Assembly (NCBI GenBank): GCA_018389105.1 | Contig: JACATO010000609.1 | Coordinates: forward strand, 372,001-436,000 | Origin: Nautilus pompilius | Taxonomy: Eukaryota; Mollusca; Cephalopoda; Nautilida; Nautilidae | Length of the DNA: 64,000 nt | Reading direction: 5' to 3' | In this document: piece by piece, positions 1-64,000 of the stretch | Layout of the letters: every line of letters starts with the position of its first letter | Numbering within the stretch: the first letter of the stretch is position 1 | Program-made: the position numbers and the translations under genes | Notes under the pieces: model-generated | Database searches by the model: none | What the model saw: only the letters and a program-made list of their open reading frames with translations | What the model was told of the DNA's origin: nothing

Positions 1-3000
1 GTGAGTTTGTTACAAATTAGCCAACTTGATAGAAGAACGTGCTGTTGAGAATCATTACTGGAGCATAAGATTAATTTGATAAAAACTGTGATCACTTTTC
101 AGGAGCGGTGCTCGGGCTGTTGCTGTCAGTCATGAAAAAAGTAATTCAGGTTGACAGCGACAAATCTTTCTAGTCGAAAAGTTCGGTTTTTCGTTTTGAT
201 ATTTTTTAAAATAAAAATGCAAAATGGCTTGAATCAGTGCCATTAATATAAGTCTGTTGGATAAATAAGCAAGCCGATTTTATTAAAAAGTCGAGTAATA
301 ATTTATTGGTTACCTCCCCCCTTTTACCGGTGTAAAGGTTACTTTTCTCCTCTGGTACCTTGTGTATATTTCCAGAAGTTACTTTTGGAAAACACCGCTT
401 GGGTCGCTGTTTGTCTCATATTCTGTCTAAGTTCTCTGGATGATTGGAGCTTAAATAAATAAATAAATACATTTGTTAGTTAAGAAAAAAAAAAAAAAGT
501 TTTCACTTTTTCTAAATTTTGAAACAAAGTTTACTGCAGAAATAAACATAATGAATAGAATTTAATTAAAAAAACAAAACGTAGCAAAAAAGTGCAATAA
601 ATATTTCTTGTTCCACTGGAATTGTTGTTGTTTTTTTTTTTTTAAATAAGTATAAAACTACTTAATTCTGCAAAAAGGTAAACCGTTTTTATTTCAGATC
701 AAGGAAAATCTGTCGAGTTTAGGATCAGGTGAAAAGAATGACTAGAATCACTAACCACCTTATTTTAATATACTGGGAAAAGATGTATGGTTCATTATGT
801 ATTGAACTTTTTGAAAAAAGATTAATTATCTATATTTGTCAAGAAAACTGTGACTATTTTAAGTATTTATATAGCGTTGACATTTTAAATTTGTTAATTT
901 TGACTTTAATAGACAAGATTTGCATAAAATCAGTTATAATTTAATATTGGTTTTGCAGAATGCGTTAATTAAAATGGCAACATGAAGGCTACTTAGGTTT
1001 GTTGGAGTTGCTGTAATTTTTCCAAGATACAAAAGTGCCCAAAATTTCTGGAAATATCTGCAGCCAGCAGCAGTTTAATTTTTGTAGATGCTCTAGTCTA
1101 GTAAAAAAAAAATTTTTGTTTTTTTTTTTTAAATGAGAAATATTATGGTAAATGAGCAGTGATTACTTTGCTGCCCAAATTGCTTTATAGCGAATTACTG
1201 TTCTTGCCTGTTTATGCTGCCCAACACCTTTCTGCCCATCTGATGTAGTAGTGCCTGGGAAAAGAGTTGTCATGTATTTAGTAAATTCTCATTTGTTTTG
1301 TGGTGAAAATGGAAAAAAAGACTAATTTTGTTTGTAGGCCACTCTGTGTTATTCACAAGGATGACTTAGTATGAATGAATAGTCATGAGTGTGGTAGGAT
1401 CTGGAACTATTTGAACAGTTAATTAAAATGCTGAGAGAAAACTCTGAAATATATATAAGGGAATGTAGTAAATTTTAGAAAAAGAAAAAAATATAAGAAA
1501 TTTTTGTTGATGAATAACTTATTTTAAAGAAATCCTGTGGAACATAACTACCATAAAAGGCTAAGTAGTTTTGATTTGGGGATCTGCTTAAGTATTGAGG
1601 GGTTCATTCCATAATCCTTACCCATGCATTAAAGTTTACCTAACGTCATTTGAAAGAATTTTTATATAAAATATCGACTAATTGATTACTCAAATAGAAC
1701 AATGGTCACTGCACAATTAAAATTAAATTTACTGCTACATTTTAAAAGTTATTTCATGTTTTAAAAATGATTTGACTTCATTAGTCTAATACATTCACAC
1801 CTCATTAAACTTTCAGTGTCTGTTTTTTTTGTGAACTTTTCTGCTGGATGTGTGTGGTTGAATTGACCTCATTTAACTCCATATCATTGCTGCTGTGTTG
1901 TTGTAAGATAACTATTCTAGGTGAGTGAACCTCCCTTAGGCAGTGATAGTAATTAGTAGCTTAGATTAGCCCAGTTTTGAAAGATTCCTCATCTACATAA
2001 TGTCAACTATTAATAAAAGTTGCTATTGAAGTTTAAAGTATAATTTTAGCACTCTGCCTAAAGTATTTCAGATCCTCCTGTAGTCTTAACTATCAACATT
2101 TAACAAATGGAGTTTTCTGATGGAAAAGTTAAAATCCTAAAATTATAAAAATATGCACATTTTTTTGATTCACCAGTTTTAATTAAAACCCTAAAATATT
2201 CATTCTTTCTTTTTAAATTTAAAATAAAAACCTGACTTAGCATGTTCAGTTTAAATGTTATTTAAACATGCTAATGCCATGCTGAGGATGCAAGCTTAAT
2301 TTTGATAACACAACAATAATTGATGTTATTTTCTTAGAACTTTTAGAAAAGTTGCTTGTTTAGATAATTCCATGGATATTTTTGTAGAATCTTATTGGTA
2401 GTGGTACTGTTGTACTAGACATACTTTTTGGTGCTTTATCATGCATATCATTTTGAGGTGGTGGAAAAAACTTGATAAAATTGACCAGTGCATTGTCTAC
2501 TCTGTTCAGAGTTTGGTAACTAGATTCTGTGTAGTAATTGCTGACGTTCACAATGCTTTGTCATTTGATTTTGACGACTAACGATACTTAGAGCTTACAT
2601 TTAAACAATTTTACATAACATTTTATTCTTTCTCTTTTCTATCACATTATAATGTGAAGGAAAATGGCTTAAGTGATAATTCCACATTTGAAGATCTGGG
2701 GCCATAGAAAACATTTTCTTAATCTGTCACAGGAACACTGCTAATTCTGATTGTGCATATATATGACTCTTACAGTTAGTTACTCTGTATCTACGTGTGT
2801 ACTTCAGTATTCAAGTTCCAGTTTTTGTAGTAGTGCAATGCTCAGTTCATGATTTAGTAAAACTTTGATTTCTTACTCTGTAGCTAGGTTTGCTTGTTTA
2901 GCATTATTTTACTAAGTGAAATTTTAAGTAATAATTAGTTTTTAATTTTCACATTACAGTTGTCTTTCTTTGCTCACTTCCAAGAGTTAAGCACTGTTGT

Positions 3001-3629
3001 AGCATGATTTATAGTAGTTTACCTCTGTCTCCACTAGCTTTATAGATCTTGTGACAGAACCTTGGAAAACAAAAAGGTGTTGCCTATTTTACCATTACTG
3101 TCTAAAATGGTTGCTGTAAAACAATAATAAAAAAATGTATTTAGAGTTTAATTGATTGGAAGCAGAAGGCTTTTTAAAATGTCAGGTCTATCTTCATCGT
3201 TATTTAGGACCTACCTTTCACATCCCACCCCATGTCTGCCTGTCCTGTCTGTGGCACTCAAGAAGCAATTTGAATGTTTCAGATTGATGTAGAAAGTTCA
3301 AGTTTAAACAACTTGCAAAGCTGTTTTTTGCCAAAAATTTTGCATTTATTCAATTTTAAAAAAATATGTAAGCTCTCTGCTTCCATTACATGGATTGGCA
3401 AAGCATTCCAGGTAGATAAACTACACAATTATTAAAGAGACATTAAAATGTCTGTGAATGTGTTTTATTGCATCTACTTGTACTCCATGCAATAAATGGG
3501 TCAGACTTAAGGCAATTTTGTGTCTGTTTTAGTTTAAACTTTGAGAACTAAAAAACCATTTGTTTAATTTCCAAGTGATCAGTGCTTGCTTTTTTTTTTT
3601 TTTTCAAATCATTCAGGAAATTACATATA
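1..3629. other. A+T-rich intronic DNA, no gene seen
   Basis: After the donor-like start, the first 450 bases hold somewhat more CpG than later sequence, as is common near a first exon. The rest is A+T-rich with poly-A and poly-T runs (about 484-499, 631-645, 3591-3604). Open frames are short and show no family resemblance. I see no promoter element or repeat that I can name. Confidence 0.6.
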
Positions 3630-4425
3630 TAGAGCATACTCTTCTTGATAAGTCAAAGTTGCAGGGACCACCTCCCAAAATACTCTAAGTTATCCAAAGT
3701 TTGACTTATCAGAAATGGACTTTTAAATCTAAGTTACTGGTTTTTATTTCTTGCATTCCCATTGTTCAGGTGAGCATCTTTGGTCTTATTGGCATTTTAA
3801 AGCCATGTGGAAAGAGTATTTGGAGGAATGTAAAACTGATTTGCTGTCTGTGTTTTACTTTTTAGTCCCTTTCTGACTTCGAGAATCGCTTGATACTTTC
3901 TCTCAGTTTTGTGAGTCTGCAGTTTGTGTTTTTGTGATGCCATGTTGATGTGTGTTGGAAGACGAGTGACTCAAGGAGGGAGTTGTGCAACTTTTTACAG
4001 ATAGAATAAACTGACTTCTTATTTCTTTTAATCATATATCAAACATTCACAACTCGCACACTGTCATAATAAACACACTTTCATTATCTGACGATAAATT
4101 AGTAAAGTAATTAGTGTCATTGATGATCAGTGACTTATGAGAATAAATTCAGGATTTCTTAATAAACATGGAAAATTGCAATCAAAATCAATCAATCCAA
4201 TGTCAACTGACAAACTTTGAGTTATAAAGAGAAATTAATGTGTAATTGTACCTAAAGGGACTAAAAATGCCTTGATTGATTCCAACTTTCTGACTTGGAG
4301 AAAGTTTGAGTTATCTATAGTTTATGATGGGGGAGAGAGAGAGAGGCATTTGCCAGGACCTGTGTGTCACTTTGAGTTAAACAGTATATTTAAGTTATCT
4401 GACATCGAGTTATTGAGAGTCTACT
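3630..4425. mobile_element. Decayed pogo/Tigger-like non-autonomous element
   Basis: The two ends carry related inverted sequence of the type seen at pogo-like ends. The left end reads AGAGCATACTCTT then CTTGATAAGTCAAAGTTG. The right end, read inward on the - strand, gives AGTAGACTCTCAATAACTCG. Both inner flanks repeat an AAGTTATC / GAGTTATC motif, at 3688-3711 on the left and at about 4308-4319 and 4390-4413 on the right. That layout of repeated short motifs in subterminal DNA is typical of pogo-type MITEs. The centre, about 3725-4260, has no transposase. The ends are too diverged to show a clear TA duplication, so the borders are approximate and the family call is tentative. Confidence 0.4.
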
Positions 4426-5026
4426 ATGAACTGCACTACAATCTCTTTGACAATACCATAGACCTGAGGAACCTTTGAAGAACAACTACAGGGTATTTAC
4501 CTGAACAGTGTCCAGGAGATTCAGGGACCTTGTTTACTATTCCCATCAGATTGTAAAATATCTAGATTTGTCAGACTGACATAACTAAGCTAGACTGACT
4601 TTGGTCAGTCAATAATTTTAGTGGAATTTGAGCACATGGAGAAAGGTACATTGGTTTGAAAATCTGTTGATACAGGGAAGAAGTTTAGAAAGAAGGAATG
4701 GCAAAGGGATGTGTATGTTTTGACTTGTAAGCTAGATCTTGTTACTTTTCCTAGAGCCCTAAATGCCAGCTGATACTGTGAAGACATTCTTGAGCCTGTT
4801 GTCTGTCTTTGTTTTGAGAATCGCCCACTTGCTACTATACTAATATTCAAGTCTGACAATGCCAAACCTTGCTGTGTGGCTGCAGTGGTACATTATCTTT
4901 GACTTTTTTTAGCTATAAACTCAGTAGAACAATTTTGGAAAAATACTGGACAGTATAAGGGAGAAGAATTCTCTTGATCAGAATTTTGCTTGCATGATGA
5001 GTGGCAGAGGATACTACAGATGTATG

Positions 5027-5501
5027 CAGACCTGTCAACCTAGGAAAGATAATTCTTGAAATGTACTGGCCATTATTGCTACACAGGAGTGGATCAAATG
5101 ACTGAAGGTGTGGACCTATGGTGTTGAAATTTTGTCAATTATTACCTTCACAGTGTTCTCCTGACTTTCAGCAGTGCTTACTGTCTTTTGGCATTTGATA
5201 GTGTGCTGTGTGCTCATTACAACCAAGCTGGGAAATTCCTAAATCTCTGCTTCACTGGCTTCTTGCTATTTCTTGAAATCACAGTGGAATGTTCTAAAGT
5301 TTTAAATTGTCACCACATATTAGCCCAGGCCATTATTATAATGAAAGCAGTTCTACTCATGAAATGATCAGAATTTAACTAGTTTGATATTTTGTTTTTT
5401 AGTGAAAAAATATTACAGAATAACCCTGAATTTTTCTTGAGAACAAAACTTAAGTCACGAAATCTTGAGAAAGGGTAGACATTTGTGAGTTGGCAAGTCT
5501 G
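5027..5501. mobile_element. hAT-like MITE, about 475 bp
   Basis: The left end CAGACCTGTCAACC and the inverted right end CAGACTTGCCAACT match at 11 of 14 positions. The outermost CAG fits hAT-type termini. Immediately outside are GATGTATG on the left and GATACATA on the right; these agree at 5 of 8 positions and could be a decayed 8-bp target duplication. The interior is A+T-rich with no transposase. The terminal match and size support a non-autonomous element; the hAT assignment rests only on the end sequence and the 8-bp flank. Confidence 0.45.
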
Positions 5502-8500
5502 GATACATATTCAACATCTTTTAAGCAGTGAGGTAATCATTCATGCAAGTGAAGGTCATGTGATATTGGTGTTATTGAGCTTTCAGAGCATTCTTTGTAA
5601 GATAAACCATCAGTATTTAACTCCTTGTGCTTTACAATGGTACCTTGGCTATTGAGGAAAAAACCTACTTCTTCCATGCAATTTTAGAAAGTAGTATAGG
5701 AAATAAACAGATGGCATCATTTAATCTATCAATTTCCAAAATACTGGTGCTTTGTTACATTAGATTATCTTTTAGTATAGTAGTTTTACAGGAAATTTGT
5801 TTAAAGAAAAATCTGATGGTGCTTGTTTTAGTGTATATGAATACCTTGAAAAATCTGGGTATTTACAACTTTTTGTCATGCAGATAATTAAAAAATAGGA
5901 AGTAGTGTGTGGCCCTGTGTCTTGGGCACTCAGGGGAATGTTTAGTTGGTCTTGCTGGCTGGTTGGCTGACATAATTGTGGGCTTATCAGTAAAATAATT
6001 CATCAAGTATAAAGATGGATAATTTTTAATGAAAAATTCTAATGACAAAAATTGAAAATAAACTTTTTAATGTGTGGCTTTTCAAAGACACTCTCTTGTA
6101 TTTATATACATACATAAATTAGTGCATATATTTATGTATGTATGAATATGGATATTTTTTGAGAAAGAAGTCTTGTTTTTATGCTCGAATAAATACTGAT
6201 TTTTAAAAAGCTAATTTATTTACTAGGTATAAGGAGATTCTCTATGCAAACTTTTGCCATTTTTTTGTATAGGCACTACTTTTGTAACTATATTTAAAAT
6301 AAGAGATTGAAATGGTATTTAAATAATTTACTATTTATATCTGGTTTATATTGTGTAATGTGCACAATAAATAAACAAACAATGCTTATTTGTTTGTTTT
6401 TTAGTAATAATGATAGCTATTATCCTTAATGGTTATTCTGATGACCTACACCTTCTGTCTTATTGCCATCTAAAAGTATTAGTGCTGAGTTTAAATAGAC
6501 ATGCACTTCTGTTGTGGCAGCTATGTGTATTGTCTTACAAAGAATATGTCACTTGTACAAGATACATTATTTGTAGGGGGAAAGGATGGTTTGACATGAC
6601 CATCAGAAGATTGATGTTTGTTTGTTTGTGTGTGGTGGTAGGTTGGGTTTGCCTCCTGTACTATGGCTGAACTGAAACCTGACACCAGTTTTCTCATAGG
6701 TATTGATCGCCTTTTCAGGTGGCACAGATTATTCTGACCTCTGAGTTAAAAGTAGACAATAGACATTACTTTAGTAATTAGTTTTTAAATTTGATTAAGT
6801 GTAGTTTTTAGAAGGTAGGAAGCTATGATGGCTTATGCAAAACAAAGCTCTCCTGGGAATGATAGTTTAAATTGATTAACAATATCACTACCAATTTATT
6901 TATTATTTTACTACTATAATAATTTTTTTTAAAACATTTTACCATCTTGTGACTCCAACATTACTAACTATAGAAAAATCGTTAAAAATATGTTTTTTCA
7001 TGCACTAAAAAGCCCATAATTATTTTAAAACCTTTCAGGACCTCTTCTTTATATTCAGTCTACTCTCCCAGTCTTTAAAATGTGGAAACAAGTGCTGGTC
7101 TTAAATTTATTTCAGTAAGAAATCCAATTTTTTGATAATAAAAGTTAATTAATTATAATATCATAGTGCTATTACTGTTATTGGTCTGAATTTTAGTTAA
7201 AATAGCCATGCAGTATTTCTTAAAATGTTTTTCTAAACTTCTCACAGGAAAAAATACTGTACCAGCAATTAGCTGCTCTGATGCTAATTGTTACGTGTAG
7301 GGTGTAACTTTCATGTATGTAAACTGACATGTGAAGGACACAGAGCTCAGCCAATAACAACTAGTTTAGCATGTATACATAACTGTATCCTTTTGATCTT
7401 CTTTCTTAGAAGCATTTTGGTGATCTCAGTATAATTGGTGGAATAAAAATGTTCATGTGTATAGAGAAAGGCACTGGATATCTGGTGCAATGCCTGATGT
7501 ATGCCCCATGCTCTATGGCTGCTGTGCATACATATGCTTGGCTGTGTGTGAACACATGCATCAAAAAGCGTAATGGATAAATTATTTATAAGCTTATAAA
7601 TTGCTGCTTGCTCATAGAAGGAATTGTAATTTGTATTTGTATCCTATACTTTATGCATCATAAGAGCTTGATGATGGGGCGGCAAGCTTTGTTTGATTAT
7701 AACAGAATTAATTTCTGCACATTTTGAGGCAACAGTGCAGAGCACCTGTCAGAAGTTGTTTGTTTTTTTTTAAAATACTTGTTTAGACACTTAAGCCATA
7801 AGATAACATTTGTTATGTTATTTAATTCCAAAGAGGGTAATTATTCCTTAATACAGCTATAGATAGAATGTTAGAAGACAGGGAAGTTTTACATTCTGTT
7901 GGTTACCGGTCAGGTTTTCTCCGTTGTTACGAACAAGTGCACAGTATCGTTTGATTTAATTCATTAGTTGTCGCAATATATGGCGTGCTATGCTTCTCTT
8001 AGATTGCCAGATGTGAGATTAGGGTTTAATTTGAACATCATTTAAGCATCATGTCTCTACTACACAATTTAATAAATAAAAAAGAAAATACAACTTCTCT
8101 TAAAATATTATTTGGTCAAGATAAATTGCAGCAACAAGAGAATTATGGACTATTAAAAAAAATACCATGGAAATTTATGGTCGGTCAGTTTATTTAGACC
8201 TGTATAGTAGAGCCATGTGTGCTGGGCTGGTTATCAGTTTTACTCTGTTCTTGAAGTTAATATTTTCCCCCTTTAATAAACCTGATAAATGAAAGCTATT
8301 CGGTTTAATTGTTGTTCTGGTTTTACTACTTTGGCATTGTATTGGTTATACTAAGACTTACAAATATGTCACCACAACATATGAAGTGATGTATTAATCA
8401 ATTAGAATACCAGCAAGTAACTTTCCATTAATGTCATTTATTTTTATGTATCCATCTATTTTTTTTTGCTTAATGCTATTTATAAATCATTAGCGCATTT

Positions 8501-9353
8501 GAGGATTTTTTCTTTTTTTGTTTGCCTCCTTTTTATAGATTTTATTTATTTCCTAATAATTTTGTTTGTTCTTTGTCGTGCAGATTTAAAATTGGCTTAT
8601 AACGGGTAATAATTCAAGAGTCACTCTTGATAATAACGGGATATGCTTGCAATAAATTATACAATAAATAATCTTTAGAAGCTGTATTAAAATAGTAATA
8701 ATTTTGATAATAATTTTCAGAACCGTGCAGTTACTGGTATCATCACTGGTAAGAACTGGTAAGAACTGGAATTTCAGAAATATAAGATCATGTAACTTTA
8801 AAGAAAAGAAGAAAAAAGTAACTATTTAAATTTTTCTTTTTGGGCTGTGTTGGTTCCACTTGAATTCTGAGATGTTTTTCTAGATTGTCTTTTTAAGTAA
8901 ATTGATTTAAATCTGATAATCTGGTTTGGAGTGGGTTTTCCTAATTTCAGTTCCAAATTCAGTAGAATGCCCAATTTTGATATCAGTATAGAGTGGTGTT
9001 AAGTACTCGTTTTTATTTTTATACGTTTTTAAAATTAAATGCTTATAAAAGATGATGCTAAAAAGTTTAGCTTTGGGTCTATGATCAGCAGGGCTTTTAT
9101 GCAGCTAGAGAGATAAGTCTCTTAATTCTGTATTAAAAAAACAAAAAGCTAATGCGATGATTAAAATTCTTAATAAATTGCTGGACCTGCTTGTGCATCT
9201 GCTGCCCCCAGCGCCCAGATCTGAAGCATGTGTTTTAACAAAAAGGAACTTGGTAGATATAGATAAATTTGAAGTTTTAGCATGCATGTTAAATTTTGAA
9301 AGATTTGCTGCTATTATCATTTTGTCTACCGGTTTATCCACCTTCTTGGTGTA
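5502..9353. other. A+T-rich intronic DNA, no gene seen
   Basis: Only short chance open frames occur here, and none shows motif content or splice-flanked G+C-rich character. A small CpG-containing patch lies at about 7900-8000. A local 11-base duplication (ACTGGTAAGA repeated) lies at 8744-8769. Nothing else could be identified. Confidence 0.6.
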
Positions 9354-9952
9354 CAGTCAACCCCCGCGTAATCACGGTTCGGCATTCGCGGCCCCGGTTA
9401 TTCGCAGAATTTCCCTTAGAACCTAACTAATAATTGTTCGTGGAAACCCCTGCACATTCATGGAATCGCAAATATCTTCCGCAATTTTTTTATGGCTTTT
9501 TTCGTGGCAATATATATTTTTTCACGCTTTTTAACGCTAAATTATTAACAACAATATAATTTACTAATTTTGTAATATAAATACTAACGTAAATTCAGCA
9601 AAATATCAACATAAAATAAACGCTATCGGCTGGAGGTTTGAAAGTAGCCAATCTGAGAGCGTTATTCATTTCTCCTTGCTGCTGATTGGCTGCTGCCCAC
9701 GAGGCGCTGTCTCAGGCAGATGCAGCCCAGCATCATCCCAGTTTACCGTGTGTAGCTATCTCGAGTGTTTCGCTGAGTGTTTCTCCGAGTGTTGTATTTT
9801 TTATTAAATTATTATTATATATTTACTTATATTTTACGTTATATAATTTGATGTTTATAGGCATTTTTATGGACCACGTCCAATATTCGCGTTTTTTCAC
9901 TCTTCGCGGGTGCTCTAGGAACGTAACCCCCGCGAATACCGGGGGACAACTG
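9354..9952. mobile_element. Tigger/pogo-like MITE with TA target duplication
   Basis: The element is 599 bp and flanked by TA on both sides (9352-9353 and 9953-9954), the pogo/Tigger target site. The left end reads CAGTCAACCCCCGCG. The right end, inverted, reads CAGTTGTCCCCCGGTATTCG, which closely resembles the well-known Tigger end CAGTTG-CCC-CGGTAT-CGCGG. Subterminal blocks on both sides repeat CGCGG, ATTCGC and TTCGCGG words, so the two ends are strongly G+C- and CpG-rich against an A+T-rich middle. There is no transposase reading frame, so it must have been mobilised by an enzyme from an autonomous relative. The retained CpGs suggest it is younger than most repeats in this intron. Confidence 0.8.
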
Positions 9953-12900
9953 TATACCTAACACTGTACAATGGGCATAAAGTTTATTTTTTCTATTTGT
10001 GCTCCTATGAATACAGAAGAAGTAATCATTAATTTAGTAAAGTTAGAATACAGTTTGCTATTTTCTCTGATTCTTCTGTGCCTATTTATCACCATTGCAG
10101 ATTCTGTGAAACTGTATTGCTATCATTACTTAAAATATTCTCAGGAGATCTTACAGTCAAAGGAATTTACTGCTATACTTAGTAAAGAAAAAAAAAGAAG
10201 TTACAACTGGAAAATGATAGCTACTTGTTCAGGATGCATAAATTGTGTAAAAAGTTTTTAGGTGGGGAAGGGGTTAATGTATACTTAAGGTGTGCACCTG
10301 GCTAATTGAGGTCTCTGAGAGCAAAGTGAGGGTTTTGATGCCAGAGCTTTGCTTGCTTTTGCAGACCATAAATAAATATATATTTAGAATGCATAGTTGT
10401 CGCAAAGATCGCTAGAATGATGTTGTCAAATTCTTTAACTGTTTCCTTGTTTTGTAATAAGATTTGTAAGTGGGAAAATGGTGAGGAGTCCCACCAACCA
10501 GAACCTTACTGCTGCAGGCACAAGGTTAGTGATAACCTAACATCAGAAATGTTACATCATTGGCGGCACAACTGCAAAGGTTTTTGTTCCCTCTCTCAAG
10601 CATTAAAGTTGTGAATTAGGAGACCATTATGTCTGTCTGCCTGGTGTTCAGTGTAACAGTCAGCAGATAAAAAAAAAGAAAAAGAAAAGGCCACTGGATG
10701 AATGGATTTAAAATCTTGTGGGTTCTTTACTTTCAGAACTTAACCAATGCTAAGTATCACTCATTCTTAACTGATGGCGGTGCTCTTATTTTGGAATGTG
10801 TCATCATTATTCTAAAATGGATATAGTTGTCCTCTTTGTCAGGCAGTGTGCATTGTCAGAAAATATCCTTATATAAGGTGTTTCATTTTCTGTAATACAT
10901 CAGCTTAGTGAGGTGGTGGGGGGGGGACCCAAGCTTTCTTCAAAACTATATTCCAACACATTCATTATACTGAGCTATTGTTGCTATGTTGTCAGAATAT
11001 TCTAGAATTCCAGCAGAGGTTTTCAGTATGCCTTGTTTTGCGCGCACTTCTAGATGGATGCCACAAGCTACGGACTGTCAGTTACATATGTAAAGATGAA
11101 AACTAATGTTGTATTGTTTTTCATGGATTATTCTATTATTTCTTATTACATTTTGTAAGGTGAGCAGGAAATATGACTGGGATAGTGTAGATGTTGAATC
11201 ATTACAGGGTTGACCAAGACTTGGGGGGGGGGGAATCCCCCCTGGATAAGTGGGCTTGTTTAGTTTGGCTAAAATGTTGACAATGCTGCTGAAACTGAGT
11301 AAGGTCAAGAGGTTAGCAGTATTAAAGAAGAAAAAAAAAATGGTTTGGTGTGGTGTGGTATTACCTTGGGATCAAATTGAAATTGCATTGGCTGGTCCAT
11401 AGTTGGAGGGGTGCCAACATATGCAATAACTGATATACAGGAACCTACTTTGTGAAATAATTGACTGGCTTTATTGATATCTTCATATTTATTGATATTT
11501 ATATTTTATTGACATTTTCATGAGGAAAGCTAACAAAATTAATTATAATTACTCCTCTTGTTTTGAAAATGTGAGTGGTGAATAGATTATAAGCGGTATC
11601 AATATTTAAAAGTAAAATTTTATGCGTGTACTCACGAAATCAATTTATTTAATAGGATGATGATCTTAAAAATTTGTGAAACTCAGAATTGAGAGGATGA
11701 AGAAGCAAGCAGAAGACTGACTGATGACAATGTCTGTCAGCTTAGCCGTTGTAAAAATCTCTCATATTTTCTGCATTAAAAAGCTACATATAACTTTCTG
11801 AAAATGAATCTTTTTGAAAAGACTAATAAATATTGCAGTGAAAAGGAAGCCGTTGCCATGAAAATCGATTAGCTTTATTCCTTAGCAGCTATTCTAAAAT
11901 AGTATCTACACTGAGTGGACAAGAAATGCCGTTTAGATAATATTAAAAAACACTACCAGAGAGCAGCAAAGAACAAAATGAAAAAAGTCTACTCAGAAAA
12001 GGTAAGTTTAGCATTCCACTTAAACAGCGTGGAATCTGTGTCTTGAATAGCTATATTTTCATTAACTATCTATCAGTATTTGAAAAATTATACAAACCTC
12101 TGGGGAAAAAAAGACAACACAACAAACAAACAATAATTCATCAACACGTAGTTCTGTGAAACTCAAAAGTGCATTTGTGATGGTCAGTGAATTTCTAGTG
12201 CTTAAAAGAAATTCTTTTGACATTAGAGGTAGATAGATGACTCTGTTAAAACATACAGGTTTTCATTCTCTCAGCTGCAATTATTAACTTTTTGTCCCGC
12301 GCAAGCGTGCTTTGACGACTGGGTTTGTTTGTGAAGGTGATTTTTGACGATTGCTCACTGTTTCCATGCAGATGTGTTTAGCTAACACGATTGCTCTGTT
12401 GTACAAGACCGGATTTCAGTGACTGTTGTGGTTTGAAACATGAAATCTAACCATATCAGTCTCATGTGCTAAAAGGATGATAAAGAACAAATATTATTTA
12501 AATGTGTTCTTTACTTGGATACTGAGTAAATTGTACTGCTCTTTAAATCAAATCAGTCAGTCTTTGTGTGTATGGTAACCAAAACCTTTTAATGATTAGA
12601 ATTGCAATGTATGCAGAATTTGTAAAAAATCCTGTGGCAGCAGTTTTTTTTTTTAATAGCAGTGGTATTTCATTTATTGAGCTTATTAAAAACAGATTAC
12701 AGTTGTAATTCCTTTTTAGTTTGTTTTAAGCAGTGTATTTATTATGTTGGCTTCTTGAAACCTAGTACCCTGACAAAGATTTTCGCTACTAGTAGTTTGT
12801 TTTTGTTTTCCTTTTTAATTACTCTTCAGTTATGTTTCTGATGACTTAGCATGTACTACTTGAAGAAAGATTCCTTACCGTGGAGAACATTCTCAACATC

Positions 12901-15900
12901 TGTAAGGCAGGCAGTCTCTTCTGCAGTGCTGATGTACTTCTGAAATAACATTAGAGCTAATTTTCCAGGATAAAAGAATCATCTTGAAAATCGACTCTAA
13001 AAAATAGTTTGCTGGCTTATTAAGTTTATTTTTTGAATTCTCCTACTCTAACAGCCCTGCAACTGCTATGTCTACAACTGGTTTACATAAAGTTTTAATT
13101 ATTGTTAGGCTTGGAAACCAAGACTACTTTTACCATTTAAAAATGAGTGAACAAATAAGGTGCAAATATTTTTGGCTAAAAATTGTTGCCAGGATCAGTT
13201 TTACTAAAATAGAATGTAATTATATCGTTAATGGCAGTTAGCTGAAATGATTAAAATTTGATAGGCTGTAGTCAATGATCATCCACCCAGTCTGTCATCA
13301 GCATCCTCTAGTGGATAATCTTTATTCCACTGTACCTTTCAGTTTGAGAATTTTTACAAAGATATCCTGTTTTAGAGGATAGTCATGAAATATACAAGTG
13401 CAGAATGCTAAGAGTGACCTTTAAAATCCATTTTAAGATAAATAAAACCCTTTCCTGTAGGGTTTTGTTATTTTACGTATTGCAGTGAAAATAAACCCAA
13501 CAAGCAGCTTATTCTGGTTGTTTCATATACAACTACTCTCTCCAGCAGTTTTTTCTTTTCTTTTTAGCAATAAATTGTTCAAGCCAATAATCTTTCTAAA
13601 TACAAACAGTATTGGTTAATCAGTGGTTAGATAATGGAAAATACAGGTGACTATGGAATCTAAAGCTTTAAGGACATTTTGCAAACTCATTTAATAAAAA
13701 AAATGAAATGAAAGACAAAACTTCTATTACGCAGCCTAAAAGCATAAAACTGCACGGTTAAATAATGAAACGTGGCTAGATCGATGAAGAGAGGGCAAAA
13801 TTGATGAAAGTCTAGGCAAAAAAATCTTTGGTAAGTTTTAATGCAAGAGTAAATCATTTTATACAGAACCCATTCTCTCTCTTTCTCTACCAACTGTTTG
13901 TTTAATGCATGTTTTGATAGCATTTTTTATTGTTCTCAAAATCTGAAAGTTTGGACATTAAATTTTAAAATATTTTTTGCTGAAAATAGAAGCAAATGTT
14001 CCACCCTCTGGGTTATAGTTTATTGTATATGATATGAAAAGAAATTTTACTAAAATTATGCCTTAATGAGCACAAAACCAACAACAACAAACCAAAAGGG
14101 AGTTAGTGTATTAAAGATTAAGTCCACTTGATAAGCAAATACTAGTTCTCTAATGTGTTAAAATGAGTTCTGATTTTTAAACAGATATGTGTGGTTTGTT
14201 CTTTGAGTGATTTAAAATTTTTTTGTTTTGTAAATGTTATGTTATATAGTATAATGTCACATCCAGCATTTTTGGTATTCAGCAAAGGCTGGATTTGTGA
14301 TTTTGTCTGTTTTTGGAACTATGGTTGTAATCAAATGCTATCGTAACCTAGACTGTCTTTTGTATGCCCAATGTAAATTTATTGTTATTTTTTTTTGTAA
14401 TATGTGTGTATATCTTGTGTATAAAACACAATAAACATATACTGAAGATATTGTGTACATAGAAGATGAAGTGTTGGTTTGGGTGGTATCTGGTACAGCT
14501 GAGGTAATATTTTCATTTTCTCAATTATGGCAAGCACAATATGCTTTCTCTTTGCTACACTAGACACAACACTATCACTTAGTTTTTTTTTTAAATGTCA
14601 TTATAAGGGTATAAAATTAAGTGAGAAAAGCAAACAACACGAACAGTGATTAAGTGGCAGTGTAGGCGTGTGAGTTGCAGCAGCTTGGTGTAAACGCAGT
14701 GGAACACCTTTGGAAACTTGTGGGATTCTTGGAATTGCCAGTCCAGGATTTTGGTGTATTCCAGCTTCTGGGTTGCCAGAATTTCAATATTATACTGTTT
14801 AATGATTTGAACCTTGAAATCTGTGTGGATGATGGAGAGTAAAATCCTCTAAAAATGTTTTATAGGTAGGTAGTGCTATTACACAGGCTGGCCCCAAAAG
14901 GACTTCATATATCTATAATATAACTGTTAGTTTTCTGACTGGATGCATTATGACAACTGCAGTGCAAAGATTTTTTCTCAGTGTCTACTTGTAGTAATTT
15001 CTCAAATGGCCTGCCATCATGCTGTGCCTACATCTGTCTTTGGAAAATCATCTCTAGCTTTGTAGGTCTGGACAATTTAAGGAGAAGAGAATTATCTTTG
15101 CGTTGTAGTTATCAGAATTCATTTAGTTTTGTGACAGCTGTCAAATTTCAAGGTATGAAGGTCTTTTTGGAACAACTCGTGCATCACAACACAAAAACGG
15201 GAAAGCTAAAGGAAGCCTTTTGATAAAGTGTCACTCGTCTGACTGTAGTTACTCATGATTAGAATTTTAAAAGGGCTTTAATTTGATTTTGAATGGGTAC
15301 TGGATGAAGTCAGAAAAATATGACATTGATTTTTAAAAAAACAGTTGCTGCTGCAAACCAAAGAAATATGTATTTGATATGCATGAAGGTGTGTCAGTTA
15401 ACATCATTTCTCAATATCATAACAATCAAAGATGTTTTGTTTTTTATGCATATGTAAAACTATGCAAATATTCTATAGAAATTAACTACAGGCAAAAAGA
15501 TAATTAGGATTTAATTGTCATCTATACCAGGAGTTAGTTATTTGCTGTATTTGCCTTTGTTTTTTAGTATCCCAAAGTTTTTAAAAAAGTTAAGAAACAA
15601 GTATTTTGTTATTTAACAAACTGAATACATCTGTTATCAAGAACAGCAATAAAAATCTTTAGTTTTTTGCTGAATCCACTACCTAAGCGGGAACAAATGA
15701 AACATGGCTCTCTCCAATTTTTGTTAATAAATATGAAATTACTGCAGAGATGACTAAGAGTAAGTACTAGTGCACAGGAAGGGTTGTGGCACTATTGGTG
15801 AATTAAGTTTCTAACCACAACCACATGTCAGGAAATAATCCATTCATTATAATAGCCATATCAGGAGCCAGCCCTAAACAGGATATCTGCATGTAGTGTG

Positions 15901-18900
15901 GCATGGAAGTTAACTTGGTCGCCTGAACTTCTTAAAGTGGTTTGTTTTCAGGCACTTTATCTGCCATTGACCTGGCCTGATTCTGAGTAGGAGTATTGCT
16001 CTATTGATGATGTTTTGTTTCTAAATGCTATGAGCTGGTTTGCTATTGGGAGCAGAATTATATACAAAACACATTGGACCATTCTTCAGCAGTATTTGAC
16101 ATGGGAGTGTGTTGATTATAGAAACAGGTGGATTCAAGTCAATTTTTCTGACATCTGGCAAAAATGTGGGTATATACAGGTGTTTTGAGCTAGGAACAAC
16201 ACAAAAATCCTTTCTTTGTAACTTATGTTTATATCATATAATCCATTTGGCAGTGATTATGAATTTATAGTATTGCCATGAAAAATGTGGATGGATTGTT
16301 GGTTTACTGCTTAATAAAAGTGCAACACATTTAGTAAATGGACATAAATTTAAACATTTTTACTAGACTGTTTGTTGCGATTTCTAAAATGGTGAAACGT
16401 CGTTATAATGCTGCTGAAGCCATGGACAAACATGCGGACAGAACCGAACCATTGTTTTGTCATACACAACATAGAAAAAAAACCAAATAATAGATTAGCA
16501 TTACTAATTATGCCTGCTTGTAATTGTTAGCAAATAAAAGATATGTGCTGGTATATTTTAATTAAGGATTAAGATTGAGAACAGCAGAGATGAGATTTCT
16601 TTTTTACAGCAGAATTGATTCAGTCAATGCTGGTTTGATCTCCATCATTGGAAGTAAATTTGAATATGCTTAAAATTTATCTACATTTTTTTCACACCTA
16701 CAAAACAAATAATTATATACTTTACATCCAGCATAAATATTATTTTTATAATAAAAATTGTATATGTAAATATATTACAACTTTAAAAAAAAAAAGCTCC
16801 CAGATTTACTCAATATAGCCAGTTGGCGCTGTGAAACAATAAATTGGATCAGTAATTTGGTGGGTTTAAAATTCACTGCATAAATGGATAATCTATTTTG
16901 AAATAACCAAACTAGACTCCATAGTTCTATGTAACCCTGTAGCTTAATGTTCATAATCTTAAAAATATTGGAGACCAAGTGGTTTCAAGAGTATAAACTT
17001 ATGGAAAAAATTGCATGCATGATTTCATTCTGTGCAAATGAAAGAGAGCTATTGAAACAACTGTTTGTTACCTGAAGTGTCTTCTGGCTGAATAACCCCG
17101 ACTGGCATGTACTCTGTTATTTGGACAGATTTAGTAAAATGAATATTTCCTGCTTCCATTTTATTCTGGATCTATGCCCTTAATGGTACAAAGAGAAAAT
17201 TGTCTTTTACAGATTGATAAAAACTTTTAATCACCTAATGAGTGCCAAACAAGAACTTAAAGGTGGTTAATTTACTAGAATTTTCTGACCATACTCTTAT
17301 CTAGATTTAAATCAACAAAAATAAATATTTTATTTCCAAAATGTTAGCAGAAAACATTGTCTGTTTGTTGTTTTTTTTTGTTTTTTTTAAATTAAAATCC
17401 GTATTGCTGACATAATGGCTAATTCATACTTACAAAGCACACTGTTGTTAATACTTAAACATGGTCAACAAGGACAAATCAATGCAGAGTTTTTCTGGGA
17501 AAGAATTACAAGGAAACGCTCCAGTTAACCCTGGCTTTTTCATTCTTCAGAAGTGAGACCTGTTTGTACATAACTGCCAGTAGGTTAAACATGGCTTTTC
17601 ATTTAGCATTAACTGGCTTGGTATCAAAAGAGCTGGATTCAGCCGAGCTGATAAATCATATGGAATTACTATTAATGGTTATAAAAAATTCGAGCGAAAG
17701 AAGAAGAAAAGAAAGTAATGCAAAAATTGCATTTTTTATTTTATTTGTTGCTATTTTTGTTGGTTGGTTGGTTTGCTTTCTGCCACTATTTTTGGTTTTA
17801 TTAATTTTAAAATAGTTAATCTAGAAAAAATCAGCAAATCACAGGATGGAAGGCTTTATAGATAGAACTGCAAGGGGTGAAATGATTTTTTAAAAAGAAA
17901 ATGGTGAAATTAAATAAACAAAGCATCTTCCTTGCTCAGGAAAGAGTATTTTCTAAAGCAGAAAATATTTCCATAGCATCTAGTATGAGAATGTCATTGC
18001 TTCTCATTTGCATACCAATGGCAATCAGTCTGATGGACATGTTATATACTAATGCTTAATTTGTCTAAAATGTAATGTGTTCTTTATATGAAATAAAAGG
18101 CAATATCTTTCATATCATTTTGTTGTGCAGTCAGTACTGGTTAATGTATATGCTACAATAATTGCTCATCCTCAAAAAATTTGTTTGTCAATTCGCCTAC
18201 ATGCTCTTCAACAGCCAATACGTCAGTAGACCATCTTTGTTTAAAATGACAAATAGACAGCGCTACCGATAAATGTTTTTTTAGCCTCTGTTTTTATTTT
18301 GTAAACATAATTTGGTTCTGACAAAACAGCCAACACCAATAATAGTAATATGTATATTTATGAAGATGTATTGAAAAACTAATAGATTTATCAATGGGAA
18401 TGGTAATAGAACAAATCACCAATGATTCTAATTTATAGCTTTCTTTAGCAAACAGTGTTGATGGACACATTTTAGAAAAAGAAAATCTGTTGAATAATTC
18501 ATTAAGAATATTTGCTGCAGTATGCAGTTCAGCAGTACAAGATTCTTTTAAAAGACATTATGAACATTGGACATTAACCAGTGGTAAAAATAAATCATTT
18601 TACAGAAACTTTAGGTTGTGAGATTGATGGCATTTATTTCTGCAGCTATTTTGTTTGTTTTTAAAGTTAGTGTTTTTTTTTAAAAAAAAGAAAAATCCTT
18701 CAATATTCTTGGACAGTTAGTGCAGGCACTCAGCAGCCATTTAGAGTGAGTCTTTGTTTTGTGGGAAATAAGAGCAAAACTGTTAGATTTGAAAGTATAA
18801 GCAGGCTAAAGTATGACGGTCATTGTGTAATTTGTCGTTGGTACACAAAAGCTACAAACTTGTTTTTTTTGTGATAATTCATTCTTCTATCATCATAATT

Positions 18901-19827
18901 TACTGCAGCAGTTGAGCATTCATTCAGAAAAAAAAGAAATGTTCTCTCCATTATTTGAGAAAGAAAAAGAAAAAAAAAATCTTTTTTTTTTTTACTATAT
19001 TAATACAACTGTTTATTTTTTTAAACATTAAAGTACAAAGATTGAAAGAAAAAATACAAAAGAAAGCTGATTATTGTAAAGATTCCTGCGCTAAATTAGA
19101 AGCGTTGGTGAATTTTAAAATAGTGTGTGATGTGTGCTACTGTAGCTGTTTTGACATCTATGAATCTGGTTTGTTTATGTGAAAAGTACCAGTTTTCATG
19201 GTGATTGGTTTGAAAAGATGATAGCATTTAATTGTGAAGAAACTTTTCTAATTGAGTTTATTATTTGAAATACAAATCCCAATAGAATTAATTGCTTTAA
19301 TTAGAATTGTTTAACCATAGGAGTTTTCTGAACATGTCAACCGGCTGTTCGTAGCTGACGGTGTAAAACAAAACCTATTTATTTATTATCATTAGAACTC
19401 TAGTGACTGCTCGTGTTTTTCAAAATTTAAAAACCTTAGTTTAATTTCTTTTTATTAAGCAGAATGGCACACTTTTTTCTTTGAAAACAAGACTATAATC
19501 CTAGAAATTCTGAATTAGAGACAAAGATAAGATAGTTTATTTATTTTTTCATATGAAAATGGCCAAAAGGTTTTCTCTGGTTCTTTATGTTGAGAAATTA
19601 CATCAAAGCCAGCGATTGATTGTTATGTATACTCAGAACACCTAGAGGACCAAACTAACAAAAGATGTTTGATGAACCAGTATTTAAAAAATACACCAAA
19701 AATTGGAATTGCTCAGTTGCATGTACACACTTACTGATTTAAACCTAAAATATACCACGTGACAGGCATTCAGTTTTACTTTTTGGTCACATGTCAACAA
19801 TATTGTAATATTCACCTGATTGAATGG

Positions 19828-19851
19828 ATTATTATTATTATTATTATTATT
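19828..19851. repeat. (ATT)8 microsatellite
   Basis: An uninterrupted ATT trinucleotide run. It produces a polyasparagine stretch in a - strand open frame that is not thought to be a gene. Confidence 0.95.
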
Positions 19852-21691
19852 CAATGTTTTACACACTTCTGATATCCAAGGGTTTTCATACCCTTTTCGA
19901 AGTTGTGCAAAAGATATAAAAGGTTGTGCTGCATTTTTGGCAGGATTTATATCAACCATTAAAAAGTGTGATATGGATTGAAAAATAAATATTCTGAAGC
20001 CAATTGGAGGGGAAGCCCCAATTCCACTGAAGTAGTGTTTTTTTTTAAATGTAGCAGTGTGTTGAACCATACAAGTAATGGTAAGTAACCTGTTAGAATT
20101 GATTTCAGAATTGTGTTTTTATTTATCTTTTCATCAGAATGTTTGGCCTAACAAACTTTTACTCAGATTTGATTTCAAGACCTTTTGTAAAATGTGACAT
20201 TCATATGATATGGCAATTAAAAATAGATATTCACCAGAAATTGTTCTTAAAAAATATCTTAAATCATTCTCATAGAATACCTTAAATTTAAAAATGTTGT
20301 ATATTTATTCTTTGTTTCATTTTAAAAGTTTCCATTTATAAAAAAATTGGCCATACATCATTGCAAGTGATGAACTTCAAATGTATAGTTTATGTTCAGT
20401 CTAGTGTTGATAGGAATTAATTACAGCAATTCAACAACTTATACACCACTGCTGATGTATAACAGAGTTTACTGTACATTAACTTTTGAGTTTGTTTTTA
20501 AAAATTTTAAAAAAATTATGTTTTTAAATTTTGTATTAGCCAACTCTTGAATACATAATTCAACTGTATTCACAAGAATTTTGGTAACTGGCCTTTGGTT
20601 TAGCTTGTCTAAAAATGCTACAGTTTTTTGGAAAGCCATTGGTTTTGAACACTTGATACGATCATCTGATTCCTGGTGCCAAGCCATTGCTAATCGCTGA
20701 TAGTTGAACCACTCTGCCATGACAAGATCTGTATGGCCATTTCATTCACAACAAGTCTTACTTCACTGTGTTGCTAGATTAATCTTGGAAAAGTCTGGAA
20801 ATTTTTGACATCCATCTATGCTGGAAGACTTTATTCACAGTCAGACGTTTTGGATTATGAAGATTCTCTGATCTTTCTCTTTTTTTCCAGGACCGGAAGA
20901 AGTTGCACTGTCTTATATCTTATGCAAAAGCATTTATTCTTGCAGTTAATTATCATCAGTGCAATCTAAAATAAGAACTGATTATGAAAAATAAAATGAT
21001 AGAAACAATGGGTTATACCTGCATTTATGATACCATCAATCTAAAAAAAAAATTATTTGGCTGGTTTTCTGAAAATATAAATTAATTTAGTACACATAAA
21101 CTGGGTTATCTTTAATATATTCTTTGTATTACAATTTTGACCAAGTTATTATTTTTAAAACATTTTGATTAAACTTCATGAATAAACAAAAAATTTGTAT
21201 TATTGATGCTTGGAAAAATATTTAAAATAAATGTTCATTTTTTTAAATCAATAGATTGCTCTACTCTCGAGCATGCTCAGAAATGTTGTGGGGCCATATG
21301 CAAATGTCAGATTGTTATTAAATAGATATAATCTTTATCTTGTTATTTTAAGTAGAAAGGAATTTTCAATGTAGAAAAATAGAATAGTTCAAATAATGGT
21401 TAAAGTCTTAAATTGAATGCATGACATACTCGGGTGTTTTACTTTCAATAATTTAAAAATTGTTTTTGGGTAATATAGTGCAAAGTTTCAAAATTTGCCT
21501 CCATGTGTTTTTTAGCTGTTATTCTTGAGCCTTATTGGGTGTGCCATCTTACTGGCAGATACGGAATTCCATAGTATAGATTGTTCGTAGTGAATCTACA
21601 GTAGATAACTGTCGGTAAATACGTGTGTACATATTAATGTTTGGCAGAAAAAAGATGCACATTTTTAAAACAAAATATAACATTCATGTAT

Positions 21692-21717
21692 GGAGAGAGA
21701 GAGAGAGAGGGGGGGGG
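21692..21717. repeat. (GA)n microsatellite joined to a poly-G run
   Basis: About eight GA units run directly into about ten G. This is purine-only on the + strand. No coding frame crosses it. Confidence 0.95.
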
Positions 21718-21997
21718 CTGACAATAAAAACAAAAATATCCAAAAATGCACAAATGCTTGAAATTCGGTAACCAGGAATGAATGAATACTTTCAAACATT
21801 GAAGCAAATGAACTTAACTTGAAATGTTCCACTGCAAAATACAATTACACTATAAGAAAGATAACAACAGAATTGTTGTTTCTGATTTTGAGCTGCTTAA
21901 TTTAATAGTCTGAATTAACAACATTTACAAGTTTGCTAGCTGTGGATATTTTTTTTTTGCATATGCATGTTTAATGTCTTGTTTTAATTATTTTTAG

Positions 21998-22088
21998 AAA
22001 ATGTGTGTCCATGCTGACCACAGGAAACAAACAACGTTTTCCAGCAATTACAACCTTATTTCGCCACAGTGTGGTTTGCCGAAGAAAA
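21998..22088 (+). other. Weak candidate exon, 91 nt
   Basis: A pyrimidine-rich tract ending in TTTTTAG at 21997 is followed by an open frame starting K-M-C-V-H-A-D-H. A possible donor GTAAAA follows at 22089. The segment and its surroundings are slightly richer in G+C and CpG than the rest of the intron. If used in the frame beginning at 21998 it would end in phase 1 and so could join the betaglycan-like exon at 57964. The donor is poor, the peptide resembles nothing I know, and a signal peptide is absent. It is more likely chance, or a non-coding exon. Confidence 0.15.
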
Positions 22089-24286
22089 GTAAAAAGGCTG
22101 TTTAAATGCATGAGTTTACACCAGCTTAAACGGACTTGAAATCCCAATGCCGTCTTTCCCCAGATATGATTTCAAAGATGGCTTTCTGTATTCTTCATGC
22201 ATGGCAACTTTAAAAATAAATTAATACCAGCAATCATAGCTGTGTTTAACATGGATGGCCAGTTGATTGGTCAGATCAATAACTCTGTGCTGTTTTATTG
22301 CATTATTGATTTGTCAACAGTTCAAGCCGTGAAATTATTTTTTATTAGTAGGTTAAAATAAAAAAAAAAGAGAAGAGGAGGAAAAAGTGTTTGTTTTAGC
22401 TGTCGGGGGGGGGGGAGGGAGCTAGTTGCTTTAGCTTTGGAATTTTGGAATTTCTTATAACAAGAGCCGGGAGAATTTAGAGAATTTATGTTACTCTCAA
22501 CAAATAGATTGCATGGTTGCTGTAACCCCCCAAGTAATGATAGCAGATCTTCTAGCATAGAGCCTGTTTTTGTTGTTATTCATGGATGAAGAATAAGTTG
22601 ACTAAGGTTTCCATTTTAGTTTTGATGACTCATGACATATGACATATTTAGTAAAGGGAAGGAACACCGATACTGAAAATCTTACAGTATTTAAAATAGA
22701 AAATAAATTTTTTCTAAACTAATTATAAGTCTTTTCGTCAGTTTTTTTTTTTTTAAAAAGTAAATTGTTTAAATCTGATAAGCTATTGTTTACCTACAGG
22801 TTATAAATGTCATTATTATTTGTTGTTGCTCAGTTTTCTTCGTTATTTTTAACAACCTTTAGAAGCTGATTTAGAGAATATGTCAAAGCCAGCACCAGTT
22901 CTTATTTTCAGTAGCACTGCTGATGTGCAAATTCCTGAGATGCCAGTAGGTGGCCAATTATTTTTAAACATCTCTCTGTCATGCAGCATCAGCAATCTGG
23001 ATCGCTGAGCAGAGAAACGAAGAACATACTAATTATAGCCTTGCTTCCTTCTCAATCTGTTGGTTTGCTACTTTCTATAGTTACACATTATTCCTGAGTG
23101 GGAATGGATTCACACATTGTTTTATTTATTTATTTTAATTTTTTTTCTTTTTTCTTTTCCTTTTTCATTTTCCTAAGCCTTCCAGTTACTTGGCAGTTTT
23201 CTTAGAACTCTTCTAGATCAACATGGTGTTGCATTTTATCCGAGTTGACTATGTGCCAAGGGAGATCATCTTGCTAACCTAAAAACAAATAAACAAAAAG
23301 AGCCCTTGCTGTAGCCCATCCTTCTGTTTCAGCAGATACGACATCTTAATGACTAGAATATATGGTTTTATCTGGTAAAGTAGTCTCCTTTTCTTATGTG
23401 TTTGGGTGTAATTATTTGATGCTCACAAATTTAAATTGATAATTTAATCATCTCTTGTTTTATTAGAATATTAATAATAAAAATTTTAATGTATTTATGT
23501 AGTGTATATTTGTTAAATCTGTTGAATGGTTAATCTTTTCTATATTTAGTGTTAGTTAAATTTTCCCACTTTGGGCTGAAAGATGTTTATCAGCAACAAC
23601 AATTATCAGAGAGTAGAGGGTTAGTTCAGGTGTTTCTCATTATCTTCTTGGTAATAAACGAACAAAGAAATGAACTCTTATGTTTTGGATTATGTCACTG
23701 GTGTTTGTGGCCACCTGTTCTAGATTTCCTAAGTGTTGGTGGGCAGGTTAACGTGCCTGCAGATTCATCGAATGCTTTGTCTGGTAAAATTGCTAATACA
23801 TGGGGTGTGGGGGATTGCATACAAATCTTAAAGAGATGCATAAAAAAAATGTATTATATTTTTTACTAAGTAGGATCTGTTTTGTTACTTATCCTATTGC
23901 ATCTGATGGGGGTATTCATTCTTCACTTGTATTTACTTTACTGTTTATCTCGATTTACACGTAAGAAAGACAAAAATTGTGATAGTTATGTACCCACTGT
24001 CAAGAACACCTACAAATAATTGTGTGAAGCACATTAGAACAGTGCCAGTTACAAAGTGAAATCGTTTGACATTTCTTTACATTAAAAAATGACATCCTTG
24101 AATTGCCAAGAGAACTAAGAAGCTTGGTGCCATGATATTGTCATGGTGTGTTAATACAAAGAAACAAATCTTGTCTGTGCAGCATGAATCAGACACTGCA
24201 GCGCAGAATGAGGTTGTGCCTTGATCAGTATAAAAGGCTGTCAGGGAAGAGGCCCCTCCATCACGTCATGAAACATGCTCCTCAAC
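22089..24286. other. Intronic DNA, no gene seen
   Basis: A+T-rich, with a poly-G tract at 22406-22416 and T-rich tracts near 22742 and 23133. A less biased, unique-looking patch at about 22890-23010 has no open frame of note. The + strand open frame at 23549-23869 has no recognisable motif. Confidence 0.55.
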
Positions 24287-24975
24287 ATGAAGATTTCCAG
24301 CCGAACAATGGGAATGGACAGGGGATGGATTGAAGCTGCTGTGACAAGATCTGTTGGACAACAAATGAATTGTCAACACAGCACTATAGTGAGACTAATG
24401 CAATGATTGCTGCAAACAGGCACCACTAGAGATTTCCCAAGGAGGATGATCAAATTTGGCACATCCAGAAAGGACTGATTTGCTTCTTGCCTCTATAACA
24501 GCTCAAGTGGTACAGGGTCAAAGAGGAATTGTCAGGGGTACAGGCTTTAGGACACATCACTCAACATTATCATCAACTGCAGTTCCAGTGGGCCAACAAT
24601 TACACAGACATTTGATTGGGCAACATCAGCAAGGCATTCTTTTTGTGACTTTATCTAAGGAATGCTGGTGGATGACTGAGGATGTGATGATGTCAAGGCA
24701 AATGTAATACCACAATGATTTGGAATATCACTAGTTTTTAGGGGTTGTGCAAATGGTCAAGCATATCTGAATGACATTAAGTTCTTTGTGACATCCCAAA
24801 AAAAAACAAAAAAAAACACAATGTTCCAGCAAGACAGTGCATGTCAACATATCTACAACAAGCCAATCCTGTGTACTAATGGCTGTCTCCTGATCTTGCA
24901 CAGATGGAACATCTGTGGGATTATATTAGACTAGACAACGATTACAATGCCATGTGCCATTGCAAAACCTGACTC
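24287..24975 (+). pseudogene. Tc1-like transposase remnant (dead DNA transposon)
   Basis: Tc1 transposases cut and paste their element using an N-terminal paired-type helix-turn-helix and a DDE/D catalytic core. Pieces appear here in the right order across shifting frames. From 24287 comes a helix-turn-helix part with W-I-E-A-A, then H-S-T-I-V-R-L-M-Q and Q-T-G-T-T-R-D-F-P-R. A middle part gives A-Y-L-N-D-I. Around 24820 comes M-F-Q-Q-D-S-A, matching the family's QQDNA second aspartate. Around 24890 comes P-D-L-A-Q-M-E-H-L-W-D-Y-I, matching SPDLNPIEHLWD with the catalytic acid. There are several stops and frame changes, and an A-rich expansion near 24798. The part after the last motif is missing, and terminal inverted repeats could not be found. 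It is an old inactive copy. Confidence 0.85.
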
Positions 24976-26277
24976 AACTAAAGGTTGCAATTTTAGTAGA
25001 TTTAAGAACATTTTATTATTATTATTATTATCTTATCTGTATTTTGGCTGAGGCGTAAGAAAACTCTTTTGCATTAAACAGTCTTTCTCAAAAGTAAAAT
25101 TGCAAAAACCCAAGTTGTTGTTTATAATCTTAAAAACAAATGATTAAAATTTTGCTGAAGCCAATAAATAGTAACAAGCAGGTGAGATTGATGACATGAC
25201 CTATATTTATTGGAACTAATTTATTTGAAGAAAAAAGCTAGTCTTGAGATTTTAGTAAAATAATATGCAAAATGTCAAAGGGAGTAGTTAAATACTGAGA
25301 CCCAAAGTTGAAATAAACAAATTTACAAATTAATTTTTATACATAATGAGAAAAAAAATAGGATATATATGCAAATGTATGTAATATTAAACAAGTGATG
25401 ATAATCAGGTTATTATTACATATCTTTGGTCTCTTTTTAGACAATAATCTGTGTAATGCTTGCTATTTCTGCTTATTCTGTATGCTAATTTCTTTCCCTT
25501 TCAGTCTAGTTTTTAAAATATCCCATTTAGCAACTTGGTGCTTTGGATTTCGTTTTTTTTAAATAATTTTTGCTTTTTCTGGGTCACTTTTTCCAAAGAA
25601 ATCAATGTGAACCATTAATTTTTGAGTCTTTGGTGTGGAGCGCCAATATCTTTATGTTCTTCAGCTTTTATTTATTTTTTTTTTAAAAAAAAAATGTACC
25701 AAGATCTTTTCTCTACAACAACTTTCCTCGTGGCTTTTGATGTTATTTTGTGCATGCAATCATTTTGCTATGGCGAGGCCTGCGTGCTTGTTGCAGTAGG
25801 CTATGTAGATCAAAGATAGATTTTTCAAAGTCTGATTCGTGGTAGTATTAGTGAGGTGAAATAACAGATTTAGAACAGTGGTGGTAATTAAGAACCGGGC
25901 TTACCGAGAGAGCTTATTACATTATTATGTTTAAAAAAAAGCAAGCAAGACTGATGCTAGCCAATTATATTAGCAGGTTGGTTGGCTGAGTAAGGTGCCA
26001 TTAAGCAGGGCTCTAAGCGGTTTTCACTTCCGATTTCTTTTTCATGTTTGATCTGTCAATTGGATTTTTATTCCATGAATTATAAATGTTAAACAGCGAA
26101 TCATTGCCATTGTTTATGCATCTTGTGGGATTTCATAAGGTTTTTATTGCCAAACATGGTATGAAATACTTATATACAAGATACTTTTCTATAGTCTACC
26201 ACTGGTGTGAAAGTTTTGTTTTTTCTCTCCTCTGTGAGAAAACACACAACAACACTTTAGAATGGTGGTTGGCATTG
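24976..26277. other. A+T-rich intronic DNA, no gene seen
   Basis: No domain or repeat is recognised apart from the (ATT) run. The + strand open frame at 25622-25819 looks like chance. Confidence 0.55.
25013..25031. repeat. (ATT)6 microsatellite
   Basis: A short ATT run just downstream of the Tc1-like remnant. It may mark that element's decayed 3' side. Confidence 0.9.
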
Positions 26278-26748
26278 ATGGATACATATGTTAAGCAGAG
26301 AGCAGTAATTGAATTTCTCACAGATGAAATGATTCTCCAATTGAGATTCACTGGTGCATGATGAATGTGTATGGACGCTTATATGTTGATGTGAGTACTG
26401 TAAAATGCTAAGTAAATCATGTGAAAAACAGAGAAACTAAACTCCAAGGTAGGCTTGCAGCAGGTAGATGGCAACATTTGTTAATAAAGACGACACACAA
26501 GGTTGATAAACTGATCCTCAAAGGTTGATTGCATCGCAAAGTGCGATGTTCAAGTCTTGATATTGCTCATCATACCATAGAAATGATTATTTCTGACCTT
26601 AGTTACTCTAAAGTTCATACTTGGTTGGTTCCACAAAATTCATAAGAGCCTCACATTGGATGAATCAGATGGACTGTACTTTTTCACTCCCTAGGCAGAT
26701 TTTAATCTCTTTGGTTTTCTGAAGGAAGGCATTGATGTACCTTTGGTA
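26278..26748 (+). pseudogene. Mariner-type transposase remnant with internal deletion
   Basis: Mariner transposases begin with a helix-turn-helix that reads roughly QRAVIEFLTAEG, PxEIHRRLxxVYG and DVSTVRRW. Here the frame at 26278 gives K-Q-R-A-V-I-E-F-L-T-D-E. After a frame change comes P-I-E-I-H-W-C-M-M-N-V-Y-G then Y-V-D-V-S-T-V-K. Further on, at about 26563-26625, comes A-H-H-T-I-E-M-I-I then Y-S-K-V-H-T-W-L-V-P, matching AHHII and YRKVCARWVPR. At about 26692-26745 comes A-D-F-N-L-F-G-F-L-K-E-G, matching the SPDLAPSDFHLFGPLKE region near the third catalytic acid. The spacing between the last two parts is far too short, so most of the catalytic core is deleted. Several stops and frameshifts are present. 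No terminal repeats were seen. Confidence 0.8.
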
Positions 26749-27129
26749 TGTCCCTGATAGTTGTAAATGTTTTTGGTCATATTATTTCTGAGCATTATCA
26801 CTTTATTATTAGTTAATCAACTAATTTGGCAATAGCCAAAGTATCTAGAATATCTTCCTTGAGCACATTTCAGCTACGGCTCCATGCAAAGAATAACCCA
26901 GCAAAGAAAAATAAAGAATGGTTACTCTAATAAATAAGGGCTTTAAATATAATCACGTCGCCAAGTTTCCTTGAGTATGATCGCAAACTTCATCTACCTG
27001 GAGAAATGTAATAATAAAAAAAGTAGAGGTGGCCTGTTGGAGCAGTTTTTTTTAAAAGACTTGTCTATCCTATTTTAATTACCTTTATACCACTGATACT
27101 AGTCGCAGAGTTTGCTCGGTTTGGTGTGT

Positions 27130-27240
27130 GTATCTATCTCCCTGGCATAGTTTTCTCACCAGTTGGCTGCTTTGGTTATTTCTCAACTCTCCGATTTCCT
27201 CTCACATCTAAAAACGAAGAGCTCTAGTAGTGACTTTGTT
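27130..27240 (+). repeat. Possible decayed SINE tail
   Basis: The segment CGATTTCCTCTCACATCTAA followed by AAACGAAGAGCTCTA resembles the tail of the SINE copies at 46972 and 56104 (GGTTTCCTCC, about 10 bases, then AAAGAGAGGAGTTCCAATGG). The tRNA-like head is not clear here. A weak match only. Confidence 0.25.
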
Positions 27241-27936
27241 GGGTTAGCTGGAGTCAGAACACACTTGTTTGGTGTGTTTTTTTTTTTTTATGTTGCTCAT
27301 CCTCCTCCATACCCATTTGGCTAGAATTCTGGACAGAATCCTCTGATACCTTGAATTGGAATATCTTATGGTTATTGTCATTAGGGGAATTTGTAGCCAT
27401 GGAGACAATTCTGTCAAACTGTTTATGAAAAAAAACCAGAAAGAATAAGTAATTTAATATCCCTCACCATAAAAAAGGGAAGAAAAATAAAGAACTGGCA
27501 ATAAAAATTAAGGTTATATATAGTCTGATGTAGAGGATATTATTATTTGATTTTTACATCTTTCTTTCTTATTCAAGAGGAAATGGTGAGATAAAGATGA
27601 TAATTTGTAGAATTTATATATTAAGCATTTTAGAGCCTTTATATATATATTTGTAACTTTTGCTGAATATAGACACTAGTAGTGAGATCTTAATGATAGT
27701 TTGGTAATTTTACATGATAGGTTAGCAGGTAGCACTGTGCTAGCAGTTATTCTACTCCCTGCTTAGATGATTGTGTTGGATTACAAAGAAGAATTGTTCT
27801 TTGTTGTTTCTTTTTTCTTTCTCTCTGATTAAACATTCGAGGAGACACAAACATTAATTTTCATGCTTGCTGTTTATCTTGGTTTGGATGTAAAATTAAC
27901 TTGTATTTATTAGATAATTTGGAGAAGTATCTATTT

Positions 27937-27970
27937 CTCCTCTCTCTCTCTCCTCTCTCTCTCTCTCTCC
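27937..27970. repeat. (CT)n microsatellite
   Basis: Two adjoining CT runs separated by a CTCC interruption. It creates short arginine/glutamate-rich frames on the - strand that are not genes. Confidence 0.95.
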
Positions 27971-30900
27971 ATATATGGAATAGCAGTACAGAAATGCTTG
28001 TCTGAGTGTAGTATAGCAAATTAAAGATCCTTTCCACTGTATTCCGACTTGTATCTGATAGCAGTTACATCTGACTTTTGACCTTTTCTCTGTAGCCAAA
28101 ACCTTGTGTATCTGTCTCCCTCCTCCCTTTTTTGATCCAAGATGGAAAAGATTTGAATTTTAATAAATGAAAACAAAATGCTAACATTGTTTATTTTGTT
28201 GTTGGAAATAATATGAAAAGGGCAGATATGCATGATTGATAAAATACTTTTAAAATTGTTTTATTAGCTATAAGTCTGATTTAACAATTATATATCTAGA
28301 AGAAAATTAGAAGGGAGAAGATTCTAACATCAGGGACTAAAAATGTGACTTTTATTTAAAAACAAATCAACCAAAAATGGGGAAATGCTGCGTGTATTGT
28401 GAAAAGCAGTTTAACTGTTAACTCTGAGAATGTGTGGCATACTCACAAACAAGAGTAGATCAATAGATGTATGTGAATTAAAAGGCCTAAAGGAGCTTTA
28501 TGGGATTAGGTGTGCATTATAGGAGGTCATGGGAACAGAGGTTCTTGAAAACAATGCAAATGTCTACATTATTTTTGAAAGTATATGAATGGATTTTGTT
28601 GAACTTCCTCTCTTTTTTAGGGAGGAAGCACAAATAGAAATGAAATATAAAAGGTTAATCATGCTTTTGAAAAGCTGTAGTATTCCTGCTGCCTTTGTTT
28701 ATTGTCACTAATTACATCATAGTTGCCATTATTTTTCATTCATTCTGTTGTTGAAAATTTAGGTCAACAATTAAAGAAAGACACAGCCCCAACTTAATTT
28801 AGCTATTGAATCTTTTTTCCTTCTCCATTAAATCCAGTGGAATCAGTATTTTCAAACCCATTTTCCACTGTAAAATGTCTAGAAAGTATGTAGGGTATAC
28901 CGCCATTGTGGGTTTAAGTCCTGTGTGCAGTTATTGCTACCAGGTTGACAACCGGGCTGGTGCAAGCTAGGGACTACAAGCAGGGCGTAAGGGGATCATA
29001 CCTCATACTTGATCAGTCACTTTATCAAATCTTTTTCCATAAGAGGGAGGATAGAACTTGTGACTTTTTTTTTATGGGAAAACACCTATTTATAAAATGT
29101 CATATAAGGAAAGAAAAACTGAAAGCTTCAGATGCAGATGAAAATTGTACTTATAGGCAGACATTTAAATAATTTTTTATGCGTATCGTATATATTCTAG
29201 AAATTATTCAGTGTACATTCTAAAAAATGATAAAGAGGATTAACCAAGAAATTTAGTAAAAGTATTTTATTCTCACTCTTTTCATCATGATGTTTTCCTG
29301 ATTATTTGATTTTAGCACTCGTTTTGGTCGTTAGATTTTGGATATTTGAATGCTTAGCCTTTCCCCTTAGCTCTGGAATTAGTGCTGTGTATTCCATAGG
29401 TTGTAATATCAGAGAAATACTGTTATGGTAAAGTGAGGGCAACAATTTTTCTACAGACCGTGTTTTGTGCTCTCTAACTGTTTTGCTCTGTATAAATCTA
29501 CTTTGTGATGACATTCCTAGTATCTGATTACTAATGCAGGATAGCCAATATGGCTCCAAACATTTTTTATCTGCCATTTGGGAATTTCAGAGCAGCCCCA
29601 ACATTACCATACTGTCCAACCATTCATTTGTAGGCAACATAAAAATTTTTATAGATCATTATTCTGATCTTGTCTTATTAAAGCAATGAAATATGGCAGC
29701 ATTTTAAAATTAAATATTGTCTGAGTTTTGGATTAAGTTGCATTATGTTAACTTTGTAATTTTCATTAGTTAATATTTTCTCTTGATTTGCTGTGAAAGC
29801 ATTTTATTTTTCAATAAAGTATGGAAAATATGTGATTTTTGACATCCAAACTACATGAATTTTAGCATTTTTACAATATGCATATATTATGGGCAAAAGT
29901 AAATTTTCAATTCATGCAATCAGTAATGATCCCTTATGATTCTTTAATTTACATCGACAGAAAATCTGGAAATGCTATATTTAAGATAATCAGTTCCCAT
30001 TTTCATCTTGCACTGAAGACTTATTTTGGACTGTCAAAAGAAAAATCAAATTTCATAGCTGCTATTTATTTATTTATTATTACCTTTATTGCTTTTTCAT
30101 GTATTTTTCTTGTGTAGCTCTCAACTTGAGTTTTTAGTACTGCATTAGTTGATGATGTTTGCTAGTTTTGTTTTTGTTATTCATCCGCCAAAGAATATCT
30201 TTCTTACCTCTTGTGGCTGACTACAAGATTGACGAAGGAGATCAAAATTATATGCATTTGTTCTTTTCAGCTTGTCAATCATGCGAGTGGATAAACTATT
30301 TTGTTTTTTATTAATCTCTCATATTACAGCTTCATGTGTTTAAATTGTTTTGGGCACCTGCTTGTCACTTTGTTAGATTTCAATTAATGCAACTTGTACA
30401 GCGGCTCAGAATCATTCTGCTGAACCTGTTTTCCAGCATGGTTTTCAGAAAATTGATTTTTCTCTTGTTATTGCTCCGACATGTGTTAAATTTGCATTTT
30501 TATTTAATACAGGTGTTCATTAGTATAGGCCGAGTAAAATGTGGTTAATGGCAGTTTCCGTTTTGAGTGTAAATCACTTTTAAAGACTACTATACTTAGC
30601 TCTTCTGGCTCCTTCTCTCTCCAAAAATAAAACTAAGCATGCAAACAGACAGATTAACAAATTTTTGCCTAATTTTCATTTGTCATCAGTAGATTATTAG
30701 AATGTATTCAGACAATTCTTTCGTCCATACATTTTGTTTTGACCCCAAGAAATTTGTCTGACCTTACTTTCAGTAATCTTTTGGCTTTGATACACACAAA
30801 TTTTAGGTTACAGCACTAAAGGTCCGTTGATCTCAGTTTGTGCTCACTTTTTACTCTGGTCTTCTAGTTACCAAACAAAGCTTTTTTTAAAATTTGGGTT

Positions 30901-33442
30901 TTAGCTGTTTGTTTGTTATCTGTTTTTTTTACTGTGAGTTTCCATTGTGTCTGTTTTGCTATTCAGATAGGTTCTCCCATTTTACTTTTACTACTTAGTA
31001 AATTAATGCATCAAACACAGCAGCTATTGCTACAGATACTTTTGTTTTGAACCTGGCAGTAATTTAAATTGAGTTTTACTTGAATTTTGGCTCTCTTCCT
31101 CAAAGGATGCATGTAGTCAATTATGACTCCTGTTGCTTATTGTTGTTGTTGTGAGCTTCTGAGGAAAATTTTTAACTTCTGAAAAGTTTTTTCCTCTGAT
31201 GATAGGTGAATGCCGCTTAAATGAGCTTCTTGCTGTCGTTCTGTCTTTGTAAACATTTGAAATGTATTTTTGTCATGTTCAGTGTTTTCTGCTTTGTCAT
31301 GGATATGTCCACTCAGAATTATTTCTCAAATTCTCACCTGCAATAGTTGCAGCATCTATCAGTAATTTTGTCTTACATTTCATTCAGTTTTGTGCTTTTC
31401 TTCTTTTGTTCTGCCCTGAAAAATTATTTTATTTTTTATTAAATTATTTCTCAACATGGTATACACCAATTAGATAATTTTCTTTTTTGTCTTAATGTTT
31501 TGAATTCAGATAAGATATCCCTTTCTGCATTGTCATATCTTCATTGGTGAGCTTCTGAGTCTTCTCTCTCTCTCTAAACATGGCTGCTTCTCTTATTTAT
31601 GGTGCACTCAGACTTCTGTCTCCACAATGGTTGCATCTGACTGCTTCTAGCCTGCTTGATGAATAGACATTCATTTTGAAATCTAGCTAGTTTTGACAAC
31701 TTCTATTTTTGACATGCTTCTTCACTGATCTTTAATGTTCTTACATTTTATTACTTTATCCCTTGGCTCCATCTGTTACCACTTACTGCTTTCAAACTAT
31801 CTAAACTAAGTGGATGACATAGTAGAAACTTTCTATGGGGCACTGCCAAATTAGGTTCCCATCACCTACTGATTCATCATCTATATTCCTTTTTTTTTTG
31901 GTTGTTGCTGCTGCTACTGAGCTTTTTTACTTCACTTGGCATACATTGAAAACTGTTTTGGGCATAAAAACCCATATGATGGACTTTGCATTTGTTGATG
32001 CTTCCTAAGTAGTAATATTTCAGTTGGTGCCAAACCTTCATTACATTCAGGATTATTTCCATTAGTTCTAGTCCTTTGATTTCTTTTAACCCAAGCATGG
32101 TCCTGCAATCACCATCTCCAGTAAACTCAGCCCTCCAGCTGTGAACTGTTTTTCAACAATTTTCCTGGCATTTGTGGTTAGTTAGCTGCTAACCAATAGA
32201 ATAGGTGATTATAGAATTTATTACTGGACTGTTTTGTGATTTCTTGGAACCAATCAGTAGTGGTGAATATGTTCATCGCTTTCCTGGAAAAATCCTAACT
32301 TTGTTCTTTTGCTGTTGCTTTTTTTACTTGAGTCACTGACATCAACAGGCATTATGACAACAATTTAGCCGCACTCAAAACATTATGATAGTTCACATGG
32401 GACTGTCCAAGATGCTAAATATTAGTTCATTTTAGGTAAGAGCCTGCATGCTACTTGCCCACTCATGAATATTTATTTCTGAATTGTATTAAGAGTGACC
32501 CGGCACCTTTTTACCCAGACAAATATTGAATGGCTTTCTTCTGTCTCTGATTTATAGTCAGATTCTCATCACTGTTGAATAGACGAGCAAATTCCAATTT
32601 GTTATAGCTCTAGGTATCTTCAACTCTTTTCTGGGAATTAACCAAAGTTGCTTTGCAATTACAGGCCTGGGCTGGACCGGTTTGTGCCTACATTCTCATA
32701 GCATACGTGTGTGTCTGTCTCATAACTATGAGCATGAATGCACTTAATTGTTATATTTTATATATAAAAGTGTCCTGAATGAGTTTATTGATTGGGATGA
32801 ATGAGTGGATTGTTTTCCCAGAGACCTTTTCTGTCATGGTATGTAGTTTGATGCTTCCACATTCATATTTTCCTAGCATCTATATCTCTCAAAGGGCAAT
32901 AGATTCTCAAGTGTACTAGATCTCTTGAAATCCTTGCTTTCATTTCTACTTCAATACTTTTAAAGTACTTGTTGCTGGTAAAACTGTATTGTTGTTTTAT
33001 ATTCAAATTTTTAAAGGAAAATGTGTTTGTCCAGTTTTGAGATAATTCCTTTTTTTTCCTGTTATTTAGCTGAATATTTGGTCCTGGGCTAGAACTTTCG
33101 CTTTCTTGCCATCTCATTAGGGATAGCTTGTTGCTCTGTCATGTACACCTGTTTATTGTCTCATATTATTGGGTATTTTTTGCCATTCCAGAATAAATTA
33201 TTTGACTAATTAATTGTTGTTAAAATTTTTCATAGTTTTTTTTTCCTTGGAGAAATGTGCATATAATTTAATTATTTTTTCATTGTCGATATCTAGTTTT
33301 TCTTATTTGTATCATGGGTACAAACAATCCCCTGTTTCAAAAAATAAAAAAGAAAAGTTTATATATCCTGGTTGTGTGATGTGTTGCAATGCCAGGCGAA
33401 ACTTAGCTGTGGTAGTATGCAGCAACCAACATGAAGAAAATA
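27971..33442. other. Intronic DNA with a T-rich strand bias, no gene identified
   Basis: A weak tRNA-like B-box word GGGTTTAAGTCCTG lies at about 28910. From about 30300 to 32700 the + strand is clearly T-rich relative to A over more than 2 kb, while keeping moderate G+C. Read on the - strand it shows many short protein-like stretches broken by stops, as an old coding-derived fossil would, but I could not assign it to any family. No intact open frame is present. Confidence 0.45.
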
Positions 33443-34045
33443 AGCTTACAGAGCTGTCAGATGTCTGTTTTCCAGCAGAGATACCTGTGAGCTAAATTTC
33501 TCTCCAAAACTGCATACCACTTGTGAAGTTTTTGTATGGCATTGCATGTAATGTAGAGAGGACGATTTGTTTTATTTTCCATGACAGAGATTTGTTGTGA
33601 GGCTCTTGGGCTACAAGGGCCTTCTGTAATCTCATCCATAAATCTGTAGAGACAGGATCTGCGGTTGATGCACTGCAACCATGACACTTGACTACACCTG
33701 TGGAAGTTGTAAAAATTCAGCATGTGTTGTCTTAAATCAGACAGGGCAATTTCTGTGGAGAATGCAGCAGCACCCATCAAGTTGCCAGGTCTACTGGCCA
33801 GCCCCAGTGAACTGTGGAAGGTGATGGATGGGCTAGACACTGAAACTGCTGCTTCCTGCTGATCCGGCAAAGCCATTGAGCTTACTGTAATGAGTTAAAC
33901 CAGTTCAGAAAAATGTTAATAAAATTTTGTTTCAATAAACACGTTCAAGTCATTTTTTTACTGTTTTGTTACAGTTACACATTGATTTCAGAAGAAAGTC
34001 GACTATTTTTAAAATCGACATGGTTATTGTGACGTGCTGTCACAA
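33443..34045. repeat. Unclassified interspersed repeat, copy 1
   Basis: This about 600-bp segment is roughly three-quarters identical to 56871-57440 in the same orientation. Shared anchors include TCATCCATAAAT, AAATCAGACAGGGCAAT, CCAGTGAACTGTGGAAG and GTTACACATTGATTTCAGAA. On the - strand an open frame (33876-33457) encodes F-H-S-S-L-G, P-G-N-L-M-G, I-A-L-S-D-L-R-Q-H, C-L-Y-R-F-M-D-E and K-L-H-K-W-Y-A-V-L-E-R-N. Copy 2 keeps these motifs with many silent or conservative changes, so the family probably derives from a coding sequence. I do not recognise the protein or the element class. Confidence 0.8.
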
Positions 34046-35089
34046 TATGAGCAAATCAGCCGACCCGAGGAACGCATGTAACATGTTACAGTTTGGGAAT
34101 TATGAACCAACTGCAAGAAGTAACTTAACATAAACTGCTTTGATTGGTACCCATTGATACAACTCACTCATACTATATACCTACATAGAGGGAGTTTCAA
34201 TGTTAACTATTTAACCACATAAAATAGAATAAAAAAGAATTATTCAAATCCTCATGTTTTGTTTTCTTTTATCAGACACGGTACTAAATCCTTAAACTGC
34301 TACAAAGCTGTTATCTTTAGCACTGTACACAAGACCCCAGCCCTATTTGCTAATGATTTGAATACATTTTCCAACTGTTGGTTGGTGTGATATGATTGAT
34401 AACTGCTTTTGATTTTTTTAAATTGTAAGAATTGCCTAAAAAAGAAAGTTTAGCTTTTGGGAGCTGCTCGGAAATGCTTCTTTGACAGCTGCAGTAATTG
34501 CTCGACTGGTGCCTGATCAGCCAGGGGATTTTCTGTCACTAACTGGACCTTTTTTTTAAAACTTGTGTGTCCAACTTCTAATTAAATTGTTGGATGGTGG
34601 ATGCTTATTTCAATGTACCCTAGACTTGCATTTCATTGCAGTAACAGGCTTCAATCTAGCAAACCCAAAGATACTGTTAGCCTTTCCCTCAATTGTCACA
34701 ATTTTGGCTTCACATCAGTTTAACACCAAAATGCCTAGAATTTTTATTAATTTTTTTTTGTATCTTAGCAATATGTTTTGTTTTTTTTTAAATGTAGTTA
34801 AACAGTTATACATCGAAACCTCGCAAGACCATAGATAAATAGGCTTCATGCATGCACTCACATGCACGTAAAGGCATTCAAAATTATAATTCTGTTATAT
34901 GAAAACAGTTATCTGCCCTTTCAACATTTTAGTATAAATGAAAATGCATTATTTCAGCTAAAGAAAACCTTGAAAAATTTGACAAACCATGTCACGGAAT
35001 ATATAAATGATTAATTATGATACTTATTTCAAGCTATTTTCATGAAATTTTATGGGAATAACTGCTGTAGATACTTTGAGCAAACTATG
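34046..35089. other. A+T-rich intronic DNA, possibly including the far end of the adjacent Tc1 remnant
   Basis: No clear coding motif was found. The lower-coordinate end of the - strand Tc1-like element probably lies here, but its last domain could not be recognised. Confidence 0.4.
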
Positions 35090-35833
35090 ATTTTAAGAAG
35101 CCTTTAACAATTCTTTTCTAGCAAAATATTGTATATTGATCTTTGCAGTCTGTTTTGGTTCCTTTAACCTATTGTAGTAGAAATCCATCACGCATCAAAC
35201 CATGCCTTGATGGAATTGCATGGCATTGCAGAATGTTGTGATATGTTTATGATGAGAATCCCATCAAATTTTATCAAGTTACCAGCAAAACACGTCATGC
35301 TTTCACGTTTACACTACCATAATTGTATGGCAAATGTAGTTCTAATTTTCACTGGCTTTTCTTATAATAATTTTTGAAGCTTAGAACTTAGAGCTCTCCC
35401 TTGCCCAGAACCTTGCACCATGCTCCAAGGTGTAGTATTGATGATGTTTAGTCAACTCAACTTGATTATTTTATTTTTTAAAATTTTTTTACCATTTCTA
35501 AGTAAGGTTTTCCTAGTGAGCCCAACCTCTCTTTACTATGTTTTGATAGAGTTTAAGTTGCTGACTACTGCAGAGGAATTGCAGTTAGCAGTTAATTGGC
35601 TCCCTCTCAAGAAAGAAAGGTTTCTGCTAGCTTAGAATTAATTATACAGCAAATCCTACCTTCTTCTCCTGGGATTTTTTTCACTTTTTGTCCTTTAATA
35701 AGTTCATAGTTGCGTCATTTGACTGCATTCTGTAAATGGTTATTCGCATACCTCTACATGTAACACCAGCTTTATGAAGGGCAATAGTAGATGATAACCT
35801 CTTTTCCCATGGAATTTCGTTTTTAGGTGCCAT
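35090..35833 (-). pseudogene. Second Tc1-like transposase remnant, antisense to the host gene
   Basis: Reading from an ATG at 35833 down the - strand gives M-A-P-K-N-E-I-P-W-E-K-R then T-I-A-L-H-K-A-G-V-T-C-R-G, a typical start of a Tc1 family helix-turn-helix (MxRKxELxxEKRxxIxxLHKAG). Further down come S-Q-L-T-A-N-C-N-S-S-A-V-V-S-N and E-V-G-L-T-R-K-T-L-L, matching the second helix-turn-helix and the xxGLxARKPxL linker. About 300 bases later comes G-N-L-I-K-F-D-G-I-L then I-S-Q-H-S-A-M-P, matching GxLxxIDGIMxxxxYxxILxxHxxP in the catalytic core. The DES and QQDN motifs are not visible, and there are multiple frameshifts and stops. It differs in subfamily from the copy at 24287, whose N-terminus follows a different consensus. 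Confidence 0.75.
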
Positions 35834-38800
35834 TTTTGTCTGCCAAACCAAGCAATAGCAGTAATCAGTAATGAGGTTCATTAACATATCAGATGAACAT
35901 GATAGCATCATACTTTTGGCATGAGGTAAATTTAACATCATGCTGTGCTGTGTCCATAATTATGCAGAAAGCTTGAAGTGATAACTGTGTTACAATTAAT
36001 TGTTTATTTGTTTTGATATATGGTTCTGCAGATTTCTAATGGTTCTTCTGCCAGGATAATCCATTTTCATTAACACACTGTTTTCTTTGGTGGCTCCTAA
36101 TTCTGTTCGGTAGTTATTTTACTGGATTTTGAAACATCTCCTTGGTTCATTTATTTTAGTTAGTTAATACATTCTAAACTATCTTATTGAATAACGTAAA
36201 GATGCATCAGATGGACAAGCAAAAACAATTCTGAGGGTTAAAGGACATGAGTCATCTCCATTTCCCTACTTCAAACAAAGCTAAATAATTCTTTTGGGAT
36301 ACTGATTTTAATTTTATAAATTTACTTTTTTTTCCTTCTTTTAAGCTTGTACTTCCTTTTAAATACAGAAGCTAGCTTAATTAATATTGTATTGTTTTTT
36401 TTTAAAATTCTTATACAGGTCATTACTACATTTCATATGAACCTTATTGTGTTTTTTGTGTGTGCATATATATATATATATCTATTTTGACAGACCAGAA
36501 AAGCCTTTACACAACTTTTCCTGTGATACTCAAAGTTTAATTAACAATATTTTGCATTAACATGAAGGGTCTGAATAGATTCTTTTTGGCAACTAATCAT
36601 GCGTGTATTTGGTTTGTCATCATTTACTGGGTTATTATGTACTTAGTTGCTGTTGGCAAATTGCTTGCAAGCTTGTTTTGATTTATTTGATTTTAAGAAT
36701 GGATACAGGCAATTAAAAATAGACAAAAAAACAACTTGAAATTATATAGCTTAATTATAGCAAAATGAGGCTGGCTTTGTGATCAAGGCAGCTGGAAGAT
36801 GCTGTATGAACAGCCAGACAGTTTTCAAGTGTTTTACCAGGAATAGCGATAGACTGCTTAGAAATCGTGTATGTCTAGCTATGGGGCATTTTGTTACAAG
36901 TTCCTTTATATTAATACAGCTGCTATACTGTTTGTTAACTGTTTGGAAAAAAGATAGAATATTTATTTATTTATTTTGGTGTAGCTTTAACGTTTTGTCT
37001 GAAAAAAAAAAGAAAAAGAATCTATAATGAACAATTTTAGATGATATTTATTTCTTCTGTTCCTTTTCTCCTTGCTGATAGATTAGGTATTCACCGTAAT
37101 AGTAATTCTAGTAGGCTTAAGAATGCTAGGAATGGAATTTTATTTGCCAAGAATGTGCTAAAACAATATCTAAAATCATGCACACTAGCTTAGCACCATT
37201 CTTAACAATACAGTTGCCAGGAATGCTGTCAACACATTTTATGATACAATTACTGGGTGACAGTGATGATACTTATTTGAATACTTTTGAGTTTGGCAAC
37301 CTAATACTAATACATTTCATGTTTTTCTTTTTCCATAGAGTTGAAAATGTATGGTATTGTATTGTATTTCATTGAATGCATTAATGGACTGACAGCTGTT
37401 AATCACCGACTTCAATTTGTAATATAATTCTCTTTGTCTTTCTGTTTTGTTTGTTTGGCAGTGGTTTATTATTATTGTTGTTGCAATGCATTTCCTGTAA
37501 TAATAATAATAATAGTAATAATAATAATAATGATACATGTGATAACTAAGTTATAGATTTAGCCAATTTGTTGTGTCATTGTCATGTTGAGATTTCTTCT
37601 TTCTTTGAGCCCCGCTGCCAATGATTATCAGGAATGTGAAGCAATTCTTTTTTATGGCCAGACCGAACATTGCAAGAATGTTTGACATAGAAACAAAAGA
37701 TTGTGTGAATAGAGATTAGAAAATATTTGACATGAAAAAGCAGACAAATGGCAGTTAAATGTAATAATGCCTGTGCTTAAATATTTAAGGGCCATCTTTC
37801 TGAAAGGTTAGAGTGTACAAAAAAGGAGCTTTATGTGCCCCCACAGCATAACGTGCTTACAGGAAAAACCAAATCAAGTGTTTTTACTGTATGTGGAATG
37901 CATTATCTTAGCATTGATATAACGTCTGACTTGAATTCAAATGCTCTCAAAATTATTTGCCAACAATACCAATAATCCCCATCAGAAAATCAACAGAGAA
38001 GAGAGCCACCCTGATGGATAAACTTTGGGGATGTTTATGCAATTAAAATTTTTTTGTGTAGTTGTGTAGTTTAAATAAATGAAACATCAACGGACCAACA
38101 ACAAAAAGGTCATGAATTACTATTGAAAATTAATATATATTAGATATGAAGAACAGCAGCCCCATAGAGTTGCTCAAGTGATAAAGGCGCATTGGTCAAT
38201 TTATTTTTCTTACCAAAGAGACTGAAGGAAGAGAAAAAGCAGTGCTTGAGTTTCCTGTAGGAGTCCCAGACTTTGAAGTGAGACTGATATCTGCTATAAA
38301 CCTGCCTCTGGGTGGGCTCACTAACCTTCTGTCATGGCCTTCAACCCAGCAGTCTATATTTGCATGTTTGTTGTTAAATTCATTGTACAACTTCTCCACC
38401 CAGTTTATCAAAGTTTTCAGCATCCCTAACCTTTTTTTTCATTATAATCAGCTTCAGCTACATAAAATGATTTTCCTAGGGAATGAAGGTTATAGGCAAT
38501 GAACCATCTGGAATATGTGAGCAGGGTTATCTTCTCATCTTTAACTCATTGATCAGGGTGGGCTTGATCTTGCTGTAGAACTTTTACTCTGAGAGGATAA
38601 TAAGAACTGTTACCTTTTATATTGTTGTTCTAGTATTAAATAATTTTGAATTTGTACCACCACAACTACCTTCCTTTCCTCTGCATTTTGTTTTTTTTTT
38701 TCTTTCACGTAGTAAAAACATCTGTCATTTACTTTGAAACTTGGTGGGACTCTTTTTTTTGTCAGTGTTTTTGGGTTATAAGCTATTGAAGTTAGAAGTG

Positions 38801-40880
38801 AAGCTACAGTGTGTAGAGAAGTGTTTGGTGTCGTAGACTGTGTACTTAGTCTGCTATGTACGGCACTGCCTAATTGGGAAAAACCTGGCAACAATTTTGG
38901 GATGCCATAGCTTTAAAAACACTTGATTTATAATGATGAAAAACCTATCAGTATCTAAATGTTCAAGGCCAGAGTTTGAAAGTTAGTCAGTTTTCAGTCT
39001 GGTGACCAGTTTAGTCATTGCTGTGTGAGTATGCTTTCTTGTGACTGTTGCAAGAATGTTACCAATCAGCAATATTTTCAGAATGTCCTAGCTTGATTCT
39101 GAAATAGGGAAAGTAATTGGTTCAGTTTGATGGTGTTCCATTAAGAGTCTCTATCCTATGAAATAACTCTTTTGTTTCAAAAGACAAAAATGCAAATTAA
39201 AATGATGAAACTCTTTAGATCCAAGTCATTTTGGGTTCTTAAAGTAGAACACAGATTAACTTGATTTTTTTCTATCTTAGAGCATATAAATGCAAACATT
39301 TATTATATAAAGAACCATTTGCCAATAAGTTCTTGTATCAAATTTTGTACAAAAAATTTGTCAGATCAGATCAAATCTTTTTCTTTTTAAAATGAATATC
39401 TTTGATACCTTCAGTTCAAAAAAGATATTCAGTGTGTGCTATTTACACAAGGATAGTTTAGCATTTGTGATTTAAGGTGTCTCTCTCTTTTGTTGTATCT
39501 TTTATTGTTTGTGTAACTTTAGCTGCTGCTGATGCACAACCTCAAAAGAAAGATTTCAAACAGAACCTTATGTGACCCTTTAGTTAGAGTTGGATACCAC
39601 TGTGAAAGAAGTAGGCCTTACCCTTGACACACTTCATAAATCATACACCTAAACCACAGTGTCAAGGAGGTGTGAAAATCATGTTGACAGCTCTCCTGCC
39701 CAGGATATCATGACTTACTTGCCCTTTATGTTCTTCTTTCCAATCTATTCCTGCTCTTACAGGTTCTAGCTGTTGTTAGGTTTTTTTGCGGGCCTTCAAG
39801 TTCACGAATAAAAGGACAGCTCTTTATTACTGTACAGATTGCTCATAGAAGTCTATAAACAACTTATGACAAGCAAAAGATTAAATAAAGTAAATTGCAC
39901 ACTAATAAATCCCAATCTAACGGTCATAAAATAAATCCATACTTGTATTTGTATTAATTCCCAATAATACTTAAAAATATAGAGGTGGTTTTAAAATATA
40001 ATTTGCTTCTTAAAATTATGGCCATCACCACTGAGTTAATGAAGATTGAAAGTTGGCCAGAACAAGGACTTTGAATTGGAAATATAGAAATCTCTAGCTA
40101 ATATCGATGCCATTGAGTATTTATGTATCTTAAAGGGGATTTTAAAAACCGGCATACTTTCAAAAACAGGATAATAAAAGAAATGAATGCTTTTTGGTAT
40201 TTTTGAAGTTCACTTGCCATCTATTGTGTGTTCTTTAGAAAGTTTTGGTGTGTGAGCGGGGGGGATAGTAAAATAAAGATGTTTTTCTGCATTGGTTGAG
40301 ACTCGCTCAAGAGAATGTTAAAAACATTGATTTTCAATTTCTGTGAACAGAAATCTCTGTGTTTGAGCAGGAATTAACACTACACAACCTGTAATCACTG
40401 CACTTTCACTTCATTAATATGACTTATCACAGGTAAAAAATAAAATAATTACATTGTGCGCAATTTTCTTTAGATTATATTTTCTTTCGTTGACAGGACT
40501 TGTGTTATTTGAGTGATATAGATCATACAGAATTTTATTTTTTACTCAAACCTCTGATTTCTCATGGAACTCTGAGAAAACCTAAATAATTTTCAAATGT
40601 ATTTATTATTGTTGATAGTTTTTATTTTTTTTTATTAATGTTGTCGTTTTGTATTTTCTTTCTTATTTTTACATAATAGACTAATCACTGAACTATTTTT
40701 CTACTGCATTCTTTCACAAGACTTATATTTAAAATGTTTATAATTCCCAAGAATATTTCTGATGAGCTATCAGCCATTGCTAGGACTACTGGGGAACACC
40801 CATCTGAAAGGAATGAATCTGTTTGTGTTGTTTTTTTGTCAAATTGCGCACATTCATTCTGTTATTGGCCTCATTGGATT
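35834..40880. other. Intronic DNA, no gene identified
   Basis: A+T-rich, with an (AT)8 tract near 36468 and an (AAT) run at 37498. A pocket at 38196-38423, slightly richer in G+C, is open on the - strand (motif I-D-C-W-V-E-G-H-D-R-R) but has no recognised family. A segment at 39520-39700 holds partly inverted words around CCACTGTG / CACAGTGT. Nothing else stands out. Confidence 0.5.
37498..37532. repeat. (AAT)n microsatellite
   Basis: A TAA/AAT run with one G interruption. It gives a polytyrosine stretch in a - strand chance frame. Confidence 0.95.
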
Positions 40881-40882
40881 TT

Positions 40883-40939
<57 letters not shown>
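40881..40939. repeat. (TA)n microsatellite
   Basis: A nearly pure TA run of about 58 bases with one phase slip near 40892. It accounts for the isoleucine/tyrosine repeats in overlapping + strand frames. Confidence 0.97.
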
Positions 40940-40943
<4 letters not shown>

Positions 40944-42129
40944 TTTAGCTGGACTAAGTATTTTTTAAATTAATATTTTTGTTGTTTATTAAATTATTGT
41001 TTCATTTATATAATTATAGTTATTCTTTTATTTGAGGTACATTTATTTTATCATAACAAGTTTGTGTTCTAAAAATAATGAATACCAATGGACCAATGTT
41101 TTTTTATTTTGTTAAACATCTTTATTTCAACAAATTCTGATATTTTTATTTATTTATTCCTTAACACAGTTGTACGAGAAAAAGAGTCTTTCCTTAAAAT
41201 AAACTTCCTTCCTTTAAAAAAAAAAATGTTCGAAACAACATTGGAAGCGATAATTGTTTTATCTTTGGATTGTTTTGATAGAACCCCCAAGCTTGAATTT
41301 TACTGTAACTATGCCAATGATGGCTGCATTAAGCAGGGGGGCTGATTTGTGATGGATTATTATCAAGGAAGCACGTATATTTTTGTTTTCCTCGTAATCA
41401 TTCAGGCGTGACTTCTGTTCGGTGCTCACCATCTGAAGATGGTCATTAATGCAGGTTTAGCCAGGCTCAGAAAGTGACTGAATGAATGGCTATGCATTAA
41501 AGGTGGCGATGTAGAGTAGAAAAGCAAAAGTTGTAAGTTAGCGTGGTCTTGGGAAGAAGCCAGAGCTTCAGGCGATGCTGCTAAACTTTCTTGAAACTGA
41601 TAAAATAGTCTTGCTTGGATGCAGCACAGGATCTTCAATATCATAATAACATTGAAGCCAGGAATAGTGATATTGGCTCCAGTAAAACAAAGGACAAAAG
41701 TTATCTTATAGGTATCTCATTTTCTAACTCGAAGAAACAGCAGAAGATAAGATCATAAAAAAAACAGAAGTTTTGGAGAAAATGCGTGTCTCAAGTAAGT
41801 CATTTTATTCCCCCCTTTTTTCCCCAAGCTATTTTCTACTTGTCCACATCAAGAAATTTAAGGATGGATTATCAGTTTAGTTTTTTTATTTCAGGTGTGT
41901 AGTATAAATGTTTTGTAGGTGACTATTTCATTATTATTCAGAAAATAATAGTTGCTAGAGCCTTTTATTATTTAGAACTGTACAAACCCATTTGTTAGAA
42001 TAGAAATGTTGGGCTTCAAGGTTAGGGTGGCTTGTTTTATGATCTTTGACTGGAATTATCCCCCAACACAATTCACATTAAAAGAAATAGGGGAAAGTAA
42101 AACAAACCATCTTTACTCTAAAAAGATAG
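40940..42129. other. A+T-rich intronic DNA, no gene seen
   Basis: A short splice-donor-like CAAGTAAGT occurs at 41793. It is preceded by A-rich sequence with stops in all frames. Otherwise nothing is recognised. Confidence 0.55.
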
Positions 42130-42318
42130 CAAAGGGTTACTAATGCTACATTGGGTTAGTTCTGGCATCCCCCATCACTTCATTAGTGTGAACTGGAGTT
42201 TCAGAAACTTTGTTACACCACCATTAGACAAAATTTCCGGAGTTAGTCTTGAACCCACCACCTGTGGGTTGCTAAGATTTTAACTATTGCTTTAGCCCAA
42301 CGTGTGTGCCACTAGGTT
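42130..42318 (-). repeat. tRNA-derived SINE
   Basis: On the - strand the head reads CCTAGTGGCACACACGTTGG, an A-box-like segment. About 40 bases later comes GTGGGTTCAAGACTAACTCC, a good match to a pol III B box (GGTTCRANNCC), at 42241-42258. A tail without tRNA similarity follows toward 42130. The spacing of the two boxes fits a tRNA-derived head. The tail end and target duplication were not determined. Confidence 0.6.
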
Positions 42319-42555
42319 TTAGACCAAATTGGTATTAGTAACTTTTCTTATTTTTCTCATTAAATAATCCAAGAAAATTATCAATTTTAGAGTATTTCAT
42401 AACAGAGTTTTATGGAGAGAAAAATTTGATTTTAGCTAAGAAATTATCAGTTATGTTCAATGTAGGCAAAATTGTAGTTCTTTTTTTTTTTAAAAAATGG
42501 AAATTAAAATTAAGTCTTGTCACTCAAAATTGCCAGTAGTAGTCATGTGTGGAGG

Positions 42556-42581
42556 TTATGCCGATGGACATTATGCCGACA
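42556..42581 (+). repeat. Left terminal inverted repeat of the MULE
   Basis: A 26-base segment matching the inverted right end at all but two positions. Confidence 0.85.
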
Positions 42582-42719
42582 ATAAGAAGAAATAGAATAT
42601 AATGATACATAAATAATTTATTACAAACACAACATAAAACATTCTGCAACAACCATAGAAATGTAGTAAATTAATGATTAAAATTTATTTGAATCAGAGA
42701 ATTAAAATTATACCAGTCA

Positions 42720-44050
42720 AAAATGTGCAGCAATCACCATCAGATATGCAAGTCTGTTTTCATTGGTATAGTTGGCAACTGGTGTCTTCAGGTGGTTATT
42801 AATGTTGTTGTACCTTTTGTTTTGTGGCTTTCTGTTCAATCCCATCCCCAGCCTGTTCAGTCAAAGTTTCATTATTGGCTTGTTCTTTCCTTAGTTTTGC
42901 CACTAGCCTACACAAATTGATGGGTGTGTGATTACCATTCATTGGTTGAAAGCTCTGTGCCAGCCCTCCAGAGAATTATTGGTTGGGGGGGGCAGATTGT
43001 CTTGAACTTTGCTGTTGACATTCCACATTTCAATCTCAAACCTGGGTTGCCTTTTGTCTCCATCGAGTAACAATACCGAGCCAAGTGCTCTCAAAATAGG
43101 CCAAAACATTAGGTATTCTTTCGTGCGTTTTGTTATCAACAGAGGCCATCAGAGCATACAATGACATTTGGTGGAACAAATGCAAGAGCCTGTATACTTT
43201 TAATCAGTAGAGCATTTTCTAGCTACATATACCACGCTCGCAGTCCAAGAGACTGAATGTTGTGCCACAAACATTGAGCAAAGTGTAAAAAGCATTCAAA
43301 AACCGTGGTGGTTGCAAAATGCTTTCTGATGCTGTTAAGTATCGCTCATTCAAAGTCACTTGTAATTGACTCAGGTTTAATGTTTCTAATGTTCTTCATG
43401 TTGCTGAATATGACGTATGTATGTATCCTCGTTTTTGTTCTTCATTACACAGTACATCAAGGGCAGAATGCAGGTTTCATCAATAATAACATTGACAGTG
43501 TACAGTTGGGTTCATAAAGGTGCACTGTTGAATGTACCATCACAAAAACAGTGTGGCTTGGTGGACAAAGGGTCTAGATTTTTAGATGTTGTTAGTATGA
43601 CCACTTGCTCATCTTCAAATGCCAAAAATGGTTCCCCTCTGGTCATGAGTTTTAGATCTTCACTTATATCATCACTATCAGAAGTTGTCCTATTCCGTCT
43701 AATCATTCATGCCAATGTTTCCTTTTTAGCCAACTGCACGCATAGGGAAATTTGCTGTATAATTGTGTATGATGCTACTACTAGCTTCCTCAGATTGTCC
43801 AGCTTGTTGCTTCATTTTGACTACAGAGTTTAGAGCTTAAATGTGTGCTGTATCTGGTGGATGTGCGTTATGATGGAATATCCTGGATGACACCATTAAT
43901 TGTCTTCATCCTCCCGCTGCAGCCTTTCTGCTTTTCATATCTCCAATAAGTTTGCCTGTCTCTTTGTCAATAACATAGGTTTAGCCTCCTTCACAGGGAA
44001 GCTTCCTGCCACCTTTTTTGGTCTCAAGCAACTTCATGCTTTTGTTGTAT
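42720..44050 (-). pseudogene. FLYWCH-MULE transposase remnant
   Basis: From the high-coordinate end: K-L-L-E-T-K-K-G-G-R-K-L at about 44035, then T-Y-V-I-D-K-E-T, W-R-Y-E-K-Q-K-G-C, together a FLYWCH zinc-finger layout. An open frame at 43706-43512 has A-F-E-D-E-Q-V-V-I-L-T-T and F-C-D-G-T-F, where the D is the first catalytic acid. Then come Y-C-V-M-K-N-K-N-E-D-T-Y and S-D-F-E (second acid, MULE DFE motif) around 43370, and N-I-Q-S-L-G-L-R-A-W. A frame at 43139-42939 ends with N-N-S-L-E-G-W-H-R-A-F, the third acid region. The C-terminus ends Y-T-N-E-N-R-L-A-Y-L near 42723, close to the family's usual end. Several frameshifts and stops make it inactive, but all domains remain. Confidence 0.88.
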
Positions 44051-44440
44051 TGTGCCAACCCACTTGGAAAGTCAGTTGACTCTGGAAGCAGAGAAATTTA
44101 GATGTGTGCCAGTTGGTAGCAGTCAACTATCAATAGTGGCAAGATGGTTGATGTCATTATTTCATGGGCTAGTCTCTGAATGGTTCAGAACAATGTTACT
44201 ATTACATCAGCATGTTGATACATCATCCTATCAGCTTTATGCTTCAGTGATTGGCTATTGTTATTTTTAGTGGACATATAGCGGGGAACCGCTTGTATTT
44301 AGTCTTTGTTGTCTCTCTGTATGAATGAAAGTAAAGTGGGAAGTTGAAATGTAAAAAAAATATCACATTTAAAATAATCGACAAGTATATTTCACCCAAG
44401 AAAACATGTAAAATATTATTTTTTGTCCATTTTATCTGTT

Positions 44441-44466
44441 TGTCGGCATAATGTTCATCAGCATAA
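44441..44466 (-). repeat. Right terminal inverted repeat of the MULE
   Basis: Inverted partner of 42556-42581, with 24 of 26 matches. The transposase start lies about 400 bases inside this end. Confidence 0.85.
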
Positions 44467-46971
44467 AGTCTGGCTACTGTAGTGGTTACCATTTCTATAT
44501 GTTTCATCATATTAAATAATTTTGTGGTCCAGAAAGATTTACTAGCATTTGATTTACCACACAATGTTGTTATGTTTACCGAGATCACCATGCAGAACTG
44601 TGAGAAAAGATGCAATGAAAGTTGAAGGGGAAATGAATTGTTGGTGATAGCAGTTCATTGTACACCTCCTGTACACTCACACATTGTTTAGAATTATCAT
44701 CTCTGTTACACAGTATATCAAGTAATGTCTGCTCAGTATTCTCAGTTTTTACTTTTTACTCTCGTTAACGATATTAGGAAACTTTTTTCATTGTGCTCAT
44801 AAATTACCTGGTAAACAGTATCTTACAACAGCAAATATGGCGTACTATCATGGAAAGTTGTAGTGAGATTTATTTTGATCAGTATTGGCCTGGTTTTTCT
44901 TTTAACTGTAATTAAATACTCGTGCATTGGGAAACGTCGTTAGCACTTTTAAACGCTTTCAGTCTAAGTTTGGAATATAATGTGTGTAATTGCTATTTCT
45001 CAGATGATAAAGCTAAATCATCTTCCAAAAAAATTTTGCTCACATGCTGTGCAGGCCCTCTGTCCTATGACTCTGAGGTCAAAGGACATCTCACAGCAGG
45101 GAGCTAGAGGGGAAAGATTGTGGAACATCAGCCTGACTGACCAAGTAAGTTACACCTGGAACTTCCATCACACAATTACCCTGAAAATCCTAACTAGAAT
45201 TTTTCATTTTTTAGATGTAGGAGGTAATACGCTGGGCTGGCTGGACTGCAAAGAAGAATAACTGTGCTAGGCATGCCAAACTCACTAGGCTCAGCAGAGC
45301 AGTAGTCTTCTGCTGGACCGCCAGGCCTCCTGAAAAATTGAAAATATGATGTAATGTTAGTGTATGGCAGAATAGAATTTTTCAGCATTGCAGAGGATAT
45401 CTTTTAAAAATTTATTGAGTATTTTTTAATGATAATCTGATGATAATACTTGGTAAGTTAAAGAATAGCTATAGCTTTAAATGTTCAAGTAAAATAAATT
45501 TAAGTTGGTGGAATGAAATAAGAGATTAGATTAATTTGCATTTTAATGATATTAAAAAATTTTGTTTAAAAGAATTTACCAAGCAAAATGCTTTTGTTTC
45601 CATTAGTTTTATAACATTCTGAGCACGCTGATAGGTTTTTGTTCTCTTGAGAAATAAAAACTTAATGTTTTTGCTGAAAAAACAAAAGGAAGTTATTTAA
45701 TATATCTGAATGAGAATAAAGCTTTAAAAAAAGAAAAGAAAAATATGTTGCCATTTTGTTATTTAAAAAGAAGAAAAAATGAATGCAAAGAAAGCTTTGT
45801 GGGGGTGGTGGTATTGGTTTGTTCACAAAGATTGCGCTTTTGGCTGCTATCTCTCTTACCAAATACAGACTAGTATACAGCACAGGTGGTGTGTGCCATT
45901 CAATTAATCATTAAAATCACAAGAACCACCTAGGAATAAAGCAATGAGAAAAACCATATGCTATTTTTTACCCCACCCTTTTGTTTGTATGGTTCGGTTG
46001 TTAATAGTACAAAATCTTGATTTTTTAAAAAAAAATAATAATACTGAAAGTAATATTAACAAGTGCTTGTTTTATTGAAGACAGTCGACCTTGCTAGTCT
46101 CTTGCACTGAAGTATCACTGCCGTATATAGTATGATGTACACTCTCTGTATTTCATTAGATTCTCACTGATTCATTATATTAAAACATTTATAACTGTGT
46201 ATGTTTTTGCTAGGCAGAATAGTTTGTGGCACGTGCAGCACAGCTCCAACAAAGAAATAAGGGTATTACTATTTACTGTGTTATGAAGTTCATTTTAATT
46301 TTGTGCGAGAGAGAGAGATTTAACATTGTCCAGGTGAGAGTAAAATTAATGGCCAAGTTATGTAGTTCTTTCATGATACTTAAATCGATAAAAGGTCAAG
46401 TTATATGTTTGTTTCCAGATAGTATTTATATCTGTTTGCTGTTACATGTCAGATGTTTTTATTCAGTGTAATGTCTAACACAGTAATTATGGATGTCATC
46501 TGATAGGATTTATTGTATTTAAGTACCAGCATTTGTATTATAAAATAAAGCACTTATTGGAATTATTTTGTAACTTGGCAGCAATTTGGCAAAGGAGTTT
46601 TAAAGTGGTAAACAATTACTTTCATGTAAATTTCTACTTGAATTGGTTTTAAATATTTTTTTTGCTTTTCTTATGAGAAACATTGAATGCTGCCGGCTAT
46701 GTTTTGTGTGTTAAAAAAGAAAAAGAAAGAAATTTCTTGGAATATTTACAACAGAAGACAGATGGAATACTGTAGAACTACAATTATAACTAGCATACAT
46801 GTAGTGTATCTCATGAAGTGTGGGATTTGGTAAGTCTTCCTTGATCAGAGAAACCAAACTGTTGTTGTTGTTGCTGTAAGTGCAAATGTATGCTTAATTT
46901 TGTTTTCAGTGTTAATTTGACCTCTCTCTCACTCCATAACCGTTCGAAAGTTACTATATAACATAGAGTGG
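44467..46971. other. Intronic DNA with a G+C-richer pocket at 45050-45350
   Basis: Most of the block is A+T-rich with no gene. The pocket at 45050-45350 holds the candidate exon described below. Next to it, at 45270-45345, is a second G+C-rich run that is open on the - strand and contains GGAGGCCTGGCGGTCCAGCA preceded by a T-rich tract ending in CAG. It is unexplained. Confidence 0.5.
45055..45144 (+). other. Candidate exon, 90 nt, well-formed splice sites
   Basis: An acceptor-like tract TTTTGCTCACATGCTGTGCAG ends at 45054, and a strong donor CAA/GTAAGT begins at 45145. The segment is about half G+C in an otherwise A+T-rich intron. Only the frame starting at its first base is open across its 30 codons (A-L-C-P-M-T-L-R ... 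S-L-T-D-Q). It is therefore a phase 0-0 cassette and cannot be inserted in frame between the presumed phase-1 first exon and the exon at 57964. If real it could be a non-coding or poison exon, an exon of another transcript, or a 5' UTR exon. The peptide matches nothing I know. Confidence 0.3.
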
Positions 46972-47190
46972 TGGATGGATAGCTAGGCGTGTTAGTTAGT
47001 ATGTTTTTACAGAGGCCCCAGTTTGATCTTCTTCGGAGACTCTTGGTTTGGTGAACCTCCCATAGCCCGGTTTCTCCCAGTCCACTGATGCGGGTTTCCT
47101 CCAGTAGCTAAAGAGAGGAGTTCCAATGGCAGTTTCCATTTCCTGTTGAAGACGGAAGTGGCCGAGTCCCAAGAGGCAGGAGGATGGCAA
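46972..47190 (+). repeat. tRNA-derived SINE, copy 1
   Basis: The head GGATGGATAGCTAGGCGTGT has an A-box-like stretch. About 40 bases on, CCCCAGTTTGATCTTC looks like a B box. The tail contains GGGTTTCCTCCAGTAGCTAA then AGAGAGGAGTTCCAATGG. The same order of words occurs at 56104-56290 (GGATGGCCATGTGTG, AGGCCCAGGTTCAGC, TTTTCTTCCACAGGTAAACA, AAGGAGTTCTAAT), so both are copies of one family. The copy is more G+C-rich than its surroundings. Its - strand open frame (47190-46996) is a by-product of that composition. Confidence 0.6.
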
Positions 47191-50100
47191 TGCTTGTTAG
47201 TGGTAACCACAGCACCTCATCAAATATGTCTGCAGTTGCTGAAAAGATTTTCAAGGAAGACAATAACAAAACATGCTTGTGTTTGGTTTGTAATTGAGAA
47301 GTTGCCAGACATCATGTAGTTTACAACCCTGGACCAGAACGAAGGTCTTCTATTAGATCTGCAGACAGCAAAAGAGATTATTTCTTTTATGAACGTATTA
47401 GTGCAATGTGGTTTATCAAACAATAATTATGAAGAGCATTTTAAAAAATTACCAAAAAACAAAAAAAAAAATAATATTAAAATTGATTCAGATATACAAA
47501 TAAGTTTTTCAGAGTTACTTTACAATGCAATGAAATACTCTTTATTTAACACGTTGGGTGTTTGTATCTCTTGATAACCAGTGGAATGCTTTTAATGTAA
47601 TGTGAAATGGAAATCTGTAAAGTAAACTTTCCACAGTGGTTTCTGTATGCTACACAATAAATAACATTGCTGCTGGAAAAAAAGTTTAGAAGTTGAGACT
47701 TTAGATTAATGATGTAGGAGGCCACATCAGTCTTTGTGGATAGCACTGACTTGCACAGTGATCTTTGTTTAATTGGTTGGCCAGCTTGTTTTTCATATCT
47801 GGCAAGACCATCTGTTTTTCTTTTTTCCCTTCCCCTAGCAATACCCAAACACCACCCACCTCCCTCCAGCTGACAGGGTCAGCAGTCAGAGTACCCAAGC
47901 TGGACTGGACTACATAAATCTACTCTGTTCGGGTTCTTCCCAACTTTCTTCCTCTTCACATTAAGCAGAAACATGTAGCTTAATATTTTTTTTTTCTTAA
48001 GTTTATTTAATCATACTTGTTGAATGTTTTGAATGGCAAGAGATCGTTACCTCTTTGTTTTTGTAAAATGTAGAGAAAACTAAAAATGTATTACACAAAT
48101 AGTAGTAATTTCTAACAAGGATTAGCTTCTTTTGGGTTGGGTGCATGTGCGTAAACTTCAGGTATGTCTTTAATGAATTCTACAATGTTTTGATAATAAT
48201 ATGTTGCATACAAGCTAGTTAGCTAATTTCCTCCCATTGCTCACCAGGGGTAGCTTTCCAATGTGTTTTTATTAAATTGCTCTCAAACTATGGAAATAAG
48301 CAACAAATGTATGTAATCCAAAAGTATTGAGATTTTAAATGTTTCCTCTTGTGTTTTAATTATTTTCCAAATTAGATTCCAACTACCAATTTCAACCTGT
48401 AAGCAGAGTAAATAAAATTAATGACTTTTCTTGGTACTTAATATTTTTTTTTTCCTTTTTTAAAATGTTATTTCACTTTGTTGTTGTTGTTCCCAATTTA
48501 AAAAAAAGTAATTTATTGGTTTCTTTTAAAATGAAGCATATTCTCCACAGTGAAGAAGAAAATGGTTTTATCTAAATAAAAAAAATAATAATAAATAGAT
48601 TGGAAAGGTTTGGATAACAAACATTAATAGTAGTAATAGTAACTTTCAGAAATGTTAGTAAAACTGCAGAGAAGAGAGAAATGCACTGCTAAAAAAATAA
48701 TTGGTTTATGGAAAAAAAAAAAAAGTTAAATGTCAGTTGATGTAAAGATTTTCATTTCTGACAATGGATTTGCTAGATTTTTGGCATTTGATATTTTAGG
48801 CATAATTAGCAGGATAAAAAGTAGGATATTTAATTGAATCAACTGTATCATTGATGTTGACAAGGGTAAGTAAGCAGTTAACCTTGGCATCCTATTGGAG
48901 AAGACAATTCCAGACACCCTTAATCTTAACAAAGATTGTGGTGGAAAATAGTGCTAAAAAAAAAGTACATTATTTGATAATGGACTAGGAGAATTTAAAG
49001 CTATTTATAAGCAAATGTTATGAGGCTGATTAGTGTGTATGGGGAGACTACTTGATGTATTTAACATTTGGTGCTCTAGTGGTCCAGTCAGTACAAAAAT
49101 GTTTAAAATATACAAGTTGCTGTTCTAATACTTCCTTAGAAACTGAACACTTCTGCAAAAATTTTAATTTACTTTGAGCAACAGCACATGGTTATCACTA
49201 CACCCATTGTTTAATTACTAATGAATGAGTTGAATTAATTAATTGATGTATGTATATGCATCAGAAATAATTTCTTTATATGATAAAACTTATGCAGTCA
49301 AATGGATTCCTATTAGTTTGAACCTGATGACTGCTGCAACTGATGAAGTGGACACTGCATCTTTTCAGCCAAGGTATTTTTTTTAGAATTAACCCAGAAG
49401 GTAAAGCTCATCCCATGGAGGTGATTGATAACTTCCTTACCTTAGAATCATGGCAGATCTATGAATGGAGAAGTTATTTCCCCAAGATTAAAATTGATAA
49501 TCCAACATAATAGGGTCTCTGGCACCAGTAAGAACAAAATAACTTTCAACTTTTTGTGTATCGGGCAATTTATCACTGATAAGACTATTACTAAAATTTT
49601 ATGCCATTCATTTATTTTATTGTAATAGAAAGAAAATAGTTTTGCTTACCTTTATAAAAATTAAACCATTTACACCCATTTAATTGTTATTGCTAGTAGC
49701 AGCGGTAAACTAATTATTCTAACTTTTTTGTTTAATTAATTAATTTTATTATTTTTAAGTAAGCAGATCTAATCCACATATCCACCTGTCTCGGACATGA
49801 TTTTGCTATGGAATGTGTAGAGAATACCGCTGTCAGAGCTATGTTGTTAGGCAATATTTAATAGAATATATGTATAACATAGATATCCTAAACAAATTAC
49901 CAGTAGATGTTGAAGGATTACTTCAGTAAGATACATTTTCGCCTCAATACGGTGCTCTTTATAATAGCAAGCACTTAATTTGTAATATAGATAATAAATG
50001 CTCTGCACCATAATTTTCTGCTGAACAATCGGTTATTAATTATTAATGCAATTATCTCAGCAAGTTAATGATTATTTTCTGTAAGAAATTAATTTTAAAC

Positions 50101-52218
50101 ACTTTCATATGTTTCTGCATTTTTAAGGGAGGAGATTCACATTTTCTAGAAATTTTTATTATTTTTCGAAATTCTGCACATCCATATTGCCTAAACATAA
50201 CTTGTAATAACTTTTTTGTTTTTTTTTGTACTTCTATATTACATTGAATATTTATACTTGCATCTGAATCCTCTGCTTCCTGCAGATGCTAATCAATATC
50301 ATCTGGATGCATGGTGTTGCTGTTGTATAAGCATAAAGCTATATAATGAGCATGCCATGTCTAGTTTGGGGATTCCTACTATACGTTCATTGTTCTTTAA
50401 TTAAACAAGAACAGTATCTTTATTAACCTAAAAAAAGTAAAAAATTTATATTTCAAGCTCGATTAATGTTACCTGGAAATGTTTAAGAACCTGATTCTTT
50501 TATAGAATGTGTTGTTGTTACTTTACTTTAAGTAATTTTCAAAAGATAGTACATAGATCTAATATTACAGTTGAGTCTATAGATAGAAATTAGATTTTAT
50601 TGACAAAATGAAGTTGTGTTTTAAGTGGTTTCTGTTTGTTGTTTTTTAAAGCACATGGATTTAATTTTAAATGAAGAATTCTGAATACGGAAATCTCTCA
50701 TTTTTTTTCTAGTTAGCTGAGATCAGTTCTGCATTAAAAGCAAGTAACAAATTGTACACTAATTATTTCATCAATATAAATAACATGCATAATTCAATAG
50801 AATAAAAAGATGTACTTGTGATATGGTAACTCTGTGTACTGAGAATACCATATCTTTCTGAATATATGACCAAATAAGAAGCTTCTCCAGAGGTTGCCTA
50901 TGGGCATATCTCAGCCTGGATGCTAGCACTAGCCTTTCAGAATAACCCTACTAGACTACTTCTGATTCACTTGGAGGAAATGTACATGAAACAGGCTGGT
51001 ACAGATGACAGTGAGTTACAACTTGCTGCCCATTTTCTCACTTTTAATAATAATAAAAAAAAGAAATCACAAATGCATTCACTACAATAATGCATCTGCC
51101 CATAATGGTTAACACCATTAACTTAATTATGATTTCAAACTAACATCTTTGCAGTTTTTTTAATAGTTAATATTATGTAAAATATACAAAATTGAAAATA
51201 GCTTTTTTTGGTGTAAAATAGTATAATACATAATTTGATTGTTTACTACAGATTGATTTTCTATCTTAAAATCTTAATGGTTTTAATTGCCTGATCATCT
51301 AAGTGATTTTTTTTAAAAATTAAATTTATGCTTGAAAGTAGGTGACCATTTCTTTTTTTTGTGATAGTATTAATTCAGTTTGTTGGTGAATCGTTTTTAT
51401 AGTATTTTTAAATGGGTTTTTTAATCTGGGCAGAATAATGATATAAAGTAAACGGAGCATGGAAGGCTATATAAAATGCATATTATTTTGCATACATAAT
51501 GAGTGAGACTGGATGCTTAATTATCTCTAGGGCAATCCACATAACTTGTTACTTTCAGCACTGCATCTATTTGATAACCATAATTTTTCAACATAAGGCA
51601 TTTTGAGAAACAATATTATTATTTTTTTCTTTTGTACCATCACATAGTCCCAAATCTTGCGCTCGTAAATTTTAAGCTTGTTTAATTTATCCACATTAAT
51701 TAATTATAGAGCATAACTTAGGTTACACAACAGAGAAGAGCTATTTTCAGGTGAGCATATTTGAAATTGTCCTTTGGATAGTTCTTCTAATCTTTAACAT
51801 CTTTTTAAAAAAGGATTACATTCATCAAATCACATTAAAATACTTTACAATACATTGGTATTAACTGGAGGATCTGTAGTATTTTTGACTTGTATGCTTG
51901 TTCATCGCACGTAATCGTAGAAATATATATTTCTCTTTTTCACAAACTAATTAGTTTTAGGAGAATTGCTTTACATTATTTTAATAATGCTAATATTAGT
52001 GTCATATATACGATTCAGTCCACAAATGATCAGTCACTATATTAAGGTAGTTTAAACGTATCTTTTAAATGAGAAAATCTGAAAACTTAGTGATCTTTAG
52101 AGTTAATAAGAATTGCTACTGCTAGTTTTTTTTTATTAACTGTCCTGCACAGTAAAAATATCTCATCTGGTACTGTGGGCCATTTCTAATGTACCGTGAC
52201 AGATTTGGTAATCACTCG
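47191..52218. other. A+T-rich intronic DNA, no gene seen
   Basis: No domain or repeat is named here. A short G+C-rich patch at 47840-47930 has no known match. Long poly-T and poly-A tracts occur at about 47987, 48446 and 48713. The region around 49200-51700 is the plainest A+T-rich part of the window. Confidence 0.55.
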
Positions 52219-52437
52219 TTAACTGCCTTCATTTCTCCTGGGTAAAATCAACAGCATACCAGTGAGTCTCTGAACCTTAATGTTTCTATATGGCTGTTTG
52301 ATTTTAGGTTCTGATGTACTTGCAGGGAAAGCTTCTGTAATACCTGGCCTCGAGATCTTGTCATCCGTCATCTCCAAGAGATGGGCTTGTTTGATGTCAC
52401 TGAGTTTTGCACTCTCATGCACTTCTTCTGCTAAATT
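52219..52437 (-). other. Coding-like pocket on the - strand with a possible 87-nt exon (52344-52430)
   Basis: On the - strand, a tract ending in AAAATTTAG at 52431 is followed by an open frame with E-V-H-E-S-A-K-L-S-D-I-K-Q-A and L-L-E-M-T-D-D-K-I-S-R-P. It reaches GGCCAG/GTATTA, a donor-like site at 52344/52343. The 87-nt piece would be a symmetric phase 1-1 exon. The frame also stays open past this donor to 52219. The pocket is clearly richer in G+C than its flanks, and its amino-acid make-up is protein-like, not low complexity. I do not recognise the protein. It could be an exon of an antisense nested gene, a transposon scrap or chance. Confidence 0.3.
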
Positions 52438-55400
52438 TTAAAATTAATTTCTTGCATATATAACCATTGATTTCATTTCAAAAGTAATCACAACAAAACT
52501 TGAACCACTGCAAGCGGTGCATTTTTCTCTGCTTAACAGCCTGCTACACCAAATGTGCGACTACATCCCCAATGCCAACCACTGGTCTTTTTCTATGAGG
52601 GTAGCAAAGTAGACCCATCTAATTTATAGCTTTTGCTCTGTGTTTTAATGGTAACACTGCTGCTGCAACATATTGGTTTTTTAAAAAAAAAACTGAACTC
52701 AGCAGAAACTTATTTTGAAACTGTCGGGTATAAGAATGAATATTGTAAATCAAAATGCAGTGCATTTAGCACATTTTGATGCAGGAAGTTGTAATCTTAG
52801 CTTGATATCTGAATAGATTTTTGATAATAGATTGACTCAAATTAAATTTCTACAAACTACATCTTTAAATAGTTGAAAGTAATACTAATGAAAAGTGTTT
52901 TTATTTTAATTAATATTTAAGGTTTTAATTTTTGGTATTTTTTAAACAAAATATACACAAAATTTACTTGACTGAATAATGGTATGATTTGCAAATTTTA
53001 AAATATACTTCAAAAGATTTGTAATTTATATAGTTACAAAATTCTGACAAATTTTGAAATATCTTTTATGTTAAAAAAACAGTTTGATGTTTAATTATGT
53101 ACAAAAGTTTGGAAATTCTAATTTTTGACACATTTATTAACGTTTAAAAAGTTATAAGGCCATGGGGAAAGAAGAAAGAGTCAGTAAGAACATTAAAATA
53201 GAACAAAACTGTTGAAATTTCTTTCTAGCTTCAGTACGGTTTTAATTAGTGGCACAAATATTTCATTTCTGTAATGCTCCAAAAAGACTTAAATGTAATT
53301 ATCTCCCCCTCTCTTTTCCTTTAAAATGAATAATCTGCACACTATTAATAATTAATATTAACATTAGCATTTGAGGGTTTTATGCCATTAGCAAAATTTC
53401 AACTTGTGTTAAGTGGAATCTAAAATTAAAATGAAATTAAAACTATCACTAGTTAGTCTCTCTCTCTAACCTTCCATTATCTTTTTTCTCTTCTATTTTC
53501 GGAATAGAAACCATTCTGCATATCTTCTTATAGTTTTGATTGATTTGAAATTAATGAAATTTAAGTTGTTGATTTAATTGTGTTTTGTAAAATCTGATGG
53601 TGGTTGCCATTTTTTAATAGAAAAAAGTGAATGGCTTGAGTATCAACATATCTCGAGAGAGACACTATTAAAGGAAAATGGTGTTTTATTTACCTCAGCA
53701 TCTTATTTTCTTTTAAAAATTCATTACAGAACTGGGAAATGGAGAGAAATGCCAAAAACTAACAACAACTGAAAACCTTGCTTTGTTGCTTCTTGACACT
53801 TATTATATTTTAATGGGCCTGCTACAGAATTGAAGATTGCAATAACTTTTTTCTGACTATGTAACAACGTATAAAACTGCACCCTCTACTCCCTCTTATT
53901 AATAAATTAGTTAAAACTATTTAATAACTTTGGAGATAATTTTGATTATGGTAAAACCAACAAACTTTGTTTTTACTTATAAAAATTGATGGTCTTATTA
54001 AAATAAAACGAGAAAAATCAAACTTATGACTAAAATGTATTGTTGGTGGTTACTCACAACTGACATACGTCTCTCACGGATCTAACAGTGTTCAGACTAC
54101 TTTTTTCTATAGTTGCGCCTTTACAGTAATGCTTGCTTGTCTGTAGGATCTACTTTATTATCCAATGAAAAAGAGGATTTTGTTGTCTTTGTTTATTTTA
54201 TAAATATTCATGTGAAGTTAATGATACACATAACTTTAATATTTTGAAGAGGAAGGGTGATAAAAATGTTATTTGGATGTTATCCAATGTAGCCATCTTG
54301 GGTAAAATTTCAGCTTCCTCAAAGAGCCTATGAGAGAAATGATAGGATCCAAAAAAATCCATCCATATGAAGCTAATAAAACAAAACAACAAAAACTTCA
54401 TATTGCTCAGCATTTACTAATAAAACTGTGCCCATGCCTGAACAAGTGTTCTTTTACTGTTTGTTTTTCCATTGCCCAAGTTGTGTCAGTAAAAGTTTAT
54501 TGTGGTCATTGATCATCTCCACACTGACAACTTGGGCCATCTTTCGGTGTCAAAGATTTAAAATCCTACTTATGTAAATAACCGTTAGCTCAAATAGGCC
54601 AGCTGCAAACTCTGTTTGTCTTGAAGTTTAATCAGTTTTAGTGTTTGTACAGTTAGGTTAGAAATATTTCTTCCTATGGCGTTTGTTCAGACCTAGAAAA
54701 AAACAATCTGATGGTTACATACTAGTGTTTATAAATTAACTGTTTTTAACTCTTTTTTGTAATAAGATAATGATAAAGACTCTCTCATACCTGTATCACC
54801 CTTCTTTGAGAGAGAGAAGAAATACTGTATGCCCTGAAAATATAATTAATAAGCAAGAATATTTTTTTGTTCTTATGTTCAGTTTTTTTGGAACAATCAG
54901 AAAATTCTTTAAACTTGTTTGTGAAGAACTGACCTGACCTTAGATACTGTAATTGTTTATAGGATTCTGTTGATATAAATTGAAAAAAAAAATTTTTTTT
55001 AGCTCTAATTAAGCCATACTTATTGGTTAGTTGCCAGGAAAGTTAGATTTCATTCTTAACAGAACACTACCAAGTATCATTTTAACGGAAATACTGTAAT
55101 TTCTATTAAGGTGGTGGTTCAGTATAATGTCTGGCACTAACTGATAATAGATTAGTTTCTAATGGATCTAGTGTGATTTCTCTTGTGTTTCTGAACCAGT
55201 CTGTTTTACATAGTATCCTCCCACTACCAGTCAGAAAAGGTGTAGTAGGTTCCTACAAACATCACTGGTATTTGGCATTGATGCTAGTCTATAGACCCCA
55301 GATACCTCAACCATGATACCATGCACATGCTTGCAAAAGCATCCTTACCTTTGATCTTTTCTGTTCATTACTATTTATACATTATGAAAGGTTTCCTGAA

Positions 55401-56103
55401 AATCAGGAACCTCAATTATTTTAAGGAAAATGACTCCTTGGAAAATCTTGAGATTTTTACAAAAAGAAACTAGCTAGTATTTGTGCTGCAATGGAGAAGG
55501 TGGTGACACTGCTGCCATTGCAAATGGTGTTTCCCAGGATGGCATTTTCGAGCAGCTTCACAAAAGTGGGTCCTCGAGCCACTTGTGAGAAATTGCAAAA
55601 CATGCATGCTGAGTCTAGCTTTTGAAAAATGGAAACAGTGCTACCGAGGGTAATTCCTGTTTGGGCAGTCACTTTAACAAGTAAATTAATCAAATAAGAT
55701 GCTTTGTGAATAAATTTAAGTGATCAATTTGATTGGTTTAAAGATAAATTGATTAGCTTTGAGGTAGAGGACAAAATAGTTTAAAGAGATAATCATTTCA
55801 AAATATTAAATTTCATTAAAATGTCGGTAATTTGTTTAAATAACTAATTTAAGTTGAATTGTAAGCATTGTTTTCTGGAGACAATTGATCTCCGGTTAAA
55901 GATAAAGGATATATTAGCATTGACTTAAAAACAAGTCCTCTATTACTCGTCATACTACTTCAGAAGAATTTAGTAGTAATGACAGTTGCTTGATGAGAAA
56001 TGCTGGAAATAGATAGAGCAAATTCAAACCATATTGGCTGGACCTGTACAAGGTATTGGATTCAGGATGACTATATAGAATAATTTTATCATTTATTGGG
56101 CAG
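52438..56103. other. Intronic DNA with one unexplained G+C-richer pocket (55470-55690)
   Basis: Mostly A+T-rich without features. At 55457-55693 the - strand is open for 78 codons, and the + strand is also largely open, starting M-E-K-V-V-T-L-L-P-L-Q and broken by one stop. Composition is near 45% G+C. No splice sites stand out at its edges, and no protein family was recognised on either strand. Confidence 0.45.
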
Positions 56104-56290
56104 CGGATGGCCATGTGTGTGGTGTGCTGGCTTGCTGTGGATGAAGGCCCAGGTTCAGCTTGGCAGCCTCTCGCAGCATGGTTTCTTTTAAACAATCTGT
56201 CTGCATGAGTTTTCTTCCACAGGTAAACAAAGGAGTTCTAATATGAATTTTCTGGGTATTTGTGTGGAGGTTCTATGGGTAACTGGTGTG
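56104..56290 (+). repeat. tRNA-derived SINE, copy 2
   Basis: The head GGATGGCCATGTGTGTGGTG is followed by B-box-like AGGTTCAGCTTGG near 56150. The tail words TTTTCTTCCACAGG and AAGGAGTTCTAAT run parallel to the copy at 46972. Orientation is the same as the host gene. The 3' limit is approximate. Confidence 0.6.
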
Positions 56291-56622
56291 TGGCTTGACC
56301 ACAGTTCAAGGGCCTCCAACTGTACATTCTCGGGTAACTTGCATTGTCAACAAGGCTAATGGCTTCAAACCTTTCCCTTCTAGCTTGTTTCTATGAGATG
56401 TTTTCAAGCCCTGAGTCAGGTCAGGGGGAGGGTTTGCAAAGAAAGGACCATTTATTACTTTTTATTTAAGTTGTTCATTTAACGATATTAGCAAACTGGG
56501 AAAATGTTAAATTTTGATTTTATAATGTATATTGATTTAAAAAAAAAAACAAGCTTTATAAAACATCTTTTTGTCAAATGCAATGTATGATGTACTGTGA
56601 ACAAACAACTCACTTATGTAAA

Positions 56623-56634
<12 letters not shown>

Positions 56635-56657
<23 letters not shown>

Positions 56658-56659
56658 TA
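56635..56659. repeat. (AT)n microsatellite after poly-A
   Basis: A poly-A run leads straight into about 12 AT units. Such a tail may be the decayed end of a retroposed copy, but no body was identified. Confidence 0.95.
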
Positions 56660-56870
56660 ATAAAAAGACTTAATTGATGCAAGCCTACTTAATATCAGAG
56701 AATAAAAAGACTCCAAATTTGTTACATTGTTTACTCTTAATGTGATGGAGGCTCTCTTCAGTAGCTATATTATTATTAACTAGTGTCTCCTTACTGGGTG
56801 ACCAAACCATGATACTGGCAGTATGTGTTTATACATGAGGGGTTATGGGATCATCTCTGACAGTTTTTCC

Positions 56871-57440
56871 AGCTTACAGAGGTGGTCTGTTTGCCTTCTG
56901 AGATGACTGCAAACAGAGTTTCTTTCCAAGATCGCATAGCACTTGTGAAGTTTATCTATAGCAATGGATGTTGTAAGAGCAACTTTACCTGCCTTTTGTG
57001 GTGATGGAGATGTTTGTTGAACCCATGTAGCCCAAGGGCCTTGCCTATTCTCATCCATAAATTTGAAGAGACAGGTTTTGCGGCTAGTGTACCATGACCA
57101 GCATGCCCACCTATATCTGTAGGTGTTGTCATAAATCAGACAGGGCAATCTTCATGGAGAATGGAGTCCCCATTAAGTTGCCAGGTTTACTGGCCTACCC
57201 CAGTGAACTGTGGAAGTTGATGGGCCAGACACTAAAGCTGCTTCCATACAAAATGTGCTTTCTAGCCCAGAGAAGCCATTGGACTTAATATAACAAGTTA
57301 AAAATTTTATTAACATTTTGCTGAACTGGTTTTCAATAAATTGGTATTGGTAACTCAATTTTTTGTTTTCTATTACAGTTACACATTGATTTCAGAAGAA
57401 AGTTATTTTTAATTGACATGGTTGTTTTGGTGTGATATCA
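56871..57440. repeat. Unclassified interspersed repeat, copy 2
   Basis: Same orientation and layout as 33443-34045. The - strand open frame 57148-56843 carries C-L-F-K-F-M-D-E, Q-G-P and K-L-H-K-C-Y-A-I-L-E-R-N, parallel to copy 1. The frame around F-H-S-S-L-G and P-G-N-L-M-G is also recognisable just upstream, in another phase. Terminal sequence ends near GACATGGTTGTTTTGGTGTG, parallel to GACATGGTTATTGTGACGTG in copy 1. No inverted repeats or target duplications were evident. It lies only about 500 bases upstream of the exon at 57964. Confidence 0.8.
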
Positions 57441-57496
57441 CTCTTCATTGGCAAAATCAACAAGTGCTGGAACTGCATTCTCCATGACACTGTATG

Positions 57497-57502
57497 CACA
57501 CA

Positions 57503-57538
<36 letters not shown>
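57497..57538. repeat. (CA)n microsatellite
   Basis: About 20 CA units with one CC interruption at 57509-57510. Confidence 0.97.
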
Positions 57539-57540
<2 letters not shown>

Positions 57541-57963
57541 CTGTTGGCATTATGTTTATAAATTACAAGCAACTAACTGGCTGCAGGAAGCAACTCTATG
57601 ATTTCCCCATATTATATATGTATGGGTCTTGTTTTGAACTGCAATTATAATGAAATGTTTGTTTATATACAGAGTAAAGGGAAAAAAATAGGTAATCATG
57701 GATAATGATGGCTGTTGTGAAAAATGTAGCTATTTTTCGGTTTGTTTTTGCATCCTGCAATGATAAAATATCTAACCATAATTTGCGTTCAATGGCATGA
57801 GTTAGCAGAGCTCATCTGATGATGAGTTTTTTTTGAAAAACTTTGTTTGTTTTTTATCCAAAACAAAACAAAGGCATTGCTCACATCTGCAAATATTTAA
57901 TTTTAATTGGGCAGGTTAACAATACAAGTATTTGTGTGTATATATAATTTTTTTTCTTTCTAG

Positions 57964-58182
57964 GTTTACGTCTTCACAATGGAAGCTCCTGCAACATTGT
58001 TCCTACATTCACATCTCCATTCATAATGGCAAAAGTTGAATCCACAGTCAAAGGGTATGGCTGCCACAGTAATCAGTCTACGAATGCTTCTCAAGAAGTC
58101 CATATTATAAGTCTTGTCCACAATGGGCGACAAGCAAAAAATTCTGCTGATGTTTACTTGGAGATTGTTCCTTATACAAAAG
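57964..58182 (+). CDS. Exon of a betaglycan (TGF-beta receptor III)-like gene, N-terminal orphan domain part 1
   Basis: A tract TTTTTTTTCTTTCTAG precedes the exon and AAAAG/GTGAGT follows it. Only one of three frames is open across all 219 nt (codons start at 57966), giving a symmetric phase 1-1 exon of 73 codons. The peptide has G-S-S-C-N-I-V-P-T, then V-E-S-T-V-K-G-Y-G-C, then S-Q-E-V-H-I-I-S-L, and ends V-Y-L-E-I-V-P-Y-T-K. This parallels, in order and spacing, the mature N-terminus of vertebrate betaglycan as I recall it (LCELSP, MESFTVLSGC, PQEVHVLNL, VTLHLNP) and its internal repeat (EEVHIIEL, DITIDIRP). Betaglycan is a single-pass cell-surface co-receptor that presents TGF-beta family ligands through this domain. 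Three N-x-S sequons (NGS, NQS, NAS) fit an extracellular location. The ligand in this organism is unknown. Confidence 0.78.
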
Positions 58183-60789
58183 GTGAGTAGAACATTCCAG
58201 ATCATTTATGTGAAGAAAAAAAATGGCAGAACAAACCACATGCTTAGGTGGTACCCATTTGTGTATGGGTTTATTAAGAATGCTTTTAAGTTGTCAGTTC
58301 TGTTTTTTTATTCTCTGATCTGGTGGTCTTTTTATTCAGCTGTTCAGAAAAAATGTATACAAATTTGTTGAAACTAAATACAGACAAACTACAAATGAGA
58401 AAAGAAAGATCATAATCTTCCAGTGAGAGAGCACATTTGCTTGGCATTTTGGTTATTTGTGCAGTGTTTGTTCTCAAGAAAATACGTTGCTAATAATTGA
58501 GTAAAAGGGCATGAACCCAGTTGTTGTGAAAAAATGTTTGACTGTCCATGCCATCCCAAAAAACAAAATAAAATGAAGTAGGTGAGGAAAGGTGATGGGA
58601 GAAACAGAATGCATTTTGGCCAGTTGTGTGTATTGTTAAAGAAATAGTTAAAATGTGAGATGTCATATTTTAGCTATCACATTTCTCAGTTTAAAAAAAA
58701 AATTTGTTTGCATACGTGTATTTATTTATTTTATCTAATTATTTGTTGTTAACTTCTTCCATTTTTCTCAAGCTTTGTCGAAATGAATTTGTATGCAAGA
58801 AAAAGGTGGGGAATGTATATTTGGAAGATGCTTTGATTGATATTTCCATATGCTTTTTAAAAATGTAATTGGTAAGATGTAGAAACATGTTGCAAAGAGC
58901 ATCCATCAGAACTGAAGTCCAAAGTGACACAAAAAATTAAATTTAAAATATAATAATTTTAATCCTATAACTAACAAAAATATTAATTGCTTAACTAACT
59001 AATTACTTGGGAGTAAAAATATGCTTCAAATCAAAACTGAGTAAGGATTAAATAATAATAATTTTAATTTCAGCATATTCTTTTAAAACTTGTACAACAA
59101 AGAAATGGTAAAGGTAAAGAGACTTAGGTGCTGATCTGGGGAAATATTATTTTTGGGTTTGTAAATCTCTAACATTTGCATAGTGCAGATGTATTTTCAT
59201 GGTGAGATTAATCAGCAATAATCTAAGCAGAAATACTACAGAAGAATTCACACAATTACAGAAGAGTCTAAATGATGCTTTTTGCAATAGTAAAATTGGA
59301 AATGTCAGCAAGTTAGTCAGCAATCAATGATGCTCATTGTACCTTTGATCTTAGTTTGTGGGGATGATGCTGCCTGTCCACATTTGGACCATTTTATTTG
59401 AACATTTTTTAAAGTTTTTGTTTTTAGTATGAAGTCTTTCTTGTGGGGGATAAATTGGTTAAAACAAAATTTAAATTAAATTTTGAAAGGTTTTAAAAAT
59501 AAATAATACACTATCAGTTACTTGAAACATTCATAACTTTATGGAATGTCTTCAGGCATTTTATTCTCTTTTTGTTTAACTGTATGTCAGCATTAAAGAA
59601 AATAATAATTTAATTGGAAAAAAAATAGTCCCCAAAACTCTAGATTTTAAAAAGGAATGAATAGAGCTAGGAGCTTTTTTTAAAAACTTATTACAAATTT
59701 TGACAATGGCTTTAACTAGATATAGTTCTTCCAAAAATACTTTTTTTTTGTTCTTTATATTTATTATTATTATTAAATTGTTTGCAATACTTGGCCTACC
59801 TGATAATTTTGTGATACTTGTTACAAAGTGTACTAAAAATTATTGTGATATAAAGAAAAACCAGACATTATTATTTGTAATTGAAAAAATTGGACAGCCT
59901 AAGCCATGTATCTAAATTGGTAAATAGAGTTTAATATTTTCATATCCAAAGTTAGTTTGTATTTAAAAATAACAGTTATGAAACAATGCTAAAAATGCCA
60001 ATACAGTCTAAAAAGTATATCTAAAAATGTACTATAAATTAGCTTTTTAAAGTATAATTGTTCTAGGCCATCTATCTCTGTTTTTCTCTACTGTTATATA
60101 TGTTAAAGCATTTTTAAATTAGATATCCAGTAGAATTATTGAGAGTTTGTTATTATATTCACTGCTTTTATCTATTTTTTCTGCTATTATTTTTAAATTA
60201 CTTTTTCTGCAAAAAAATTTTTAATAATCTTGTTTAAGTAGTAAATCTAAAATTCCTTCTTTCCTCCCGCTTTTCTTCTTTCTTTTCTGATATATATTTT
60301 TAAAAATTATTGTTAAATGGTATGGGTCTCTTTGGCTTGGTGAGTTAGGATTTAAAATTAAAAAATTCCAGTCTTCATATTTAGATACAAGTGAGGTGCA
60401 AGTGAAATGCATAAAATGCCACAGGTATTTTTTATCTCATCTCTGTACGAGGTCCATGAAATCAACTTTGTAGAGCTCTTAACTTTGGAAATAGAACCAG
60501 CAAAGGATGCATGTTCTCATACCATCATCAGTTTCAAAATGCTTCTTCACAAAAACATTTTGTGATCCAAACAGGTAGTAGTTTTGTACAGCCAGGCCTG
60601 TATTTTAACTTGCCAGTTTGAATGGTGTATTATGTTAGTTCTGATGCATGCCTCTGGAAGCAGGCATTATCCCATACCAAATGGACCACCCTCTTCACTG
60701 ATCAAACCGGGCCTCTTGCAAACTGGCCATGTTACCTTTTACAGAATGTTAATAGTAGTATAGTAGTGTTGTACATTATTGATTGTGGT

Positions 60790-62130
60790 ACCTGTTGTTG
60801 TTGTTGTTCAGCAATTTGGTTCAGGATTTTTCTTAGTTGGGCTGCTCCCCCAGTTGGGAGATCTCCGGGAGGTCTTGCCTCTTCTACTTCTCCCAGATTG
60901 TGATGGCTGCTGTTGGGTTGGTTGCTATCATATTTGGAGGGTCATCATCACGAGGTTTGTGGTGCACACTCAGGCAGTCTTCCATCACATGTTCTGCGGT
61001 CTCCTCTCCAAGACCACATTTCCTGCAGATCATGTCTGCCGTCCGGTTGATCTTTAGGAGCCAGTATTTCAAGACTGGATGGTGGCCGCTGCGGAGCCTG
61101 TTGAGTGTTACCTGGTCTGCGCATGGAAGCTTCTCCTCTTGTCGGTTGATTGTCTCGCCTCTCTCCCCGTATACCCTTTTTAGTTCATGTTTGATCAGGG
61201 GCGGCTGCGAGTCGCCCTGCGGATCAGCGACTTCACCCAGTCGTAATGCCACTGCGTTTCCCGTTGGTCGATCACAGTGCCTTCACTCGCTTTATTGTCA
61301 ACCATTTCATTTCCACTCACCCCGCAGTGGCTGGGGCACCATGAGAAGGTGACCTGGCACTTCCTCTCGTGTAGGCGGTGTAAAAGTTCGAGGATGACTT
61401 TCTCGTCTGCATTGACCATTTGCTTTGAGGGGGTGATGTCCCTTAGTCGAAGCAGGACCGACTGGCTATCAGAGACTATTCGTGCCTTGGAGATGTCGTC
61501 ACTATTGGCGATGATTCAAAGAGCTTCCGTCAGCGGCTTCTGTTCTGCCTGGAACGAGGAGCACCATTTTCTGGAGTGGAAGGGGCATTGTTGGCTGACT
61601 GTGGGGTCATTTGGGTGGCCAGTAGTGACACCAACGCCACTACTACCATTTGCAGTACCATTTGATGCTGACCTGTCCGTGTAAATGATGGCGTCATAGA
61701 TGTCCCATTCCTTTTCCAGGGTTCGTATGGCATTATTTTTATCCACTGTTGGAACTCCCATCTTATGCCTGTCTAATTCAAAATGTGGTGAACCCGTTTC
61801 TAGCCAGGGTGGAAGGAGGCTCGGGAAAGTCTCTGTGGTACCTGTCTGTAGACAGTTGATGAAAAATATGCCTTTTATATCCCAAAACACCATGACCTTA
61901 AAATTCTTTGGGGGAGTGAACCTTAGTGCCATCACTGCACGCTGGAGGATTTTGGTGTGGAACGAAGAACCAACCTGTTTATTGAAGACCTTTAACTCTG
62001 TCACAATGGTGCTTCAGCTAAATGGAGATCGTCTAACAGGGAGTTTGTCCAGTTCTTTTTGAATGTAGTGTGCCAGCACATTGTGGAAACCCTGATGCTG
62101 CTGGAGTATTCTTTCCACACTCCTGAAAGT
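60790..62130 (-). mobile_element. 5'-truncated LINE (non-LTR retrotransposon) with RNase H domain
   Basis: The - strand frame from 62004 carries a post-RT region, then the RNase H start I-Y-T-D-R-S-A-S-N-G (family YTDGSA; the G after D is changed to R) and A-E-Q-K-P-L-T-E-A-L with the second acid. It continues past one TGA at about 61513 to V-S-D-S-Q-S-V (third acid), then S-W-C-P-S-H-C-G-V-S-G-N-E-M-V-D (fourth acid). A frameshift near 61200 leads to the C-terminal C-R-K-C-G-L-G-E-E-T-A-E-H-V-M-E-D-C finger. The frame ends near 60884, followed by a short 3' UTR and an (AAC)5 tail at about 60793-60808. RNase H after RT suggests the I/R1-type group. Truncation within the RT thumb region near 62127 is typical of incomplete reverse transcription. 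Higher G+C than the host intron suggests fairly recent insertion. Confidence 0.88.
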
Positions 62131-63001
62131 GCAACAGTAAGATGATATGCGTGTGTATGTATTATGGGCATCCATTTGTTATTTTTGTTTCACTATTGTG
62201 AGCTCTGCTAAGGTAGCACAATGGCAAAAGAAATATATTAAAATGAATCACAAGAAATATTTCTAAAAAAAAAAAAATATCCATCAAAATCAGATACCTT
62301 TGATGGGGAAAAAAACACAAATTAGTATCTCTCTATTTTTTGATGTTGCTATGCTTTAATTGCTAAGCACAGCCCCACACTCGATATTATTTAGTTAGTT
62401 AGCCCCCACTCTCCAGTACTTTAACCTGGAGACTCTCTTTTTGTCATTCTGCCTCTCCATGGAAAAAATGCTGTGGATGCCCGTGGTATATAGGTATTTC
62501 ACTCTCTCCCCACTTGCTCACTTGCATGCAATAGTTATTTGTAGCATAGGCATTTATTCCATTGATGTTTGCAGTTTATTTACTACAAATAACCTTAAAC
62601 CAAGATGTTAATTTTGATCTGCTTTAAGTCACTTTTAACAGGTGTGCGTAGGTAGCTGACCCTAATTGATCATTAAATTGGACTGTAAATTTGTAATCAG
62701 TTTTGGCACTGCTGCATGCTGTCTCTAATAAACACTGACCGCCATCTCGGTTCTAGTGTGCATCAACACTGTTTGAGCCTTTTCTGTATTCCAGTCAGTC
62801 AATAGTGGAGTTGCCATCACATGCCAAGTTGGAGGTGATTGTTGCATAGTATCTTTCCCTTGAATCACTCTCATGCATCTATACCTAATATGTGTTTGAA
62901 CCATATCTGCCTAAAATGTCTTTGTTAACTGAGAATTAATTGTACATTGATCATTACCACATTGTTTTGTTCAGATTTAAAAATTTTGATTTTCACTTGT
63001 C

Positions 63002-63007
63002 AAGTAG
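63002..63007 (+). promoter_or_regulatory. Tandem NAGNAG splice acceptor (AAGTAG)
   Basis: The exon B acceptor is AAGTAG. Cutting after the first AG or the second AG keeps the same frame and phase. It would give ...T-K-V-G-M-V-P... or ...T-K-G-M-V-P..., a one-residue difference between two predicted beta strands. NAGNAG acceptors are known to be used alternatively in animals. The upstream TTTTGATTTTCACTTGTC is a fair pyrimidine tract. Confidence 0.5.
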
Positions 63008-63124
63008 GTATGGTACCACTATCGAAGTTTGTTGTTGTTTCTTGTGATGGTAATCCGACCACCTACAAACTCAGCATCTTCTCTGCTGTAACTTACAAAA
63101 TATCCATTACCAAGCCCAGAGGAG
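63008..63124 (+). CDS. Exon of the betaglycan-like gene, N-terminal orphan domain part 2
   Basis: Joined to the G at 58182, this exon continues in frame as G-M-V-P-L-S-K-F-V-V-V-S-C-D-G-N-P-T-T-Y-K-L-S and then V-T-Y-K-I-S-I-T-K-P-R-G. In human betaglycan the matching strands, as recalled, are HHKSVVFLLNSPHPLVWHLK and, in the second repeat, LILILKCKKSVNWVIKSF. The alternation of a hydrophobic strand, a cysteine or equivalent, an aromatic (Y/W) strand and K/L agrees. The donor chosen is GGAG/GTGATA at 63125, which makes the exon 117 nt and phase 1-1 like its neighbour. That donor is weak. The frame stays open to a TAG at 63168, so a longer exon or a premature end cannot be excluded. The acceptor has a tandem alternative at 63004. 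Confidence 0.62.
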
Positions 63125-63996
63125 GTGATATGCGACACCTCCTCCTTTTACGCATCAGTGGCAGTTAGGATGCTGGCAGACTTCTTTCACACACAAACTG
63201 ACAATGTTTGTTTACCAATGTATAAGGATATTTAATGAAAGGTTTGCTAAAAAAAAAAAAAAACCTATTTTTAAAACAAACTAACAAAAAACCCAGAAAA
63301 ACAATGAAATAAAGCCTTTTGTGATCTGGTGTGTTTTACTAATAGGAAAATGTGAACTCTCAATTGGAAAATCAATCAATCATGAATCATAGAGTAAAGT
63401 TTTATTTTGTGATAAAAGTTTGACATTTTTACAGATGTATGGATATTCTAAGTCCTATCCTTGTATATGGATATTTCTTTGTTTATTGGTGATTCTTAAA
63501 ACATGGAAGATACAAGTATGAATATACTTGCGTAAAAATGATGTATTTTGTGGCTGTATCTGTATAGTAACAAAGAGGAGAAAGTGTTAACACAGCATAT
63601 AAAAGCAAACTGGACTTTCATTTTTTTTTTTTTTAAATTAGGGAAGAAACCAATACACTGGGTGGATTCCTAAGCCTGGCTGAAACAACAAAAACAAATT
63701 TTAAAACATTTTCTGTTTAAAAAAAAAAAAAATTAAAAGGAAAAAAAAATCAGGTGTTTGGACAATATTTCAAAAGTGGCATGTGCTAGTAATCTTTGCA
63801 ATTACTTTGACTTGGGGAGTTAGTACAAAATTAATAGCAGCACTTGTTTGCGCAAGTCTTAGAATAACATAGAGGGTTAGGGAACAACATGATGTTTAGT
63901 TGCTGGCTGCCCCCTAGGAAGTAGTGTTGGTATCTTCATCATTCTCCGAGTATTTCCTATACCAAATGTCTTTGATCTTAATTACCCTGCTGTTCA
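63125..63996 (+). other. Intron of the betaglycan-like gene, about 870 nt
   Basis: It runs from the weak donor GTGATA to CTGTTCAG at 63996. It contains poly-A/poly-T runs at 63248-63263, 63622-63635 and 63719-63732, and no gene. If the exon B donor is wrong, the start of this intron will shift. Confidence 0.45.
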
Positions 63997-64000
63997 GGTT
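63997..64000 (+). CDS. First bases of the next exon of the betaglycan-like gene (partial)
   Basis: CTTAATTACCCTGCTGTTCAG ends at 63996: a branch-point-like CTTAAT, a pyrimidine tract and CAG. Only four bases of the putative exon (GTTx) are inside the window, so the frame cannot be tested. Position and orientation fit the continuation of the orphan domain. Confidence 0.35.

Follow-up and report, generated by a model that had tools for sequence, protein, structure and literature searches.

The right-hand end of the window, by which we mean the whole stretch of 64,000 nucleotides analysed, raises the question of whether two phase-1 exons encode a betaglycan/endoglin-type orphan domain there, as an earlier note had claimed, and to which gene such a domain would belong. 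Betaglycan-type co-receptors are cell-surface proteins that pass growth factors to their receptors. The sequence comparisons make it likely that a betaglycan (TGFBR3)-type gene begins in the window, which would carry its 5' part on the plus strand, and leaves the window at the right end. The features of this region are the following:

57964..58182, plus strand: exon A, internal, entered and left in phase 1; N-terminal part of orphan-domain repeat 1.
58183..63007, plus strand: probable intron of 4.8 kb, phase 1, ending at 62974, 63004 or 63007 according to the acceptor chosen; based on the splice sites and their scores.
60884..62013, minus strand: degenerate 3' end of a LINE, bearing RNase H, in three frames, inside the intron and outside the gene proper.
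63008..63124, plus strand: probable exon B, entered and left in phase 1; continues repeat 1 (GMVPLSKFVVVSC...), with alternative starts at 63005 and 62975.

The coordinates, splice dinucleotides and reading frame previously given for the two exons were confirmed, and joining exon A to exon B yields an in-frame product of 111 residues. Exon A is open across 72 codons in DNA of 33% GC and, at 0.40, is richer in GC than the intron between 58183 and 60700 (0.29). When scored with splice-site matrices, its near-consensus donor (AAG/GTGAGT) is equalled or bettered by just 0.08% of 3744 GT sites, and its T-rich acceptor (TTTCTAG/GTTTAC) by 2.8% of 3553 AG sites. The encoded segment contains two cysteines (Cys 9 and Cys 33), the first of them placed 8 residues after the phase-1 entry, together with an EVHIISL strand and a VYLEIVP strand. 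Three N-glycosylation sequons (residues 5, 36 and 40) are compatible with an extracellular protein.

The sequence comparisons show a homology of exon A to TGFBR3 that chance does not explain. A phmmer search of the PDB with the joined protein returned four matches at E ≤ 10, all of them TGFBR3 orphan domains, with a best E of 1.1e-6 that is a sum over two aligned repeats (best single stretch, E 0.016). The same four sequences were recovered by exon A alone (best E 1.2e-4), along with an unrelated Fc receptor chain (E 0.97), and reversed exon A gave no match at E ≤ 10. A profile built from six vertebrate TGFBR3 repeats (both repeats of three proteins) was scanned over the 2144 open frames of at least 20 residues in the whole window, and the exon A frame was the sole significant one (E 3.1e-9, the next being 1.9); it kept an E of 1.4e-8 when the profile was enlarged with two endoglin repeats. 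None of 1000 shuffles matched the score of exon A against repeat 1 of each of the three TGFBR3 proteins, and the corresponding z-scores are 10.1-12.9 for TGFBR3 repeat 1, 4.8-6.5 for repeat 2 and 2.2-2.7 for endoglin. Pfam gave no family at E ≤ 10 for either the joined protein or exon A. The structure predicted for exon A alone, with a mean pLDDT of 42.4, was unfit for a fold search.

The comparison with individual repeats supports the assignment of exon A to a betaglycan-type orphan domain that is repeat-1-like and nearer to TGFBR3 than to endoglin. Pairwise scores, on which this assignment is based in place of a tree, lie at 71-84 for repeat 1 in the three TGFBR3 proteins, at 46-55 for repeat 2 and at 33-37 for endoglin, and repeat-specific profiles gave E values of 2.9e-6 (repeat 1) and 0.014 (repeat 2). 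In the same table the endoglin repeats sort poorly, repeat 1 scoring best with zebrafish TGFBR3 repeat 2 (65) and repeat 2 with zebrafish TGFBR3 repeat 1 (61). The two repeats of vertebrate TGFBR3, with mutual scores of 32-62, are less alike than exon A and repeat 1, which suggests that the repeat duplication is older than the split of the exon A lineage from vertebrates. The suggestion that this domain preserves the undivided ancestral repeat unit is therefore rejected, since exon A does not stand at equal distance from the two repeats.

Exon B is the likely, but unproven, next exon. The claim of an orphan domain encoded by two exons stood for exon A and was weakened for exon B, which by itself scores at the level of shuffled sequence against all eight repeats of TGFBR3 and endoglin; likewise, the motif order of TGFBR3 holds over exon A, and its continuation in exon B (KFVVVSC and YKL) is suggestive and not significant alone. 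These chance-level scores favour a reading that we hold possible, although on balance doubtful, in which exon A is correct and exon B either is no exon or begins at 62975, the real next exon lying elsewhere in the intron or past 64000. The acceptor at 63008 (GTAG/GTATGG) is weak, 13% of the 3553 AG sites scoring equal or better, and is outscored by the in-frame acceptor at 62975. Ranked by profile score, the join of exon A and exon B is placed 34th, 35th, 28th and 22nd with four profiles among 83 entries (exon A alone included), and exon B comes 12th to 18th of 54 when candidates are limited to at least 30 residues, one profile placing the 63005 start higher (4th of 54, 6th of 83). In a phmmer join test against the zebrafish domain, exon B was third of 82 local candidates, slightly below those at 60396 and 58291. 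Against this reading, shuffled versions of exon B did equally well in that test in just 2 of 300 cases, and appending exon B lowers the PDB E value of exon A from 1.2e-4 to 1.1e-6, whereas appending reversed exon B brings no gain (2.6e-4). By splice score exon B is 7th of 84 candidates, and of the six above it four lie in the LINE, one is exon B itself from 62975 and one lies elsewhere (60349). With the 63008 start, the spacing between the LEIVP and FVVV strands is 10 residues, as judged by eye, and equals that of TGFBR3 repeat 1.

What the window holds around these exons bears on two further readings. The TGFBR3-profile scan of the 2144 frames brought out no exon for a second repeat, and the gene runs off the right end, which lies 876 bases past exon B. 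The ZP domain that the earlier note placed downstream found no Pfam match among 420 filtered window frames of at least 45 residues, and would be expected beyond 64000; the transmembrane part is likewise expected outside the window. Upstream, five ATG-to-donor candidates for a signal-peptide exon (two of them overlapping) were found, none convincing, and the frames tested in 1-57900 (part of the 420) gave no convincing Pfam match; this stretch may lie between genes or belong to a first intron of great length. That the window shows nothing past repeat 1 would suit a shorter or different protein with a single orphan-type repeat, for instance a secreted one lacking a ZP domain, whose cysteines pair mutually or in a dimer. 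This is unlikely: just those 876 bases are left after exon B, and a repeat-1-like exon, with a duplication that apparently precedes the vertebrate split, makes a two-repeat gene the inherited state. The same 64 kb, devoid of a confirmed further coding exon upstream or downstream, could be read as the setting of a decayed gene fragment (pseudogene), which is very unlikely in view of the open frame, near-consensus donor and raised GC content of exon A. A gene of the endoglin type would fit the homology between endoglin and TGFBR3 orphan domains (E 5.1e-9) and the phase-1 entry of exon A, which agrees with ENG intron 1. This intron lies at the front edge of the orphan domain. According to a table excerpted from PMC8070971, the human ENG intron follows c.67, one base into a codon, which is phase 1. 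The agreement in phase counts for the betaglycan-type reading as well. The absence of endoglin from the PDB matches of the join is weak evidence, since a human TGFBR3 query likewise missed endoglin at E ≤ 1. The shuffle z-scores, in which TGFBR3 repeat 1 stands far above endoglin, lead us to reject an endoglin reading of exon A (21 and 46 of 1000 shuffles reach its scores with the endoglin repeats), and an endoglin-type gene is most improbable.

The window, with 33% GC, has the look of animal DNA, and the genomic surroundings point in two directions as to the type of animal. The LINE inside the intron was recognised by an RNase_H Pfam match (E 3.5e-7) in one of 120 frames, placed at 60884..62013 by its motifs; a Cys/His knuckle is seen by eye and the coding sequence is broken over three minus-strand frames. 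RNase H-bearing LINEs are rare in vertebrates. Together with the low sequence similarity this element favours an invertebrate, and together with an identity to zebrafish repeat 1 of about one third (22 of 66 aligned positions) it argues against a TGFBR3 gene of a jawed vertebrate. The CpG observed/expected ratio of 0.28 over 1-64000 (0.22-0.40 per 8 kb, with TpG and CpA at about 1.27) counts against an invertebrate. Strong CpG depletion is typical of vertebrates and uncommon among invertebrates, and its extent throughout 1-64000 would be unexpected for the latter.

Elsewhere in the window, two direct copies of a dispersed repeat (33463-33720 and 56885-57139) are 70-75% identical and have similar minus-strand open frames, which gave no convincing Pfam family. 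Over the 420 frames, 34 Pfam families were returned at E ≤ 0.05 and RNase_H alone was convincing; Fib_alpha (0.0011, the next best) and ecTbetaR2 (0.05) were set aside as being at the level expected by chance over 420 scans. In viral contigs, sequences related to exon A and to the LINE were sought by pattern, with three matches for each and none confirmed, and the window contains no Rfam match and no tRNA.

The betaglycan-type gene proposed here would begin with a signal-peptide exon just upstream of exon A. Exon A, with exon B as its probable successor, would encode the first half of orphan-domain repeat 1, and the second repeat and then the ZP domain would follow past 64000. The two conserved cysteines of exon A may pair with those of the second repeat, an arrangement that we assume by carrying over the pairing between the repeats of endoglin. 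The product would be a membrane protein, predicted by analogy to bind ligand, that uses repeat 2 and the ZP domain to capture a TGF-beta-family ligand, which it would either present to the signalling receptors or keep away from them, the part encoded by exon A helping to form the scaffold. For betaglycan itself, excerpts of PMC11865472 describe a loop of OD1 (PNSSSAFQ) that contacts TGF-beta, the transfer of the ligand to TGFBR2 and then to TGFBR1, and glycosaminoglycan attachment in the ZP-N part, which here would fall outside the window. This loop, the main TGF-beta contact of betaglycan, falls within the second repeat in the TGFBR3 sequence.

Should the species be a protostome, the duplication of the orphan domain would predate the bilaterian split, and the question would arise of what betaglycan does without inhibin, its best-known mammalian partner. 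We put forward as tentative a protostome betaglycan, with a two-repeat orphan domain present before the protostome-deuterostome split and acting as a TGF-beta-family co-receptor without inhibin alpha or endoglin. Endoglin is not known from such an animal. Inhibin alpha is said to be absent from lower invertebrates in the excerpted text of PMC2832003. No description of a protostome betaglycan was found in the open-licence literature, as judged mainly by titles and abstract openings, and in PMC4564238 betaglycan occurs in the reference list alone.

Compared with the TGFBR3 orphan domains of human and zebrafish (PDB 7lbg, 6mzn and 9b9f), exon A keeps the order Cys, GC, QEVHII and V-x-L-x-x-x-P, and differs from vertebrate TGFBR3 by its three N-glycosylation sequons; the window yielded no repeat 2, the repeat that carries the TGF-beta contact loop. 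The endoglin orphan domain (PDB 5hzw and 5i04) has the same two-repeat plan and a phase-1 intron at its front edge, although exon A scores just slightly above shuffles against it. Betaglycan outside vertebrates is already known from the sea urchin, whose published betaglycan (TBR3) is likened here by its description: it is single copy, and a tagged form co-precipitates with the TGF-beta-family ligand Panda (PMC11239237, excerpt). Echinoderms are said to carry one TGFBR3 gene apiece (PMC10381214, excerpt). To this family, known from vertebrates and echinoderms, exon A adds a partial and divergent member.
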